A stretch of DNA of 64,000 nt, taken from NCBI GenBank assembly GCA_022821065.1, contig JAJEEK010000027.1, positions 59,733 to 123,732 on the forward strand. Reading direction: 5' to 3'. The translations under genes and the position numbers were made by a program. Each line of letters opens with the position of its first letter. The stretch's first letter is position 1. This DNA is from Candidatus Poribacteria bacterium. GTDB lineage: Bacteria > Poribacteria > WGA-4E > WGA-3G. This document shows, piece after piece, positions 1 to 64,000 of the stretch. A model generated the notes under the pieces. The model made no database searches. It worked only from the letters and a program-made list of their open reading frames with translations, and was not told where the DNA came from.

Positions 1-145
1 TTTTGATAAAGTTGGTTTCTGCGTGTCGAGGGGACATTTGTTTTTAAGTTAGACGGAGAGCCAACGATAAGGAATAAGTGTATAGATTGCTGGCGTAGTT
101 AGAAGCGAAAATAAATCTTGGTTTCGGCGGGCGTGTGTCCGTCTT

Positions 146-349
146 TCATCCGTCTGCTTTTGTTTTCTGTTCTTTTTCCCATTCTTTGAGAAGTTTCGCC
201 TCATAGTCGATCCATATTTTCGTCTTTCGCCATTTGCTGAGCGTATTCGGGTTGACCTCGAGCAATACAGCGGTTTCAGTGAGTGAATCGCCGTAGAAAT
301 GCAATCTGCAGGCGTGGCATATTTTCTTTGTTGATAGAACCCTCGGCAT
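146..349 (-). CDS. Small helix-turn-helix protein, terminase-small-subunit-like
   Basis: This 67-residue basic protein begins 5-6 bases after a strong GGAGG ribosome-binding site read on the minus strand, which supports the start. Residues about 20-45 (DSLTETAVLLEVNPNTLSKW) read as a helix-turn-helix of the kind found in phage terminase small subunits and in transposase-associated HTH proteins: a helix, a turn at NPNTL and a recognition helix. The C-terminal third is a charged helix. It is divergent from the secreted-protein locus downstream, with about 400 bp between them. It may be a DNA-binding regulator or a remnant of a phage or transposon. No partner gene such as a large terminase lies in the window, so the function is unproven. 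Confidence 0.6.
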   Translation of the reverse strand: MPRVLSTKKICHACRLHFYGDSLTETAVLLEVNPNTLSKWRKTKIWIDYEAKLLKEWEKEQKTKADG

Positions 350-407
350 CAGAACCTCCAGTGATTAGATTTTAAAAAGTATTATACCTTATTCTATTTT
401 TTTATAC

Positions 408-437
408 TTGCCAATTTTTGTGTCTTTTTGCTATAAT
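408..437 (+). promoter_or_regulatory. Sigma70-type promoter for the duplicated membrane-protein locus
   Basis: TTGCCA (408-413) and a perfect TATAAT (432-437) are separated by 18 bp in an AT-rich stretch. The predicted start near 444 would leave a leader of about 310 nt before the ATG at 758. Confidence 0.5.
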
Positions 438-757
438 GTCTGTGACGTTAATTCTCGGGTTTGGAAGCACACCGTCTATAAAGCCTCGACCGTGTCAGGG
501 CAGCGTCCTATTTTCATAGGTGCGCCGCCGGTATTACGAGTACCGAGCGACGCGTAGCACTGCCATAACCAGAGTATGACAGCACTGGTTTCTATCATAG
601 CATATTGCATTTTTTCTGTGTTAGAATAGAGACCATCCCCTCTTGGGACGGATTGCCAGAACCTTCCTTTTGTTTGCTGGTTTTCGGCAATACCCCAAAA
701 AAGTTGAATTCAACCCGACACGGACGCGTGTCGAAAATCAATCAAGGAATTTTTATC
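438..757 (+). other. Long untranslated leader with several hairpins
   Basis: No convincing gene is present. The stretch holds short inverted repeats, including CCTAT-loop-ATAGG near 510-525 and CGGTA-loop-TACCG near 530-548, then a larger stem ATTGCC...GGCAAT at 652-691. That last hairpin is repeated exactly in front of the second paralogue (3518-3557). It may be a structured leader; no known riboswitch class was recognised. Confidence 0.4.
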
Positions 758-920
758 ATGTTAAAAGACTTGTTAAGCAACCGCCTCTTTATAGGCGCGT
801 TGGCGTTATTTGTTCTCTGTGTTGGGGGGAGCCTGTTCTATATGCAGCACGTCGAACAGCAAGGCGCGGAATACGCTGCCGAGACGCAAGCACGCGTCGC
901 GCAATGGAATGAGAAACAGA
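628..920 (+). repeat. Direct repeat copy 1 (leader plus signal-anchor coding segment)
   Basis: These 293 bases match 3494-3786 with no gap and about 11 mismatches (about 96% identity by eye). The repeat covers the leader hairpin, the ribosome-binding site and the first 50 or so codons of the membrane protein. Homology resumes, after a 3-bp length difference, over the His-rich motif just beyond. Confidence 0.9.
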
Positions 921-1405
921 ACCCAACACCGACAGAAACCGAAGCACCTGTTGGTGAGACGTCGCAAGGTGGACACTTCCACGAAGATGGCACTTGGCAC
1001 GGTGAGCCGCATGAGACCCCCTCGCTTGCGGAAGTTGATACATCCGCCCCTGTGCAGGTTTCGAGTATTTCCGCACCGCAAAGGGAGTATGACAGAGGCG
1101 CGGGCAACCCTTTACCGTATGGGAACGTAGACATTCGGGACTTTGAAGCCGCGAAAGTCGCGATGATAGAGAACATCAACTTCATCAAGGCGAACTGGGA
1201 CCCGGAAGCGTTCTTTGACAAGGAGCTTGGGCGCGAACTGCGTGTCGCGTACGCAAGAGCTACAAACATTGCCAATGCCGCGATGTCGGGCATTTACACC
1301 CGTGAACAGGCACGAGAGATGAATGCTTTATATTACGATCTCGGTATTAGTGATATGATTGGAAATGCCGCCGATGAAATAGTACAGGGACAGGGGATGA
1401 AGTAA
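758..1405 (+). CDS. Membrane-anchored protein with His-rich HFHEDGTWH motif, paralogue A
   Basis: The ORF opens at 605, but the better start is ATG 758, preceded by AAGGA and shared base for base with the paralogue at 3624. It gives 215 residues: a short positive N-terminus, one membrane segment (about residues 8-28, FIGALALFVLCVGG), a linker rich in Glu, Thr and Pro, a His-rich segment GGHFHEDGTWHGEPH at about residues 70-84, then a C-terminal helical region with no recognised domain. The His-rich segment could bind a metal, but that is inference. The stop overlaps the next gene's ATG (TAATG), so the two are probably translated together. The C-terminus is unlike paralogue B. Confidence 0.7.
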   Translation: MLKDLLSNRLFIGALALFVLCVGGSLFYMQHVEQQGAEYAAETQARVAQWNEKQNPTPTETEAPVGETSQGGHFHEDGTWHGEPHETPSLAEVDTSAPVQVSSISAPQREYDRGAGNPLPYGNVDIRDFEAAKVAMIENINFIKANWDPEAFFDKELGRELRVAYARATNIANAAMSGIYTREQAREMNALYYDLGISDMIGNAADEIVQGQGMK

Positions 1406-1770
1406 TGCGACAGAAACATTTGATTTTCGGCATCGTCTTTTTGGTATTGCTTTGTAGTTTTGTGGCATTGGTTGCCATCTCACAACAGAAGACCCTTGGC
1501 CAACTTGTCAAAGAAATGAACGATGCGAGGAATAAACTTTACACGCCCCCGGACGGTGCATGGCCTGTATACTCTGATGCGTTTGATGTTTTGGAGGGTA
1601 TGATAGACGATGTTAAGGACGATCTGAAGGCGTTGTATGGCATCAAGATTGATTCGACGAGTCAGATAGATGCTGCTGTCAAGGTCAAGAAGTCTGTGAC
1701 TTTGAGCGAAGAGATTAAGACGGCGTTGGCAGCGGTGGAGACGAAGCGCGAGGAGGTCGAGGACTTGTAG
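1405..1770 (+). CDS. N-terminal part of a membrane-anchored coiled-coil protein, ends at in-frame TAG
   Basis: The start overlaps the stop of the previous gene. The 121 residues contain an N-terminal membrane segment (IFGIVFLVLLCSFVALVAI) followed by charged helical sequence that looks coiled coil to the end. The ORF stops at a TAG (1768-1770). The same frame then stays open through 1771-2805, and the next codons (LDAYDAWQAYHNAVAAYN) continue the same helical style. It is therefore probably the first quarter of a 466-codon gene interrupted by an amber codon, rather than a complete gene. A real mutation, a sequencing error or readthrough are all possible. Confidence 0.55.
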   Translation: MRQKHLIFGIVFLVLLCSFVALVAISQQKTLGQLVKEMNDARNKLYTPPDGAWPVYSDAFDVLEGMIDDVKDDLKALYGIKIDSTSQIDAAVKVKKSVTLSEEIKTALAAVETKREEVEDL

Positions 1771-1836
1771 CTTGATGCCTATGATGCCTGGCAAGCGTAT
1801 CACAATGCGGTTGCGGCGTATAACTCTCATCCGCAT

Positions 1837-2805
1837 GTGAGTCCCGAAGAGCGTTTGGACGTTCCGGGTTTAGACAAGTTCGTTGCGCCCTCGTTGTATA
1901 CCTGTCATGGTCCGTGTGAGTATCCTTTTGAGACGGACTCATTAGCGCAGGTTTCGCATCAGGCGTATTGTTCGGAGAAGCATGGCACATCAAGCACGAC
2001 GGGTGTCACATATTGGACGTGCAATGGCAATACGACGTGTGATCGTTCGGATGAGCATTGGCGAGTGTGCGGTGGGAGTTGTGGTCAGAAGTTTGCGCCG
2101 CGTCGTATCAATCGGGGTCAAGGGAACTACGATTACGTAGCCAATTCGCCGCATTATGTGACGTGTTCGGAATCAACGTGTAATAGAAAGTATTACACCT
2201 GCGAGAATTCGACCTGTCCAGATAGTAGCACGCATTCGTCAAGTAGCAGTAGTCCGGGTTGTTCTCAGCATCGTGACTATGACTATTGCGACGATCAAGG
2301 TTCGTGTTCGACGGGTTCCGGTTCGGGTGTTCCGGGTCCGATCTGCGGACATAACCACTGTTGCTGTTTGGGTAGCAGTTCGAGTAGCACTTCAAGCAGT
2401 TCGGATGACAGCGATTCCGACAACACACCGGACTGTTCGTATTGTACGGATGGTTGTTCGAGTTGCCAAAGCAGTTCAGATGACGACAGCAGTTCGAGCA
2501 GTAGCACTGCGGGTCTGGACAACACGCCGGACTGTGATGTCTGCTCGGTTGGTTGTTCGAGTTGTGGCTCTGAGCCGACTTATGATCCGGGTTGTGGTCA
2601 TACCTTTGACTCTTATGAAGCCTATGAAGCAAATCCGGGTAATTGTATGACCTATGGGTGTACGCTCACGGATTGTAGTGAAATATATTGGGGGTGTCAA
2701 GGTTCTCACACGTCCTATAATAGTTGTGGCAGCTGTGGTGCCGGATATTCAACGTGTGAGAATGTCTCGCCGGCGTATTGCTACGCCTGTGGCGAATCAC
2801 TTTGA
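1837..2805 (+). CDS. Cys/Ser-rich secreted protein, probably the continuation of the preceding ORF
   Basis: The ORF finder starts at a GTG at 1837, but the open frame extends back to the TAG at 1768 in the same frame as the 1405 gene, and no good ribosome-binding site precedes 1837. The 322 residues carry more than 40 cysteines, many as CxxC or CxxxxC pairs (YTCHGPC, VCGGSCG, CSYCTDGCSSC, CGSCGAG, CYACG), set in serine/aspartate-rich linkers. A unit of the form NTPDCxxCxxGCSSC occurs twice (near 2430-2470 and 2520-2565). The pattern suggests a chain of small metal-binding or disulfide knuckles on the outside of the cell. No family was recognised. Its TGA overlaps the ATG of the next reading frame (TGATG). 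Confidence 0.55.
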   Translation: MSPEERLDVPGLDKFVAPSLYTCHGPCEYPFETDSLAQVSHQAYCSEKHGTSSTTGVTYWTCNGNTTCDRSDEHWRVCGGSCGQKFAPRRINRGQGNYDYVANSPHYVTCSESTCNRKYYTCENSTCPDSSTHSSSSSSPGCSQHRDYDYCDDQGSCSTGSGSGVPGPICGHNHCCCLGSSSSSTSSSSDDSDSDNTPDCSYCTDGCSSCQSSSDDDSSSSSSTAGLDNTPDCDVCSVGCSSCGSEPTYDPGCGHTFDSYEAYEANPGNCMTYGCTLTDCSEIYWGCQGSHTSYNSCGSCGAGYSTCENVSPAYCYACGESL

Positions 2806-3721
2806 TGTGTCTGACTCGTAACCTTTCCTTTCGACGCGCCATTTATCTTTTTATATTTCGCGCGTTTATATTCTATCTATCGGTGTTTTTCTTGCATCGG
2901 TCGTCGGTAGAAACAACGCTCACGGTGAAAGTTGTGCTTGTTTCGTCTGTCTCGCGTCGTGTTGATGTCTCGCCAATCGTTTTTGATTCAGAGGCTTACT
3001 ACCGCCCATCATCGCGTATAACCTCTTTCGTCCGTTGAGTTGGACACCGCCTGTCCCTGTAGAGCCGTATCGTCTGATAGGCACGATATTGCCGCGTGAG
3101 GATACCCCGTCGCAAGCGATTATCGAGAGGATAGGTGCATCGTTTATCGTCTCCGTCAGGGAGATGTTAGATACTTCAACAGAAGTCGTGAGTATATCGG
3201 GTAAATCTGTGATCTTATCGACGGCAGGTATAGAGCGGACGTTAGCGTTGGAGACAGGTATCTGGTTGAATCCGTCGGGTCCTTCGTTGGTTGTCAGACC
3301 GCAGCGTTCTGTGAGTCCGTCCTCGTTAAGAAATCGGCGTCCTGTTTCGCCCGTGCGAAGTTCACCGCCGCGCGCCGCTCCGAGGGCTTCCAGCGAGACC
3401 CCTTCGGAGTGGCAGACGGGTGAGGGAGAGGTGATCCGTATTGGGGATGCGCGCTTGAAGAATCCTCAGAAATGCGGTTTACGTCGTCGTTTAAGAGACC
3501 ATCCCCTCTTGGGACGGATTGCCAGAACCTTCCTTTTGTTTGCTGGTTTTCGGCAATACCGTAAAAAAGTTGACTTCAACCCGACACGGACGCGTGTCGA
3601 AAATCAATCAAGGAATTTTTATCATGTTAAAAGACCTGTTAAGCAACCGCCTCTTTATAGGCGCGTTGGCGTTATTTGTTCTCTGTGTTGGCGGGAGTCT
3701 GCTCTATATGCAGCACGTTGA
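2805..3721 (+). pseudogene. GspC/PilP-like secretion-pilus accessory protein, broken by a frameshift
   Basis: Translation from ATG 2805 gives a membrane segment (AIYLFIFRAFIFYLSVFFL) and runs to EAYYR near 3005. Sense then continues one base back in another frame as PIIAYNLFRPLSW, followed by YRLIGTILP, a segment with the look of the GspC homology region / PilP (a small beta domain of type II secretion and type IV pilus systems). The two halves make one protein only with a -1 shift near 3003-3007, where no classic slippery heptamer is visible. The second frame is open from 2987 to 3721, but from 3494 it is reading through the duplicated leader, so the true C-terminus was probably lost when that segment was inserted. 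Secretin, ATPase and pseudopilin genes are not nearby. Confidence 0.5.
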
Positions 3722-3786
3722 ACAGCAAGGCGCGGAATACGCTGCCGAGACGCAAGACCGCGTCGCGCAATGGAACGAGAAACAGA
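3494..3786 (+). repeat. Direct repeat copy 2 (leader plus signal-anchor coding segment)
   Basis: This is the second copy of the 293-bp segment at 628-920, at a constant offset of 2866 bp. It interrupts the 3' end of the GspC-like frame and supplies the leader hairpin (3518-3557), ribosome-binding site and N-terminus of the next gene. Confidence 0.9.
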
Positions 3787-4253
3787 CCGAGCAACCGACT
3801 GCGGAAGTCCCCGTTGGCGATACGTCGCAAGGTGGACACTTCCACGAAGATGGGACGTGGCACGGTGAACCGCATGCCCCTGTAGACGTCTCCGAAGTGG
3901 AAGCCTCTGCTGACGCCCCGTCTGTGTCTGATGTTCGTGCTGCACCTGTCGTTGCCCAGCAAGCGAACACAGAGATTGACGCTGCAACGCTGGAATCAGC
4001 CTCACGCAGGTTGAAGGATCCTGACGTGTATAAAGCGTGGGTCGAGTGGTCGAAAAAAAATAAGGAACTCTCTGAAGCATTCTCGCAAGCCAATTGGGAT
4101 TCGATTAACGCGGGACCAAAGACAGAAGAGGAGCAGAAACGGTTTAATAATGACCCGGAGTGGCAACGCAGATATGACGAGGCGTTGCACGAATCTGCTA
4201 GGATATACACAATGAAGGTAGAACACGAGAAGAAAAATCCCCTTCTTCAGTAA
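3624..4253 (+). CDS. Membrane-anchored protein with His-rich HFHEDGTWH motif, paralogue B
   Basis: The start is ATG 3624 behind AAGGA, identical in context to paralogue A; the ORF-track start at 3519 lies inside the leader. The 209 residues have the same signal-anchor (FIGALALFVLCVGG), acidic linker and GGHFHEDGTWHGEPH motif at about residues 69-83. The C-terminal 100 residues are quite different from paralogue A: a charged, predicted helical region (RRLKDPDVYKAWVEWSKKN) with no recognised fold. Conserved front and divergent back suggest a display module with exchangeable C-terminal parts. A separate signal-peptide protein follows after 29 bp. Confidence 0.7.
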   Translation: MLKDLLSNRLFIGALALFVLCVGGSLLYMQHVEQQGAEYAAETQDRVAQWNEKQTEQPTAEVPVGDTSQGGHFHEDGTWHGEPHAPVDVSEVEASADAPSVSDVRAAPVVAQQANTEIDAATLESASRRLKDPDVYKAWVEWSKKNKELSEAFSQANWDSINAGPKTEEEQKRFNNDPEWQRRYDEALHESARIYTMKVEHEKKNPLLQ

Positions 4254-4282
4254 GGCGATACACTTCAAAGAAGTTTAGAAAC

Positions 4283-4714
4283 ATGAAACGCAAAACGACT
4301 TTTCTGCTTTACTGTCTTGTTGGGGTCATATTGTTTTCTTCGGCGTGCTTGTGGTATGTGCGTGCAGCGGATCAGAATTCCAGCAACTGCGCGAGTTACC
4401 TGAAGGACTATCTTGAGAAAACACAGACTTTTGAGGATGCCAGGAAAACACTGCGGCGTGCGCATGTAGCACGCGCAAAAAGCTATCATCAGGACATACC
4501 TCCTGACTACAAGGATTTAGAGGATGAGTACGATCGAAATAAGAATGAATCCTTCAACAAATTGATCGAGGGTTTGGGACCGCAATTACCAACCGGTGTT
4601 AGCGATGCAAACAGCTTCAATAATTTCGCTAACATCGTCGCAGCGTTGGCAAACAACATCTTCTCTCCGGCGCGTAGCTCTTTCAGGATTTTAATTTTCT
4701 CGTTCGGGTTGTAG
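4283..4714 (+). CDS. Secreted or membrane-anchored protein of unknown function
   Basis: The 143 residues start with a clear signal peptide or anchor (KTTFLLYCLVGVILFSSACLW) ending near residue 29, followed by a polar helical stretch (ASYLKDYLEKTQTFEDARKTL) and a short hydrophobic tail. It has one Cys inside the signal (SSAC), which could be a poor lipobox. It follows paralogue B by 29 bp in the same direction and likely belongs to the same transcription unit. A 100-residue minus-strand ORF overlaps its 3' half; the plus-strand frame is preferred for its signal peptide and context. No family was recognised. Confidence 0.5.
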   Translation: MKRKTTFLLYCLVGVILFSSACLWYVRAADQNSSNCASYLKDYLEKTQTFEDARKTLRRAHVARAKSYHQDIPPDYKDLEDEYDRNKNESFNKLIEGLGPQLPTGVSDANSFNNFANIVAALANNIFSPARSSFRILIFSFGL

Positions 4715-4841
4715 GCTTGCGAAAGGAGAGCTCTGAAATACCGCGCACGCCAGCGAGACGACAAACACGCCATATCTCGATCATTTTCACCGTGTAAGAG
4801 GTCTGTCAAAACGGCTATCGTTATTTTCCTACCTTAAAGTA

Positions 4842-6170
4842 CTATGTATCAAGATGCGCGTCAATCTGTTTCAAGACCCGTTCATAATCTGCTTCCAATT
4901 CAATTGGTGCGTTCAAGTAGCGAGGCGGCGGTTCACCACAGTCAACATTGTGATATTCTACCTTGAAATCCGGGAATTTGAGACCTGTTGCTGTGGAAAT
5001 GACAATAACCCGATCCGATGGGAGTATCTGTTTGCGCTCGACCATTTTTATGAGGACAGCGAGCGCGACCCCGGTGTGTGGACAATTGAATAAGCCTGTT
5101 CTATCTGCTCTCGCTGCGGCATCAGCCAATTCTGTCTCTGTCGCTTGGTCAACGATGCCATCAAACCGGCGGAGCGTCCGAATCGCGCGATGCACTGAAA
5201 CTGGATTCCCGATCTGAATCGCTGTCGCTCGTGTCGATCGTGCGGTGATAGCACTGAATTCTGTGAACCCAGTTTGATAACTTCGGTAGAGCGGATTGGC
5301 GCGTTCGGCCTGCGCACAGGCGATACGCGGCAATTTGTCAATGATACCGAGATCGTACATCATTAGAAAGCCGAGTCCGAGTGCCGAGACGTTGCCGAGG
5401 TTGCCTCCCGGAATGATAATCCAATCCGGGACTTCCCAATTAAACTGCTGTACGATTTCTATGCTGATCGTTTTCTGTCCTTCGATGCGGAGAGAGTTAA
5501 TCGAGTTAGCGAGATAAAAGTCTGGTCGTGCAGCAAGTTTTTGAACGATTTCCATGCAGCCATCAAAGTCAGTTTCGAGGGAAAGCGTCAGTGCCCCGTT
5601 AGCGATAGGTTGGATCAGTTGCTCACGTGTAACTTTTTCTTTCGGTAATAGGATGATTGCCGGTATCCCTGCTGCAGATGCGTACGCTGCCAGAGCGGCA
5701 GAGGTATCACCCGTAGATGCACACATAACTGCCCGGATGTTTCCAGACGCGTTGATAATTTGATTCACCATTGAGACCAAGACAGTCATTCCAAGGTCTT
5801 TAAAAGAGCCAGTGTGACTGATGCCGCACTGCTTAATCCACAGATCACCCAAGCCGAGTTGTGCACCGAAGCGGTCAGCCCAGAACAAATTAGTGCCGCC
5901 TTCGTACATAGAGATAATGTTATCATCGTCAATGTTCGGGCAGACCAACTCCTTTTTGCCCCAGACGCCGCTACCATACGGGTATTCGGTGCGCATGTAG
6001 CGCTGCTCGAAAAGCGTTTTCCATTCAGCTGCGCTTCTTTCTTTCAGTGCGTCTATATCGTGCCGTACCTCTAAAAGCCCATCGCAATTTTTGCACCGGT
6101 AGATAACGTCTGAAAGTGGATAGGTTTCGGCACATCCTTCGCTACACTGGAACCATGCATTGTAGTTCAT
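4842..6170 (-). CDS. thrC: Threonine synthase
   Basis: This 442-residue PLP enzyme converts O-phosphohomoserine to threonine. The N-terminus is a four-Cys zinc ribbon (C9, C13, C26, C29), found in many bacterial and archaeal threonine synthases. The PLP lysine lies in [11 protein letters not shown] (K124), followed by the phosphate-binding glycine-rich loop region and an SxTG-like segment near the C-terminus (STATG). Length and domain order fit the family. Its ATG overlaps the TAA of scpB by one base, so it is the last gene of an scpA-scpB-thrC run and may be translationally coupled. Other PLP fold-II enzymes, such as cysteate synthase, are a less likely alternative. Confidence 0.88.
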
Positions 6171-6832
6171 TACTCTATGGTTTCCTCCATGACGACAGGA
6201 AGGAGGGGTTGAGATGGCTCGCTTCCGTTCGGTATACTAAGGAGTTCGTCAATTTCATCGAGTGAAGGCAATTCAGAAGCGTCCTTCAATCCGAATTGTT
6301 GAAGGAATTCGTCTGTAGTTGAAAAGAGTAGGGCGCGTCCATCTTTCCTACCAGTGATACGGACAAGTCCTTTCTCAAGAAGCGAGTTAAGGACGCTGTC
6401 GCTGTTTACCCCGCGAATCGTTGCAACATCGCTACGTGTGATTGGCTGCTTGTACGCAACAATGGCGAGTGTCTCAAGGGCAGACGGAGACAACGTAACG
6501 CGAACCTGGCGTGTATAAAATTTTTCTATCCATTCCGAGTATTCCGAACGTGAGCAAATTTGGTATCCATTCGCTATTTCGACAAGGTGAAAACTCCGCC
6601 CCATCTCTTCATAATCATCACTGAGTTCGCCAAGTCCTCTCCGAATGGCGCGTTTACCTATCTCCGGTAGCGCACTTTGGAATTGATCCAACGAAATCGG
6701 TTCGCTTGCGGCGAAAAGAATCGCTTCCAAGATTGATTTGAGTTTTTCGTCCGACATCGTCTCTATTTCTTGTATCAGGTTGATGTCTTCTATCGGGCTG
6801 ACATCGGTAACGTGTTCAGTATTCATAAGCAA
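6170..6832 (-). CDS. scpB: Segregation and condensation protein B
   Basis: The 220-residue protein is the kleisin-associated ScpB, made of two winged-helix domains that bind ScpA in the SMC condensin complex for chromosome segregation. Recognisable landmarks are [19 protein letters not shown] near residue 32, and [20 protein letters not shown] followed by [19 protein letters not shown] near residues 115-160, the most conserved ScpB stretch. The N-terminal 25 residues are extra and an internal Met (MSDEKL) could be the true start. It lies 4 bp downstream of scpA and overlaps thrC by one base. Confidence 0.93.
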
Positions 6833-6836
6833 GTTC

Positions 6837-7694
6837 CTAATAATCTCGATCTTCTGAACGAGTTGTTTCTACAGTCGGTGGTAGCGCGATCTCGCGATCG
6901 GATTCTTGTTGTTCTTGTTTAATAATATAGATGCTCTCGAAATGCCCCGTTTGAACGGTGACGATTTTTCCTATGCGGATGAGTTCTAAAATGGCGAGGA
7001 ATGTAACGATCCAGTCTATTTTGCTTGCGGATAGTGGGAACAATTCGTCGAATAGGAGTTGGTCGGCCGCCTCTAAATGCCGTTCAATGAAAGCGATTTT
7101 GTCTTCAACGGTGATTGTCTCCTCTTCGACCGTCTCGTATAGTTCCTCGGTATCTATCTCTGTCGCTCGGTCATTTATAGCCTTAAATGCGGAGAGTAGA
7201 TCAAACAGTGTTGCCCGAATCTCGAAGGCGCGCGATCCATCTAAATCGGCGTGTAGTTTCGGGCTTCGGCTGTAGACCCATGTCTGTCGTTCGGCGTAAA
7301 TATCTAAGACTTGTGCTGCCTCTTTGAACTGTTTGTACTCTAAGAGTTGTTTGACGAGTTGCTCTTCGTCCCCGATGGGGAGTTCATCGTTTGGAATGAG
7401 TTGTGGAAGAATGCTCTGCGATTTTATATGTAGGAGTGTCGCTGCCATCACCAAAAATTCGGATGCCACATCTAAATCTAACTGCTCCATGAGGTTAACG
7501 TATTCCAGATACCGATCAGTGATTTGCGCAATCTGGATATCGTGGATATCCATCTCCTCTTTCTGAATCAGATGGAGAAGCAGATCGAGCGGTCCCTCAA
7601 AGCCTTCTAACTTAACCGAATAGAGCGGTTCTGTTGCAGGAGACACGGCTTCTGGGTTTTGATTTCCAAGAGTTCCGACTGTTTCTATCAACAT
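6837..7694 (-). CDS. scpA: Segregation and condensation protein A
   Basis: This is the 285-residue kleisin subunit that bridges the SMC heads and binds ScpB. The signature LEGFEGPLDLLLHLI lies near residues 29-43, and DIHDIQIAQIT plus SEFLVMAATLLHIKS follow as in the family. The C-terminal winged helix is represented by the last third (FLAILELIRIGKI). The gene starts the scpA-scpB-thrC run on the minus strand. An N-terminal extension of about 25 residues precedes the conserved domain. Confidence 0.93.
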   Translation of the reverse strand: MLIETVGTLGNQNPEAVSPATEPLYSVKLEGFEGPLDLLLHLIQKEEMDIHDIQIAQITDRYLEYVNLMEQLDLDVASEFLVMAATLLHIKSQSILPQLIPNDELPIGDEEQLVKQLLEYKQFKEAAQVLDIYAERQTWVYSRSPKLHADLDGSRAFEIRATLFDLLSAFKAINDRATEIDTEELYETVEEETITVEDKIAFIERHLEAADQLLFDELFPLSASKIDWIVTFLAILELIRIGKIVTVQTGHFESIYIIKQEQQESDREIALPPTVETTRSEDRDY

Positions 7695-7773
7695 ATTTAA
7701 GTGCTTTCAACATTGTAGCCTGTACCACTACATTAGACCGGGTAAACTGAAACTTGACGGAAAAAAATCTATT

Positions 7774-8457
7774 TCATCGTAAGCCGACAATCTTCGCTAT
7801 CAAATCGTGTGTCGCATAGCTAATATGCGCCAGAAATCCGAACACATTGGGAATAGGTAGAAAATACGGCAGAAAAATCAGACACATCAGGATCGGCATT
7901 CCGTACGGCATCAATTTTTCAAATTGACGTGCCGCATTTTCGGGGAGCAAGCCTCGGACAACGCTGAATCCATCTAACGGAAACAGCGGCAGCATATTAA
8001 ATGCTGCGAGAAATACACTAATAATTGCCAAAGGTTTAACCACTTGCAAATATATTAAGGCGTGAAGTGAAGATTTAGACGGATTGAACGGCGTAAATTC
8101 CAGTACTATCCTGAGTCCCGCCAAGATTATGAAAGTTAGGACGATATTCATGAGAGGCCCTGCGGCTGCGATCAGCATCAGGTCTCGCCTCGGATTCTTC
8201 AGATTGTGAGGATTAACTGGCACCGGTTTTGCCCAACCAAAAAATGCGCCTCCGAAAAACGAACCGAGCAGCGGTAGCATAATTGTCCCGATCATATCAA
8301 TATGGACACCCGGATTTAGGGACATCCTTCCTAAATCGCGAGCCGTCGGGTCACCTAACATATCTGCTGATTTGGCGTGTCCCCACTCGTGGAAGGTCAA
8401 CAAGATAATGAACTGTGTAACCAAAAGTATTGCTGCAAAAGGATCGAAATTAGCCAT
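7774..8457 (-). CDS. Site-2 protease family (M50) intramembrane metalloprotease
   Basis: This 227-residue multi-pass membrane protein has the zinc-binding HEWGH at residues 23-27 and the second-site motif NMLPLFPLDG ending at D162, spaced as in compact M50 proteases of the rhomboid-neighbour type. It has about six hydrophobic segments and no PDZ domain, unlike RseP. It probably cleaves within membrane proteins, but substrates cannot be inferred. It shares 8 bases with the end of the upstream nucleotidyltransferase gene, so the two are co-transcribed. Confidence 0.88.
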   Translation of the reverse strand: MANFDPFAAILLVTQFIILLTFHEWGHAKSADMLGDPTARDLGRMSLNPGVHIDMIGTIMLPLLGSFFGGAFFGWAKPVPVNPHNLKNPRRDLMLIAAAGPLMNIVLTFIILAGLRIVLEFTPFNPSKSSLHALIYLQVVKPLAIISVFLAAFNMLPLFPLDGFSVVRGLLPENAARQFEKLMPYGMPILMCLIFLPYFLPIPNVFGFLAHISYATHDLIAKIVGLR

Positions 8458-9910
8458 TATTATTTATTTTCCGTAAGTAGGAATGTGCCTCTTCTTTTTT
8501 CGTTATCTCTCTATCTAACTGTGCAGCAAATAGCTGCCAGAGTTGTGTTTTAAACGTTGCTCCAGGTTTCTCACCAAACGCAATCAAATCCTTTCCAGTA
8601 ATAAACGGCTGAACCTTGCGAAGGACGAGAAGATAGTCTTTTATTTTTTCTCGCTTCCATTCTGGGACTGTTGTCCCTTTAGATGCCAGGACCAACGCCT
8701 CTATCGGATATGATTTAAACAATTGATAAATTTCACTTGGTTTAACGGATGCCTTTAATAGCGCGAGTTTCTCTTTTAGTTGTTTGTAGGCAGTGAAGGG
8801 CGTTTCTACCCGAAAGAGACTCCCTTCTCCACAAATGTAAGTGATTCCACTACCCTTTGAAAGTCCTATATCAACGATACACCATTTTCCGTTTTGATAT
8901 TTAATGATAGCATCCTGTGATAGTGGGTATCCAAGTTTCTCAAAGACAGCGTGTGTCACTTTTTGAAGCGAAACCTGTTGGTTCTCCGCTTGTGCTGGAC
9001 TTACTAATCTCTGGAGTTGATGCTTCAATATAAACCTGAAACTGAGTGCCTCAATTTGATATATCGGCATCTCTGTGCCGAGGAACGCCATCCAACGGGC
9101 GAGTCCGTGATCAAATTCTTCCTCAGTGAGACGCTCAGATGCCCAAGCAATTGCGCTTCGGGCAGATTGAAAGTCGGACGCAAAGTCGGATGAAATCTGC
9201 CACCCTGCAGAGATCGTTTCCCATACGCCGAGTTCTGTGAGGTGGTCTACAATCTCCGGTGCATTCTTTTCAAGGAGGACGCTATCAATTTCGTTCCGTA
9301 TCCGTTCACCGCTGAGTTGGGCAAGCAGCGAAAGTGCTTCTCGGATAAGCATCTCATCGTTTTCAGCGATTTGAAAACCGTAGCGCCCAGCATACCGACA
9401 TGCTCGGAAGATACGCGTCGGGTCGTCAATAAAACTTCGATTGTGAAGTACCCGAACGATACCTGCCTCAAGGTCCGCGAACCCACCCGTCTCATCGACG
9501 ATAGTGCCGAAATCCGTTTGGTCTAAACGCATTGCAAGCGCGTTGATGGAAAAATCCCGCCGACGCAAGTCGTCAGTGATGCTTCCGCTTTGCACTATAG
9601 GTAACGTCCCTGAGCCTTGATAAGTTTCACGACGTGCAGTGACGAAATCCACTTTCGGTAGGTCGGTGTTCTCAGGTGTAACAGTTGCCGTGCCGAACTG
9701 TGCATGCACCTCCAATGTCCCGTTCCAACGCTCACACATCGCTTGCGCCACTCGGATTGCGTCTTCTTCTACAACGATATCAATGTCGAGACTCGGTCGT
9801 TTGAGGAGGAGGTCTCGAACAAATCCACCGACAAGGTAGGCATTTTTTTCAGCAACCTCACCGATTTCATATAATAAGCTCAAGATCGGTTCGGGTATAT
9901 CAAGTCTCAT
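8450..9910 (-). CDS. CCA tRNA nucleotidyltransferase / poly(A) polymerase family
   Basis: This 486-residue class II nucleotidyltransferase has the catalytic loop GGFVRD (28-33) and the metal-binding DID (42-44). The neck motifs follow as RRRDFSINALAM and DDPTRIFRACRYAGRYGF. The enzyme most likely adds or repairs the CCA end of tRNA. CCA-adding, A-adding and poly(A) polymerase activities cannot be separated by eye. The C-terminal 200 residues look helical and divergent, without a clear HD domain. It overlaps the M50 gene by 8 bp. Confidence 0.88.
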   Translation of the reverse strand: MRLDIPEPILSLLYEIGEVAEKNAYLVGGFVRDLLLKRPSLDIDIVVEEDAIRVAQAMCERWNGTLEVHAQFGTATVTPENTDLPKVDFVTARRETYQGSGTLPIVQSGSITDDLRRRDFSINALAMRLDQTDFGTIVDETGGFADLEAGIVRVLHNRSFIDDPTRIFRACRYAGRYGFQIAENDEMLIREALSLLAQLSGERIRNEIDSVLLEKNAPEIVDHLTELGVWETISAGWQISSDFASDFQSARSAIAWASERLTEEEFDHGLARWMAFLGTEMPIYQIEALSFRFILKHQLQRLVSPAQAENQQVSLQKVTHAVFEKLGYPLSQDAIIKYQNGKWCIVDIGLSKGSGITYICGEGSLFRVETPFTAYKQLKEKLALLKASVKPSEIYQLFKSYPIEALVLASKGTTVPEWKREKIKDYLLVLRKVQPFITGKDLIAFGEKPGATFKTQLWQLFAAQLDREITKKEEAHSYLRKINNNG

Positions 9911-9966
9911 TTTTATACCGTTGGATGAGGTCGCAGAGCGTCTCTATTATTTCCAAGAGAGTGGAG

Positions 9967-10647
9967 TTACACAAAGGCAAACACACGTGTCGGTGCACCG
10001 GAACTCCGTGCTAATTTCAGTGGCGCGATAACCACATAGAAATGTGTCGGTAGTTGGCTCAAATTGCAAAGGTCTTCAACGTGCGGGATACCGGCTCCGA
10101 GGAAAACGAGATGTGCAGGCGGTAAGCCATCGTGTAAGGGTGGATGGCCTGCGACCGAGTCGATGCTGCACGCATCAGTACCTATGATTTTTATCCCTTT
10201 TTCGACGAGCAGTTCCGCGGCATCTTCACTGAAACCGATCCACTCTCGGTTGAAGTTATCTTGGTAGACGAATCTATCCATCCCTGTCCGCATAAAGACG
10301 ATGCTATCTTCTGGGATGTCACCGTTTTCGGATATCCATACCTCAATATCTTCGGCAGTGACGGCATCGTTCGGTTTCTTGATTGCGGAAAAGTCCATCA
10401 GGATAGCGTGTCCTGTCAGTTTCTCCTTCGGAATTTCGGCAATCGTCGCGCCACCTGGATACATTAAACAGGGCGCATCCATGTGCGTAGAGTAATGCCC
10501 AGATGTGTCAATTCGGCTTTCAAAATAGCCATCTTTTTCCAACGTCGCTTGGTCATAAATTTTGGCGGGATCAATCGGCAGTTCGCATGGACTGTTTTCA
10601 TCGACCACATAAGACAGATCCAGCACGTCCTGAAACTCAAGGTTCAT
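9967..10647 (-). CDS. Cyclase-family metal-dependent hydrolase (kynurenine formamidase-like)
   Basis: The 226-residue protein carries the cyclase/kynurenine-formamidase signature as HYSTHMDAP (H51, H55, D57), the manganese or zinc ligands of this family, and a later GTDACSID plus HPPLHDG segment. Known members hydrolyse N-formylkynurenine, isatin or similar amides and lactones; the substrate here cannot be told. It has its own promoter (10701-10729, minus strand) and stands alone between the nucleotidyltransferase operon and a divergent GNAT. Confidence 0.82.
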   Translation of the reverse strand: MNLEFQDVLDLSYVVDENSPCELPIDPAKIYDQATLEKDGYFESRIDTSGHYSTHMDAPCLMYPGGATIAEIPKEKLTGHAILMDFSAIKKPNDAVTAEDIEVWISENGDIPEDSIVFMRTGMDRFVYQDNFNREWIGFSEDAAELLVEKGIKIIGTDACSIDSVAGHPPLHDGLPPAHLVFLGAGIPHVEDLCNLSQLPTHFYVVIAPLKLARSSGAPTRVFAFV

Positions 10648-10700
10648 TCTGCGTTATACTCCTTACTAACAAACGTGTCGCCTTGCAAGGCTTGATATGT

Positions 10701-10729
10701 AGTATAACACGTTTCCTTGAAATATTCAA
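10701..10729 (-). promoter_or_regulatory. Promoter for the cyclase-family gene
   Basis: Read on the minus strand, TTGAAT (10724-10729) and TATACT (10701-10706) are 17 bp apart. The predicted start lies about 45-50 nt before the ATG at 10647. Confidence 0.5.
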
Positions 10730-10815
10730 GAAAATCGTATCTTGCGTCTCCCAGAAAAGTGCATCCTATTTTGTGTATAAAGTAAATAAACTATTTCATA
10801 TTTTAAGGGAGATGT

Positions 10816-11709
10816 ATGCCTGAGAAAATCGTTTATAGACATTGGCAGCCCGGCGACGATGACGCAGTATGGGAGTTGTTATCAACGGGACCCTTCAATA
10901 TCAACAGAGATTACTACGAAAAGAAGTTCAACGACGGATACCTCGAACCAGAAGGCGCTCGTTTGGCACTCGTCAATGAAAGAGTTGTTGGACATGTATT
11001 CGGTTCGGAAACTTATATGTACCTTGAAGGTAAACCTCAAGATTTTGGGATGGTAACAGTTATGTATGTTGCGCCTGACATGCGCCGACAAGGTATCGCA
11101 ACCCGATTGATGCAGGAACTGAATCCATATCTTCAGCGGAAAGGTTATCGAGGATGTATTCTTGATACTGACACAAAAGAGGCGTATCAATTATATCGGA
11201 AGGTCGGATGTCAAGAGGTTACAAGGGAATTACGCACGCAACTCTCGCCACGTTCCGATGCTTCCGAACTCAAATGGACGGAGGTCAATCCTGAAGATTT
11301 TGATGTTCTGCATGATATTAAAAAGAGATGGGCAGTCCAGAATTTTCCTGTGCATTGGAATCCTGAATATCCAGAGGTGCATCAGTTCAATATGAAGCAA
11401 TATAGCGTCTTGCGTCGCGAGGGAAGCGTCGTTGGTTATGCAAAATGGGATGAACCCTCAAAACACCGTCCGCAAGGCTTGGTGCGTGACCCGATGGTGC
11501 CAGACGAGGATCCGATGGCAGTTATCGCATCGGTTCAAGCAGCGATTGCCGAACCGCGTGCATGGAAAACAGCGGATGGAAGTCGATATGAAAATCCGCT
11601 CCGTTCCCTGGGATGCACACTCCAATCGACAGAAAAAGTAGAGATGCTATTGTCCTTTGGTTCCGAAATTGATTGGAGTGGACTTACACGGACGCGACCT
11701 TTTTGGTAG
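10816..11709 (+). CDS. GNAT-family N-acetyltransferase
   Basis: This 297-residue protein has the acetyl-CoA pyrophosphate-binding loop in YVAPDMRRQGIATRLMQEL at about residues 76-94, preceded by the beta-strand segment DFGMVTVMYV and followed by YQLYRKVGCQEV, the usual closing GNAT element. The C-terminal half (about 140-297) has no clear acetyl-CoA motif and may be a degenerate second GNAT fold or a substrate domain. GGGAG lies 4-5 bases before the ATG. The acceptor molecule is unknown. Confidence 0.82.
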   Translation: MPEKIVYRHWQPGDDDAVWELLSTGPFNINRDYYEKKFNDGYLEPEGARLALVNERVVGHVFGSETYMYLEGKPQDFGMVTVMYVAPDMRRQGIATRLMQELNPYLQRKGYRGCILDTDTKEAYQLYRKVGCQEVTRELRTQLSPRSDASELKWTEVNPEDFDVLHDIKKRWAVQNFPVHWNPEYPEVHQFNMKQYSVLRREGSVVGYAKWDEPSKHRPQGLVRDPMVPDEDPMAVIASVQAAIAEPRAWKTADGSRYENPLRSLGCTLQSTEKVEMLLSFGSEIDWSGLTRTRPFW

Positions 11710-11759
11710 TCGATTGCCAAACGTTCCTGATAAGAACCTGCGTTTATCAAAACTTGCGG

Positions 11760-12527
11760 TTAGGCATCTTTAAAGTAGTCCAGCACAGTGTCGTGTAACA
11801 CCCCATTCGTTGCTATGAGTGACTCGGTCGCTTTCGTAATGGGTTGTCCCTGTATATCCGTTACCTTCCCACCGGCTTCTCGGACAATAACTGTGATGGC
11901 GGCGATATCCCAAACGCTAATCGCTGCCTCCACAACAACATCCGCCCTTGCAGAAGCTACGAGATGATACATGTAGAAATCGCCGAACCCTCTGGAACGC
12001 GCAACGTCGTTGATAAGGTTGTAGACACCAGGAAAGGTGCCTTTCTCTGTGAACCACCTGAGACCACCGTGGCAGATCATCGCTGCTTCGGGTTGCGTCA
12101 CGCTGGAGACGGTTATCGGTTTACCGTTGAGAAAAGCCCCACTTCCCGCCTCTGCATAAAGCAGTTCGTTCAGAAGCGGCGCGTTGGAGACACCGAGAAT
12201 CAGGTCATCGTCTTTCATCAACGCAATCTGTGTGCCGAAGATCGGGATTTTTCGGATGTAATTCTTCGTTGCATCAATCGGATCGATGATCCAGACGTAA
12301 GGTGAATCCCCCTCTTCTGTTCCGTATTCTTCTCCTAAAAACCCGTGGTTTGGAAACGCTTGTTTGATAGTTTCGCGAATGACTTTTTCCGCACCTCTAT
12401 CGGCGAGTGTGACCGGCGTTTCGTCATCTTTCAACTCGACTTTCATATCGTCGGTATAGTAAGCGGTGATAACTTCTTCGGCATTCTTGGCTGCTTCAAG
12501 AGCAACCTCTAAAAATTGACTCGGCAT
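11760..12527 (-). CDS. Inositol monophosphatase-family phosphatase (HisN/IMPase-like)
   Basis: The ORF track starts at 12839, inside the upstream gene, but ATG 12527 has AGGAGA at a good distance and begins where family similarity begins, giving 255 residues. The metal-binding motifs are GEEYG (E66, E67) and WIIDPIDATKNY (D82, D85), with a C-terminal WDIAA. The usual DPxDGT reads DPIDAT here. The family removes phosphate from inositol phosphate, histidinol phosphate, PAP or fructose bisphosphate; a histidinol-phosphatase role is plausible but not shown. It follows the DCC/LMF gene by 25 bp. Confidence 0.82.
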   Translation of the reverse strand: MPSQFLEVALEAAKNAEEVITAYYTDDMKVELKDDETPVTLADRGAEKVIRETIKQAFPNHGFLGEEYGTEEGDSPYVWIIDPIDATKNYIRKIPIFGTQIALMKDDDLILGVSNAPLLNELLYAEAGSGAFLNGKPITVSSVTQPEAAMICHGGLRWFTEKGTFPGVYNLINDVARSRGFGDFYMYHLVASARADVVVEAAISVWDIAAITVIVREAGGKVTDIQGQPITKATESLIATNGVLHDTVLDYFKDA

Positions 12528-12552
12528 AAATTCTCCTATCGGGTCCGTGAAA

Positions 12553-14364
12553 TTAACGGAGCGAAATCGCGGGGCAATAAACCCCTTTCCGCTCACGCGA
12601 CCACCATGTTCCTTCGGAACGTTTTGTTTTAATATCGGTAAAATGATAGTCGTAAAGCGTGGCGCGGACGTAACGTGGTGGTCTGTCAGGAAATGGATTC
12701 TCCGCGAGCAACTGTAAAACTTCAGGTCTATTTTGTAAGAGTGCCACCATGAAACTCGGAAACCAGTATGTGTTTTGATAGTTGCCTTGAAGCGCGGCAA
12801 ACCACATCTGCCAGTCCAGTCTCGGTTGGTGTGGCGCAACCCATTTCGGAGCGTCTGTCAGTTCTCCCGGTTTCCAACGAAATTCGTAGGCTTTCCACGT
12901 AATCTGGTCATTGCTACCCTCAACAACAATCTCAGGACGCGATTCCGTCATATCGGCAAAGAGTCCATAGGTGTTCACACTCCGAAACGGTCTAATCCAA
13001 GTAAGATCGGGCACCCTTGTCTCTCTAAAGAGTTGTCCACCGAACCGAATGCTGCTCAGCAGAAAAAGAAGCATCGCCACTACCACCACGCAAACACGCC
13101 AATATCGATGAGAGGACCCGCCGACAGGTTCAAAACTCGGTCTGAAGCGTTTCGGTAACAGACCTTTCCACATCACATCGTCAATCAGGAGAAGGCAGAG
13201 GATAATCGTCAATAGGTTGAAAAAGCAGTAATTTCCTGTGATAATGATGAGTATTTGTAGCGCGACGAGTCCAATACATCCGGCGTTTCGCAAACGGCGC
13301 GGCGCGAAAATCAGAAATGGAACAACCAGTTCAACGGCGAACATACTGATAATAGAGATTTTCTGGAACCATTCAGGCAGCTGGTGCGCGTACCAACCGA
13401 TCCATGTCGGCAACGGTTGTGTCTCATAATGAAAATTAAGTGCAGTCAAGTCTCGCCAGACCGCATCACTTGCAAGTTTGACGAACCCGGAAGCAAACAT
13501 CAATCGGAACAGCAGCCATCTTAAAAGCCATAAGAACGCAGGGGAGAGTTGCGATGTCCGTGTGAGTGTATCACGGATTCGCAGCGGCGCGAAGAAGATT
13601 GCCAAAAATCCAGTCTCTAAGAGCAACACGTCCCACTGGAAACTCAGAAAAGCCTGACCAGCGGACACAAGCGACAGGTAGACCCCCCATAAACTGGCTA
13701 AAGCAAAAGTAGGAAAGAAACCTGCGATTAACACCAGAGACAGAACAACACCACCAGCGCACAAGAAATGGAGGCTGGCATCTGATGGATTCAGCCAGAG
13801 CAGCGTCGGAACAGCGTGATAACCGGATGTCCCGACTTGTTGACGAACAGCCGTCAAAAATTGGTCTACTGGTAAAATGCCGTTGCTACCGATGAGTCCA
13901 TGAATCTGAACCCATAACGACAGAAAGGCGATGAGATAGATACATCCGAGTGCACGTAGAAACATCCAACGCGAAAAGTGAAACGCGGTTCGCTCGGTAT
14001 GTGTGCCCCAAAACCAGCGCGTCAACACAGAGAAAAACGGACGATTTTGTGCGACAAAACGGTAGACCCTTTCCGAGGTGCTCGCGAATCCCGGCAGACG
14101 GTTGTAACACCAGAGGAAGAAACTATTATCTAAGGCGCGAAAAACAGCCTCGGCACCACTGAGAACCGTGCCATTTTGTAAAATTAACTGCACTGAACTT
14201 TCATAGGCTGAAAGTGGGATCTCTGGGAATTGTGCCGCCACTTCTTGAGACGACGCGTAGTCGATACGGTTGCCTGTGACGTGTTGCCACTGTGCAATCC
14301 AGTACCGACAGAAATCGCAGTCATTATCGTAAACGAGGAGCGGTTTGCTGCTTTGTGAGGGCAT
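12553..14364 (-). CDS. DCC-domain / lipase-maturation-factor-like membrane fusion protein
   Basis: The 603-residue protein begins with a DUF393 (DCC) thioredoxin-like domain, with VYDNDCDFC giving a CxxC at C16 and C19, over about residues 1-120. It continues with a multi-pass membrane region (about 140-430) and a soluble C-terminal domain with the look of lipase maturation factor: WIRPFRSVNTYGLF, EGSNDQITWKAYEF and RYVRATLYDYHFT. Vertebrate LMF1 folds lipases in the ER. Bacterial relatives are uncharacterised but could act in thiol-dependent folding of exported enzymes. It sits 58 bp downstream of the aminotransferase and upstream of the IMPase-like gene in one minus-strand operon. Confidence 0.8.
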   Translation of the reverse strand: MPSQSSKPLLVYDNDCDFCRYWIAQWQHVTGNRIDYASSQEVAAQFPEIPLSAYESSVQLILQNGTVLSGAEAVFRALDNSFFLWCYNRLPGFASTSERVYRFVAQNRPFFSVLTRWFWGTHTERTAFHFSRWMFLRALGCIYLIAFLSLWVQIHGLIGSNGILPVDQFLTAVRQQVGTSGYHAVPTLLWLNPSDASLHFLCAGGVVLSLVLIAGFFPTFALASLWGVYLSLVSAGQAFLSFQWDVLLLETGFLAIFFAPLRIRDTLTRTSQLSPAFLWLLRWLLFRLMFASGFVKLASDAVWRDLTALNFHYETQPLPTWIGWYAHQLPEWFQKISIISMFAVELVVPFLIFAPRRLRNAGCIGLVALQILIIITGNYCFFNLLTIILCLLLIDDVMWKGLLPKRFRPSFEPVGGSSHRYWRVCVVVVAMLLFLLSSIRFGGQLFRETRVPDLTWIRPFRSVNTYGLFADMTESRPEIVVEGSNDQITWKAYEFRWKPGELTDAPKWVAPHQPRLDWQMWFAALQGNYQNTYWFPSFMVALLQNRPEVLQLLAENPFPDRPPRYVRATLYDYHFTDIKTKRSEGTWWSRERKGVYCPAISLR

Positions 14365-14422
14365 CAGAAACTCTCAGCGTGGTGTCCCCAACGCGTATAA
14401 TTTTCGGATTGGGCATCGGTGC

Positions 14423-15652
14423 TTAATTCCACGCCTTGTGGATTTTAGTGATAGCCTCTGCAATCTGATCTATGTCAGTTTCCGAACCGAGGAAAAGGTT
14501 TTGGAAGAGCCATACGCTCTGTTCACAAACTAATGCAGCGTTCGGACAAGGCAGCGACCGGATGAGATGCGGATATTTCTCCGCGACGTGTGCCATGCCG
14601 GGTTCCTGCGAAAGCGGAGACCGATAGCCGATGGAACACGGAATCCCTTCAGCAGAAAGCGCATTAACAAACTCCTGTCGCGACTTACCGCCAAAACCTT
14701 CGGAGTTATATTTCAAACAGTAGAGGTGATATCCGTGCTTCGTAGCCCATGGTGCAAGTTCCGGTGGTGTGATGCCTTCAATCGCCTCCAAGGCACTGGA
14801 GAGATAGGCAGCATTGCGGTTACGACGATCGGTTTGCATCTCCAAGAATTCCAAACGCACTAACAAGATCGCAGCGAGGTATTCTGAGGGTCGGTAGTTC
14901 CATCCGAGCCGTGGATATTCCCATCTCGCGCCGCCGGGTGCCCGTCCGACATTCATAAAAGCACTGACTCGGTCATGAATATCTTTGTCGTTCGTTGTGA
15001 CCATCCCACCTTCGCCGGACGTTAGGTTTTTCGAGGCTTGGAAACTAAAGGCACCAACATCGCTGAGCGAACCGACCCTTTTTGTTTGGTATTCTGCGCC
15101 GTGTGCCTGTGCACAGTCTTCAACGATTGCGAGTTGATGCCGTTGTGCGATCTCTTGTAACGCTCCCATATCTGCGGGGTGACCGCCGAGATGGACAGGC
15201 AAGATCGCGCGTGTTTCTGGGGTGATAGCGGCTTCAACTGACTCGGGGTCAATCGTGAACGTCTCCGGTGAAATATCGACAAACACGACGGTACATCGTC
15301 TTTCTAATACCGCGCTTGCGGTTGCTACAAACGTATAGTTCGGCACGATCACTTCGCCGCCATCGCTGAATCCATCAAGATCGAGCGCACCGGCTAACGC
15401 AGCACTTATCGAATCCGTGCCGTGTGGCATGAAAAGCGCGTAGTTTGTTCCGGTATATTGGGCATACTGCTCACCGAAACGGTTAATCATCGTGCCACCG
15501 GAACCTTCGTTCCCGCTCAAATACACTTCTCGAAGCAGCGGTTCAACTTTTGATTCCCACTCCTCCGTTGTTGTGAGGGGCCATGGCTGCCACGGTTCGC
15601 TTTCTGTATTACGGACAGGTGTGCCACCTGAAATTGCTAATCGGTTAGACAT
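14423..15652 (-). CDS. DegT/DnrJ/EryC1/StrS family aminotransferase
   Basis: This 409-residue PLP enzyme has the family motif GAFSFQASKNLTSGEGG with the Schiff-base lysine at K208, EDCAQAHGA near residue 178 (the PLP-pyridine Asp) and the C-terminal Y-x-x-R region. Members usually transaminate keto sugars for surface polysaccharides or natural products, and some act on other ketones. The next genes are a DCC/LMF fusion and a phosphatase, which does not point to a sugar pathway, so the substrate is open. Confidence 0.87.
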   Translation of the reverse strand: MSNRLAISGGTPVRNTESEPWQPWPLTTTEEWESKVEPLLREVYLSGNEGSGGTMINRFGEQYAQYTGTNYALFMPHGTDSISAALAGALDLDGFSDGGEVIVPNYTFVATASAVLERRCTVVFVDISPETFTIDPESVEAAITPETRAILPVHLGGHPADMGALQEIAQRHQLAIVEDCAQAHGAEYQTKRVGSLSDVGAFSFQASKNLTSGEGGMVTTNDKDIHDRVSAFMNVGRAPGGARWEYPRLGWNYRPSEYLAAILLVRLEFLEMQTDRRNRNAAYLSSALEAIEGITPPELAPWATKHGYHLYCLKYNSEGFGGKSRQEFVNALSAEGIPCSIGYRSPLSQEPGMAHVAEKYPHLIRSLPCPNAALVCEQSVWLFQNLFLGSETDIDQIAEAITKIHKAWN

Positions 15653-15739
15653 AAGGATTTCCTAAAAATAAAAAGAATCGATTTCTAATACTTAGCCTAC
15701 CGTATTCGCGGAAAAATAGCAAGAAGAAATTGATTACAT

Positions 15740-15768
15740 TTGACAATTGCGGAATTAATCATTACAAT
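15740..15768 (+). promoter_or_regulatory. Promoter for the double-Cache lipoprotein
   Basis: TTGACA (15740-15745) and TACAAT (15763-15768) are 17 bp apart. The predicted start is about 35 nt before the TTG start codon. Confidence 0.55.
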
Positions 15769-15809
15769 TAAAATGAACTAAATTTTATTGACTAAAAAGG
15801 AGTCAAAAA

Positions 15810-16790
15810 TTGAGAAATTTTTTGTTGATTTTACTTTTAATAGGATTCGCAGCGATTAATATCACTGGCTGCGATAGACCAATGACAGAATCGATGATGG
15901 ATGCCGTTACACCGACTGAGATGCCTACAATGGATGATCCAGAGGCGTTTACAGTCGCCTTTGTGCAAGCAGCAGTCGATCTTTACAAAGCGGAAGGTGC
16001 TGAAGCTACCGCAACCTACTACAACGATCCAGCAAATATTCAAGGACAGTGGTATGTCTTTATGACCGATGAAAACGATCTCTATCTCGCACACCCATTG
16101 GCACCGCGTTTCCTCGGCAAAGACATAAAGACTATTCCTGGGCTTGATCGAGCCCCGTTAGGGGTAGAGATTGCCATGGCGACAACTGAAGGACGCTGGA
16201 TTGAGTACTTGTGGCCCAATCCGGACACTAATAAATTAGAACAGAAGCGCACATGGGCAATCCGTCACGATGGATACCTCTTTGCTTCTGGATATTACGA
16301 ACCGTGGGGACCGGATCCTGCCACGTTAACACCCGCCTTGAAAGATAATCCAGTGGTATTTACACGTGGCTTCGTTGTGGCAGCGATTGCCCGTTATGAA
16401 TTTGAAGGGCTTGAAGCCACGGCTGCTTATTATAATGACAAAGCAAACATTGATGGGCAGTGGTATGTCTTTATCACCGATGCAGACGATATGTTTGTCG
16501 CACACGCACCGATGCAGGAATTGATAGGAACAGATCTGAAGGATGTTATGGGGCTTGATGGGTCAGCACTGGGCGTAGAAATTGCGAAAGCGACAGAAAC
16601 AGGACACTGGATCGAGTACTTGTGGCCGAATCCTGAAAGTGGTATGGACGAGATGAAGCGCACATGGGCAATCCGACACGACGGTTATCTCTTCGGTTCT
16701 GGGTATTACGAATCTGCAGCGGAAGATACTATGCCAACTGTGGAAGATGATATGTCAACCGTGGAAAGTTCCATGCCCGAAGCGAATTAA
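15810..16790 (+). CDS. Lipoprotein with two tandem Cache-type sensor domains
   Basis: The start is TTG 15810, 7-8 bases after AAAAAGGAG, and gives a lipoprotein signal with lipobox ITGC (C21). Two repeats of about 130 residues follow (about 45-170 and 178-305). Each has a helix with YNDxANIxGQWYVF, a FVAH or YLAHP strand and the closing WAIRHDGYLFxSGYYE, typical of the single Cache_2-type extracytoplasmic ligand-binding domain. The repeats are very similar, indicating recent duplication. No transmembrane or signalling output domain is attached, so it is a periplasmic or surface binding protein rather than a complete receptor. Confidence 0.78.
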   Translation: MRNFLLILLLIGFAAINITGCDRPMTESMMDAVTPTEMPTMDDPEAFTVAFVQAAVDLYKAEGAEATATYYNDPANIQGQWYVFMTDENDLYLAHPLAPRFLGKDIKTIPGLDRAPLGVEIAMATTEGRWIEYLWPNPDTNKLEQKRTWAIRHDGYLFASGYYEPWGPDPATLTPALKDNPVVFTRGFVVAAIARYEFEGLEATAAYYNDKANIDGQWYVFITDADDMFVAHAPMQELIGTDLKDVMGLDGSALGVEIAKATETGHWIEYLWPNPESGMDEMKRTWAIRHDGYLFGSGYYESAAEDTMPTVEDDMSTVESSMPEAN

Positions 16791-16836
16791 CCAGAGATAT
16801 GCGACACATTGAAAGTTTGTGCTACGATTAACAGAA

Positions 16837-16862
16837 AAGGCGAGGTCCTCGGACCTCGCCTT
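16837..16862. terminator. Bidirectional hairpin between convergent genes
   Basis: AAGGCGAGGTCC/GGACCTCGCCTT forms a 12-bp perfect stem with a minimal loop, flanked by A- and T-rich bases, between the convergent Cache lipoprotein and ELM1-like genes. Confidence 0.7.
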
Positions 16863-16892
16863 AAAATTTGCATTTCGTAGATTTTATTTGAA

Positions 16893-17957
16893 TTATCTGC
16901 TAACCACTAAACGCGCGATTGCCTGTGCTGCTGTCTCAGTATCTTGGAGCGGTGTGTTCGGTACACGCGAGGTAAGTCCATCAGTGATATGTTGCTTTAA
17001 ACTGTCAAGCCTACATTGACGCACAATTACGCGTTGTTCCATATATTTGTAGACCTTATATCGCTTCGGTTTCTTCGTATTTTCGGTTGATAGCGTGAGC
17101 AGGATAACCGGACGTCCGCTGCTCGCTGCCTCACAGACCATAGAGAAACTATCCGCGGTGACGATAAGGAGGTCGCTTAAAGCGAGGATCGCTTGATATG
17201 GATATGTCAGCCCTGAAGGCGTGCTCGGTTCAATGAAAATCGGACACCAGTCGGCGTGCTTTAGCTTTGATGATAAGGACCTGACCACATCTGTGGGTGT
17301 CCTACGCGAGGTTGTCACCAATATCTGTGCGTCCAATTCTGTCGCCGTTGCCTCGCAAACTTTGCAAAGTTCCTCGGTGTTTGCAGCCGTGATCGTTTCG
17401 TGTCGGTCTGTCCCACCGATTAGGATACCGATACGTGGGCAGTCGGGTAAATTGAGTTCTTGTATCAACTGTTTCCGTTCGGCGTTGAGTGTGCCGGGTG
17501 AGATAGGGTTAGGCACACCGACTGTTTTGCATACATTATCTTTATCTTTCTTCGCGTGCCATGAAAACATCGGGAGGATCGCAAGGTCAAAATAGCGGGT
17601 ACCTAACGGCGAAGGTCTACGACACGTAACCGTCTTGGCATTGAGGGTCTGACCCAGCAGTAGATTAACCGCTGCGACAGATGAACCCGTTGAAAGGATA
17701 ATATGGGCAGTATGGAATTCTGTCAATGTGTTGTAGGTATCAACGGTGAGGCTCCAGCGAAGAAGCGTCTGGATTAATGACCTCGGAAGCGGTATACCAC
17801 CGAAGACACACATAAAGACGCGCAGCAGGTTATCGCGCCACTTATGCTGGAATTCTATCGTAACCCATTCCATCTCGCAATTAGGCAATCTCTCTATAAT
17901 GCCCAAGGACTGCTTATAGTGTCCCGGTTTGTTGTCGCTTAAAATAACAACTCTCAT
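16893..17957 (-). CDS. ELM1/GtrOC1-family putative nucleoside-diphosphate-sugar transferase
   Basis: The 354-residue protein opens with RVVILSDNKPGHYKQSLGI, the start typical of the mitochondrial fission ELM1/DUF1022 family. It has a glycosyltransferase-B-like layout: GILIGGTDRHETI in the middle, then LVTTSRRTPTDVV and SDLLIVTADSFSMVCEAASSGRPV near residues 260-285, which resembles a nucleotide-sugar binding site. Bacterial members neighbour LPS and outer-membrane genes and are thought to modify envelope glycans; the reaction is unproven. It overlaps the next lipoprotein gene by 4 bases. Confidence 0.72.
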   Translation of the reverse strand: MRVVILSDNKPGHYKQSLGIIERLPNCEMEWVTIEFQHKWRDNLLRVFMCVFGGIPLPRSLIQTLLRWSLTVDTYNTLTEFHTAHIILSTGSSVAAVNLLLGQTLNAKTVTCRRPSPLGTRYFDLAILPMFSWHAKKDKDNVCKTVGVPNPISPGTLNAERKQLIQELNLPDCPRIGILIGGTDRHETITAANTEELCKVCEATATELDAQILVTTSRRTPTDVVRSLSSKLKHADWCPIFIEPSTPSGLTYPYQAILALSDLLIVTADSFSMVCEAASSGRPVILLTLSTENTKKPKRYKVYKYMEQRVIVRQCRLDSLKQHITDGLTSRVPNTPLQDTETAAQAIARLVVSR

Positions 17958-18721
17958 GGAAAAGTGTATGAAATTAACGCTGTTACACCGCTTTCGTTTT
18001 CAATTTTAACGATACCGACATGTGGCGCGAACCATATCGTCTGATGCTGCCGCACGACTTCAGCTTCTGGGAAAAGCGTGTGCGTGAATTCCATCTCATA
18101 CGCAATCTGAAAAGCTGAATCAAAACTTCCCGCTGGCGTTTCAACCGGACTTTCACCGATAACGTTTCCCTTAATACTAATCTCCGCTTCAAGTGGTATC
18201 TGGAGCAGCACGAGGTTCTGCAAAACAAGGCTCCCGTTGATTTTCGTATTGAAAGCCTCCCATTCAACGTTAGGGATTAATGGGAACTGGAAGAGGACGA
18301 AATCTGGGTGCGAAGTTGGGTCTAACGCAATGTCAAGTTCCAAACCAGCGAATTCATCTTGAACCAAAACCGGAAGCTTGTTTTCAATGTAAAGATTTAT
18401 CTTTTCGCCGATAGCAAAGCGGACTCGGTTTTCTGCGACGCGAAAAGCGTTCGGTTTTAGATAGTCAAGTTCATCTTCGCTGCTTAGTTGCGAGTAAGTG
18501 AAAAGTTGGTAATCTCCTTCATCTGTGCTGTAACCATCAGTAATTTCCCGTGTCCATTCGTGCCCGTCTGCGTTCCGATAGACCCAGTTGCTGCCGACGG
18601 CATCAGGAAAATAATTTGGCGGTTTCTGTTCTTCTATCGGTGTTAGCGTTTCGTCGGAATCGCATCCGAATAGGATAAAAATCGCGCATAGAGTCAGAGA
18701 AATCAGTCGCATTTTATTCAT
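17954..18721 (-). CDS. Lipoprotein of unknown function
   Basis: The 255-residue protein has a lipoprotein signal ending in FILFGC (C20) and a short Asp/Glu/Pro linker. A beta-rich domain follows, starting YFPDAVGSNWVYRNADG, an opening common in uncharacterised lipoproteins of Poribacteria, Bacteroidetes and similar diderms. No catalytic motif is visible. Both its ends overlap neighbours by 4 bases (TPR-redoxin gene upstream, ELM1-like gene downstream), so the three form a tight operon. Confidence 0.65.
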   Translation of the reverse strand: MNKMRLISLTLCAIFILFGCDSDETLTPIEEQKPPNYFPDAVGSNWVYRNADGHEWTREITDGYSTDEGDYQLFTYSQLSSEDELDYLKPNAFRVAENRVRFAIGEKINLYIENKLPVLVQDEFAGLELDIALDPTSHPDFVLFQFPLIPNVEWEAFNTKINGSLVLQNLVLLQIPLEAEISIKGNVIGESPVETPAGSFDSAFQIAYEMEFTHTLFPEAEVVRQHQTIWFAPHVGIVKIENESGVTALISYTFP

Positions 18722-20088
18722 TTAGATTTCTTATTCTTTTCAAGTACTGACTGTATGAATTTGAGGAAATTAACCTTTACCGCCTCTGATACAAGATGCT
18801 CTAACATGGCCCCGCTAGCTTGCTGAGATATTAAGGTGCCATCTCTATCAATCAACCAACCTGAAGGGACGTTGCGAATGCCGTATTGCTGTGGGATAGG
18901 ACTGTCCCATCTTTTTCCACTATAAACGTGCCGCCAAGGAATCTCATGCTTTTTGAGGTGATCCCGCAACATTTTTTCATCGTTGTCAAGGCTGATACCG
19001 ATGATGTCGAATCCTTTGTCTTTATAGGTATCATAAACTTTTTTCACATTCGGTGTATCCTCAAGGCATAAACTTGACCATGTCGCCCGAAAATCGAGTA
19101 AGACCACTTTTCCACGATAATCAGCGATCGAAATCGGTTTACCGTCGAGGTCTTTCGCAGAAAAATCAGGCACAGGTTTTCCGATGAATACCTGTAAGGG
19201 TTCGGCTTTTAAGCGGTGTTCCCTTGCCAAGTCAGGATCGCCTAATTCCTGATAAATCTCAGCAAGTTGGCGGTGGGCGGTACGGTTGTTTGGGTCCTGT
19301 TCTGTGAGTTCTTTGAAAACCTGAAGGCGTTCTTCGTCCCGGTCCGTCATCTCAAGTAACCTTGCGAGGGTAAGGTAATATCGAGGGTAGCCTGTACTTA
19401 TACTTGATTTGAAAAGATCAACAACACCGTCAACCTTGTCTGCTTGACCGGTTTCGATATAGAGACGCGCAAGCGCAGGATATACATAATAGCACAAACG
19501 CTCATTGGACGGCTGTTCCTGAAGTCCTATTTCCATAGCAGCGATCGCTTCTTCAGGCGTATCATACAACTGCTCTGGGGCAGCTTCCCATATACTCCAA
19601 GATCGAGATACCCTGTAGTCGTAACTCAGGTTTAAGCAGTGAAAATCTGGGTTTGGATGATGCCGACAACGGACAAGCGGCACGCCGTCCCCGTACAAAG
19701 TGCGGTTTTCTTGTATACGTTCCCGATACTGGGATCGGTACTGGTAGCCATAACTCACGGGCATTTTCGGGTCTATATTCCGGGCAAAACCTGCCCTACC
19801 CCCCATTCTATCCGAGGGACAAATCAGCACATCTGGATCCGGTAGATATCTCGGATGATAAAGATCCGATAGCCATTCTGGATAATCACCATTTACTTCC
19901 AAGTACACTTCGATGGATTTACCGAGTTTAATCAAATTTTGGGTGCACACCTCAAGATTTTTCTCTTGTTGTTCAGGTGTCGGAACGATGGCTTCTTCGA
20001 GTCTTATTGCTGGTATCACTTGTCCTTGTGCTATGGCAGCTGTTATCAACAGACTCCACACAATCCCTATCGTCACAATTGATTTCAT
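18718..20088 (-). CDS. Secreted TPR protein with a C-terminal redoxin domain lacking the first active-site Cys
   Basis: The 456 residues comprise a signal peptide (about 1-22), a segment like the C-terminal part of pseudopilin or DUF1559 proteins (LIKLGKSIEVYLEVNGDYP and LPDPDVLICPSD, about 48-160), TPR-like helices (about 175-295) and a TlpA/AhpC-type redoxin domain (about 303-440). The redoxin region has PDFSAKDLDGKPI, KVVLLDFRATW and IPQQYGIRNVPSGWLIDRDG. The usual WCxxC reads WSSLC (S338, C341), so disulfide exchange by a CxxC is not possible and a different or lost activity is likely. It is the first gene of the operon with the lipoprotein and ELM1-like gene. Confidence 0.75.
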   Translation of the reverse strand: MKSIVTIGIVWSLLITAAIAQGQVIPAIRLEEAIVPTPEQQEKNLEVCTQNLIKLGKSIEVYLEVNGDYPEWLSDLYHPRYLPDPDVLICPSDRMGGRAGFARNIDPKMPVSYGYQYRSQYRERIQENRTLYGDGVPLVRCRHHPNPDFHCLNLSYDYRVSRSWSIWEAAPEQLYDTPEEAIAAMEIGLQEQPSNERLCYYVYPALARLYIETGQADKVDGVVDLFKSSISTGYPRYYLTLARLLEMTDRDEERLQVFKELTEQDPNNRTAHRQLAEIYQELGDPDLAREHRLKAEPLQVFIGKPVPDFSAKDLDGKPISIADYRGKVVLLDFRATWSSLCLEDTPNVKKVYDTYKDKGFDIIGISLDNDEKMLRDHLKKHEIPWRHVYSGKRWDSPIPQQYGIRNVPSGWLIDRDGTLISQQASGAMLEHLVSEAVKVNFLKFIQSVLEKNKKSK

Positions 20089-20451
20089 CCAGGTTACCCT
20101 CTATTTTGAATGATTTTGAGAGATTTTTTACCTTTTCAGTTATTGACCTGTTGATAGGTTCTTAAAATATAGTATAACACATTGCGTTGAAAATCTACCA
20201 TATTTTCATTCATATCTCCCTGAGCATCAGTTTATAATCACATCTATAGACATATTGCTCCGCTGGAGCAAAGAGGCTTTTGGAGTGGTTGGTCTCTTCT
20301 CACGCCAGAGGCGTGATATGTCTATAGTGGCTGACATGGTAACGCTGTTAGCATATTTGCACACCCGCACAGATGAAAATTCCTTGACAAGGACGTTGAA
20401 TGTGTTATGCTTTTAACACACTTTTCTATCAGCATCATATCCAGCAAAACA
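20089..20451. other. Intergenic stretch with a palindromic element, no gene seen
   Basis: No coding signal is convincing here. A TATACT box on the minus strand (20171-20176) could serve the TPR-redoxin gene, without a good -35. The rest is the palindromic element at 20244-20327 and flanking AT-rich DNA. Confidence 0.6.
20244..20327. repeat. Palindromic element with 12-bp perfect ends and two internal hairpins
   Basis: CTATAGACATAT (20244-20255) and its exact inverse ATATGTCTATAG (20316-20327) enclose TGCTCC-GCT-GGAGCA and CACGCC-AGA-GGCGTG hairpins, with an AAGAG/CTCTT pair between. This is a MITE-like or REP-like structured repeat without coding capacity. Confidence 0.8.
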
Positions 20452-21645
20452 TTACACCACTTCCATCCAAACCCCGGGAACGAATCCCGGATACTCGCCT
20501 TCACTGAACGCTGGATAGTAGACATCCTCACCGCTGAAATCGTGAACGGTTTCTCCGCCGCTGCCGTCTGGGATATGCACTCTACAGGTGTATTCACTTG
20601 CACGGAACAGCTGCTGCGGTGTCGGCGTAGACGGCTCCACACGGTACGCGGCTAACGCTGCCTCATTGACTGTAATCCCCAATCCGGGTGATTCTGATAC
20701 CTGAATCGTTCCGTCAACCACCTGCAACCGCGTTTCGAGCAGGTCTGATTCCCACAACTCATGACACGTAATCGCAGGCAATTCCGCTTGTGATAGCACA
20801 GCACCGAGATGTACCGAGTACGCTGTTGTGATTCCTGTGCCGACCATCTGGAGCCAGAACGGTTGATGAAACGAAGAGCAGAGCGCGTTCGTCCGGCGTA
20901 GCGTGTTTACACCACCACCGACCACAAAACCGCCACAGCATCGCGCATGTAAACAGGATTCATTGAAGTGCTCAACAATCCGTTTCTTGACAACCGTCTG
21001 CAAACGCGCCGCCCCCATTACATCCGTACCCAGGTAATACGGACTCTCATAGATGGCGACGTTTGGGTGTTCATCTAACTGTTGCAAGACAGGGATCGCG
21101 TTGTTTGCTGTCCGTAAGAAGCCGTTGAAGTCGATGTCGAGTCGGTAATCCGCTGGCACTGCATCACCGACGGCATCCACCTGTGCGAAAATGTCGCGCC
21201 ACGGACGCGCTTTCAACTTTGCAGACGTGTAACCGCGTTTGACCGATTCTTGGACTTCCGCCACCCAATCCTCCGGCGGCATATCGATATCCCACCACGA
21301 GATAGGACACCTTTCGCGAACCTTCGGTCCGATCAGTTGATAGGCAGGAACACCTACCGCTTTACCGACTGCGTCGAAAAGCGACATCTGGATACCGAAT
21401 CCGACACCGTCATCGTTCAGACAGGCAAACGCGTTCTGTCCGATCAACCGTTCAATATTCCCCGATTCATCTCCCAAATTTTCACCGTATCCGATAACAC
21501 CGTTGCTAAGTTCGACGCGGTAAACGTGAACCCGTTCGCCATGTGTCGAGGCACGGTGCATGTGCCGACTGACCCGCTCATGGTAAAATGGCACGTTCAA
21601 TGGAATCGTTTCGAGATTTTTGATGCTAAGCATGAGGTCCTCCAA
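20452..21645 (-). CDS. Enolase-superfamily (mandelate racemase-like) enzyme
   Basis: This 397-residue protein has the enolase-superfamily N-terminal cap (residues 5-110), a KxK motif (SAKLKARPW, near 165), then the metal ligands in LDIDFNG and AIYESPYY. The third ligand and the C-terminal His region are less standard (FNESCLHARCCGGFVVGGG), so subgroup assignment is unsafe. Such enzymes abstract an alpha proton from a carboxylate, as in sugar-acid dehydration or racemisation. The start could be 21645 or the Met five codons in (MLSIKNLETI). It is a single gene with no operon partner. Confidence 0.78.
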   Translation of the reverse strand: MEDLMLSIKNLETIPLNVPFYHERVSRHMHRASTHGERVHVYRVELSNGVIGYGENLGDESGNIERLIGQNAFACLNDDGVGFGIQMSLFDAVGKAVGVPAYQLIGPKVRERCPISWWDIDMPPEDWVAEVQESVKRGYTSAKLKARPWRDIFAQVDAVGDAVPADYRLDIDFNGFLRTANNAIPVLQQLDEHPNVAIYESPYYLGTDVMGAARLQTVVKKRIVEHFNESCLHARCCGGFVVGGGVNTLRRTNALCSSFHQPFWLQMVGTGITTAYSVHLGAVLSQAELPAITCHELWESDLLETRLQVVDGTIQVSESPGLGITVNEAALAAYRVEPSTPTPQQLFRASEYTCRVHIPDGSGGETVHDFSGEDVYYPAFSEGEYPGFVPGVWMEVV

Positions 21646-21861
21646 GATTTATTTAATGATACGATTCCGTTATTATATCACATCCCCATAAATCACGTGA
21701 AAAAATATTGCTGCCCGATAAACCCGATTCTTTGAAGCAACCTTTCACTATTTACCACTAAAGGAGTCAAAACCTTGCTACAGAGACGCTGCAAGCGCAG
21801 CTGAGTGGAGTCGCAAACGATGGCTGATCGCTAATAGCCAAAAGCCTACTTCATTCACGTT

Positions 21862-21891
21862 TGACACACTACCTATTTTGTTGCTATAATA
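21862..21891 (+). promoter_or_regulatory. Consensus sigma70 promoter for the PhyH gene
   Basis: TTGACA (21862-21867) and TATAAT (21886-21891) match consensus at all 12 positions with an 18-bp spacer. The predicted start near 21898 gives a leader of about 50 nt. The remaining 21646-21861 intergenic DNA shows no gene. Confidence 0.7.
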
Positions 21892-21948
21892 TATCTACAA
21901 TGCAAACCACATGAACACGCCTCTGTTTTTATACGCAAGGAGCGCATT

Positions 21949-22812
21949 ATGGCAAGAATTGAACCCTTTAATGTTTCAAACCATCTGTTAGATCAACCTG
22001 ATAAACTTCAGGCACAGGCACAGCAAGACGGCTACCTCTTTTTCCGAGGCTTAATTGATGCCGATTCTATCTATCAATTACGTCGCGATTTCTTAGAAAT
22101 CTGTCATCGGCATGGATGGGCTGAAGGAGGAGATGCACTCATGGATGGCATCCGCATTGGCGGTCCGTTCATGGAAGGCGATGATGGCTATTGGCCCGTG
22201 TTAGACGAATTCCAATGTTTGGAATCGTTCCACGCGTTTGCGCATCATCCAGCGATCTTGGACATGCTTGACGACCTCTTCGGTGAGAAGACGCTCGTGC
22301 ATCCGCGGAATATTGGAAGAATTATGTTCCCAGAAAACACTAAATACACGACACCCGCACATCAAGATTACATACATATCCGAGGTACAGAGGAGACCTA
22401 TACCGCGTGGATACCGCTCGGTGTGTGTCCGAAGGAATTGGGTGGATTAACTGTCCTTACAGGATCGCATCGTGGCGGTGTATATCCCGTAGAACCTGCA
22501 TTCGGGGCAGGCGGACTCGGTATTGATACGGAACCGTTGGAGGCTGATGGTCTCTATTGGGTTGCAGGCGATTTTGACATCGGTGACGCGCTCTTCTTTC
22601 ACAGTCACGCCGTTCACAAGGCGTTACCGAACCAGAGTCCGGATCGGATCCGACTCTCTGTGGACTACCGCTATCAAGGATGCTCGAAACCTGTAACGGA
22701 AGGTTCGTTATTGCCGCATTTCAATCGGATGCCTTGGGACAAAATTTATGCCGATTGGAAGTCAACACAGCACCAATACTATTGGAACGCCTTCGATCTA
22801 AATAGAGTTTAA
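21949..22812 (+). CDS. Phytanoyl-CoA dioxygenase (PhyH) family Fe(II)/2-oxoglutarate oxygenase
   Basis: The 287-residue protein has the iron facial triad as HQD (H138, D140) and a distal His in HAVHKALPNQSPDRIRLS (H223), followed by the Arg that binds 2-oxoglutarate. AKPY-type start (DGYLFFRGLIDADSI) and GGLTVLTGSHRGG are typical of the family. PhyH proteins are greatly expanded in Poribacteria and hydroxylate diverse small molecules, so the substrate is unknown. A strong ribosome-binding site (AAGGAG) precedes the ATG, and a consensus promoter lies just upstream. Confidence 0.87.
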   Translation: MARIEPFNVSNHLLDQPDKLQAQAQQDGYLFFRGLIDADSIYQLRRDFLEICHRHGWAEGGDALMDGIRIGGPFMEGDDGYWPVLDEFQCLESFHAFAHHPAILDMLDDLFGEKTLVHPRNIGRIMFPENTKYTTPAHQDYIHIRGTEETYTAWIPLGVCPKELGGLTVLTGSHRGGVYPVEPAFGAGGLGIDTEPLEADGLYWVAGDFDIGDALFFHSHAVHKALPNQSPDRIRLSVDYRYQGCSKPVTEGSLLPHFNRMPWDKIYADWKSTQHQYYWNAFDLNRV

Positions 22813-22851
22813 AAAAGTAGCCGTCCACATTTTTAAAGGAAGCAGAATCAA

Positions 22852-23937
22852 TTGACGCAATTGCGACAACGAAAACTTAATCCTCTCACGCTTTTTGTAA
22901 TGATACTCATCGGATGCTATGGCATCGTTCCAGCTATCGCTGAGAACTACACCGGTGATTTTTTAACAAACGGTGTCGGCGGTCGCGCCCTCGGGTTAGG
23001 GGGTGCCTATGTGAGCATCGCCGACGATGCTACTGCCACCTACTGGAACCCCGCTGGCATTGCCGGTGTTTCCGACAATTACCAGTTCTGTCTTATGCAC
23101 GCCGCACGGCGTTCAGGATTGGGTGCGTTTAACTATATCAGCGGCACGAAGCAAATTTTGCCGAAACTCAACCTCGGACTCTCTTGGATTCGAGCAGGCG
23201 TAGACGATATTCCTATCTATCCGTTGATACCGGCTTTTGATCCGAACATTAGTGCCGATGAACGACGAAACACCGCCAAAAACCGGCCGCGGGACTCTGA
23301 TTTCACGCCTGCAGGCTACCTCAACGACAGTGAAAATGCGTACATCCTGACGCTTGCTACCGGTTGGATCATCAGTCAATCGTGGTGGGATAACTTTGGC
23401 AGGGATTCGCTACCGCCGGAGTTTATGTTCGGTCTGAACGCCAAATGGATCTCGCAAAGTCTGAACGGCGGCGATCTTGATCTTTATAATTACAGCAGCT
23501 GGGGTTACGGGTTTGATACTGGCGTGCTTATTCGTCTACCCGACTTTAATGCACTTTTCGGTCTTGAGAATTTCGGCAGTATGTCCTTCGGCATAAACCT
23601 TCAGGACATCTCAAAAACGACCTTAACGTGGAACACGTTATCCGCACCGAAAGAGTCTATTCCAGCGAATTGGAACATCGGGGTCGCGTATTCTCGTGAT
23701 CGCGTTTTCGATCGGAAACTGATTCTTTCCTACCAATGGCAGCAACGTTATGGTGGGCAGTCGCATCTCGGCATAGAGTATCAGATAAGTGCACCGTTGG
23801 CTTTACGCATCGGCTACCGAGACAACCGGTTGACGAGCGGCATCGGCATCCATGTGCGCCAATTTCGCCTTGATTACGCGCTCCTCTTCGGCGACCTGAT
23901 TAGCACGCATTTTTTGAGTCTGTTGTGGAATTTTTAA
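22852..23937 (+). CDS. PorV/UPF0164-family outer-membrane beta-barrel protein
   Basis: The start is TTG 22852, behind AAAGGAAG. It gives 361 residues with a signal peptide (about 1-30) and the family opening GVGGRALGLGGAYVSIADD followed by ATATYWNPAG, then alternating aromatic beta strands and a terminal strand ending in Phe (LLWNF), as expected for insertion by BamA. PorV-like proteins support type IX secretion in Bacteroidetes; relatives elsewhere have no known role. It lies 39 bp downstream of the PhyH gene and may be co-transcribed. Confidence 0.82.
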   Translation: MTQLRQRKLNPLTLFVMILIGCYGIVPAIAENYTGDFLTNGVGGRALGLGGAYVSIADDATATYWNPAGIAGVSDNYQFCLMHAARRSGLGAFNYISGTKQILPKLNLGLSWIRAGVDDIPIYPLIPAFDPNISADERRNTAKNRPRDSDFTPAGYLNDSENAYILTLATGWIISQSWWDNFGRDSLPPEFMFGLNAKWISQSLNGGDLDLYNYSSWGYGFDTGVLIRLPDFNALFGLENFGSMSFGINLQDISKTTLTWNTLSAPKESIPANWNIGVAYSRDRVFDRKLILSYQWQQRYGGQSHLGIEYQISAPLALRIGYRDNRLTSGIGIHVRQFRLDYALLFGDLISTHFLSLLWNF

Positions 23938-23946
23938 GGAGCGGCT

Positions 23947-25212
23947 TCACACGCTTGGTTTCGACAAATCTGGCTGATCGCGTAACAGAATCAGGAGCGG
24001 AGCGAGTATCAAAGGCAGCATCACCAAACCGTCTAACACAATCGGTAGACCGAATTTATCTCCCAAAACACCGACAATTTTATTCAAAAATCCGCCGACA
24101 CCCCATGCAGCACCCATCATCAAACCGGAGGCGATGTTTTCGTGTCCGCGCAACATTATCTGTGCAAGAATAATGTTAACAGTTATCGAACTCGTGAGTA
24201 CCACATTGCCTAAAAAGAGGAGTGCGAGGAAACTGAAACCGTCGGTGTGTAACGACCAATAAAGCAGTGGCGGTGCACCCAAAAGCGATACCAATAACAA
24301 AACATAAGTGTTCACACGACTCATAAGCCATCCACTTGACAAAATCCCCATAGACCCCGCGAAGATAAAGAGCGCGATGACCAGAGAACGTCCTTGGTCT
24401 GAATAGCCTTGATCGGCTAAATGGACAGAAAGAAAAGTCTCTATACCGGTGAGTGTAACCGTGCGCATCGCCGCAATAACGAATAACACAATGATTGGGA
24501 GCAGGCGCGGTGAAGCAACACGCCAAAACGGTTCTTGCGGAATCTGTTCATCACTGGGTGTGCCTCTCGTGCTGACAGTTAAATCAAGTGCCTTTTCAAA
24601 TCTCAATACTTTCGGTATCAGCAACGCCACAACTAAACCCGGAATCATCTCCCAAACGAGGTAGTCCATGCCGAAACGGTACGGAATGAATAGGAGTACC
24701 AGCGGACCGAGCGCACGTCCAATGTTGCCACCTGTCAGGAAAATAGAGATACCCATCCCCCTCTGCTCAGAAGCGAGCGCACCCGCATAGGTTGTCGCCT
24801 GCGGGTGGAACGCAGCGACCCCTATACCGCCGATAGCTAACAACAGATACACAATATTAGGAGATGGCGCAAGCCACAATAGACTTAAACCGAGCGCACT
24901 AAACGCTACGCCGATTGTCAGAAAATGTACCGTACGCACCCGATCTGACAACCACCCAAAGAGTATCTGTCCAAAAGAACTAAATATACTATAAACTGAA
25001 ACGAAGTTCCCTGCTAAAGTGTTCCGTGTCGCAGCTGTGGCTAACTTGGTCAGTAGGAGCGGTTGCAGGTGTGATAGAAGTGTTGCATAGGAATCGAGAA
25101 TGGTATGCAAGAACGTCAGGAAATAGAACTGTTTCCGAGTGGAGGATTTTGAAGAATCTTGATCGTTTTTCATGAGGTGGAATGATACCGCATTTCTATA
25201 AAAATCGGACAA
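23947..25212 (-). CDS. Major facilitator superfamily transporter, fosmidomycin-resistance (Fsr)-like
   Basis: This protein of 421 residues (or 408 from Met at 25173) has about 12 membrane segments. FLHTILDSYATLLSHLQPLL in the first helix and GIGVAAFHPQATTYAGAL near residues 130-150 are typical of the Fsr group of drug exporters. GWLSDRVRT is the loop 2-3 MFS motif. The internal start at 25173 (MKNDQDSSK) begins closer to the family start and is equally likely. It stops 9 bp from the barrel gene in convergent orientation, with no obvious terminator hairpin between. Confidence 0.82.
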   Translation of the reverse strand: MSDFYRNAVSFHLMKNDQDSSKSSTRKQFYFLTFLHTILDSYATLLSHLQPLLLTKLATAATRNTLAGNFVSVYSIFSSFGQILFGWLSDRVRTVHFLTIGVAFSALGLSLLWLAPSPNIVYLLLAIGGIGVAAFHPQATTYAGALASEQRGMGISIFLTGGNIGRALGPLVLLFIPYRFGMDYLVWEMIPGLVVALLIPKVLRFEKALDLTVSTRGTPSDEQIPQEPFWRVASPRLLPIIVLFVIAAMRTVTLTGIETFLSVHLADQGYSDQGRSLVIALFIFAGSMGILSSGWLMSRVNTYVLLLVSLLGAPPLLYWSLHTDGFSFLALLFLGNVVLTSSITVNIILAQIMLRGHENIASGLMMGAAWGVGGFLNKIVGVLGDKFGLPIVLDGLVMLPLILAPLLILLRDQPDLSKPSV

Positions 25213-25278
25213 TTGGACAATAGGTAGACATTATAGAACGCCCCAAACTAAAAAGCAAGTCTAAAAAAATCATTTTCC

Positions 25279-25307
25279 TTGACAATTAAACTCACGATGT
25301 ATACCAT
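25279..25307 (+). promoter_or_regulatory. Probable promoter for the flippase-like gene
   Basis: TTGACA (25279-25284) is followed after 17 bp by TACCAT (25302-25307). The -10 is weak, but the same pair with the same spacing occurs before the zinc-ribbon gene (27325-27353). Confidence 0.4.
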
Positions 25308-25355
25308 AGTATGAATTCCTGAGTGCAAACAAACCAATCATAAGATATAGCGAGC

Positions 25356-26348
25356 GTGCCTTTGAACAGAAAACAACTCCAGCGGGTTACCAAATTCGGT
25401 TTACCAACGGTACTGGCAGTCATCATAACATACTTCCTCTTAAAAGAGATTGACCTCCAAGAGATACCGAAAACGCTCGGTCGATTATCCATAAAGGCAC
25501 TCCTTATCGGGTTCACCAGCTACTGCGCGTTAGTGCTGGCGAAAGCATTGCGTTTTCGTGCGCTCCTTAACCTTGATAGCCGTGTCTATCGGATCTTTCC
25601 AATTTTAGCGTTGCATACCTTTTGGGGCAACATCCTCCCAATGCGGACCGGGGATGTCTCTTACGTCTACCTCATGCAACGCCGCCAGAAAGTGGACGCG
25701 ACACAAGGAATTGCCTCCCTTATAGTCGCAAGTCTAATAGATCTGATACTGCTGATAGGCTTGGTCATCGCGACGGCATGGCTCCTACGCGACGCGTTAC
25801 GCGATACCTTTTCAGGTACCGTCCTCTATCTTGTGCCGCTCCTGATAGGCGGTGGCTTAATCGCAGTCGTCGTCTTTGTCTCTGTCGCGCCGAATGTCTG
25901 TATAAGGTTCGCCGATCTATGTGCGGGTCCACTATTACGCCTTGAAAAGCGACCTATTTCGTGGGGGGTCAACAAAGGACTGCGCGTCCTGCAGGAACTC
26001 ACAGCGTTCCGATCGAATCGGCGGTTTCTGGAAGTCTGGGGATATTCCCTATTGTGCCTCGTCATCCGTTTTGGGTTTCAGTGCTATCTCGTCGTTGAAA
26101 TGGGGGTTGACGTACCGATAACCGAGGTGTTGTTTGCACTCGCTTTTACCAACGTTTTTAACCTGTTACCCGTTCAGACGATCGGTAACTTTGGAACAAC
26201 AGAGTTCCCATTCGTCTGGTTACTAAAACATTTCGGGACATCAGTAGAAGTCGCAACTGTCACAGGCTTCAGTCTACACATTCTGATTCTAATTTACTGT
26301 CTGCCTTTAGGTGTATACGGATTTTTTAAAAATCCCAAGGAGTCATAA
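25356..26348 (+). CDS. Flippase-like membrane protein (UPF0104 / LPG synthase membrane-region family)
   Basis: The 330 residues start at GTG 25356 and contain about eight membrane segments. ALRFRALLNL, NILPMRTGDVSYVYLMQRR and, near the C-terminus, FNLLPVQTIGNFGTTEF match the UPF0104/AglD-like family related to the membrane part of lysylphosphatidylglycerol synthase. Members are proposed to flip lipid-linked molecules or carry glycosyl lipids. The catalytic LPG synthase domain is absent. The end overlaps the 5' region of the amidohydrolase ORF, whose true ATG follows the stop by 4 bases. Confidence 0.75.
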   Translation: MPLNRKQLQRVTKFGLPTVLAVIITYFLLKEIDLQEIPKTLGRLSIKALLIGFTSYCALVLAKALRFRALLNLDSRVYRIFPILALHTFWGNILPMRTGDVSYVYLMQRRQKVDATQGIASLIVASLIDLILLIGLVIATAWLLRDALRDTFSGTVLYLVPLLIGGGLIAVVVFVSVAPNVCIRFADLCAGPLLRLEKRPISWGVNKGLRVLQELTAFRSNRRFLEVWGYSLLCLVIRFGFQCYLVVEMGVDVPITEVLFALAFTNVFNLLPVQTIGNFGTTEFPFVWLLKHFGTSVEVATVTGFSLHILILIYCLPLGVYGFFKNPKES

Positions 26349-26352
26349 AAAT

Positions 26353-27174
26353 ATGCGAATTATTGATCCACATGTCCATGTATGGAAGAACGATCCGCGG
26401 TTTCCGTGGGCACCGGAAACGACAGGTCCACCCACTGAGGACGCTACAGCAGAGACGCTATTGGACTTAATGGCAGCAAACGGTGTCGAAAAAACCGTCC
26501 TCGTTCAAGTCATCCACTACCGATGGGATAACAGTTATGCAGCGGACGTGATGAAACGATATCCTGATAAATTCATGGGGGTCTGCCGAATCAACCCCGA
26601 AGACCCCGACGCGCCAGACCATCTCAGCCACTGGACCGAAGATCACGATTTCCACGGCGTGCGCCTGAGTCCCTCTGTCGGAGCTGCCGGAGATTGGTTT
26701 ACAGGACCGTTGATGCCACCTATCTTTCAACGTGCAGAAACACTCGGTGTCCCGATGCTGATGCTCACCGGAGCCGAACGCTTGGTTGATCTTATACCAC
26801 TTCTGGAACAGCACCCGGATCTCGATGTCGTGATAGACCACATGGCGGATTGTTCGCCTGACGCACCGGACAGACTTCAACTGCTCCTCAATCTCGCGCG
26901 ATTTCCGCGCGTCTATGTCAAGATAAGCCATACGTGGTCGATCTCGAAAACAGGTTATCCTTGGGCAGATACATTTGAGCAAGTCAAGAAAGTGTACCAC
27001 GCCTTCGGCGGTTCTCGGATTATGTGGGGCACCGATTGGCCCGTCTGTCTTAGTCGTGCCAGTTATGCTGAAACCTTGGCGGTCGTCCGAGATGAAATGG
27101 ATTTCTTCACACCTGAGGACCGGGAATGGGTGTTGGGCAAAACTGCACTACGCCTCTGGAGATTCCAAAAATAA
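26353..27174 (+). CDS. Amidohydrolase-2 family metal-dependent hydrolase
   Basis: ATG 26353 has AAGGAG at a good distance and begins the domain directly; the ORF-track start at 26311 lies inside the previous gene. The 273-residue TIM barrel starts RIIDPHVHVW (H7xH9 metal ligands). It has MGVCRINPEDP, VVIDHMAD with the barrel His, KISHTWSIS and the terminal WGTDWPV with the catalytic Asp. The family includes dicarboxy-lactone and L-rhamnono- or L-fuconolactone hydrolases and decarboxylases. A sugar lactonase role would fit the sugar-acid enzymes elsewhere in the window, but is inference. Confidence 0.83.
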   Translation: MRIIDPHVHVWKNDPRFPWAPETTGPPTEDATAETLLDLMAANGVEKTVLVQVIHYRWDNSYAADVMKRYPDKFMGVCRINPEDPDAPDHLSHWTEDHDFHGVRLSPSVGAAGDWFTGPLMPPIFQRAETLGVPMLMLTGAERLVDLIPLLEQHPDLDVVIDHMADCSPDAPDRLQLLLNLARFPRVYVKISHTWSISKTGYPWADTFEQVKKVYHAFGGSRIMWGTDWPVCLSRASYAETLAVVRDEMDFFTPEDREWVLGKTALRLWRFQK

Positions 27175-27194
27175 CATTTCAATCCAATCTTTTT

Positions 27195-27313
27195 AGGACT
27201 TAGGCATGATGCTCTTTTGTACCACAAACTTCCAGTTTGTGACGCAAAAACGCCGTGTTTTCAGAAAACTTTCTGCTATCAGAACAGTCTACAGTCAAAA
27301 TTGCGTAAGTCCT
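27195..27313. repeat. 120-bp AGGACTTACGCA palindromic repeat, copy 1
   Basis: The ends AGGACTTAGGCA and TTGCGTAAGTCCT are inverted repeats. The inner part has TACCACAAACT and AGTTTGTG arms. Similar copies lie at 33011-33130, 35520-35640 and 40881-41000, and a degraded inverse one at 34479-34595. It lies 20 bp after the amidohydrolase stop. Confidence 0.88.
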
Positions 27314-27324
27314 ACTTTTTTCTT

Positions 27325-27356
27325 TTGACAAATTTGTGGAACTGTGTTACCATAAT
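27325..27356 (+). promoter_or_regulatory. Probable promoter for the zinc-ribbon gene
   Basis: TTGACA (27325-27330) is followed by TACCATAAT; either TACCAT at 17 bp or CATAAT at 20 bp could be the -10. The predicted leader is about 115 nt. Confidence 0.4.
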
Positions 27357-27476
27357 ATAATAAACGTATCAGCGCGACTGCTTAAAGTTAAATGCACCTT
27401 GGCGTGGCACAGCATAAGGAGCGATTCTCTTCTGCTGTCAAGGTTCCCACCTCCCCTGTTAACAAGGAGGAACACC

Positions 27477-27824
27477 ATGCCGTTTTGTCCACAATGCAAC
27501 GCTACGTATAAAAAAGCTATCTCGATATGCCCGGATTGTCAGGTAGACCTCGTGCCGCAAGCAGCACAGACCGAAATTTCGGAGTATGGGGACTGGTACG
27601 CCATTGAATCTGTCCCAAACGAATTAGCCGCGAATATCCTCCGAAGTGTCTTAGAGGATGACAATATCCCTGTTTATGTACGCTGCCATGATGTCCCTTA
27701 TTACGGTGGTGTAAAAGGCAACGCTGGGCAATCTGAATGGGGCGATATACTTGTGCCAGCCAATTTAGTGCCACGCGCGCGGGGATGCCTCAAAGCCTAT
27801 TTCGATTCACTAAAGGAAGAGTGA
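27477..27824 (+). CDS. Small protein with N-terminal zinc ribbon and DUF2007-like domain
   Basis: AAGGAGG precedes ATG 27477 by 6 bases, so this start is preferred to 27336. The 115 residues have a zinc ribbon CPQC...CPDC (C4, C7, C18, C21), then YAIESVPNELAANILRSVLEDDNIPVYV and a closing ILVPANLVPRARGCL. The latter is the DUF2007 putative signal-transducing fold (a ferredoxin-like domain seen next to PII-like systems). The ligand is unknown. A basic small ORF follows 21 bp downstream. Confidence 0.75.
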   Translation: MPFCPQCNATYKKAISICPDCQVDLVPQAAQTEISEYGDWYAIESVPNELAANILRSVLEDDNIPVYVRCHDVPYYGGVKGNAGQSEWGDILVPANLVPRARGCLKAYFDSLKEE

Positions 27825-27845
27825 CACACATACAAGCAGGTCACT

Positions 27846-28058
27846 ATGGAAGCCAAGCAACTCTATCTTATTAAAGAAGCCAGATCTCACGTTCGCATGA
27901 ATGGAAAAATTTATGTCCGCGCACACCGTAGGCGTAATGGTAGCCACGTTAAAGAACATTGGCGACGACCGCCAAGCAAGAAATTTCGCACGAACCGTCA
28001 ATTTGAGCAAGGTTCGGAACAAATTAACCTCTTTGAAAATGATGACCTCTCAAGTTGA
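27846..28058 (+). CDS. Small basic protein of unknown function
   Basis: The 70 residues are strongly basic, with MNGKIYVRAHRRRNGSHVKEHWRRPP-like repeats of Arg/His pairs and an acidic tail (NLFENDDLSS). The composition suggests a nucleic-acid or polyanion contact. The ribosome-binding site is weak. An overlapping frame (27901-28125) is less protein-like. It lies between the zinc-ribbon gene and the exporter gene and is a moderate-confidence call. Confidence 0.45.
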   Translation: MEAKQLYLIKEARSHVRMNGKIYVRAHRRRNGSHVKEHWRRPPSKKFRTNRQFEQGSEQINLFENDDLSS

Positions 28059-28121
28059 CATGAATCGAAAACTTTACGTGAGACAAAATTACACGCAGCG
28101 ACATCTTCTCAGAGAAATACT

Positions 28122-29294
28122 ATGACCAGTCTTTTCCGAAGCTTGCAAGTGTGCTGGACTAAGTGTTGCCGCTTGCAAGCTTGTCTTATTTTGTTCTTCT
28201 TTCTTGTGAACCCTCCGCTTTTTAGCGATGTTTATCGTATCAAAAAAGGGGATGCCCTCCTTATTGCTGTCGTCGGGCAGCCGGAGTATACACATTCTGT
28301 CCAAGTCCGTGAAGATGGGAGAATCAACTACTTCGGTGGCGAGTTTGATGTCGCCGGTACAACCGTGAAAACCGTCAACCACTTGATTCGCGAGTTCCTC
28401 GTAACCGATAACCAAGTTAGTAATCCGGTCGTTATGGTGTCGTTGGTGTCGCAAAAAAATGGTGTTTTCGTTGGTGGTGCTGTGAAAACACCGGGACGAT
28501 ATGTTATATCACCAGAGACCGACATCGATTTATACCGTGCGATCGCGCTTGCTGGGGGTATGCAGGAGAATGCTGACCGACAAGGCGTGCAATTAATCCG
28601 TAAAGACACCACGCGGAAGGTTGAAACCTACGATCTTTCGACCAATAGCCCTTACCAGGATATCCGCGTCAACATCAACGATCTCGTCTTCGTCATGCCG
28701 CTCAGTGTTGTTGAGGTGCAAGGACAGGTACAGACTCCGGGAAAAATTTTTGTGCGTGGCGCGATCGGCATCTCACACGCGCTTGCACGCGCAGGCGGTC
28801 CCACCCAAGAAGCCAACCTAACGGTTGTTGTGAAGGTCGAAAAGAACGGGAAACGCTCCGAATTCAATCTCTCCGAACAGTTTTGGAAATCTCCACCGAA
28901 CGATCAACCGCTACCGACGTTATTAGATGGCGATGTGCTGTTTGTTCCCAACGTTTTTAAAACGGAGCCTATCTACGTGACCGGTTATGTCCGAAACCCA
29001 GGTCCGCAACGCGTTCGTGGACCGTTGAACCTCTTGCAAGCCGTCGCGCTCGGTGGTGGGTTCGATGTCTCAGCAAACCGCGAAGATGTCATTATCCACC
29101 GTCAAGACGGTACAACTATAGAAGTGCCGTTCGCATTCAATCCTGCTGAAGGGGCAACACGGCAACACCTTTTACTCTATCCAGGCGATATTTTAGAGAT
29201 TAAGAAAAAATTTCGGATAGATTGGGGCCTCGTCAGCACCCTTTCCTTCATCGTTTTCACTGGTGTGAGCCTTATCCTTCAAATATCGCAATAA
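28122..29294 (+). CDS. SLBB-domain polysaccharide export protein (Wza/OtnA-like)
   Basis: The 390-residue protein begins with a hydrophobic signal (LILFFFLVNPP, about 19-29). A polysaccharide-export domain (YRIKKGDALLIAVVGQPEYTHSVQVREDG, about 38-110) follows, and then three SLBB-type repeats starting VFVGGAVKTPGRY, VEVQGQVQTPGKI and IYVTGYVRNPGPQ. The C-terminus has one membrane helix (LVSTLSFIVFTGVSLIL), unlike the outer-membrane helix of E. coli Wza in sequence. It likely forms or supports an exopolysaccharide channel. No glycosyltransferase or Wzc gene is adjacent. Confidence 0.85.
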   Translation: MTSLFRSLQVCWTKCCRLQACLILFFFLVNPPLFSDVYRIKKGDALLIAVVGQPEYTHSVQVREDGRINYFGGEFDVAGTTVKTVNHLIREFLVTDNQVSNPVVMVSLVSQKNGVFVGGAVKTPGRYVISPETDIDLYRAIALAGGMQENADRQGVQLIRKDTTRKVETYDLSTNSPYQDIRVNINDLVFVMPLSVVEVQGQVQTPGKIFVRGAIGISHALARAGGPTQEANLTVVVKVEKNGKRSEFNLSEQFWKSPPNDQPLPTLLDGDVLFVPNVFKTEPIYVTGYVRNPGPQRVRGPLNLLQAVALGGGFDVSANREDVIIHRQDGTTIEVPFAFNPAEGATRQHLLLYPGDILEIKKKFRIDWGLVSTLSFIVFTGVSLILQISQ

Positions 29295-29304
29295 ACAGGA
29301 GAAT

Positions 29305-29892
29305 ATGAATATGGAAACAGAATTGGGTTTGGGTGAACAACAATCCGAACCAAACGTTGAGACACCGGAACCACAAGCAGAAAAACCAGAGCAATCCACG
29401 CCAGGGAGTGGTGAGTGGAATGCTGACGAGATGCTAAGCCAACATTTCGATCAACCCGTCCGCTTTGTCACTTATACCGGTCTAAAGGACCTGTCCGTGG
29501 TCAAAACGAAATCGTATACGGTATGGGGGACGTATGCTAACGGCGAACTGCTTAAAATGGCGAAAGTGCACGTTTTGTTTGCGTTTCCGAAAGAGAAGAT
29601 GGCGGAGCTGAAACCGCATATAAAAATCAGGGCACCGCTGAAAGCCGAGAACCTTGAACCGATTGAGACCATAGCAGAGCGGTACCATGTTGATGATGAA
29701 CTTCTTGAGCAGGCGAGGGATAACAAATCCAACGTGACCATCGTCACTCGTGCGGGGTACGTTTTGGCGGGTTGTATTGAGGATTTTGACAAATATGTGT
29801 TGTACATGCGAATCGGGAAGGAGATGGTGATCGTGTACCGACACGGCTTGTATGCGTTCACAATCGAGGAACAATCCGAGGACGCATCATAG
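29305..29892 (+). CDS. Protein with a C-terminal Hfq-like Sm domain
   Basis: The 195 residues have a disordered acidic N-terminus (1-40, Gln/Glu/Pro) and a middle domain. A C-terminal segment at about 142-190 (NVTIVTRAGYVLAGCIEDFD, then KEMVIVYRHGLYAFTI) follows the Hfq pattern of E. coli: x-IxxxxGxxLxGxIExFDxFVxL, then VYKHA-I-T. Both Sm1 and the YKH-like Sm2 (VYRHG) are present, so RNA binding as a ring is plausible. The middle domain (about 50-120, YTVWGTYANGELLKMAKVHV) may be a second Sm-like copy. It starts 10 bp after the SLBB gene and ends 24 bp before the restriction enzyme. Confidence 0.65.
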   Translation: MNMETELGLGEQQSEPNVETPEPQAEKPEQSTPGSGEWNADEMLSQHFDQPVRFVTYTGLKDLSVVKTKSYTVWGTYANGELLKMAKVHVLFAFPKEKMAELKPHIKIRAPLKAENLEPIETIAERYHVDDELLEQARDNKSNVTIVTRAGYVLAGCIEDFDKYVLYMRIGKEMVIVYRHGLYAFTIEEQSEDAS

Positions 29893-29916
29893 GCTTTAAC
29901 TGATAACCACAACTCC

Positions 29917-32900
29917 ATGCCACATCCAAACATCAGACCGACCCACAAACCGATCAAAAACTATTACGCCGAACTTGAAGAATATGACAGCGTCGGTGCG
30001 GAACATGAGGGTGCCGTCCGAATTGCATTTCAGAATCTGCTACAACACTATTGCAGACAAGCAGACCTTATCCTCGTCTGCGAAAAGACACATTACACGC
30101 CAGAGAATAAACGGATAACACCGGATGGCGAAATCGTCGATACCTTCGGCTTACCCTACGGCTGCTGGGAAGCAAAGGATACACAGGACGATCTCTACGT
30201 TGAAGCAGATAAGAAGTTCGCTGCAGGCTATCCGTCGAAGAATATCGTCGTCCAATCGCCGACGCATGCGCTGCTGTTTCAACACGGGCAGCTCCAATTG
30301 GATTTGGACATCACCGAACCGAGAAACCTCGTCAATGTGCTGCAGACCTTCTTCGCGTATCAGGAAGAAAACATCTCAGCGTGGCATACGGCTGTTTCGG
30401 AATTCAAAGAGACTGTCCCCGAACTCGGCGAGCAGTTATCAGCACTCATCGAAACAGAACGTCAGAACAACGCGCGATTTCAGGAAGCGTTCACTCACTT
30501 CCATCAGCAGTGCCAGACCTCCATCAACCCGAACCTCTCCATCGCTGCGGTAGAGGAGATGCTTATCCAACATCTGTTGACCGAACGCATCTTCCGCACC
30601 GTTTTTAATAATCGCGACTTCACACGCCGTAACATCATCGCACGCGAAATCGAGAACGTCATCGACGCACTCACCTCACAGGCATTCGACCGTAACCAGT
30701 TCCTACAGAGTTTAGACCCGTTCTACGTCGCAATTGAGCAGACAGCTGCCACTATCACCGATTTCTCACAGAAACAGGGATTCCTTAACACCGTCTACGA
30801 GCAGTTTTTTCAAGGCTTCTCCGTTAAGGTCGCAGACACACACGGCATCGTCTACACACCGCAACCGATCGTCGATTTTATGGTCAAAAGCGTCGAGCAT
30901 ATTTTACAGACTGAGTTCAACCGCTCCCTTTCGGATACCGGTGTGAATATCATTGATCCATTTGTTGGGACCGGCAATTTTATTGTCCGTATCATGCAGG
31001 AACTCGAACCTATCGCGTTGGAACGGAAGTACACCGCCGACCCGCCGGAACTCCAGTGCAATGAGGTGATGCTCCTACCTTACTATATCGCCAGTCTCAA
31101 TATTGAGCACGAGTTCTACACAGCGACGCGTCGGTATGTCCCCTACGAAGGTATATCTTTGGTGGATACATTCGAGATGGTAGAAGACCGCCAGCTGCAA
31201 CTCCTCACCCAAGCGAACACAGCCCGTGTTGAAAAGCAGAAAGAGACCGACATGTTTGTGGTGATTGGCAATCCACCGTACAATATGGGGCAGGTCAATG
31301 AAAACGATAATAACAAAAATCGGAAGTATGAGACGATAGACAAGCGGATTGCAGATACTTATGCCAAAGACTCTAAAGCAACGCTCAGAAACAAACTCTA
31401 CGATCCTTATGTAAAGGCGATTCGATGGGGATTGGACAGGATTGACGACCAAGGTGTTGTCGCCTTCGTAACAAATAACAGTTTCCTCGACGGTGTAGCG
31501 TTTGATGGCATGCGGAAACATCTTGCTGAAGATTGCGACGCTATCTATATTTTTGACTTAGGCGGGAATGCGCGGAAAGGGTTAAAGGTCTCTGATGCGA
31601 ATGTGTTTGGGATTCGCGTCGGCGTGAGTATCAATCTGTTTGTGAAGAAAAAGGACAACGCCTCAGATTCACCGCGTATCTACTACTACCGTACCGATGA
31701 CTTGTGGGACAAAAAGCAGAAATTCAGTTTTCTCAGTGAATGCCAGCATACGGGCAATATCCCCTGGCAGCCGATTCAGCCTGACGCACGCCAGACATGG
31801 CTCACTGAAGGACTCCATCCAGAATTTGATACTTTTATTCCTATAGGAAGTAAGGAAACAAAGAACGTTAAAAATAGTAATGGCGAATCTATTTTCAATA
31901 TCTATTCTTATGGGGTCGTTACGAGTCGAGATAATCTGGCGTACTCGTTTGATTTTGAACAACTACAAAAACAGGTCAGCACATTCATTGAAATATACAA
32001 TACCGCCGTTGATCGGAAAACACGACATAACCCCCAAGATCCTGTTGAAAATTTTATAGACACGACCAATGTACGCATCAAGTGGAGTCGTCAGGTTAAA
32101 GCATCACTGAAAAAACTGGAATTAAGCACGTATGAAGAGACAAACTTCCGCAACGCACTATACCGTCCCTTTTGCCAAAAACATCTCTACTTTGATAACT
32201 TCTGGAATGAGGAACGTTATCAACAACATAGAATTTTCCCAACGTCGGAAACTGAAATAGAAAATCGGGTAATTTGCGCTGGTGTTTATGGCCGTAAAGA
32301 ATTTTCTGTTCTGATGAGTAAATTTGTTGTTGATGGGAATTTCTATACTGACCCACAACAATCCTTCCCCTTCTACACCTACGACGAAGATGGCACGAAC
32401 CGTCGTGAAAATATTACCGATTGGGCATTGACAGAATTCCAAAAGCACTACGAAGACGACTCCATCACCAAGTGGGACATCTTCCACTACACCTACGGAC
32501 TTCTGCATCATCCCGCCTATCGCGAAAAATACGAGGCGAACCTCAAACGCGATTTGCCACATATCCCGTTTATTCAGGATTTCTGGGGATTCGCGAAAGC
32601 GGGTGCGCAGTTAGCGGATCTCCACGTCAATTACGAATCGCAACCCGAATACGATAAACTCAAGTTCGTTCAGAAGCCGGATACGCCGCTCGATTGGCGT
32701 GTCGAGAAGATGAAACTCTCGAAAGACAAAACCCAAATCGTCTACAACGGTTTCCTGACACTCGACGGTATCCCAGAAAAAGTTTTCGATTACCGACTCG
32801 GCAACCGTTCCGCGTTGGAGTGGATAATTAATCAGTATTGTGTTAAAATAGATAAGCGCAGCGGCATTGTGAACGACCCGAACCGAGCAGACGATCCGCA

Positions 32901-33009
32901 ATATATCGTCAAACTCATCGGAAAGGTGATTACAGTTAGCTTGGAGACAGTGAAGGTTGTTGAAAGGTTGCCGGACTTAAAATTAGAAAATCGACAGTTT
33001 ACTATCTAA
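29917..33009 (+). CDS. Single-chain restriction-modification enzyme (type IIG / ISP-like) with N-terminal PD-ExK nuclease
   Basis: The 1030-residue protein has a nuclease-like N-terminus with PD-ExK residues (D75, E85-A-K87 in WEAKD, and E31). An N6-adenine methyltransferase core follows with motif I IIDPFVGTGNF (near 345) and motif IV NPPYN (452-456). The C-terminal specificity-type region contains NALYRPFCQKHLYFD and QQHRIFPTSE, resembling the C-terminal domain of type ISP enzymes. The length is well short of the roughly 1600 residues of ISP enzymes, and no DEAD-box helicase (DEAH, SAT) is visible, so it is closer to type IIG. It would methylate and cut DNA as one chain. The Hfq-like gene precedes it. 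Confidence 0.83.
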   Translation: MPHPNIRPTHKPIKNYYAELEEYDSVGAEHEGAVRIAFQNLLQHYCRQADLILVCEKTHYTPENKRITPDGEIVDTFGLPYGCWEAKDTQDDLYVEADKKFAAGYPSKNIVVQSPTHALLFQHGQLQLDLDITEPRNLVNVLQTFFAYQEENISAWHTAVSEFKETVPELGEQLSALIETERQNNARFQEAFTHFHQQCQTSINPNLSIAAVEEMLIQHLLTERIFRTVFNNRDFTRRNIIAREIENVIDALTSQAFDRNQFLQSLDPFYVAIEQTAATITDFSQKQGFLNTVYEQFFQGFSVKVADTHGIVYTPQPIVDFMVKSVEHILQTEFNRSLSDTGVNIIDPFVGTGNFIVRIMQELEPIALERKYTADPPELQCNEVMLLPYYIASLNIEHEFYTATRRYVPYEGISLVDTFEMVEDRQLQLLTQANTARVEKQKETDMFVVIGNPPYNMGQVNENDNNKNRKYETIDKRIADTYAKDSKATLRNKLYDPYVKAIRWGLDRIDDQGVVAFVTNNSFLDGVAFDGMRKHLAEDCDAIYIFDLGGNARKGLKVSDANVFGIRVGVSINLFVKKKDNASDSPRIYYYRTDDLWDKKQKFSFLSECQHTGNIPWQPIQPDARQTWLTEGLHPEFDTFIPIGSKETKNVKNSNGESIFNIYSYGVVTSRDNLAYSFDFEQLQKQVSTFIEIYNTAVDRKTRHNPQDPVENFIDTTNVRIKWSRQVKASLKKLELSTYEETNFRNALYRPFCQKHLYFDNFWNEERYQQHRIFPTSETEIENRVICAGVYGRKEFSVLMSKFVVDGNFYTDPQQSFPFYTYDEDGTNRRENITDWALTEFQKHYEDDSITKWDIFHYTYGLLHHPAYREKYEANLKRDLPHIPFIQDFWGFAKAGAQLADLHVNYESQPEYDKLKFVQKPDTPLDWRVEKMKLSKDKTQIVYNGFLTLDGIPEKVFDYRLGNRSALEWIINQYCVKIDKRSGIVNDPNRADDPQYIVKLIGKVITVSLETVKVVERLPDLKLENRQFTI

Positions 33010-33010
33010 T

Positions 33011-33130
33011 AGGACTTACGCATGATGCTCTTTATGTACCACAAACTGTTAGTTTGTGTCCCAAAAACGCTGGATTGGACGAAGAATTTCATCCAACAGA
33101 ACGGTTTACACCCCAAATTGCGTAAGTCCT
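33011..33130. repeat. 120-bp AGGACTTACGCA palindromic repeat, copy 2
   Basis: AGGACTTACGCA (33011-33022) and TTGCGTAAGTCCT (33118-33130) are inverted ends. The inner TGTACCACAAACTGTTAGTTTGTG forms a stem-loop. It begins one base after the restriction-modification stop codon. A degraded fragment with TGTGGTACAAAA lies at about 33250-33270. The rest of 33131-33313 has no gene. Confidence 0.9.
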
Positions 33131-33313
33131 GTCTAATATTGCTTAGTATGCGGGAGCTGCTATATTGCAAGCCTTGTACCGTCCACTGTTAGTTTGCGAG
33201 AAACTCTTAGCGGCCATAGGGTTTCCATTCAGATTTGGCAAAGACCACAATCTAACAGAATGTGGTACAAAACGTGAAACACCCTTAATTAAAATAGCAG
33301 TGCAGGGGAATCT

Positions 33314-34471
33314 ATGAACCGTAGAAACTTTTTGATCAACGGAAGTACCGCACTGGCAGGTCTGCTGCTCGCCGACGGTTGCCCAAGGCTTCACGCGGAC
33401 TCACAGGAAACTCATACCGATAGACATACAAACGAAAGGAAAACGCAGATGAAGACAGCAGTTAGTATCGTTGACGATGCTTTTTACATTAACGGCGAAA
33501 TCACCTATCCCGGACGCTCTTATGAAGGGAACAAGGTTGAGGGATTGCTCATCAACACCCGCATGGTGCAAGGTATTTTTGATGACCGGAACCCAGAAAC
33601 CATTTATAGATGGGAATACCCTGATACAGGCGTGTGGGATCCCGAACGGAATACGCGCGAATTTTTATCCGCGATGCCAGCATGGCGTGCCCACGGTGTA
33701 TTGGGATTCACAATTAACCTCCAAGGCGGGAGTCCGGAAGGTTACTCGAAAGCGCAACCGTGGCACAACTCCGGTATAGAATCCGATGGCAGTCTCAATC
33801 CGGACTATCTCTCGCGACTCGAACGGATTATCGACTTTGCGGACGCACTCGGTATGGTCGTTATCCTCGGCTATTTCTATTTCGGGCAGGATCAGCGGGT
33901 TAAGGACGAAAACGCTGTCAAAAACGCCGTTGACAATGCAACCGGTTGGCTTTTCGACAAAGGGTATACCAACGTTATCGTTGAGGTGAATAATGAATGC
34001 AATGTCAGAGCCTATACCCATGAAATACTAAAACCGCAACGGGTACATGAGTTGATTGAACGCGTAAAAGCGACGACCCGCAACGGGGATAGATTCCTCG
34101 TCGGAACGAGTTACGGTGGTGGTAAAGTGCCGCTCGAAAACGTCGTCCGTTCTTCTGATTTCTTGCTCGTTCACGGCAACGGTGTCAAAGACCCGAATCG
34201 TATCATTGAGATGGTCCAGCAGACGCGCGAGGTCCCCGGCTACCGTCCGATGCCGATCCTTTTCAACGAGGACGACCACTTCGATTTCGATAAACCGTTG
34301 AACAATTTTGTTGCTGCTGTCAGCCAATACGCCTCGTGGGGATATTTTGATCCGGGTGAAAACGATTACCACCACGGTTACCAGTCCGTACCCGTGCAAT
34401 GGCAGCTTAACACACCGCGCAAACGCGCTTTTTTTCAGAAGGCGCGCGAGATTACTGGATGGGACGCTTGA
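33314..34471 (+). CDS. Tat-exported TIM-barrel (glycoside-hydrolase-like) protein
   Basis: The 385-residue protein has a twin-arginine type start ([10 protein letters not shown]) and a hydrophobic segment ([10 protein letters not shown]). The mature part starts [16 protein letters not shown] and has a barrel order like cellulase-family GH5 proteins: [52 protein letters not shown] (acid/base Glu position) and [12 protein letters not shown] (possible nucleophile). This is glycan hydrolysis by fold analogy only. It stands alone, followed by a repeat relic and the slipin gene. Confidence 0.68.
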
Positions 34472-34478
34472 TAATATT

Positions 34479-34595
34479 AGGACTTACGCACTTTTGACTG
34501 CAGTCTGTTCTGTCAAATGTGATTTCTCGGAAAACAGAGCGTTCTGGTGGAGAACCCAAACTAACAGTTTGTGGTACAAAAGAGCAGCAATTGAG
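34479..34595 (-). repeat. Degraded inverse copy of the 120-bp palindromic repeat
   Basis: The left end AGGACTTACGCA is intact, but the inner CTAACAGTTTGTGGTACAAAAGAGCA runs opposite to copies 1, 2, 3 and 4, and the right end has decayed. It abuts the leader shared with the molybdoenzyme gene. Confidence 0.65.
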
Positions 34596-34679
34596 CCTGA
34601 AACGAAGTGGAAGGCGATTCACGTAGGGGATCGTCAATACCAAAATTCACCTGAACGAACCGCAAGGAAAATTAAAAAT
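34596..34679 (+). promoter_or_regulatory. Leader segment shared with the molybdoenzyme gene (53560-53648)
   Basis: Both leaders contain TGAAACGAAGTGGAA near the 5' side and GAACCG(C/G)AAGGAAAAT(T/A)AAAAATATG at the start codon, with variable sequence between. AAGGAAAA is the ribosome-binding site in both. Confidence 0.6.
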
Positions 34680-35441
34680 ATGCCACAAATTGATCCGTTA
34701 TACTTTACACTTGCCGTTGTCGGTATTATCATCCTCACGACGAGTGTTAGGATCCTCAAAGAGTACGAACGTGCTGTTATCTTCCGACTCGGACGATTCG
34801 TCGGAACCCGCGGGCCCGGTCTCGTGTTTATGATACCGTTCTGGATTGAGCGGTTGCAACGTGTGAGTCTCCGGGTTGTCGTCAACGATGTTACACCACA
34901 GGATGTGATTACTAAGGATAATGTTTCGGTGAGTGTTAATGCCGTGCTTACCTTTAAGGTAACCGAACCCGATAGAGCCGTCATTGAGGTCGAAGACTTC
35001 GGTTTTGCGATCGGTCAGATTGCACAGACAACGCTCCGTAGTGTACTCGGACGTGCTGAACTCGATGATCTCCTCTCGGAACGCGAAAAACTGAATCAGG
35101 ATTTAGAAGATATTATCAAAAAGCATTGTGAACCGTGGGGTGTCGAGGTGATGGCAATGGAGATCAAACACGTCGATCTCCCTGTTGAGATGCAACGCGC
35201 AATGGCGAAGCAGGCGGAAGCCGAACGTGAACGTCGCGCTAAAGTTACACACGCAGAGGGTGAATTTGAGTCTGCTCAGGTGCTTACCGATGCCGCAGAC
35301 ATCCTCAGTAAAACACCGACATCGGTACAACTGCGCTTCCTTCAGGCTTTAGTGGAAGTTAGTGCCGAGAAAAACTCGACCGTTATTTTCCCGATCCCGA
35401 TAGACCTGCTCAAACCGTTTCTTGATAAGGCCAAAGATTAA
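34680..35441 (+). CDS. SPFH-domain slipin / stomatin-like protein
   Basis: ATG 34680 has AAGGAAAA upstream and begins the family; the ORF-track start at 34308 lies inside the previous gene. The 253 residues have one membrane segment ([17 protein letters not shown]), [30 protein letters not shown] (the slipin opening), [18 protein letters not shown] and [22 protein letters not shown] with a coiled-coil end. Slipins scaffold membrane microdomains. No NfeD partner gene is adjacent, although NfeD commonly neighbours slipins. A hairpin at 35475 follows. Confidence 0.9.
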
Positions 35442-35474
35442 AGAGCATCGGATCCGATCCCTTTCCTCTTCACT

Positions 35475-35497
35475 GGCGGGGTTGTCCCCCGCCTATT
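35475..35497 (+). terminator. GC-rich hairpin after the slipin gene
   Basis: GGCGGGG-TTGT-CCCCCGCC is followed by TATTTTAT, a reasonable intrinsic terminator with a short T-rich tail, 33 bp after the stop codon. Confidence 0.6.
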
Positions 35498-35519
35498 TTA
35501 TGCCACATTTTTTTCCTTT

Positions 35520-35640
35520 AGGACTTACGCATGATGCTCTTTTGTACCACAAACTTCATAGTTTGTGCTATCAGAACGCCGTGTTTACAGAAAAATCTCA
35601 TCTAATAGAACCGACTACTGCCAAAATTGCGTAAGTCCTG
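35520..35640. repeat. 120-bp AGGACTTACGCA palindromic repeat, copy 3
   Basis: Both 12-13 bp ends are intact (AGGACTTACGCA and TTGCGTAAGTCCT), and the inner TACCACAAACTTCATAGTTTGTG is preserved. It lies between the slipin terminator and the duplicated membrane protein. The remaining 35641-35797 contains no gene. Confidence 0.9.
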
Positions 35641-35797
35641 CTTCTTATCAACACACCGAAATCTTACCGCGCCAAGCCATCGAATCACACCTTCACTGCA
35701 AGACTTGTAACCCCATCTATCCCTTTTCGTATAAGGTAATAGCGAATTTCACAACATCTTATCCCACATCTATATTTTTGCATTCGGAGCGTCAAAA

Positions 35798-36640
35798 ATG
35801 AATAGACTCAGTCGATACACGCAATTTATGATCCCCTTAGGTGGCATTATCGTCATTATTAGTTTTTTTGTGCCGTGGTTGCAAATAGGTGGACATAGTG
35901 TCGAAATCACTTCAGGCTTTGGACTTGCTCGAAACAGATTGCTGCTTGCGATTGCCTTCATTTCGAGTCTCGTAATTACCTGTGTGAGTCTCTATACACT
36001 CATCCGACGAACACCTTGGAAAGCCAGGGCACTGATTCTTGTAGGTACCGGTATCGGACTCGCGATGCTTTTACCGGAGTATCTTAATTTCATGAAAATG
36101 GCACAAAAGGTTCATCTTGCGGTCAACTTCGGTTTTTGGAGCGCAGCGATCGGATTCTTGATTGCCACCGTAGGTGCATTTTTGACAAGAACAGAATCGG
36201 AAGAACAATTGAGTGTCTCTGTTGAAGAAGAACAGTTATGGTCTATTGTACATATAGGCGGATTTTTCGCGCTCATTTGCTTCTTCATACCGTGGGATGG
36301 CATCGGTGATGGTATTGACTTCTCAGGCATTGACCTTGCGAAGTGGAATCCGCTCATCACGATTGCCTTAATCGCGAGTGCTGTGATCGTTGGTGTGAGT
36401 TTCTACATGTTTGCACAAGGAACGCTCTGGAAAGCCCGACTTCCTGTTTTTGTGAGTATCGGCATCGGCATTGGTGTCCTTTTATCCTACTCTATTAATT
36501 ATTTCAAGCTTAATAGCGGACAGGAAATAGGTGTCAGTGCGAATACACTTGAGTTTGGGTTGTGGGGTACAGTTCTCGGATTTGTGGTTGCCGCGGTTGG
36601 TGTATTCTTAATTCAGACGAAAATACAAACAGGCAGGTAG
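35798..36640 (+). CDS. Membrane protein with two tandem four-helix repeats
   Basis: The 280 residues are two homologous halves (about 1-140 and 141-280). Each has a helix with ISFFVPWLQIG or ICFFIPWDGIG, a helix beginning LLLAIAFISSLVITCVSLY or PLITIALIASAVIVGVSFY, a TPWKAR or TLWKAR loop and a closing GFWSAAIGFLIATVGAFL or GLWGTVLGFVVAAVGVFL. This gives eight membrane segments in all. No transporter or enzyme motif was recognised. Internal duplication and the hydrophobic plan suggest a small transporter or an integral envelope protein. Confidence 0.68.
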   Translation: MNRLSRYTQFMIPLGGIIVIISFFVPWLQIGGHSVEITSGFGLARNRLLLAIAFISSLVITCVSLYTLIRRTPWKARALILVGTGIGLAMLLPEYLNFMKMAQKVHLAVNFGFWSAAIGFLIATVGAFLTRTESEEQLSVSVEEEQLWSIVHIGGFFALICFFIPWDGIGDGIDFSGIDLAKWNPLITIALIASAVIVGVSFYMFAQGTLWKARLPVFVSIGIGIGVLLSYSINYFKLNSGQEIGVSANTLEFGLWGTVLGFVVAAVGVFLIQTKIQTGR

Positions 36641-36659
36641 AAATCGCTACCAACTCAAA

Positions 36660-36830
36660 CAGAAAACCGAGAGAATCCAACGTTTTTGCAGTTTCCGGGC
36701 TCCTGAGGGGTTCAAGTTGGGTTTCACTCCGTTTTTGAGTGTATCCGATAACTATTGGATTTAGGGGCATTTGGCACACACATCTTCCTTCTCAGTTCCG
36801 TTCAACCCAACCTACCGGAGCTTCAACGCT
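36660..36830. repeat. Degraded copy of the GTAGGTTGGGTTGA element
   Basis: CCGTTCAACCCAACCTAC at the right edge and GTTGGGTTTCACTCC inside match the element at 60158-60381. The left inverted end is not preserved. It is the main content of the 385-bp gap after the membrane protein, together with the next repeat. Confidence 0.55.
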
Positions 36831-36862
36831 GAAGAGGGTTTTGAAGGTTTCGAGGTTTCCGC

Positions 36863-36950
36863 GTAGGGTCCGGTTCGGTTGAAAACCGAACCTACCGGGC
36901 CTGGGGGTCCAAAATTGAAAAAAAACCGAGAACTAAACCGCTCTGGATAA
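36863..36950. repeat. GGTTCGGTT hairpin repeat, copy 1
   Basis: CCGGTTCGGTT-GAA-AACCGAACC stem-loop is followed by TACCGGGCCTGGGGGTCCAAAATTG and an AACCGAGAACTAAACC tail. Related copies are at 53099-53178 and 63274-63358. Confidence 0.8.
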
Positions 36951-36963
36951 CTAATAAAAAAGA

Positions 36964-36992
36964 TTGACTTCTCATGTAGAATAGGATATGAT
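36964..36992 (+). promoter_or_regulatory. Promoter for the sulfatase operon
   Basis: TTGACT (36964-36969) and TATGAT (36987-36992) are 17 bp apart. The predicted start is about 27 nt before the TTG start codon at 37026. Confidence 0.55.
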
Positions 36993-37025
36993 AAAGCAAA
37001 TTGTAAATACAAAGGAGCCACAATT

Positions 37026-38423
37026 TTGAGCAGACCCAATATCCTATTTATCATGTCCGACGACCATGCGTCACACGCGATTAGCAGCTACGGAAGTCGG
37101 ATTAATCAAACACCGCACCTTGACCGTATCGCAGACGGGGGCATGGTTCTCCAAAACTGTTTCTGTGTCAACTCCATCTGTACACCGAGCCGTGCGAACA
37201 TTCTGACCGGCAAACACAGCCATCTTAATGGTGTCAAGACCTTAGGCGACAATTTTGATGGCAGGAGACCGAGCGTCGCGAAGATGCTACAGGCGGATGG
37301 CTATCAGACCGCGATGGTCGGGAAATGGCACCTCGGACACGGTGGAAACGCCGATCCTACAGGCTTTGATTACTGGAACGTTTTGCCCGGACAAGGACTC
37401 TATCACGATCCGGTGATGCTTGAACCGCACGGAAGAACAACACATAAAGGTTATGCCACCGACATCATCACCGATTTCTCGCTGGACTGGCTGCAGAACC
37501 GTGACCGCGACCGCCCGTTCTTTATGATGTGCCATCACAAGGCACCGCATCGTCCATGGGATTCCGATGATAAGCACGCAGACATGTTTGAGGACGGCGA
37601 TGTTCCAATGCCGGACAATTTTTTCGACGACTACGCGAACCGTTCAAATGCCGCGAGAGAAGCGAAAATGCGTGTCTTCGGAGACATGAGCGAAAGGGAC
37701 CTCAAAATTGATAAACTCGGACCACCACCAGAGGGTTTATCCGATGAAGAACAAGCGAACTGGAACTATCAGCGATATATCAAAGAATATCTCCGCTGCG
37801 TCGCCTCAATTGATGACAATGTCGGACGAATGCTCGACTACCTCGACGAAGACGGCATCGCCGATGATACAATCGTTATCTATACTTCTGACCAAGGGTT
37901 CTTCTTAGGTGATCACGGTTGGTACGACAAACGGTTCATGTATGAGGAATCTTTACGGATGCCGTTCCTTATCCGCTATCCACGCGAGATTCAACCCGGC
38001 AGTTCATCCGATGCAATGGCACTCAATATCGACTTCGCAGAGACTTGGCTCGACTACGCCGGATTACCGATTCCTGACGACATGCAAGGTACGAGCCTAC
38101 GTCCAATCCTCAACGGCGAGACCCCAGATGACTGGCGCACGTCTATGTATTACCGTTATTGGATGCACCTCTCACATCACTATGTCGGGGCACACTACGG
38201 GGTCCGGACGGATCGCTATAAACTGATTTACTATTACGGCGAGGCGCTCGGCACCACCGGATCCATCGATGAATCGAAAGAACCCGAATGGGAACTCTTT
38301 GATCTGGAGAAAGACCCGAACGAGATGTGCAGCGTCTACGACAATCCGGCTTACGCAGATATCGTTACCGAATTGACAGAAGAGTTATATCGACTCAAAG
38401 CAGAAGCAGGGGACGAAGAGTAG
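37026..38423 (+). CDS. Sulfatase (formylglycine-dependent, CTPSR motif)
   Basis: The start is TTG 37026 after AAAGGAG, giving 465 residues with no signal peptide. SDD (12-13) supplies metal ligands, ICTPSR gives the CxPxR site whose Cys (C52) is oxidised to formylglycine, and MVGKWHLGH, HKAPHRPW and SDQGFFLGDHGWYDKR are the remaining active-site blocks. It resembles N-acetylglucosamine-6-sulfatase or heparan-type exo-sulfatases. The absence of a signal implies cytoplasmic action on imported sugars, or a missed upstream start. It leads a run with the mannonate dehydratase-like and PQQ-propeller genes. Confidence 0.9.
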   Translation: MSRPNILFIMSDDHASHAISSYGSRINQTPHLDRIADGGMVLQNCFCVNSICTPSRANILTGKHSHLNGVKTLGDNFDGRRPSVAKMLQADGYQTAMVGKWHLGHGGNADPTGFDYWNVLPGQGLYHDPVMLEPHGRTTHKGYATDIITDFSLDWLQNRDRDRPFFMMCHHKAPHRPWDSDDKHADMFEDGDVPMPDNFFDDYANRSNAAREAKMRVFGDMSERDLKIDKLGPPPEGLSDEEQANWNYQRYIKEYLRCVASIDDNVGRMLDYLDEDGIADDTIVIYTSDQGFFLGDHGWYDKRFMYEESLRMPFLIRYPREIQPGSSSDAMALNIDFAETWLDYAGLPIPDDMQGTSLRPILNGETPDDWRTSMYYRYWMHLSHHYVGAHYGVRTDRYKLIYYYGEALGTTGSIDESKEPEWELFDLEKDPNEMCSVYDNPAYADIVTELTEELYRLKAEAGDEE

Positions 38424-38431
38424 TTATTAGC

Positions 38432-38461
38432 CATCAGCCGTCAGCCGTCAGCAGTCAGCCA
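38432..38461 (+). repeat. Short tandem GTCAGCC-type repeat
   Basis: CCATCAGCCGTCAGCCGTCAGCAGTCAGCC is a run of 7-base units between the sulfatase and mannonate dehydratase-like genes. A TATAAT follows at about 38467. Confidence 0.6.
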
Positions 38462-38528
38462 GAGGGTATAATTTCATCAGAAATCTCTTTGCTGAAAGCC
38501 GATAGCCACTAACAAATGGAGGCACAAA

Positions 38529-39548
38529 ATGGCAGATCAGAGTCCACTCCGCAATATTGAACCCGGCATGAAAGTTACGGCACAGATGTCGCCGGAACCG
38601 AGTGAAGCAGACTTACAGTTCGCTAAACAGATGGACGTTGATTATGTTGTCCTCTGGACGAACGGTGAGAATGCGAACTACGACTATTTCATGAGCCGTC
38701 GCGAGATTTTTGAGAACGCGGGACTCAAAATTTATGGGTTCGGCAACAGCGATGTCCACAATCAGGATGCGATCGTGCTGAACTTGGAGAACCGCGACGC
38801 GAAGGTCGAACAGTACAAGCGGTACATCCGTGATCTCGGCAGAGCGGGGATTCCGTATACAACCTACGCGCACATGGGTAATGGTATCTGGAGTACCGAA
38901 CGCGAGACGACGCGTGGCGGTGCCAGCGCGCGAGGATTCAACCTTGAAACCGCACAAGCGGGACACTGGGGTGGCAATCAATATAAAATGCCGCTCTCAC
39001 ACGGTCGCGAATACTCCGAAGAGGAACTCTGGGACAATTACACCTACTTCATCAAGCAGGCGGCACCTGTCGCTGAGGAGGCAGGTGTGATGATCGGTAT
39101 CCATCCCGACGATCCACCGGCACTGAATCTTGCGGGGATTCCGAGATGTATTTTCAGCAGTTTTGAAGGCTACAAGCGTGCACTCGAAATCGCCGATAGC
39201 CCAAACGTGGGTATGTGTTTCTGTGTCGGTTGCTGGTTAGAAGGCGGCGACCTAATGGGCAAAGATGTCATCGAATCCATCCGCTATTTCGGTGAACGGG
39301 ACAAGATTTTCAAAGTCCATTTCCGCAATGTCGATCAACCGCTCCCGCATTTCGTCGAGACCTTCGTCGATAACGGCTATCAGGATATGTACCATGTGGC
39401 GAGAGCACTCCGTGAAGTGGATTTCAACGGCGTGCTAATCCCGGATCACATTCCGAGCATGGCGGGTGACCACCGCGTCGGGACGGCTTATACGATCGCC
39501 TATATGAACGCACTTGTGAAACGTGCCAACGAGGAGATCGCGGCGTGA
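38529..39548 (+). CDS. Mannonate dehydratase (UxuA)-like TIM-barrel enzyme
   Basis: This 339-residue protein has the family pattern MADQSPLRNIEPGMKVTAQ at the start, DVDYVVLWT, PYTTYAHMGNGIW, GVMIGIHPDDPP, GIPRCIFSSFEGY and FKVHFRNVDQPLPHF, with His/Cys/Asp metal ligands in HPDD, C and HFRN. UxuA converts D-mannonate to 2-keto-3-deoxygluconate (KDG). KDG kinase is encoded at 58074, which would form a hexuronate route. The ATG is 7 bp after GGAGG. Its TGA overlaps the GTG of the next gene. Confidence 0.8.
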   Translation: MADQSPLRNIEPGMKVTAQMSPEPSEADLQFAKQMDVDYVVLWTNGENANYDYFMSRREIFENAGLKIYGFGNSDVHNQDAIVLNLENRDAKVEQYKRYIRDLGRAGIPYTTYAHMGNGIWSTERETTRGGASARGFNLETAQAGHWGGNQYKMPLSHGREYSEEELWDNYTYFIKQAAPVAEEAGVMIGIHPDDPPALNLAGIPRCIFSSFEGYKRALEIADSPNVGMCFCVGCWLEGGDLMGKDVIESIRYFGERDKIFKVHFRNVDQPLPHFVETFVDNGYQDMYHVARALREVDFNGVLIPDHIPSMAGDHRVGTAYTIAYMNALVKRANEEIAA

Positions 39549-40879
39549 AGACATTCGCGCGCGTTTCCTTGCTGTTCCTGATTTTCTCATTTATTGGGAG
39601 CGTAGAAACGTTTGCTGGCGATTGGAACGACTTTCTCGGTCCAGAACGGAACGGCAAATCGCTGGAAAAGATAGACATCCTTCCGTGGGAAAAAACGGGT
39701 CCACCGATCGTCTGGCATAAGCAGATTGGGACGAGCTACGGGGCACCTACCGTCGCCAACGGACGGGTGTTTATCTTCGCACGTCACGGCGATATGGCGC
39801 GGCTCACCTGTATGGAAAGCACGACTGGCGACGAACTCTGGCGGTTTGAATACCCGACAGACTACGAAGATATGTACGGCTACAACAACGGACCGAGATG
39901 CTGTCCGGTTGTTGATGCTGACCGCGTCTATATTTTTGGTGCTGAAGGCGTGCTGCACTGCGTCCGTGTCTCAGACGGCGAAGCGTTGTGGCAGGTTGAC
40001 ACCACTGCGGAGTTTCACGTCGCACAAAATTTCTTCGGGGTCGCTTCGACTCCGGCTGTTGAAGGCGAGCTGCTCATCGTCCAGATAGGCGGCTCACCAC
40101 CCGGCAGTCCGAAGGATATTTGGGCTGCGAACGGCAAACCTGCCCCAAACCGGAGCGGTATCGTCGCTTTTAACAAATATACAGGTGAGGTTGTTTACCA
40201 GATCGCAGATGAACTTGCGAGTTATGCGAGTCCCGTCTTTAGCACCATTGATGGACGACGTTGGGGATTCGCGTTTCTCCGTGGCGGCCTCGTCGGTTTT
40301 GAACCGGCATTGGGTGAAATAGATTTCCACTATCCGTGGCGGCATCGTAAGATCGAATCCGTCAACGCATCGAGTCCGGTTATTGCTGGTGATAAAGTTT
40401 TTATCAGTGAGTCGTACGGTATTGGGAGTTCGGTCCTCAGGGTCCATCCCGGTGGTTATGAGATCGTTTGGAAAGATCGTGCTTTGCGCCGGAACAAGTC
40501 GCTTGCGTTGCACTGGAACACCGCCGTCCATCATAACGGGTATCTTTACGCTTGTAGCGGACAACACCCGAACGGTGCCGAACTCCGTTGTGTGGAACTC
40601 AAAACGGGTAAAGTTGCATGGTCGCAACGCGTTGACGAACGCGCCTCGCTGCTCTGGGTGAACGACTCTTTTATTTATCTCGGCGAGTACGGACGTTTGA
40701 TGTTACTCAAATGCACGCCAGAGAAATTAGAGGTAATTTCACAGGTCCCCTCACTCAGAGACGAAAACGGTAAGCAGTTAGTGAAATATCCGGCTTGGGC
40801 GGCACCCGTATTAGCAGACGGCTATCTCTATATCCGCGGCAAAGATCGCCTCGTCTGCTTTGACCTACGTTCAAATTAA
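39545..40879 (+). CDS. Secreted PQQ-like beta-propeller protein
   Basis: The GTG start overlaps the stop of the mannonate dehydratase-like gene (GTGA). The 444 residues begin with a signal peptide (LLFLIFSFIGSVETFA), followed by DWNDFLGPERNGKS and WSG-type blades: TPAVEGELLIVQIGG, ESTTGDELWRFEYP and VSDGEALWQVDTT. Such WD-like PQQ-fold propellers occur in many diderm outer proteins and often have no bound PQQ. The role in the operon is unclear. A 120-bp repeat lies directly after it. Confidence 0.82.
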   Translation: MKTFARVSLLFLIFSFIGSVETFAGDWNDFLGPERNGKSLEKIDILPWEKTGPPIVWHKQIGTSYGAPTVANGRVFIFARHGDMARLTCMESTTGDELWRFEYPTDYEDMYGYNNGPRCCPVVDADRVYIFGAEGVLHCVRVSDGEALWQVDTTAEFHVAQNFFGVASTPAVEGELLIVQIGGSPPGSPKDIWAANGKPAPNRSGIVAFNKYTGEVVYQIADELASYASPVFSTIDGRRWGFAFLRGGLVGFEPALGEIDFHYPWRHRKIESVNASSPVIAGDKVFISESYGIGSSVLRVHPGGYEIVWKDRALRRNKSLALHWNTAVHHNGYLYACSGQHPNGAELRCVELKTGKVAWSQRVDERASLLWVNDSFIYLGEYGRLMLLKCTPEKLEVISQVPSLRDENGKQLVKYPAWAAPVLADGYLYIRGKDRLVCFDLRSN

Positions 40880-40880
40880 T

Positions 40881-41000
40881 AGAACTTACGCATACTTCTC
40901 TTTATGTACCACAAACTGTTAGTTTGTGTCTCAAAAACGCTAGGTTTTACGAAGAATTTCATCTAACAGAACGGTTTACGCTCCAAATTGCGTAAGTCCT
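40881..41000. repeat. 120-bp palindromic repeat, copy 4
   Basis: The ends are AGAACTTACGCA and TTGCGTAAGTCCT, with one mismatch in the left end. The inner TACCACAAACTGTTAGTTTGTG is kept. It separates convergent genes: one base after the PQQ-propeller stop and 13 bp before the end of the sialidase-like gene. Confidence 0.88.
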
Positions 41001-41013
41001 GATTAACAGAAAA

Positions 41014-42102
41014 TTACGGTTTCCACAACGTCGCCTCGATAAACCGCTCACCGTCCGGCTCCTCATCAAAATAGTAGACGGTTACCACAGTCCCATCAGG
41101 ACGTTGGACAGTGCGGGGGTAACCGATGTCGTGGTCGCCGCCGTTATCGCGTAAGACGATCTCCTCACCCCAACGCTTACCGGCATCGTTGCTCAACTTC
41201 GCACACATTCGGTGCGGTGCATCCCGATAGCCGTAGATAAGACAGAGTCTACCGTCATGTAGGAGCGTCAGCGTCGGTGGGTTCCCGCCACTTCCGGTAT
41301 CTTCCACCGGTCGATTCTTATGATTCCAGGTTTGTCCATTATCATCAGAACCGTAGAGGTCAATCCAGTTTTGTCGCTCTGCCCAGTCCGACCCTGATTT
41401 GTTCCCGCCTCCGCGACACCGGACGGCGACTAAAATCTGTGACGCTGATAGCCGAACACTTGCAGGCATAATCGCGAATCCTTCAGGTTCCGGTCCGATC
41501 TGAGACAGCAGCGAGAACGATTCACCACCATCGGTTGTCTTCGCGCAGAAAACCAAACCTTCTTCACCGTTTGATTTTGAGGCAGTCAGGAACACCAAGC
41601 ATTCATCTGAATTTGAGACCAGGTAGTCTGTGCGTGCTGCGATGCCGGTGTATCCGAACATCGGAAGTTTGAAGGGGCCGTCCCAACTATTGCACCGATC
41701 TGTAGAGGTATAAAACCATGAGTAGGCACCAGCTCTCAGTCCAGACCTGCTGCACATCATCGCGAAATCGGGATGTGCAAGATCGACACGGTTGGGTGTC
41801 TCGTATGAAGCCGCCGCTTCCAACCGATGCCGTTCTTCGACATGTTCATCTGCGGAGAGTGTGCCTCTTGCAGGGAGCGTACACGGCGTTTCCGAGACCT
41901 GCCACGTCTCACCACCATCTAAACTGCGTCCTTGCATCCCTACAAAGGGCCTATCTCGGTCGCGACGGTGGAACCCCGCATCCGATTTGTGATACCCAAC
42001 AGTAAACCCGACAACGATCTCGTTGCCCCATGCCCAAATACCGTAATTCGCTGGCCAGCCAGCAAATCTGCCCGGTTCACGATAAATTGTAACTTGTTGC
42101 AT
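41014..42102 (-). CDS. BNR/Asp-box (sialidase-like) beta-propeller protein
   Basis: The 362 residues contain five Asp-box motifs of the SxDxGxxW type: SLDGGETW, TTDGGESF, GSDDNGQTW, SNDAGKRW, plus a weaker STDRCNSW. These sit between propeller strands and match exo-sialidase or neuraminidase superfamily proteins. RIP-type Arg residues of true sialidases cannot be placed with confidence, so it may be a glycan-binding or hydrolase relative. There is no signal peptide in the called start. It is transcribed alone on the minus strand. Confidence 0.78.
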   Translation of the reverse strand: MQQVTIYREPGRFAGWPANYGIWAWGNEIVVGFTVGYHKSDAGFHRRDRDRPFVGMQGRSLDGGETWQVSETPCTLPARGTLSADEHVEERHRLEAAASYETPNRVDLAHPDFAMMCSRSGLRAGAYSWFYTSTDRCNSWDGPFKLPMFGYTGIAARTDYLVSNSDECLVFLTASKSNGEEGLVFCAKTTDGGESFSLLSQIGPEPEGFAIMPASVRLSASQILVAVRCRGGGNKSGSDWAERQNWIDLYGSDDNGQTWNHKNRPVEDTGSGGNPPTLTLLHDGRLCLIYGYRDAPHRMCAKLSNDAGKRWGEEIVLRDNGGDHDIGYPRTVQRPDGTVVTVYYFDEEPDGERFIEATLWKP

Positions 42103-42181
42103 ACTTGTTTCGGTTCCTCGTTTCTAACTGAATATTTTTTGCACAGTATAACACCAACCCTGCTTTTTCTCTATGAAAAAC

Positions 42182-42210
42182 TTGACTTTTTTTTCGAGTA
42201 GCGTTAACAT
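42182..42210 (+). promoter_or_regulatory. Probable promoter for the TPR-SUMF1-UnbV run
   Basis: TTGACT (42182-42187) and TAACAT (42205-42210) are 17 bp apart. The predicted start is 30-40 nt before the TPR gene. Confidence 0.4.
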
Positions 42211-42250
42211 TTAAACAATGTTCTTTGTTTGATCTAAACACACGAAATTT

Positions 42251-43441
42251 TTGGATAACCGAATGCGAAATTTGCTAACAACCGCTATCATTCTCTGGTT
42301 CTGCATGCCGTTCTTTAATGTTGTTGCTGAGAAAGGTAACGACCATAGCCGATATGTCCAGCATGTAGAACAGGGGTTCGACTTCATGTTCCAAGGGAAC
42401 AATCAGAAGGCTATCTCTGAATTTGAAGCCGCACTGACACTCGAGCCCGATCACGCTGAAGTGCTCCACTATCTCGGTATGGCATACACACAAGAACAAT
42501 TCTGGAACCAAGCCGCAGAGAGTTACCAACGTTCTTTAGCACTAATGCCGGACAATATCGAGGCACTCTATTCGCTCGGTGTTGTCTATTTCAGGCTCGA
42601 TAAATGGGCGGATGCAGTGCCGGTATTACAACGTGTCGTCGAACTTTCACCGCAACATGCACGCGGCTACGAAGTCCTCGGCAAGTCGTTTGTAAAACTC
42701 CGCCAATACGCAGCGGCAGTCCCGATTTTAACGAAAGCACTCAAATTGAAACCGCAAGCGGCGGGGACGTATTATGAACTCGGCACGGCACAACTTAATT
42801 TAAAAGAATACACCGCAGCGATTGAAAACTTCAAACAGGCACTTGCATTCGGACCGGGACGTTACGCGGAACCGCACTACGGACTCGGAACAGCGTACCT
42901 CCGCTTGGGCGACCGTGAGAAGAGTAGAGCTGAGATGCAAATTTATCAGCAGTTACAAAAGGAATACGCCGAATACGAACGCCTCACGCGTCTGACACGC
43001 GCAGAACCGAAGAATCTCGAAGCGTGGACAGGATTAGCGACCGCCTTTATGACCCAGCAAAACTATGGCAAAGCCGTCCAAGCGTTTCAGCGGTGTATTG
43101 AGCTCGCCCCGAACGATGCCAACTTTCATCACGGTTTAAGCCGCGCTTTCATGAATCTAAATTACCCTAAACATGCCGCACAAGCCGTTAAAAGAGCCAT
43201 TCAGTTGCGTCCGAACGAAGCGATCCTTTACAACACCCTCGGTAGTACGTATGCGATGCAAGGGGACCCGCAAAATGCACTTGTAGCCTTCCAAAAAGCG
43301 GTTGAACTTGACGGTGAGCAACCGTACTATCATCTTAACCTTTCAAAATTATATCAGAGTCTCGGTAACCAGAAACTCGCGCAGGAGCACTACCGCGCTT
43401 ATGAACACTTTTTATTGGAACAGAAACCAAAACAGAAATAG
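42251..43441 (+). CDS. Secreted tetratricopeptide-repeat protein
   Basis: The ORF runs from TTG 42251; ATG 42263 is equally likely. The roughly 392-396 residues have an N-terminal signal (LLTTAIILWFCMPFFNVVA) and about ten TPR units such as AISEFEAALTLEPDHAEVLHYLG, AAESYQRSLALMPDNIEALY and ALVAFQKAVELDGEQPYYHL. TPR arrays are protein-docking surfaces. It is followed after 14 bp by the SUMF1-type gene and after that by the UnbV gene, so it may scaffold an outer complex. Confidence 0.82.
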   Translation: MDNRMRNLLTTAIILWFCMPFFNVVAEKGNDHSRYVQHVEQGFDFMFQGNNQKAISEFEAALTLEPDHAEVLHYLGMAYTQEQFWNQAAESYQRSLALMPDNIEALYSLGVVYFRLDKWADAVPVLQRVVELSPQHARGYEVLGKSFVKLRQYAAAVPILTKALKLKPQAAGTYYELGTAQLNLKEYTAAIENFKQALAFGPGRYAEPHYGLGTAYLRLGDREKSRAEMQIYQQLQKEYAEYERLTRLTRAEPKNLEAWTGLATAFMTQQNYGKAVQAFQRCIELAPNDANFHHGLSRAFMNLNYPKHAAQAVKRAIQLRPNEAILYNTLGSTYAMQGDPQNALVAFQKAVELDGEQPYYHLNLSKLYQSLGNQKLAQEHYRAYEHFLLEQKPKQK

Positions 43442-43454
43442 TCCGCTCAGTATT

Positions 43455-44255
43455 ATGGCATGGGGTTTTTCTATTCTCCTTTTTAGCGTTATGGTTTGTG
43501 CGTATGCAGAAGCTGCGGAGGAGATGCTCCTAATCCCCGCTGGCACGTTTACGATGGGGAGCAATAACCGCGCCGCTGATGAGAAACCGAAGCATAAGGT
43601 CTATCTTGATGCCTATTATATCGGCAAATATGAGGTCACAAACGCCGAGTACTACGAATTTTGGAAACAGCAAACCGATGCTGCGCGGACACCCGAAAAC
43701 TTTACGCATCTCCCACAGATTGGCGACTGGCCTGCACGCGCGGAACAGTTTCCGAACTATCCGGTCGTTGGTGTTTCGTGGCACGATGCGAACGCTTATG
43801 CTGCGTGGAAAGGGATGCGACTGCCAACCGAAGCGGAGTGGGAAAAGGCAGCGCGCGGTTACACCGATAGGGTATGGCCCTGGGGCAACGCGGTCGAACC
43901 GTATGCGAATACCGATGCCGACGATGACGGCTACCAGAATCGACTTGCACCCGTCGGCAGCTTTCCGAAAGGTAAAAGTTATTACGGCGTGATGGACATG
44001 GCAGGGAACGTTTGGGAATGGACAGCGGATTGGTATAGCGATGTCTATTACGGGTACAGTTCGCGAGCAGTGAAACGTCCGAAGATGAACCCTACAGGAC
44101 CAGATGTCGGGAGTTGGCGCGTCATACGCGGCGGCTCTTGGATTGACAAAATTGCTCGATGCAGCACGACGTTCCGGTTCTATCTCTACCCCAATCTGAA
44201 AACCTCATTTGTCGGGTTTCGACTGGCAAAAACCGCAGAAAAAGCAGAAAAATAA
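43455..44255 (+). CDS. SUMF1/FGE-fold protein, apparently non-catalytic
   Basis: ATG 43455 gives a signal peptide (FSILLFSVMVCAYA) and 266 residues; ATG 43401, inside the TPR gene, is an alternative. It has LIPAGTFTMGS, KYEVTNAEYYEFW, PVVGVSWHDANAYAAWKGMRLPTEAEWEKAARG, MDMAGNVWEWTADWY and VIRGGSW, the order of formylglycine-generating-enzyme-fold domains. The FGE active-site pair is usually C-x4-C just after GGS[FW]; here the first Cys position is Asp (GGSWIDKIARC) and only the second Cys remains. It may bind rather than oxidise sulfatases. Confidence 0.82.
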   Translation: MAWGFSILLFSVMVCAYAEAAEEMLLIPAGTFTMGSNNRAADEKPKHKVYLDAYYIGKYEVTNAEYYEFWKQQTDAARTPENFTHLPQIGDWPARAEQFPNYPVVGVSWHDANAYAAWKGMRLPTEAEWEKAARGYTDRVWPWGNAVEPYANTDADDDGYQNRLAPVGSFPKGKSYYGVMDMAGNVWEWTADWYSDVYYGYSSRAVKRPKMNPTGPDVGSWRVIRGGSWIDKIARCSTTFRFYLYPNLKTSFVGFRLAKTAEKAEK

Positions 44256-44264
44256 CCGTACACG

Positions 44265-45917
44265 ATGCTTCCTAAGTCTCTCCTCCAACTTCATCTGATT
44301 TTTTCTTTTATTTTTCTTGGTAGTGCTGTTGCGGAATCTCCTATCTTCGTGGACGTTACCGAGGCGGCGGGAATCCAATTCAAACACAGCAACGGTAAAA
44401 CGGATCATAAGCACATCATTGAGACAATGGGTTCCGGTGTCGTCTTTTTTGATTACGACAGTGATGGCGATGCAGACCTCTATTTTGTAAACAGTGGTGA
44501 TATTCCGCAAGAGGGGCAAAACGAGACGCAACCACAACATGGGAATGTCCTCTACCGTAATGATGGCGGTGGACGGTTTACGGATGTGACGATTGCATCG
44601 GGCACAGGGGATACCGGATACGGAATGGCAGCCGCCGCAGGCGATATAGATAATGACGGTGATGCCGATCTCTATGTCGCAAACTTCGGACGCGATGTAC
44701 TTTACCGTAACAACGGGGACGGCACTTTTACTGATATTACTGAAACCGCTGGTGTTGATAACGACCTATGGGGGATCGCAGCTGTCTATCTCGATTTCGA
44801 TGTGGATGGTGATCTGGATATCTTTGTTGTCAACTATCTGGTGTATGAACTGTCGATGCCGGTCACAACTTTTAAAGGTATTGTCGGTTATGGACACCCG
44901 CGCAGTTACGAAGGAACGCCGGATGTGCTTTACCGTAACAACGGGGACGGCACTTTTACCAATATCGCAGCGGCAGCAGGGATTATAAATCCAACTGAAG
45001 GGAGAGGTATGGCAGCTGTCGTTTGCGACTACGACAACGACGGGTTCCCAGATATTTACGTCACCAACGACACCAACCGTAATTTCTTATATCGTAACAA
45101 CGGGGACGGCACATTCACCGACGAAAGTCTGTTTATCGGTGTCGGATACGATGAAGGCGGTGTCGCAGAAGGTTCTATGGGAGTAGATTGCGGTGATTAT
45201 AACGGCGACGGGTGGTTTGATTTGATTGTTGCGAATTCTGAAAAGGCGACCCTTTATAAAAATGAGGAGGGATTCCTTTTTGTTGATGCGACGGTGGAAA
45301 GCGGATTACGGCAACCGACTTTACCTTTCGTCGGTTTTAGTCCGCTCTTTCTCGATTACGATAATGACGGCGATCTCGACCTGTTCTGTGCAAACGGACA
45401 TCCGCAAGATGTTATCGAAACCTTGATGGACCATGAGACCTACGCGCAACGGGACCAGATATTTCAAAACCGTGGCGGTGGGAGCTACACAGATGTATCA
45501 GAAACCGCTGGAGATTATTTCACGGAAGCACTCGTCGGCAGAGCCGCTGCGACTGCAGACTACGACAACGACGGGGATACCGATATCGTCGTCATGAATT
45601 CCAATCAGCGTGCCATTTTGCTTCGGAATGACGGCGGTAATACGCAGAATTGGATCGGAATTAAGCTCGTCGGTAACCGAGTTAACCGAGACGGCATCGG
45701 CGCGAAAGTTACGGTCGTCGCAGGTGGAACAACGCAGATAAAAGCAGTGAAGAGCGGTTCAAGTTATGCATCAGGGAGCGACACGCGATTGCTGTTCGGT
45801 TTAGGAGGGAACCGACAAGTTGAGAAGATTACGATTGTGTGGCATGGCGGCGCGACCCAAGAAATGAAAGATGTGGTTATCAATCAGTATTTGACGATTT
45901 CGGAATCGGAAAAATAG
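44265..45917 (+). CDS. CRTAC1/ASPIC-UnbV protein with FG-GAP repeats
   Basis: The 550 residues start with a signal peptide (LIFSFIFLGSAVA) and FVDVTEAAGIQFKHSNGKTDHK. Several calcium-binding FG-GAP/VCBS loops follow (DYDSDGDADLY, DIDNDGDADLY, DFDVDGDLDIF, DYDNDGFPDIY, DYNGDGWFDLI, DYDNDGDLDLF). The C-terminal ASPIC/UnbV domain is NRVNRDGIGAKVTVV to FGLGGNRQVEKITIVWHGG. It is a typical secreted or outer-membrane protein of Planctomycetes, Poribacteria and Acidobacteria with unknown role. It starts 9 bp after the SUMF1 gene and ends at a strong terminator. Confidence 0.88.
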   Translation: MLPKSLLQLHLIFSFIFLGSAVAESPIFVDVTEAAGIQFKHSNGKTDHKHIIETMGSGVVFFDYDSDGDADLYFVNSGDIPQEGQNETQPQHGNVLYRNDGGGRFTDVTIASGTGDTGYGMAAAAGDIDNDGDADLYVANFGRDVLYRNNGDGTFTDITETAGVDNDLWGIAAVYLDFDVDGDLDIFVVNYLVYELSMPVTTFKGIVGYGHPRSYEGTPDVLYRNNGDGTFTNIAAAAGIINPTEGRGMAAVVCDYDNDGFPDIYVTNDTNRNFLYRNNGDGTFTDESLFIGVGYDEGGVAEGSMGVDCGDYNGDGWFDLIVANSEKATLYKNEEGFLFVDATVESGLRQPTLPFVGFSPLFLDYDNDGDLDLFCANGHPQDVIETLMDHETYAQRDQIFQNRGGGSYTDVSETAGDYFTEALVGRAAATADYDNDGDTDIVVMNSNQRAILLRNDGGNTQNWIGIKLVGNRVNRDGIGAKVTVVAGGTTQIKAVKSGSSYASGSDTRLLFGLGGNRQVEKITIVWHGGATQEMKDVVINQYLTISESEK

Positions 45918-45942
45918 AGAGCTTCAAACAGCGTTAGACAAC

Positions 45943-45980
45943 AAAAAACCCGTATCCGGTTTCGGATACGGGTTTTTTTT
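45943..45980. terminator. Strong bidirectional terminator
   Basis: AAAAAACCCGTATCCG-GTTT-CGGATACGGGTTTTTTTT has a 16-bp stem flanked by A6 and T8 tracts, between convergent genes, so it can stop transcription both ways. Confidence 0.92.
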
Positions 45981-45990
45981 ACACTAAGAG

Positions 45991-46752
45991 CTACTTTCGC
46001 TTGAGGTCTGCCCACTGTGTTGCGAGTTTACCTTTCGGTTCAACCGGTGTCAGGACATCCAAGAAAAGGCTATCCAGCGTCGGTGCGATGAGCAGATCGG
46101 CATCTGTCAGTTCAAAACGGAGGTTGAGGTAATCCGAACCACCGGATTCACCGCACTTGAAGTGCAAGTAATTTTCGCCCTTCTGGAGATTGATTTCCGT
46201 AGGTGTTGTGACTGTGCGTACGCCGCCTGTCCATGCAGAGTTGTCGTACACCATATCACCGTTGAGCCAGATTTGTGCGTGATCGTCGTGTGCCGGGTGC
46301 ATCGTGGTTGTTCTGTCATCCGGTGAGATAATGGCGATAATACCGTGCCAAGTAACGTTGGTTTGATCCGTCAGTCCGTGGCTTGTGGAGATGTTGGTAC
46401 CATCTTCAGTATCAATCGTAACGACTGACCATCCAAGGAGTGCGCCGTTCGTGATTGATTTGACGACGAGATTAGCCGTTTGTCCTGCTCCCTCGCGTGT
46501 AGAAACGGAAGCGTTTGTAATTGCACCGTCGGTGCCTTCGGAGAGGTAGTCAATCTCCGCGGAGGTACCGAAACCACCCGTCTCTGTTACGAGGTCAAGT
46601 CCCCACCATTTTTCAATCCAGGCTTCTTCTAAGACGATACTTCCGTTCGGCAGTCTAACTTCTTTTACGGTTGGCTGCCAATTCTGTGCAAGTGCCATCG
46701 GTGCAATCATCACCACGCAGGCAAGTACAATAAAGATTGCAAATTTTTTCAT
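45991..46752 (-). CDS. Secreted protein of unknown function
   Basis: The 253 residues have a signal peptide (AIFIVLACVVMIAPMALA, cleaved near AQN) and a beta-rich body. The region WHGIIAIISPDDRTTTMHPAHDDHAQIWLNGDMVYDN, then INLQKGENYLHFKCGESGGSDYLNLRF, looks like a PA14- or NPCBM-type carbohydrate-binding sandwich. The called match is by eye. A ribosome-binding site AAGGAG lies upstream. A promoter pair at 47018-47047 would give a leader of about 255 nt. Confidence 0.62.
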   Translation of the reverse strand: MKKFAIFIVLACVVMIAPMALAQNWQPTVKEVRLPNGSIVLEEAWIEKWWGLDLVTETGGFGTSAEIDYLSEGTDGAITNASVSTREGAGQTANLVVKSITNGALLGWSVVTIDTEDGTNISTSHGLTDQTNVTWHGIIAIISPDDRTTTMHPAHDDHAQIWLNGDMVYDNSAWTGGVRTVTTPTEINLQKGENYLHFKCGESGGSDYLNLRFELTDADLLIAPTLDSLFLDVLTPVEPKGKLATQWADLKRK

Positions 46753-47017
46753 AGCTATGAAATCTCCTTCTTCAATATACTTTTCATTTCAAAATAGACA
46801 CAAGGCTCCAAGTTTCGAGCAAGAAGCGCGCTTCCCAAAACCGTAAGACCTTGTAGAATTTATTTTCGTGATAGCAGTACTGCAATGCGAATCACGTATT
46901 TGGATGCTGACGTTCCACCGGTAAACCGATGTCGGTTTCTGTCAGCAGTGTAATTCCGTAGTCCTTCGCAGTGTTGTATACGGCACCGCGAGGTAATAAG
47001 AGAATACACTTTTGTAA

Positions 47018-47047
47018 ATTATAACACTTTTTAGGTATAAATTTCAA
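47018..47047 (-). promoter_or_regulatory. Minus-strand promoter upstream of the secreted protein gene
   Basis: TTGAAA (47042-47047) and TATAAT (47018-47023) are 18 bp apart on the minus strand, about 270 nt from the ATG at 46752. Confidence 0.45.
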
Positions 47048-47259
47048 GAAAAAAGTGTAGTGTTCACGGAATTGATAAAAATGTATCAGAAAGAAGCAAA
47101 TTTGTCAAGTTTAATTTGAACAACACCACTTTTCGTGATACAATAAGAGACAGTCAGTTGTCAGTTGCTGCTCTCATTGTGGCGTATGGGGGAGTATGGA
47201 GTCCGAGTGTCGTCTCCTCTCTATGTCGTCTACTGCGATCTATACTGAATCTGCCTTGG

Positions 47260-47265
47260 TATAAT
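47260..47265 (+). promoter_or_regulatory. TATAAT box for the von Willebrand A gene
   Basis: A perfect TATAAT sits 28 bp before the GTG start codon at 47294. The -35 is not recognisable. Confidence 0.35.
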
Positions 47266-47293
47266 AATCTGGACGCTAAAATGGAGAAAAACC

Positions 47294-49507
47294 GTGAACC
47301 GTTCTTATAGGCGACACCGCTCACTGCGCGCCCTCCTCTTCTCAGGTGTTGTTCATCTCTGCCTCGTTATTGCCTTTACATTTTCGTTCTATATCCAAAG
47401 ACCGGCGGGTATCAAAGACGTGATTGCAGTAGATTTGATAACACCGAAGGATGCTCCGCAACGTCCACGTAGACTCAAACCGCCGCCTCCTAAACGGTTA
47501 CGGGTCCCACAACAGACCGATCCATCTACCGAGTCAAACCAACGATATTTGGATTTAGATGCCTCGGCGAATTTAATCAATGAGACACTCCGGCAATCGG
47601 AGGCAGAACTTCTACATGATGCGACGAAATCTGTGTCGGATACGGATACCGCGCTTCCAGACGTGATGACAGATGCGCAGCGTCCGTTCAATAGTCGCAC
47701 CACACCGATCCATGAATCGGTAGCGAGCCCTTTCCAAACCACTGCTGGTGAGGGTGTTGAGAGTGTCCGCCAACGCGTGAAAGGGGACGGCAAAACCGGA
47801 TTCCACAAACTCGAATCGACAGGTGCTGCTGAAATTGGACCTATCGGTGATGGCAAAGGCGAAGGCGAAGGTGAGGAAACCGGCAAAGGTGATAGCACCA
47901 ACCCGTTTGCGGAAGCACTCGAAAATATCGCCAGCCATATCGTCGCGACACGCGAATTGGACAAGGTGAATGTTGTCTTTGTCGTAGATACGAGCGCGAG
48001 TATGCGCGATAATATCCAGCAGGTCGCAGCAAATCTGTATAGTCTGACCGATGCATTTGATCTCGTCAATCTGGAATATCATCTCGGCATGTCCGAATTC
48101 AGTGTACGCTATGAGGGACAGAACCTCGAAATTCGCAGCTTGTTACCCGATGTTGGTATGCTGCGCAGACGGATGCAACAGACCACGCTTAGCGGCGATG
48201 AACACGCACTTGACGCTCTATTAGACACACTTCATCGGATCGATTTTCACGCCGACGCTGATAAATTTATCATCCTTGTAACCGACGAACCCGCGACGAC
48301 AGCTTTCGGCAGGGATAAGGAAGATTCCAAGACACAGATGCAGGAGAAGGTCGTTAAGGAGTATCAACTTCAGGATATCCGTGCTAACGTTCTCGGTTAC
48401 CCAGAACAGTTTCAACGAGAATTAGCCACGGCAACAGGTGGATTATGGCAGCAGATTCCAGGGGACTTCAGAGGTGCCACCTCGCTACCGAGTACTCGCG
48501 CCGGAAACAGTGCATTTATCAAGGTCTTTCGGGACATCGTCACTGACATCCGCCGAAGCGGCGGTCAATTGCTATTCAGTATGGAGTCTCAATTCGAGGT
48601 TGAACTCGAAGATGGCGATATACCGGCACAGAAATTGGAACGCGAATTCAAACGAAACGGTGTCTCTCTGTCCATGGGTGGAAGCCTATTTAGTAATGCC
48701 AAAGTCTGGGAGAAAGAAGAGGGTGATCTGTGGGTCATTACGGATTACGCAAACGGGAGCACTTACACGATTCGTAAAGCAGGGGACAAGTTGAACGTTT
48801 ACGCGGGGATCTATCCTGAAAGTTGGAATCTCTCTGAGAACCTTACGGCACTGACGCAACAACGCGGGAACAGATGGCTTATCAATGATCGTAGAGGCAA
48901 TCGGATGTACACCGTCCGCAACGAGAAGGATCGATTGAACGTCTACGCCGGTGGAACGCCAGGGGCATCGCCTGAAAAAGGGTTCGGCACTGTCGTGGAC
49001 ATTGTTGTAATGCTCGACTACAGCCGGAGTATGGGTGGGAAGTCTGAAGCCATTATGCTCGGTTTAAGTACGCTCATCGGTCGGTTAGACATCCTGCCTA
49101 TCAAATATCGGATTGGTCTCATCCGTTTCGCGGAGGCGAAAGATGCCATCAAGGTCATCAACGGTGCCGTCGTCACGCAGATGCCGTTGAACGAGTCGAT
49201 GTTGAAAAGTTATATGGAAGACCCGTTCGGTGGTGACGAACACCTTATTGATGCGATTGTTGAAGGGCTTCCAAAGGTAAAGTTTAGTCCGTTTGCGAGT
49301 CGGTTCCTGTTGATCCTGACAGACGAACCGACGACTGGGAAGTATCCGCCTGAACGGGCGCTCAGCGTGTGCCAGTCGTTGGGTGTTCGTGCTTATGTGA
49401 TTGGTCATCCGAGACCAGAAGATTTTCAGAAGACGCTTGCGGAACAAACAGGTGGCATCTTTTTCACAATGCCGAAGCATCTAAACAAAGCCTATCCAAA
49501 TCAGTAG
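47294..49507 (+). CDS. TonB-like anchored protein with two von Willebrand A domains
   Basis: The start is GTG 47294 for 737 residues. One membrane segment (LLFSGVVHLCLVIAFTFSF) is followed by a Pro/Arg/Lys stretch (PRRLKPPPPKRLRVP), the TonB-like periplasm-spanning style. The first vWA domain (about 227-400) has VVDTSASM and the second (about 575-730) MLDYSRSM; both have the DxSxS metal-binding motif, and the Asp of each final MIDAS segment is seen in VTDEP and LTDEP. Between them lies a region with repeated ANGSTYTIRKAGDKLNVYAG and RRGNRMYTVRNEKDRLNVYAG units. It may clamp or sense a ligand across the envelope. Confidence 0.8.
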   Translation: MNRSYRRHRSLRALLFSGVVHLCLVIAFTFSFYIQRPAGIKDVIAVDLITPKDAPQRPRRLKPPPPKRLRVPQQTDPSTESNQRYLDLDASANLINETLRQSEAELLHDATKSVSDTDTALPDVMTDAQRPFNSRTTPIHESVASPFQTTAGEGVESVRQRVKGDGKTGFHKLESTGAAEIGPIGDGKGEGEGEETGKGDSTNPFAEALENIASHIVATRELDKVNVVFVVDTSASMRDNIQQVAANLYSLTDAFDLVNLEYHLGMSEFSVRYEGQNLEIRSLLPDVGMLRRRMQQTTLSGDEHALDALLDTLHRIDFHADADKFIILVTDEPATTAFGRDKEDSKTQMQEKVVKEYQLQDIRANVLGYPEQFQRELATATGGLWQQIPGDFRGATSLPSTRAGNSAFIKVFRDIVTDIRRSGGQLLFSMESQFEVELEDGDIPAQKLEREFKRNGVSLSMGGSLFSNAKVWEKEEGDLWVITDYANGSTYTIRKAGDKLNVYAGIYPESWNLSENLTALTQQRGNRWLINDRRGNRMYTVRNEKDRLNVYAGGTPGASPEKGFGTVVDIVVMLDYSRSMGGKSEAIMLGLSTLIGRLDILPIKYRIGLIRFAEAKDAIKVINGAVVTQMPLNESMLKSYMEDPFGGDEHLIDAIVEGLPKVKFSPFASRFLLILTDEPTTGKYPPERALSVCQSLGVRAYVIGHPRPEDFQKTLAEQTGGIFFTMPKHLNKAYPNQ

Positions 49508-49515
49508 ATTGGCTG

Positions 49516-49547
49516 TCAGTCCGATTTTTCGGAGAAAAAATCGGACT
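49516..49547. terminator. Hairpin between vWA and moaB genes
   Basis: CAGTCCGATTTTT/AAAAAATCGGACTG forms a stem of about 13 bp with a short loop, 9 bp after the stop. The T tract is inside the stem, so it may be a weak terminator or simply a repeat. Confidence 0.4.
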
Positions 49548-49582
49548 GAAAACTGACAACTATTAACCGAAAGGAAATCATA

Positions 49583-50104
49583 ATGTCAACACCTTCTACA
49601 AGTACACAACAACACCGAGAAATGGCGACTGAAGAAGGACCTGTCGCTGTGGCGATTGTCACCGTGAGCGACACCCGCACGCCTGAAACAGACAAAAACG
49701 CAGTATTTCTGCGTGAACAACTCGCGGCAGAAGGGAACAGCGTCGCTGCGTACCAAATCATAAAAGACGAACCCGACCAAGTGGCGGCAGTGTTAGATAA
49801 AATGGCGGAAAGCGACGCACAGGTTATCCTATTCAACGGTGGCACGGGCATCGCCCCCCGCGATACGACGTTTGATATTCTCGATCGCAAATTGGAAAAG
49901 ACGTTGCCAGGGTTCGGTGAACTCTTTCGGATGTTCAGTTATGATCAGGTCGGTGCAGCGGCGATGCTATCGCGCGCAACGGCAGGCGTTTATCGCGGGA
50001 AAGTAGTTATCTCTACACCCGGATCAACGGCGGCTGTGCAACTCGCATGGGAAAAGCTGATCGGACCAGAATTGCAACATCTCGCCTGGGAAGTCGGACG
50101 TTAG
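49583..50104 (+). CDS. moaB: Molybdenum cofactor biosynthesis protein B
   Basis: The 173-residue MoaB/MogA-family protein has [10 protein letters not shown] at the N-terminus, [13 protein letters not shown] (GGTG substrate loop), [30 protein letters not shown] and a terminal VISTPGS. The family adenylylates molybdopterin or helps molybdate insertion. A molybdoenzyme of the sulfite oxidase family is encoded at 53649. No other Mo cofactor gene lies in the window. AAGGAAA precedes the ATG. Confidence 0.88.
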
Positions 50105-50114
50105 TTCAGAGTTC

Positions 50115-51458
50115 CTACAAATCCCCAATATCTGAACCTACTTTTGAGATGGTGTATTCCCGTTTGCCTGATGGTGGCAATGGGATATCGTCAACAAGTT
50201 CAACTGTGACAACGACAGTCGTGCCGAGTGCATCTTGGATTCTCTGAACGAGATAACGGTGTGTCGCTTCTGTCCATTTTTCATTCGTAACGACTTTCAA
50301 GGTACAGTGTTTAAGCGATTCTTGGATAATCTGGAACTGTGTTACGCCATCAATGTCGTAGAACTGTTGCGTGAAATAGCCACCGTGTATTAAGGTTCCC
50401 CTTCTGGTTCGGAAGGTGGCGGTGGTGCGTCCGAGCAATTCCGCTAAGATAGGTAAGTCGCTACCGCATGGACATATCTCGTCGGAGAGCAGACCGACAT
50501 CTCCAATTCGATACCGAATAAACGGCATGGCGTAGTTATTAAGCTGCGTGATGAGGATCTCTCCGGGTTCAGTGTATGGATCTGGACTCTCTATCTCAAG
50601 GTAAAGATCGCGACAGTTGATATGCATCCGTCCCTCTGCACACTCCATTGCGATTAACCCGACTTCTCGGCTGCCGTAGCGATTGTGGACCTTTGTTTTG
50701 AAAACTAATTCTGCTAAGGTACGGTAATGCGGCTGTAGCATCTCGGCGGATGCTATGATTCCCTTCAATTTGCAAAGGGGGGTCAAGCCGTTCTTAGAGA
50801 TAAATTTAGCGAATTGATACAGCGAGGACGGATAGGCGAGAATTGTCTGCGGTTGACACTGGTTCATTTTTTCAAAAGCTGCCCACATTGCTGTGTCTGT
50901 GAGACGAAACCCGTTGAGCCAGTACTGATTCCGCCAGAAAGTGTCAAGTTGATGTTTCCAAGGTCTATCTTCTCTTAAATCTGCTAAGGATCCCCAGATG
51001 ATCAGTTGTGGTTCGCCGAAATTCCAACCGGCCCACTGATCGAAATAGTAGACACTCAGATTCCGTTGATTCCAATAGTTTCTGTCCTGATAGAACGTAA
51101 GTGGTGCGCCTGTTGATCCGCCGGTAGCATTCCTGATTCGCTGTTTCCGCGTGAAAGCTGTAGAAGAGAGGCTATCCAAATGTTCCCGAATATCCTGTTT
51201 CTCAAGTGGCGGAATCCGCGATATATCAGAATGTGCTGTCTTTAGAATTTCGCGGTAGTACGGTGTTGTCCGATAGGCGTGTTTAAGAAGGCGTTCTAAG
51301 CGTTGTGCTTGAAACGCTTCAATATTTTCCCGGGGCGCGTCTAAAATCTTGGTTGTTTGCGAGAATTGGGTGTTATAATCCAAGCCTTTCCGATAAGTAT
51401 TATAGGCGTGCCACGCTACTTTTGAGAGCAACCGCTTGGTAAAATGACGGATTGGCAC
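50115..51458 (-). CDS. Phenylacetate-CoA ligase-like (PaaK/CapK) adenylate-forming enzyme
   Basis: The 447-residue protein has NATGGSTGAPLTFYQD (the P-loop-like AMP-binding motif), LAYPSSLYQFAKFI, HNRYGSREVGLIAMEC and PFIRYRIGDVG, all in family order. PaaK-like ligases form acyl-CoA thioesters; CapK homologues occur in capsule loci and may act on other acids. The substrate is not evident. It shares no operon gene except, possibly, the sulfatase 6 bp upstream on the same strand. Confidence 0.8.
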   Translation of the reverse strand: MPIRHFTKRLLSKVAWHAYNTYRKGLDYNTQFSQTTKILDAPRENIEAFQAQRLERLLKHAYRTTPYYREILKTAHSDISRIPPLEKQDIREHLDSLSSTAFTRKQRIRNATGGSTGAPLTFYQDRNYWNQRNLSVYYFDQWAGWNFGEPQLIIWGSLADLREDRPWKHQLDTFWRNQYWLNGFRLTDTAMWAAFEKMNQCQPQTILAYPSSLYQFAKFISKNGLTPLCKLKGIIASAEMLQPHYRTLAELVFKTKVHNRYGSREVGLIAMECAEGRMHINCRDLYLEIESPDPYTEPGEILITQLNNYAMPFIRYRIGDVGLLSDEICPCGSDLPILAELLGRTTATFRTRRGTLIHGGYFTQQFYDIDGVTQFQIIQESLKHCTLKVVTNEKWTEATHRYLVQRIQDALGTTVVVTVELVDDIPLPPSGKREYTISKVGSDIGDL

Positions 51459-51464
51459 AATAGC

Positions 51465-52952
51465 TCAAGACCTCCGTCTGAGTGTGTCAACTTTCGGCGA
51501 ATATCCTTCTGGGAACTGATCGCTCACAGAACGTCCATCTTGGAAAAGTTGGCCAGCATCTGGGTTCTCAGGTTCTGTCGGTGGTGGGAATTCTCGCCAT
51601 CTATTCCCGTCAAGTGGAAGTTCGTAACCATCGTTGCGGAACCATTCAATCAAGCGTTCTCGGTAGTCGGTGAGGATCCTGCCGGACGCGGGATTCCCTG
51701 CGAGACTTCGTTCATCAAGCCTATCTGGCAAACGTCTAAAGAGCCATTCTTGCCGATCAGCAGCGGAATAGATGTATTTGTACTCGTCAGTCAGTAGCAT
51801 ATACAGACCTGTACCTTCTTGCCCCAATTGTCCGACGATAGCGTCACGCTGTGTCTCTCCGTTAGCGGTAGCTGCGAGATCAACACCGTCTCGGTCTTCT
51901 TGTAGCGGCAAACCGGCGGCAGCGAGACTGGTGGGTAGGACATCGACGAGACTTGTAGGTGTATCACACTGTGCACCTGCCTCAAAGCGTTCTGGGTATT
52001 GGACAAGCAGCGGGATCCGTGCAGCCGGATCGAGGAAAGAGCGTTTGCCGTAGCAATCATAGTCGCCGAGCAATTCACCGTGGTCAGATGTGTAAACGAT
52101 CAGCGTATTGTCCAATTCGCCCACAGATTCGAGATGGTCAAGGATTCTGCCGACCTGGTAGTCAATGAAAGAGATCGTTGCATAGTAAGCGGCGCGCATC
52201 GTCCGGAGGAGGTTCATATCTCGTCCTTGATCGCGGTATTTGTAACGGTTCTGGTGTCGGTTCCAGTAGGTATGCAGATGCTCATAATCGGGCGGTAGGA
52301 ACGGTAGTGGCATTTCGACGGTGCGGTAAAGCCGGTTCCACGGCACGGGTGACTCAAATGGCGGGTGCGGTTTAATGAAGCTGCTCCAACACAAGAACGG
52401 ACGCTCGGTATCGCGTTGAGAGAGGAATTGGAGTGTTCTATCCCCGACCCACTGCGTGTGGTGTAGCCGCTCCGGGAGCTGCGACGGTTGTGGGATATAG
52501 TAGTATTCGCTCCGCTCGCCGTGTGGCGCGACGACGTGATCGTATCCGTTTTCTGCGAGAAACGCCGTGAAATCGTCAGGACCGGCACCCTCTTCGGAAA
52601 AGTCTCGCGTCTCAAATCCCCACATCTTGCGTCCTTGGGGCGTGAAGTGCATCTTACCGATACCGTGTGTTTGATAGCCTGCCTCGTTTAGCAGTTCCAT
52701 CACAGAGGTGCGATCTTGGGGCATACCAGCGTTACTGGTGGATCCTGTTTGATGTGCCCACTGTCCAAGCAAGAAGCTACAGCGTGAAGCAACGCACACG
52801 GGGGATGGGCAGTATGCCGAAGTGAAACTCGTTCCGCCTCGCACAATTCGGTCTAAAGCCGGTGTCTGGATAATAGGATTGCCGAGTGCGCCGATGGTAT
52901 CAAAACGCTGCTGATCGGTCATAAGAAAAAGGATGTTGGGCTGTTTTGCCAT
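51465..52952 (-). CDS. Sulfatase with CVASR motif
   Basis: The ORF track starts at 53015, but the Met at 52952 begins the sulfatase opening (QPNILFLMTDQQRFD) and has AAGGA upstream, giving 495 residues without a signal peptide. PVCVASRCSFLLG supplies the CxAxR form of the formylglycine site (C53), with Ala at the usual Pro. HGIGKMHFTP, SFIKPHPPFESP and YTSDHGELLGDYDCYGKRSF complete the active site. The substrate is unknown. It reads 6 bp before the ligase gene, so the two may be one unit. Confidence 0.9.
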   Translation of the reverse strand: MAKQPNILFLMTDQQRFDTIGALGNPIIQTPALDRIVRGGTSFTSAYCPSPVCVASRCSFLLGQWAHQTGSTSNAGMPQDRTSVMELLNEAGYQTHGIGKMHFTPQGRKMWGFETRDFSEEGAGPDDFTAFLAENGYDHVVAPHGERSEYYYIPQPSQLPERLHHTQWVGDRTLQFLSQRDTERPFLCWSSFIKPHPPFESPVPWNRLYRTVEMPLPFLPPDYEHLHTYWNRHQNRYKYRDQGRDMNLLRTMRAAYYATISFIDYQVGRILDHLESVGELDNTLIVYTSDHGELLGDYDCYGKRSFLDPAARIPLLVQYPERFEAGAQCDTPTSLVDVLPTSLAAAGLPLQEDRDGVDLAATANGETQRDAIVGQLGQEGTGLYMLLTDEYKYIYSAADRQEWLFRRLPDRLDERSLAGNPASGRILTDYRERLIEWFRNDGYELPLDGNRWREFPPPTEPENPDAGQLFQDGRSVSDQFPEGYSPKVDTLRRRS

Positions 52953-53098
52953 GAGGGGTCCGTTCCTTTCATAAAGAATGTGTTTTAGATTACGCCTGAA
53001 ATATACGGATAGCATAGCACTTTTTTAAGTAGAATGCAACTAATCTTTAGCAAACTGCACGGTTATTTATAGTAAAGTTTAGAATTAATAGGACACTC

Positions 53099-53178
53099 CG
53101 AACCGGTTCGGTTAGAAACCGAACCTACCGGTCTTGGGGCCAAAATTCGCCGAAAAAGCCGAGAACTAAATATCCCTA
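53099..53178. repeat. GGTTCGGTT hairpin repeat, copy 2
   Basis: GGTTCGGTT-AGA-AACCGAACC stem is followed by TACCGGTCTTGGGGCCAAAATTC and GCCGAGAACTAAAT, as in copy 1. It lies in the gap before the small membrane protein gene. The rest of 52953-53211 contains no gene. Confidence 0.8.
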
Positions 53179-53211
53179 TAGCAAATCGTGCGATTCCATG
53201 AAGATTTATTG

Positions 53212-53240
53212 TTGACACTTGATCGCCTATATGGTATTAT
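53212..53240 (+). promoter_or_regulatory. Promoter for the small membrane protein gene
   Basis: TTGACA (53212-53217) and TATTAT (53235-53240) are 17 bp apart, with a predicted leader of about 55 nt. Confidence 0.6.
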
Positions 53241-53301
53241 TTCTACTGTTAGCGCGGTATAAGAACAACTTCGCCAAGTCCCTTTCGGAAAATATTAACA
53301 G

Positions 53302-53499
53302 ATGCAAAAGTGGTATGAAAACAGAAAACTCCTGAATACGTTTATTGTATTGATGTGTGTTAGTTTTATCGCCTATATTTTCTTTCAATGGACATGGGGG
53401 TTACCTTTGACCTTGTGCACTGGAACGGCAATTATGGTGAGAGGCGTTGTAAAAATTACGATGCGGATGCGAAGTAGAAAAAGACACAATGAGAAATAG
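53302..53499 (+). CDS. Small two-helix membrane protein
   Basis: The 65 residues contain two hydrophobic segments (LLNTFIVLMCVSFIAYIFF and LPLTLCTGTAIMVRG) and a very basic tail (MRMRSRKRHNEK). A good promoter upstream supports it as a real gene, although the ribosome-binding site is weak (GGAAAA). No family was recognised. Confidence 0.55.
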   Translation: MQKWYENRKLLNTFIVLMCVSFIAYIFFQWTWGLPLTLCTGTAIMVRGVVKITMRMRSRKRHNEK

Positions 53500-53648
53500 C
53501 AGTCAGCAGCCCGTAAAGAGGCGGGCAGTATGTTATAACTCGCTTTTCAGAAGCACACGCAGCTTGAAACGAAGTGGAAAGCAGATATACGGAGAGAGAC
53601 ACGAAGGCCTCAAACCCAGCTGACCGAACCGGAAGGAAAATAAAAAAT

Positions 53649-54641
53649 ATGAAAAGACGAAAATTCATAAAACTGAGCGCGATTAGTGCAGCGGGATTGG
53701 TTCTACCCGTTCAATTGGAAGTACAAGCAGAGGCAAAACTGTTACTTAAACCGAGGACCTTTGTAACACCTAACGCCGATTTTTATGTTCTACAAATCGG
53801 TGATCCGGCTGAACTTGACGCTAAAACATGGCGGATGGGGGTTAGCGGTTTAGTAGAACAGCGGGCGCAAGTGTTGCAGCTTAAAGATATCAAGGCGATG
53901 GAACCCGTTACAGTGACGCGAACTTTAAAATGTATCGGCGACCCGATCGGTACAGAACAGATGAGCAATGCGGAATGGAAAGGGGCTCGACTGCGCGACC
54001 TGCTTGAGAGGGTCGGACCGAAACCGGAAGCGAAAGTGGTTGTTTTCCGATGTGCAGACGGTTATCATACAGCGATTCCGCTGGCGGACGCCATGCGTGA
54101 GGAGACAGTCCTCGCTTATGAAATGAACGGTGTACCACTTCCGACGGAACACGGTTTCCCGGTCAGGCTGCTTAATCCGGGGCACTACGGCACAAAGAAT
54201 CCGAAATGGATAACGAGTATCCAGTTGGCGAAAGAACACGAAAGTTACTGGGAGAAACAGGGTTGGGACCCGATAGCGCACGTGAAACTCGCCACAATGA
54301 TTGGGACACCAAGTGAGGGTGAGGAAATCCCGGGTGGTAAGATCTATACAGTGAGCGGTGCGGCGTTCGATGCGGGCAACCACGGTGGTATAAAGAAAGT
54401 AGAAGTTAGTATTGACTACGGACAGACGTGGGAAGAGGCAGAAATTTGGGCGCAGGATACGCCACTCTCATGGGTACTCTGGAAATGGGAGTGGCAGGTT
54501 CCTGAGAAATCGGAGCCTGTTGAGATTTACGCACGAGCCACCGGCAACAGCGGCGTTATACAAGACGAAATCGGTATTGAAGTAGAACCAGTTGGAGCGA
54601 CAGGCTATCATATAATTGATGCGGCGATTGTGATGCCATAA
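53649..54641 (+). CDS. Sulfite-oxidase-family molybdopterin-dependent oxidoreductase, Tat-exported
   Basis: ATG 53649 (after AAGGAAAATAAAAAAT) gives a twin-arginine start (KRRKFIK) and 330 residues. The mature protein has the sulfite oxidase fold. TRTLKCIGDPIG carries the conserved Cys that ligates molybdenum (C95); VVFRCADGYHTAIPLADAM, LAYEMNGVPLPTEHGFPVRLLNPGHYGTKNPKWI and the C-terminal dimer-like domain follow (VSIDYGQTWEEAEI). It likely oxidises a small sulfur or other compound in the periplasm. No heme domain is present. It shares its leader with the slipin gene, and the MFS gene follows 22 bp later. Confidence 0.87.
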   Translation: MKRRKFIKLSAISAAGLVLPVQLEVQAEAKLLLKPRTFVTPNADFYVLQIGDPAELDAKTWRMGVSGLVEQRAQVLQLKDIKAMEPVTVTRTLKCIGDPIGTEQMSNAEWKGARLRDLLERVGPKPEAKVVVFRCADGYHTAIPLADAMREETVLAYEMNGVPLPTEHGFPVRLLNPGHYGTKNPKWITSIQLAKEHESYWEKQGWDPIAHVKLATMIGTPSEGEEIPGGKIYTVSGAAFDAGNHGGIKKVEVSIDYGQTWEEAEIWAQDTPLSWVLWKWEWQVPEKSEPVEIYARATGNSGVIQDEIGIEVEPVGATGYHIIDAAIVMP

Positions 54642-54663
54642 CATTAGGTGCGGACAACATAAT

Positions 54664-55878
54664 ATGCGCCAACTCTGGTCAGGCAAGTTTTGGATAACGA
54701 GTGCCACTAAAACGTTCCAACTGTTTACAGTTTATCTTCCTGTCTTGCTAATCGACCTCGCTTTTAGCGGTATCATAACCAACACCTCTTTTTATACGAG
54801 TTACTTAGGGCTCTCCTCGACCTTTTTAGGTGTGCTGAAGGCAGTTATGACTGCCTTCTTTGTGGTACTTGCGATTCCGTTTGGACGGTTGTCGGATCGA
54901 ATAGAGCGTCGGTATGTACTTTACATGGCGTGCCTCATACTTGGCGCTGTCAGTATTGGGTTACCGTACTGCCGAAATAGCACACACCTGATGCTTATCT
55001 TTCCCGGCATCGGTATCAGTATGGCACTCTTCTGGCCCGCTTATGAGGCGTGGCTTGCTGAGCGCGAGGGTGAAGGGAAGTTAATCCAACGGGTGATGCT
55101 CTTTAACATATTCTGGAGCATTGGCGTTACCTTAGGTCCTGCCCTCTCAAGTTATCTCTATGGTGATACGAACCCGTTTAGATCTTTCTATCTTGCGGCA
55201 ATTTTTAGTTTACTCACCTTGGTAACAATTGTAGCGAACAGTCTGCAAGCACCTGCTATCACGGAAACCTCTCCAATGGAACCCTCCGAAGTGCTTTATC
55301 CACCTTTATCTGTTCGGACGACCTATCTCAACTTGGCGCGTTGTGCGAATTTTGCGTCGTGGTTTGTGCTCGGTGTATTACGTCGCCTCGCACCGAAGCT
55401 CACGAAAGAAATGGGAATGGCTACGTCAACATTCGGTAACTTGATGCTGACCCTCGGCGGTATCCAGACGTTAGCGTTTTTTGTTCTTGGGACCGGCTAC
55501 TCAACGCGATGGCATTACCGTTTCGCACCGATGCTCATCGTTCAGCTCTTAACGATTCTCAGTTTCGTCGGAATATGGAGCCTCCAAAACACACCGCTGT
55601 GGACTTTTCTGTTTGGATTGATCGGTGTGTCTGCTGCTTTCACCTACTTCAGTAGCCTCTATTATGGATTAGATCGGCACGCCGACAAGGGGAATAAGAG
55701 CGGTTGGCACGAAGGGATATTGGGATTAGGAATTCTGCTGGGTCCGTTGTTAGGGGGTGTCTTAGCGGATTCGCGGTTCGGTACGAAGAGTCCGTACCTG
55801 CTCTGTGCGGTGGCAATTGCTATCGCGATTGTGATAGAAATTTTCGTTTATTTTACCGCGACACGGCAAGTGGATTAG
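54664..55878 (+). CDS. Major facilitator superfamily transporter
   Basis: The 404-residue protein has about 12 membrane helices. GRLSDRIERR is the MFS loop motif between helices 2 and 3; YEAWLAEREGEGKLIQRVMLFNIFWSIGVTLGPALSSYLYG lies in the fourth and fifth helices. The substrate cannot be inferred. It follows the molybdoenzyme gene by 22 bp and its stop overlaps, in the convergent direction, the stop of the next gene by 4 bases. Confidence 0.82.
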   Translation: MRQLWSGKFWITSATKTFQLFTVYLPVLLIDLAFSGIITNTSFYTSYLGLSSTFLGVLKAVMTAFFVVLAIPFGRLSDRIERRYVLYMACLILGAVSIGLPYCRNSTHLMLIFPGIGISMALFWPAYEAWLAEREGEGKLIQRVMLFNIFWSIGVTLGPALSSYLYGDTNPFRSFYLAAIFSLLTLVTIVANSLQAPAITETSPMEPSEVLYPPLSVRTTYLNLARCANFASWFVLGVLRRLAPKLTKEMGMATSTFGNLMLTLGGIQTLAFFVLGTGYSTRWHYRFAPMLIVQLLTILSFVGIWSLQNTPLWTFLFGLIGVSAAFTYFSSLYYGLDRHADKGNKSGWHEGILGLGILLGPLLGGVLADSRFGTKSPYLLCAVAIAIAIVIEIFVYFTATRQVD

Positions 55879-56288
55879 GGCCCGAAGAAGATCGCTTTCA
55901 CAATATAAAGGAGTATGGCACCGCCAATGCCGATCGATATTTTCTTTATCCACTCAACTTCGGTAGTTGTTTTTTTCATGGTTGCCGTGAGTGTTGATAT
56001 GTACTCGTAAGTTTTGTCGAAACGCTCATCAATCTTTTCAAGGTGATTTTCAATTTTGTCAAAGCGTTCATTAATTACGCCAAACTGTTTATCATGATAA
56101 TCCACGCGGAAGTTAAGCTTATCGTGGTGCTGCTCGAGGCTATCCAAACGGTTCTCAAGATTAGCGAACCGTTTATCAAAACGCTCTTCAACCCCATCAA
56201 ATCGTTTATTAATTTCATCAAATTTCTGGTTAACAAGGTCAAAACCTTGTTTCATAGTTTCAAGTATAATCTTTTGGTCTTCAGTCAT
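55875..56288 (-). CDS. Coiled-coil protein with a C-terminal membrane anchor
   Basis: The 137 residues are mostly a heptad coiled coil with a repeated FDxxxxRFDxxxxRFD pattern (FDEINKRFDGVEERFDKRF, DKIENHLEKIDERFDK). One membrane segment (ISIGIGGAILLYIVKAIFF) closes the protein. Its plan recalls the haemolysin XhlA and t-SNARE-like small bacterial proteins. A role in holding a complex at the inner membrane is possible. It overlaps the MFS gene's 3' end by 4 bases, tail to tail. Confidence 0.68.
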   Translation of the reverse strand: MTEDQKIILETMKQGFDLVNQKFDEINKRFDGVEERFDKRFANLENRLDSLEQHHDKLNFRVDYHDKQFGVINERFDKIENHLEKIDERFDKTYEYISTLTATMKKTTTEVEWIKKISIGIGGAILLYIVKAIFFGP

Positions 56289-56371
56289 TTTATGTTCCTT
56301 TCGAGAAAATTTTTACTGATTAACAATAGCATACCAAAACCTTTGCTAAAAGTCAAGCAACGTTTTAAAGT

Positions 56372-57502
56372 TTAAGTGTATTCGGTTCTCAAGAGATTCG
56401 TCATGATGTAGTCTTCATCAGGTGTAACGCCGAGTCCGGGGCCATCTGGTACTGTTACGACATGGTCATGTATTTCGATGCCTTGTACTGCCATCGTTTC
56501 TAAAAAAGCGGGTGCGTTGAGTTCAGCAGGAAGCACAAGATCCAAAGTTGAGAAGAGATGCACACTGGCAATGAATCCGATACCGGCTTCCGTCAAACCG
56601 CTACCGAGGAGTTCTAACGCATTGGCTTCTGCAACATGGACGCTCTTAAGACATTCGGCTAAGCCGCCGGATTTACAGACTTTCAAGACAACAGCATCAG
56701 CACACTCCAAGCGTGCGATTTTCGCCAGATCGTAGTAAGTGAAACAGCCTTCATCAATAGCGATCGGAACCGGTGCATCACTTCGAACTCGTTTCATGCC
56801 GAACCAATCTTGGCTCGCGACCGGTTGCTCCATACAATAGACCTCTCGGATATCTGTGACCCGTTGTAGTAGTTCAAGCGCGTTAGAGGGTGTATAGGAC
56901 TGATTGGCGTCAATCCAGAGTTTGGCATCTGGTGCGGCTTCGTTCACGGCGCGGAGCCGTTCTTCATCTGCGCCAGGTGTACCGGCAACTTTAACCTTGA
57001 AACAAGAACACGGCGCTAAGGCTTTCGCTTTGAGTGCCATAATCTCTGGTGTGTCAATGCTCAAAGCATAACTAAGCGGGAGCGTGTCGTGTCGTTTGCC
57101 ACCGAAGAGCGTATGTAGCGGGAGATCAAGAATACGTCCACGCAGATCGTGCAATGCTATGTCCACTGCTGCTTTAGCGAAAGGGTGGCCGTTACTGACT
57201 GCGGGTTTCAATGCGTTATAGATGGCATCGTGGATTACGTTGAGATTGAGCGGATCTTTTCCGAGGAGCAGGGGCGCGATGTGGTGTCGAATTGTGGTTG
57301 TAATGGATTCGGTCGTCTCGTAACTCCACGAAGGGAGTGCGCGTTGTTCGCCCCAACCGATGTACCCGTCGTCTGTTGTGATTTTAACAAAGACGTGATC
57401 GCCTGCGGAGCCGGTATCCCCAACAAAACCCGTGCCGATATTGAAGACATCCTTCATCCCGACAGCAGTCGGATAAACGTCTACGTGTGCTATTTTACGC
57501 AT
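56372..57502 (-). CDS. Enolase-superfamily enzyme of the muconate-lactonising (MLE) subgroup
   Basis: The 376-residue protein has the MLE pattern: CFKVKVAG (KxK catalytic base, near residue 164), WIDANQSY, CMEQPV, IAIDEG (three metal ligands D, E, D) and VVLKVCKSGGLAE with the opposite Lys. Such enzymes include dipeptide epimerases, muconate cycloisomerases and N-succinylamino-acid racemases. The substrate is unclear. It is transcribed alone. Confidence 0.85.
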   Translation of the reverse strand: MRKIAHVDVYPTAVGMKDVFNIGTGFVGDTGSAGDHVFVKITTDDGYIGWGEQRALPSWSYETTESITTTIRHHIAPLLLGKDPLNLNVIHDAIYNALKPAVSNGHPFAKAAVDIALHDLRGRILDLPLHTLFGGKRHDTLPLSYALSIDTPEIMALKAKALAPCSCFKVKVAGTPGADEERLRAVNEAAPDAKLWIDANQSYTPSNALELLQRVTDIREVYCMEQPVASQDWFGMKRVRSDAPVPIAIDEGCFTYYDLAKIARLECADAVVLKVCKSGGLAECLKSVHVAEANALELLGSGLTEAGIGFIASVHLFSTLDLVLPAELNAPAFLETMAVQGIEIHDHVVTVPDGPGLGVTPDEDYIMTNLLRTEYT

Positions 57503-57729
57503 GTCCTTTTAATTTCCCTTGCGGTTACTGGCGGTTTTAGAGTGTTTAATGTGTTATTGTATGGCGCTTAAGAAACACTTTCTTCACATTGGATTTTAGC
57601 GTTTTCAAAAACCCTCCATTCCATTACGGGCTTACGGTTTTGTTTTTCGCCAATATAGTCTATTATTTCCAAGCCCGAAGTTTCTACAAATTTTAGCACA
57701 GTTGCCGTGCATTCGTCAAAACAATTCCG
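57503..57729. other. Intergenic, no gene seen
   Basis: AT-rich DNA between divergent genes; a promoter for the plus-strand operon begins at 57730, and no minus-strand promoter for the MLE gene is clear. Confidence 0.6.
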
Positions 57730-57758
57730 TTGACATCTTCGGTGTTATCGTTTATAGT
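57730..57758 (+). promoter_or_regulatory. Promoter for the zinc-finger / KDG kinase operon
   Basis: TTGACA (57730-57735) and TATAGT (57753-57758) are 17 bp apart. The predicted start near 57765 fits the ATG at 57804 and argues against the ORF-track start at 57702, which would lie upstream. Confidence 0.6.
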
Positions 57759-57803
57759 AACGGATATTCGAGTTCCTATACATCGTTGGGAAGGAAACCT
57801 GCA

Positions 57804-58070
57804 ATGTTATTTGCGATTTTTGTAATTCTTATGCCTGCTACCATTTGGTTGATCCTGCATCTCATGTCTCGGCGGGAGAATGATAGTGAATCAGATGGTC
57901 CCACAGAGCCGATAGAGGTCTGCGCGATCTGCCAAGAGGAGTTTCCGATGACCCAACTGCTCGAAAAAGAGGTCGGCGAATACGGTAGAATTTACTGTTT
58001 CTGCGGACAATGTATTGAAAACCTTTATCAGGAATATCAGAATACAACAGACACCAAAATTGGAGAGTGA
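57804..58070 (+). CDS. Small membrane protein with a zinc-knuckle tail
   Basis: ATG 57804 after AAGGAAA gives 88 residues: one membrane helix (LFAIFVILMPATIWLILHLM) and a soluble tail with CAICQEEF and CFCGQC, which form a four- or five-Cys zinc site resembling a small RING-like or rubredoxin-like knuckle. It could be a membrane-bound metal sensor or assembly factor. It ends 3 bp before the KDG kinase gene, so the genes are co-transcribed, though a link in function is not evident. Confidence 0.65.
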   Translation: MLFAIFVILMPATIWLILHLMSRRENDSESDGPTEPIEVCAICQEEFPMTQLLEKEVGEYGRIYCFCGQCIENLYQEYQNTTDTKIGE

Positions 58071-58073
58071 AAT

Positions 58074-59117
58074 ATGTATGATTTGGTTACGTTTGGGGAA
58101 GCGATGATTCGTCTCACTTCGCCAGAGTTTATGCGTCTTGAGAACGCGACCACCTTATCAATTACGGCGGGTGGCGCGGAGATGAACGTCGCTGTCAATG
58201 CCGCGCAACTCGGACTGCAGACGGCATGGGTCTCACGGCTTGTAGATAACTGGTCTGGTCGTTACATCCGGAACAAAGGACGTGAACTCGGCGTGGATAT
58301 GTCGAACATCGTCTGGGTGGATTTCGATGGTGTCGGCTTAGAACGGAATGGGTTCTATCATCTCGAAATGGGTGCCGGACCTCGTGCGAGTAGCGTTACG
58401 TATGACCGTGGGCATTCTGCGATCTCCAAAGTCCAACCCGGTGAAATTGATTGGGCATCTGTCTTTAGCAACGCGCGGTGGTTCCACCTGAGTGGCATTA
58501 CCCCGGCTTTATCGGAATCTGCAGCGGCAGTCTCGGCAGAGGCACTTCAAGCGGCGCGTGCAGCGGGTGTCAAAACCAGCTATGATCTAAACTTCCGATC
58601 AAAATTATGGAGTGCTGAGGAAGCGCAAGCAGCGAACCGACCGATGATGGAACATGTCTCTGTTCTCATCGGTAACGAAGAAGATTTCGAGAAATCGCTC
58701 GGCTTCGCAGCAGAAGGGACGACCGAATCCTACAGCAAACTTGAACCCGAAAGTTACAAGGCAGTCGCGCAGCGTGTCAAAGACGCTTTTCCGAACATTG
58801 AGATGATCGGTACGACGCTAAGAGATGCGAAAACCGGTTGGCTCAACGACTGGCGGACGCTCCTCTTCGACGGTGAAGAATTCTATCTCTCCCGTATCTA
58901 TGAGAACTTGGAGTTAGTTGACCGTGTGGGGGGTGGTGATAGTTTCTCGTCTGGGTTAATCTATTGTCTGCTGAACGGTAAATCGCCTCAAGAGGCAGTC
59001 GATTTCGCGGGTGGATATTCCGCCTTAGCGCACACATTCCCCGGCGACTTCAACTGGGCAACAGCAGAAGAGGCAGAGAAGGCGATGCAAGCCGGTGGCG
59101 TGCGTATTAGCCGATAA
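58074..59117 (+). CDS. 2-keto-3-deoxygluconate kinase (PfkB family)
   Basis: The 347-residue kinase has the PfkB opening VTFGEAMIRLTSPEF, a sugar-binding TAGGAEMNVAVNAAQLG, DLNFRSKLW and the ATP-site motif DRVGGGDSFSSGL, where GGGD replaces the common GAGD. KDG kinases of several bacteria have the same GGGDSF. It phosphorylates KDG to KDPG, downstream of the mannonate dehydratase encoded at 38529. The ATG follows the previous stop by 3 bp, and the dehydrogenase begins 9 bp after its end. Confidence 0.85.
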   Translation: MYDLVTFGEAMIRLTSPEFMRLENATTLSITAGGAEMNVAVNAAQLGLQTAWVSRLVDNWSGRYIRNKGRELGVDMSNIVWVDFDGVGLERNGFYHLEMGAGPRASSVTYDRGHSAISKVQPGEIDWASVFSNARWFHLSGITPALSESAAAVSAEALQAARAAGVKTSYDLNFRSKLWSAEEAQAANRPMMEHVSVLIGNEEDFEKSLGFAAEGTTESYSKLEPESYKAVAQRVKDAFPNIEMIGTTLRDAKTGWLNDWRTLLFDGEEFYLSRIYENLELVDRVGGGDSFSSGLIYCLLNGKSPQEAVDFAGGYSALAHTFPGDFNWATAEEAEKAMQAGGVRISR

Positions 59118-59126
59118 AAGAAAAAT

Positions 59127-60134
59127 ATGAACAAAATTCTTCTCTCTCAAATTTTTGAAAATGCTGAATTTGATTCTGCGGAACGCCGGGCAGCGTTGGC
59201 AGATTTGCAGCAATTCGGTGAATTAAGTATCCATCCTCGAGAACTGACTGAGGAACACGCGGATGGTGTTATCGGTGTGATCGCAAGCTCGGTGCCGTTT
59301 CATGAAAGTTTCTACCAAGCTGCGGAATCGCTCCGAATCATTGCGCGGTGGGGTGTCGGATACGAAACCGTTAACGTCGATTTGGCGACCGAATACGGTG
59401 TCATTGTTACGATTGCCCCCGAACACATGGTGACTGTTGCGGAATACGCGATTGCACAGTGGCTTGCAACCCTGAAACGGGTCTACACGCTAAACAGAGC
59501 CTCTCATAATGGCGATTTTGGGCTTATCAAGACGTATGAGGCGATGGGTTCTACGCTCGGTTTGTATGGCTTTGGTCGGATTGGACAGGAAGTTGCACGT
59601 CGTGCGCGTCCGCTTCTCGGCGAGCAAGGGAGACTCCTTGTTTATGATGTTCGTCCGGACATTGGAGAACTCGCAGCGGAATTTGGTGCGGAGGCTGTTG
59701 ATTCGCCGTTGACGCTCTTCAAAGAGAGCGATACCGTGTCTCTCCATTTATCTGGTGCCGATACTGTTGTTGGTTATGACGAATTCTGCGCGATGAAACC
59801 GCACGCCTCGCTTATCAATCCCTCGCGTGGAAACCTTGTTGACGATGCGGCAGCGAACCGCGCTGTTAGCGAAAATCGACTCTGGTATTACGTCGTGGAC
59901 GATCCAGTTAACGGATCGCGGGCGATTCACAAGGATCATCCGCGCATCATCTGTACCAATCACAACGCTGGCATGACTATTGAATCTGCTATTCGACTGG
60001 ATCTTTGCACGATTGGACAGGTTACGGACGCGATTCAGGGGCGCGTACCGGCACATATTCTCAACCCAGAAGTGCTGGATCATCCGAGGGTTAAGGAATT
60101 TTGCAAGGATACTTCACAACCCCTTAAACTGTGA
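59127..60134 (+). CDS. D-2-hydroxyacid dehydrogenase family protein
   Basis: The 335-residue protein has the NAD-binding LGLYGFGRIGQEVARRA (GxGxxG) at about residues 147-163, SLHLSGADTV, the HASLINPSRGNLVDDAA segment with catalytic Arg neighbourhood, and the catalytic His in TNHNAGMT (ordinarily THxGG). It probably reduces a 2-keto acid or oxidises a hydroxy acid, for example a glyoxylate/hydroxypyruvate-type or sugar-acid substrate. It is the last gene of the KDG kinase operon. Confidence 0.82.
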   Translation: MNKILLSQIFENAEFDSAERRAALADLQQFGELSIHPRELTEEHADGVIGVIASSVPFHESFYQAAESLRIIARWGVGYETVNVDLATEYGVIVTIAPEHMVTVAEYAIAQWLATLKRVYTLNRASHNGDFGLIKTYEAMGSTLGLYGFGRIGQEVARRARPLLGEQGRLLVYDVRPDIGELAAEFGAEAVDSPLTLFKESDTVSLHLSGADTVVGYDEFCAMKPHASLINPSRGNLVDDAAANRAVSENRLWYYVVDDPVNGSRAIHKDHPRIICTNHNAGMTIESAIRLDLCTIGQVTDAIQGRVPAHILNPEVLDHPRVKEFCKDTSQPLKL

Positions 60135-60157
60135 CTTTAATTTTTTCCTAAGTCCGT

Positions 60158-60381
60158 AGGTTGGGTTGAACGGAATCTTACTGAAACCTCATAGAAAAGA
60201 GGAATTTCAAGTTCACCAAGTACCTGAAATCACCAGAACACGAGTGAAACCCAACGATTTTCTCTGGTTTGGATTGTTGGGTTTCGCTATTTTTATTTAT
60301 TTGGCTGGTTCATAGAAAATAGGTATTCTCTGGAAGTAAATTGTATGGTGCTTGGTCATTTACCGCTCAACCCAACCTACA
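60158..60381. repeat. MITE-like element with GTAGGTTGGGTTGA inverted ends
   Basis: CCGTAGGTTGGGTTGAACGG (left) and CCGCTCAACCCAACCTAC (right) are inverted repeats. Inner CGAGTGAAACCCAACG and GGATTGTTGGGTTTCG pair as well. No ORF is inside. A degraded copy is at 36660-36830. Confidence 0.8.
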
Positions 60382-60394
60382 TATCTCTGTAAGT

Positions 60395-61516
60395 TTAATT
60401 TTTTTTAAGAAGAAAAAGGAATTCTCGGTTCGGTTTTTCGGCGGCATTGATCCACTCATCTGTCCATCTCATACCTGCCATGACGTTTTTTTTGTAATTG
60501 AGTTCAACGGTAGCGATGAGTTCACCGTTGTTTCGCATGACATCGTTCAGTTGTTCTGCAGTTGCGCGACCGCCAGAACTATAGGACAACAGAATCCAAC
60601 GCGCTTGCGTCTCTCGGATTAACTTCGCGATGGCTTCAACGGCGATGAAATGACCTGTGTCGTTTGTTCGGAATTCCTCAAATACAGACGCGGCGAGCGG
60701 ATCAGATGTATCCTCTCGCCGTTTTGCTTTGCCGAAAAGGTCGGGTTTGTCAAAGAGGACGACGCTTTTCCAGAGGTGGTAGTAAGCGGCATATCTAACA
60801 CGAGACGGGGGCATCTTCTCGTTATTTGAGCCGTACGGTGGATCGAAATATGCGAGGTCTACGGAGATACGCGGCACGAGTTCAAAGATGTCGCTTTGAA
60901 AGACTTGATGCGCGTCGTCTGACGTAAACACTTCGGGGACTTCAAGCACTAATTCTTTATACGCGCGCGGTGCCCATTCCTTGAGATACGCCGAAAAGTG
61001 GCCGAGGCTGTTGTCAACACGGTCAAGCGCGAGGATGAGGCTTGTGAGCGCGACGGCTTTATCGACAGGATCAAGATTGAGGGTTTCGATCTCTTGTCGG
61101 ATGGCATCTAATTTACGGGTGTTGTGAAGTTGCCACGGTTTTTTGAGTCCGTCCGTTTGGACTGCGTTGCCGCCGTTGGCGTGTCCACCGTAGTGTTCCG
61201 TGAACCAGCCATCAATAGGTGGTACAGCGTTGAGGTGATCAATGAGCGGTTGATATGTTTCTCTTGGTTTTTTGTTAAGAAGGTAGCAAGTGCCGAAGAC
61301 TTTTGACCACGGCGCGATGTCGTTGCTGATGACGGTGTAGCCGAGTTTGGCGAGTGCTTGTGAGACGCGGGTGGTGCCTGCAAAGCCGTCGAGGATTGTT
61401 TTGGCGTTGGTTTTCTTGACGAGCTCCAAGACTTGTGGGATGAGTTTTAGTTTGGAACCGATGTATTTGATGCCTTGGGTATGAGGGAGACAAAGGGACC
61501 AGGGCGTTTGATGCAT
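60395..61516 (-). CDS. D12-class DNA adenine-N6 methyltransferase
   Basis: The 373-residue protein starts with KYIGSKLKLIPQVLEL and DGFAGTTRVSQALAKLGYTVISND, the motif I region of the D12/Dam/EcoRV class. It has the catalytic DPPYG in LAYFDPPYGSNNEK near residue 220, followed by RFFHNFS-type elements. It would methylate adenine in a short DNA site. No restriction endonuclease is next to it, so it may be a solitary methyltransferase. It lies downstream of a MITE-like repeat. Confidence 0.88.
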   Translation of the reverse strand: MHQTPWSLCLPHTQGIKYIGSKLKLIPQVLELVKKTNAKTILDGFAGTTRVSQALAKLGYTVISNDIAPWSKVFGTCYLLNKKPRETYQPLIDHLNAVPPIDGWFTEHYGGHANGGNAVQTDGLKKPWQLHNTRKLDAIRQEIETLNLDPVDKAVALTSLILALDRVDNSLGHFSAYLKEWAPRAYKELVLEVPEVFTSDDAHQVFQSDIFELVPRISVDLAYFDPPYGSNNEKMPPSRVRYAAYYHLWKSVVLFDKPDLFGKAKRREDTSDPLAASVFEEFRTNDTGHFIAVEAIAKLIRETQARWILLSYSSGGRATAEQLNDVMRNNGELIATVELNYKKNVMAGMRWTDEWINAAEKPNREFLFLLKKN

Positions 61517-61887
61517 GGACTTATGTAATATCCTCTGCCACAGATTCCACTTAGTTAAGTGAGAGTATTTGATTATTCACGGCAGCTTCGTATGGGAAAC
61601 TGTTTGTTTGTGGGAAATGCTAAATTGTAGCATAGGCTGTTAGCCTGTGCTGCTACATGTCGAAAACTGTTTGTTTGCCGGAAATACTATATGAGGAAGC
61701 CACCCGGATCCACAATCCGCAAGCAAAGACACAATCGAATAGATTATGGGACAAAAGATATGCCATCGCGCAACTTTTCTCGATCAACGCTTTGATGCAA
61801 CCCAAACTTGTCGTTATGATGATTTATGAAACACCTTCACTTAGATGGAAATGATCGTGATTACGAACTACGCCACCTGCTTATGCC
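61517..61887. repeat. Intergenic stretch with a hairpin between two direct repeats
   Basis: GGAAACTGTTTGTTTGTGGGAAATGCTA (61595-61622) and GAAAACTGTTTGTTTGCCGGAAATACTA (61662-61689) are direct repeats. Between them a hairpin is formed by TGTAGCATAGGCT-GTT-AGCCTGTGCTGCTACA (61626-61657). A 65-residue ORF at 61657 overlaps these repeats and is not supported. Confidence 0.7.
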
Positions 61888-63009
61888 TTATTGTAGATCG
61901 CGCAGAGTTTTTTCAATACTGTTTTTGAGGTTAACTTTGCCCTGCTGTGTTGCAAGCCATAATGCTCTATGTAAATCTTGCTTAGCCTCGCTGGTCTGAC
62001 CAAGTTTATACTTAGCGATTCCCCGATTCAAGTAGGCCTTCGCATCATCACGGAAAAAGTAAATGGTGGTATCATATCTCTTAATGTCATCAAGATATTG
62101 CTTTTTTTTATTCTCAATGGAATTCTGAATGTTGTAATCATGTTCATCTTTTTTAGCGTTTTGCTGATATAGATCGCGGAGAGTTTTTTCAATATTGTTT
62201 TTGAGGTTGACTTTGCCTTGTTCTGTTGCGATCTGTAACGCTCTACGTAAATCCTGCTTAGCCTCACTGGTCTGACCGAGTTCGTACTTAGCGATTCCCC
62301 GATTGAAGTAAGCCTTTGCATCATCAGGGAAAAGGTAAATAGTCATATCATACCTCCTAATGTCATCAAGATGTTGCTTTTCTTCTTCCTTACTCAGACT
62401 CCGATTGTTGTAATCATGGGCATTATTCTTAGCGTTTCCTTGATTGTTGTAGCCATAATGGTTATTAGGAGTAATAATAAGCCAGTGATATATCGTCCCA
62501 TCGGAGCGCGTATAAAACATTACACGGGAAGTATAGTTTTTCGTCGATGTTTTGAAGCGAAGTTGAGGTTGTGGTTCCACCCTGTCAGCTTCCCTTACGG
62601 TTCTTGATATATCAGGGATTCGGGACGTAGATTTTGTTTCAGATTCATATTCCCATCGTTCAAGCAGAGGGTCCCAACGCATTGTACCGCGGGTCTTTGT
62701 TTCCTGGGGTACATTTAGTGTATGACTATGATTCGACGTGTGTTGTTTGGGTGGCACAACGAGATAGGGTTTGTGAGCGGTTCTTTGATAGTGTTCCACC
62801 CAAATATAAATTCGTCCACCTGCTCCATCATCTGTGATTTGAGTTGCCGGACCCATCCCTCGAATTATTCCTGAAATATGGTGCCCTATCCATGTATCCA
62901 TAAAATCTGTGTTCGGTCTGTTTTGATTCAGTGTGGCTGGCATTGTACATCCTGATAGTCCCAAAAGTGAGATACATACAAAAAACGAAAAGACGTGAAG
63001 TTTTTTCAT
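61888..63009 (-). CDS. Lipoprotein with two identical-length TPR-like repeats
   Basis: The 373-residue protein has lipobox GLSGC (C21) and a central domain with no known family (FMDTWIGHHISGIIRGMGPATQITDD, a start typical of small uncharacterised lipoproteins). In the C-terminal third there are two copies of a 92-residue unit ending AKAYFNRGIAKYELGQTSEAKQDLRRALQIAT and NIEKTLRDLYQ. At the DNA level the two units are offset by 276 bp with high identity over about 213 bp. The TPR-like pair suggests docking to another envelope protein. Confidence 0.75.
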   Translation of the reverse strand: MKKLHVFSFFVCISLLGLSGCTMPATLNQNRPNTDFMDTWIGHHISGIIRGMGPATQITDDGAGGRIYIWVEHYQRTAHKPYLVVPPKQHTSNHSHTLNVPQETKTRGTMRWDPLLERWEYESETKSTSRIPDISRTVREADRVEPQPQLRFKTSTKNYTSRVMFYTRSDGTIYHWLIITPNNHYGYNNQGNAKNNAHDYNNRSLSKEEEKQHLDDIRRYDMTIYLFPDDAKAYFNRGIAKYELGQTSEAKQDLRRALQIATEQGKVNLKNNIEKTLRDLYQQNAKKDEHDYNIQNSIENKKKQYLDDIKRYDTTIYFFRDDAKAYLNRGIAKYKLGQTSEAKQDLHRALWLATQQGKVNLKNSIEKTLRDLQ

Positions 63010-63434
63010 GAGCTATCCACCTTGTTTTTCAAACGATACCCAAAAAGTTCAAAAACCCGTTGTGTATTCCTATATTTCTTCCCAGTTTTGTTTACGTTAG
63101 TGATATTCTAATACAAATGTTGCTGTTTCACCAGAAATTAACACAACATTCTGATGTTTTCGGATTTTTTATTTAAAATTTTACTAAATTTTGGACAATT
63201 TTTATCGTAAAGCCTATAATTACCCAGAGTCATTCAGTTTTAAGAAATTATAGAGTTTCTCGTCCTTTTTTTAGGATCCGATGCGGTTAGGAAACCACAC
63301 CTACCGGGCCTTGGAGTTCAAAATTGGACGAAAAAACCGAGAACTGAATGGCTCTGATAATTACCTTTATATGTCAGAGTTGACGAGATTAGAAAACTAC
63401 GCCAGCGGGGAAGACTGTCCCTAAATCGGCGTGT
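63010..63434. other. 425-bp intergenic stretch with one repeat, no gene seen
   Basis: The only structured feature is the third copy of the GGTTCGGTT-family repeat (63274-63358). The rest is AT-rich. Confidence 0.6.
63274..63358. repeat. GGTTCGGTT hairpin repeat, copy 3 (degenerate)
   Basis: ATGCGGTTAGGAAACCACACCTACCGGGCC and the tail GGACGAAAAAACCGAGAACTGAATGG match copies 1 and 2, but the stem is imperfect. Confidence 0.75.
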
Positions 63435-63696
63435 TCACATATTTTGGGGTTTTACTACAAGATATCTCAACGTTGGCAAACGAGGTTTTTTAGGGAAGTT
63501 AGCCTCCAAAATTGTATCCTGAATGAAAGCACTTGCATTGAGGATTTCAATACCGATAAGCTCCCGCTTTTTCATTCAGTTCAGCCGTAATATTGGGACT
63601 CAGTTCAACACTACCGCTTTCAGCTTCATCGGAAATTACGAGATGTAATATATCTTCTTTCTCAAAATAGGTCATTTTTGGTTTAACCTTACTCAT
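63435..63696 (-). pseudogene. DUF2283-family small protein with a frameshift
   Basis: From ATG 63696 the frame reads MSKVKPKMTYFEKEDILHLV and then SDEAESGSVELSPNITAELNEK, the DUF2283 pattern, before a stop at 63547 (49 residues). One base away the other frame continues as GELIGIEILNAS, the DUF2283 ending, and is open to 63435. The join falls in GAAAAAGCGGGAGC, a stretch prone to slippage or base-call error. The upstream small gene overlaps this ATG by 8 bases. DUF2283 proteins often accompany small toxin-like DUF4258 proteins, but the partner here is not of that type. Confidence 0.6.
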
Positions 63697-63832
63697 CGTC
63701 GTTCTGCCCTTTGTCTGTTGCAGGATCGTACAAACGATATACTCCTTGTCTTATCCACCAATATTTTCGTTCCTCAATGGGAATATTATCAAACTTCGAT
63801 TGATTGACAGTGTATATTCTTATATTAGACAT
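63689..63832 (-). CDS. Small protein coupled to the DUF2283-like gene
   Basis: This 47-residue ORF, too short for the track, reads MSNIRIYTVNQSKFDNIPIE, then RKYWWIRQGVYRLYDPAT and an acidic end. Its TAA lies inside the first codons of the DUF2283-like gene (8-base overlap), which supports it as translated. The family is unknown. No good ribosome-binding site was located. The final stretch 63833-64000 shows no further gene. Confidence 0.5.
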   Translation of the reverse strand: MSNIRIYTVNQSKFDNIPIEERKYWWIRQGVYRLYDPATDKGQNDDE

Positions 63833-64000
63833 TATATTAATTTAATCTTGAGGTGTAGGATACACACAAGGTCTGAAGTTTAATATCAAGTTGTTAAATC
63901 AAAAGCAGTTTTCCATTACGATCACGGACCATACTTTCTTCGTTGTTAGAAAAGTGTATTTAAAGATGCGAAACCGTTTGATAACAGCAATCGCATTTTA

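What the first reader, a model, noticed from the sequence alone, without database searches (positions are those of the whole stretch)
29305..33009. Hfq-like protein joined to an SLBB exporter and a single-chain restriction enzyme
The 195-residue protein has Hfq-type Sm1 and VYRHG (like YKHA) in its last 50 residues, with a different N-terminal two-thirds. It is 24 bp before a restriction-modification gene and 10 bp after an exporter gene. An RNA-binding ring fused to an unknown domain and placed beside a defence gene is unusual.
Basis: partly seen in the sequence, partly recalled or inferred. Interest (0 to 1): 0.6.

Follow-up and report, generated by a model that had tools for sequence, protein, structure and literature searches.

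The report
Paired RNA-ring protein among phage-defence genes
In sponge-associated Poribacteria, a protein made of two copies of the RNA-binding Hfq/Sm fold belongs to a family branch that is repeatedly fused to, or sits beside, enzymes that protect bacteria from viruses, which suggests an RNA-binding module recruited into bacterial immunity.

Summary
ORF 29305-29892 carries a true Hfq domain (Pfam PF17209, 41 bits, cut-off 27), 10 bp after an SLBB exporter and 24 bp before a type ISP/IIG restriction-modification gene. The "unknown" N-terminal two-thirds is a disordered tail plus a second, diverged Sm-like domain (AlphaFold pLDDT about 95): a tandem Hfq. The genome (Ca. Poribacteria) also encodes a cold-shock-domain + tandem-Hfq protein, probably the housekeeping form, found almost phylum-wide.

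Across 85 Poribacteria genomes a maximum-likelihood tree separates housekeeping forms from a 32-row branch. That branch holds the window protein and every copy fused to a large enzyme: GmrSD restriction enzymes (7), Tiamat-like TmtA ATPases (4; two N-terminal, two C-terminal fusions), UvrD helicases (4), a DnaQ/RNase H-like exonuclease (1). The slot behind the exporter varies: R-M only, DrmD-like helicase + TmtA, or tandem-Hfq. Several stand-alone copies still carry DrmD and TmtA remnants, so they look like modules released from such an operon; dN/dS of 0.2-0.5 indicates purifying selection. The exporter is probably only the anchor. RNA binding, ring assembly and a defence role are inferred, not shown. 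I found no published account of these fusions.

The parts
28122..29294 (+). SLBB/Poly_export polysaccharide exporter, 390 aa; conserved single-copy anchor of the variable slot
   Evidence: Pfam SLBB_2, SLBB, Poly_export; single copy in 33 of 38 genus genomes
29305..29892 (+). Tandem-Hfq (two Sm folds) protein, 195 aa, defence-associated branch
   Evidence: PF17209 41.1 bits; AF2 two Sm folds; tree; dN/dS 0.25-0.30 against its four closest relatives
29305..29415 (+). Disordered acidic N-terminal tail, aa 1-37; its start resembles the TmtA stretch just before the tandem-Hfq module of L052
   Evidence: pLDDT 55-70; alignment to TmtA_L052 1041-1241, suggestive only for this short part
29416..29646 (+). 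First, diverged Sm-like domain, aa 38-114 (helix + 5 strands)
   Evidence: AF2 pLDDT about 95; Foldseek hits LSm/Hfq, TMt about 0.7, E 0.1-0.2
29686..29874 (+). Second, Hfq-type Sm domain, aa 128-190, with VYRHG Sm2 motif
   Evidence: hhalign against E. coli Hfq 96.7%
29917..33009 (+). Type ISP/IIG single-chain restriction-modification enzyme, 1030 aa
   Evidence: Pfam, PADLOC REase_MTase_IIG
29917..30396 (+). Putative PD-(D/E)XK-like nuclease region of the R-M enzyme (aa 1-160)
   Evidence: conserved D...WEAKD motif in 9 homologues, no helicase Walker A; motif-based inference
30406..30762 (+). ISP coupler domain
   Evidence: PF22240, aa 164-282
30781..31566 (+). N6-adenine methyltransferase domain (GTGNF, NPPY)
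   Evidence: PF02384/PF07669; motifs
31888..32916 (+). Type ISP C-terminal specificity domain
   Evidence: PF18135, aa 658-1000, 323 bits

Best explanation
The 195-aa protein is a tandem Hfq: two Sm folds in one chain, the second a recognisable Hfq domain with a conserved proximal-face signature, the first strongly diverged. It belongs to a branch of the Poribacteria tandem-Hfq family that works with phage-defence enzymes, as a fused domain (TmtA, GmrSD, UvrD, DnaQ-like) or, as here, as a separate protein in a defence slot between a conserved exporter and a type ISP/IIG R-M gene. The stand-alone form is most likely a module released, by loss of the rest, from a DrmD-like helicase + TmtA-tandemHfq operon, and kept by selection. 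Most likely mechanism (inferred): three chains close a six-domain Sm ring that binds single-stranded, probably U-rich RNA on the His/Arg/aromatic face and serves as the RNA-binding, oligomerising and possibly sensing part of the defence enzyme; the free version acts in trans on the same enzymes or on the mRNA of the neighbouring R-M gene. SHOWN by computation: the domain content, the fusions, the branch, the locus variation, purifying selection. INFERRED: ring, RNA binding, role in immunity.
For: Hfq domain; two Sm folds; conserved Y164, Y178, R179, H180, G156, which correspond to Hfq F42, Y55, K56, H57, G34 (numbering of E. coli Hfq from general knowledge). Fusions: GmrSD L035, L060, L076, L093, L125, L126, L129; TmtA C-terminal L052, L069 and N-terminal L037, L047; UvrD L067, L124, L127, L128; DnaQ-like L064. 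Tree: one 97/90-supported split puts the window and all fusions on one side, cold-shock and other forms on the other. Control: 9 of 10 large neighbours on the housekeeping side have no PADLOC match, whereas most neighbours of fused genes do. Locus: exporter - DrmD - TmtA-tandemHfq - ISP in L052 and, with tandem-Hfq in a separate ORF, L034; remnants of DrmD 1-62 and TmtA 843-900 in front of tandem-Hfq in L041, L042, L043, L046. dN/dS 0.20-0.53.
Against: No expression, binding or phage data. At the exporter slot, four of nine largely intact TmtA genes have no tandem-Hfq, and seven exporter-ISP loci with an uninterrupted ISP gene lack it, so it is neither obligatory nor statistically tied to either gene there. 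Sequence alone barely links the first Sm domain to Hfq (hhalign score 14.0 against a best shuffle of 13.5; Foldseek E 0.1-0.2). Classical distal-face residues are not kept. UvrD helicases and DnaQ-like exonucleases are also found outside defence. Fusions are not all independent: the tree groups the GmrSD rows, and long branches make some placements unsure. Selection on the stand-alone form is weaker than on exporter and R-M (0.11-0.18).
Confidence: 0.6

Rival explanations
1. It is an ordinary accessory Hfq paralogue: an sRNA chaperone or mRNA regulator whose position beside defence genes is incidental, because the exporter slot is an insertion hotspot.
For: The exporter slot is highly variable; ISP copies are abundant (2-16 per genome); presence of tandem-Hfq there is not tied to TmtA or ISP.
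Against: The same branch is fused in frame to TmtA (both ends), GmrSD, UvrD and DnaQ-like enzymes at other loci, while the housekeeping forms are not. A cold-shock-domain tandem-Hfq already fills the core role.
Confidence: 0.2
2. The stand-alone ORF is a leftover piece of a deleted DrmD-TmtA-tandemHfq operon with no function of its own.
For: DrmD and TmtA remnants in L037, L041, L042, L043, L046; TmtA fragment beside it in L044; the N-end of the window ORF aligns with TmtA.
Against: Fifteen stand-alone copies at diverged loci; dN/dS 0.20-0.53 in 13 pairs; it stays intact where the neighbouring ISP gene decayed (L039, L043, L046, L047).
Confidence: 0.12
3. It is a dedicated controller of the adjacent R-M gene (like a C protein), acting post-transcriptionally on its mRNA to delay the nuclease.
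For: 24-bp spacing and apparent co-transcription in the window, no terminator-like site found between the genes on the + strand; Hfq proteins are known to repress translation (general knowledge).
Against: In most relatives the gap to ISP ranges from about 230 bp to several kb, other genes intervene, ISP often occurs without it and it persists where ISP is broken.
Confidence: 0.08

Closest known systems
Hfq (PF17209, TIGR02383)
   Same: Sm fold, helix + 5 strands, Sm2 Y-R/K-H-G/A motif, aromatic and Lys/Arg-His proximal-face positions
   Different: Two Sm folds per chain, disordered acidic tail, 40.3 bits against the NCBIfam equivalog cut-off of 61.7, defence fusions
NCBIfam NF010691 (PRK14091), 176-position Hfq model, remembered as a tandem form
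   Same: Annotated as RNA chaperone Hfq; longer than a single Hfq
   Different: Only 18.4 bits against a cut-off of 270, one stretch matched
Tiamat (PADLOC TmtA, Sacsin/GHKL ATPase)
   Same: L052 and L037 match TmtA models with 356 and 214 bits; L069 and L047 by BLAST to L052
   Different: The TmtA match does not cover the tandem-Hfq part; here TmtA pairs with a DrmD-like SNF2 helicase and carries tandem-Hfq at either end
GmrSD / HEC-06 / SspE-like type IV restriction
   Same: GmrSD_N and GmrSD_C in L035, L060, L126
   Different: Carry a C-terminal tandem-Hfq, often followed by a cold-shock domain
Type ISP / type IIG restriction enzymes (LlaGI-like, MmeI-like)
   Same: Coupler, N6 methylase, ISP specificity domain; PADLOC REase_MTase_IIG
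   Different: No helicase in the 1030-aa chain, so nearer to type IIG than to LlaGI-type ISP

Membership tests
Hfq | Pfam PF17209 gathering score (27 bits) | tested here: met
   41.1 bits, residues 131-189
Hfq | NCBIfam Hfq equivalog cut-off (TIGR02383, 61.7 bits) | tested here: not met
   40.3 bits
Hfq | Sm fold and Sm2 YKHA-type motif | tested here: met
   AF2 + Foldseek to Hfq crystal structures; VYRHG conserved
Hfq | One Sm domain per chain | tested here: not met
   two Sm-like folds
Hfq | Homohexameric ring and RNA binding | not testable with these tools
   monomer models only
Tandem-Hfq family defined here (alignment A1) | full-length match to the two-domain profile | tested here: met
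   E 2.1e-67, although the window is a member of the alignment; 80 of 85 phylum genomes match
Defence branch of tandem-Hfq | on the same side of the supported split as the enzyme fusions | tested here: met
   97/90
Tiamat (TmtA) | GHKL/Sacsin ATPase domain in the same protein | tested here: not met
   window ORF has none; related loci do
Type ISP (LlaGI-like) single-chain R-M | nuclease + helicase + methylase + specificity domain in one chain | tested here: not met
   no helicase or Walker A in 1030 aa
Type IIG R-M | nuclease + N6 methylase + specificity domain in one chain | tested here: met
   PADLOC REase_MTase_IIG full-length match; nuclease by motif only

The most novel reading that the evidence does not exclude
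A tandem-Hfq ring is a shared RNA-sensing or RNA-gated activation module of several unrelated bacterial immune enzymes (TmtA, GmrSD, UvrD-type, DnaQ-like), and the window gene is its free-standing form.
Probability: 0.3. Interest if true: 0.88.

Novelty: new variant of a known kind. Interest (0 to 1): 0.7.

Why it matters
Hfq is known as a general RNA chaperone. A separate branch of it that is fused, at both ends and to several unrelated enzyme types, to phage-defence proteins would mean that RNA binding is part of how those DNA-targeting systems are assembled, triggered or restrained. That is testable with single-domain deletions in heterologous hosts. It also gives Poribacteria, in which the Pfam search found no conventional Hfq in most genomes, a recognisable core RNA chaperone (cold-shock domain + tandem Hfq).

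Tried and rejected
Only-Hfq-in-the-genome was rejected after the profile search found the cold-shock form. FlgV, once annotated as Hfq, was considered and rejected: it is a two-TM protein unrelated to Hfq (PMC11607428). The ~1020-aa genes in L037, L047, L048, L058 and others were first taken for ISP by length; BLAST showed DrmD-like helicases. The KOW/Tudor-like N-end of L037, L041-L043 and L046 was first read as a separate RNA-binding domain; it is DrmD residues 1-62. Rfam found no RNA family in the window; promoter and terminator scans were no better than shuffles. Literature searches for tandem Hfq, Hfq in Poribacteria and Hfq with GmrSD found no relevant paper, within an open-access library only.

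Full report
OBSERVATION. The 195-aa product of 29305-29892 has an Hfq domain at residues 131-189 (PF17209, 41.1 bits, cut-off 27), and its best solved relatives are Hfq proteins. It falls short of the NCBIfam Hfq equivalog cut-off (40.3 against 61.7 bits). The upstream gene is an SLBB/Poly_export exporter; the downstream gene is a type ISP/IIG restriction-modification enzyme with a conserved D...WEAKD nuclease-like motif and no helicase.

WHAT THE N-TERMINAL PART IS. AlphaFold2 on 47 relatives gives two Sm-like units, H40-47 + strands 52-95 and H131-139 + strands 143-187, with pLDDT about 95 behind a disordered tail. The whole model matches Hfq crystal structures. The first half predicted alone keeps helix + five strands, and its Foldseek list is led by LSm and Hfq entries with target TM-scores up to about 0.76 but E-values of only 0.1-0.2. 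Profile comparison of the halves is marginal. I therefore call the first half Sm-like by predicted fold, not by proven homology.

GENOME AND PHYLUM. The window lies in a Ca. Poribacteria MAG: its close relatives are so named and the genome is G000. A tandem-Hfq profile hits 80 of 85 phylum genomes and 56 of 56 good ones. Most carry one cold-shock-domain + tandem-Hfq protein of about 310-350 aa, including G000 at C98:16425-16898, plus accessory copies. Outside the phylum, five of about 300 sampled genomes have clear tandem forms, two with a cold-shock domain and one followed by what I read as a ParB-like domain (the cold-shock and ParB readings there are by eye).

FUSIONS. Sixteen large proteins carry the module. 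GmrSD: L035, L060, L076, L093, L125 (two modules), L126, and L129 (truncated by a contig end, identified by BLAST). TmtA: L052 and L069 with the module at the C-end, L037 and L047 at the N-end. UvrD helicase with GrpE-like and often GIY-YIG and S1 parts: L067, L124, L127, L128. DnaQ/RNase H-like exonuclease: L064. Fusion to both ends of TmtA needs at least two events, which is hard to explain without a functional link. The UvrD and DnaQ-like cases are less certain as defence, because PADLOC's UvrD models are broad.

TREE AND CONTROLS. A maximum-likelihood tree of 58 modules has a supported split (97/90): cold-shock, core and other housekeeping-like forms on one side; the window, its exporter-locus relatives and every enzyme fusion on the other. 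Some fused rows have long branches and their exact places are unsure. As a control, nine of ten large neighbours on the housekeeping side match no PADLOC model, while neighbours of fused genes are often GmrSD paralogues, type IIG enzymes or UvrD helicases. The control and test neighbours were chosen by size and interest, not at random.

THE LOCUS. The exporter is single copy in 33 of 38 genus genomes. Behind it: tandem-Hfq in 16 (15 in a separate ORF, 1 fused in line), none in 16, one contig ends. Eleven of the 16 without it have only ISP (seven uninterrupted, four broken); five have DrmD-like and/or TmtA genes. L052 shows exporter - DrmD-like - TmtA-tandemHfq - ISP; L034 shows the same order with tandem-Hfq in a separate ORF. 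In L041, L042, L043 and L046 the tandem-Hfq ORF begins with DrmD residues 1-62 (55-61% identical), then TmtA residues around 843-900, then the module: the signature of an in-frame deletion. L044 keeps a TmtA fragment next door. The window ORF itself aligns with TmtA_L052 1041-1241; the part ahead of the module is short and only suggestive. The reverse order of events (a free gene fused into TmtA) is not excluded by the tree.

SELECTION. dN/dS of stand-alone copies is 0.20-0.53 over 13 pairs, against 0.11-0.18 for exporter and ISP (Nei-Gojobori type counts). The gene is thus kept, under weaker constraint. It stays intact in genomes where the neighbouring ISP gene is broken or gone (L039, L043, L046, L047).

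MECHANISM. Shown: family, two folds (predicted), fusions, branch, locus history, purifying selection. Inferred from Hfq biology: six Sm units from three chains form a ring; R179, H180, Y178 and Y164 line a proximal-type RNA site; the ring gives the enzymes RNA binding and oligomerisation, perhaps sensing of phage or host RNA. The recurrence of cold-shock and S1 domains beside the module supports nucleic-acid binding. Whether the free window protein helps TmtA-like or R-M enzymes in trans, or regulates mRNA, is open.

VERDICT. The finding is real and more interesting than reported: not an Hfq joined to an unknown domain and an exporter, but a member of a defence-associated tandem-Hfq branch. 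Interest 0.7; a direct test needs wet work.

Noticed in passing
G000:C98:16425-16898 (L131:8883-9902): Cold-shock domain + tandem-Hfq protein (339 aa) in the window's own genome; relatives in nearly all Poribacteria, with an 8-bp spaced 189-aa gene downstream in many. Probably the core RNA chaperone of the phylum.
   Followed up: partly
window 29917-33009 and relatives: The ISP/type IIG family is strongly expanded: 2-16 copies per genome in the genus, 11 in the window's genome.
   Followed up: partly
L067, L124, L127, L128: UvrD helicases with a GrpE-like region, in most a GIY-YIG insert and in L124 and L127 S1 domains, fused to tandem-Hfq; a 571-572-aa UvrD paralogue lies upstream in all four.
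   Followed up: partly
L161 (G181:C53): In another, unnamed phylum a 538-aa frame joins tandem-Hfq to what looks like a ParB-like C-terminal domain.
   Followed up: no
L042:13015-13776, L052:13910-14671: A conserved 253-aa gene of unknown function follows the ISP gene at the exporter locus in many genomes, though it was not found in the window.
   Followed up: no
L064:9373-10422: DnaQ/RNase H-like exonuclease fused to tandem-Hfq, facing a UvrD-like helicase and an ISP-like enzyme on the other strand.
   Followed up: partly
window 27336-27824: Small zinc-ribbon/DUF2007-like protein upstream of the exporter; a gene of similar size is kept at this place in relatives.
   Followed up: no
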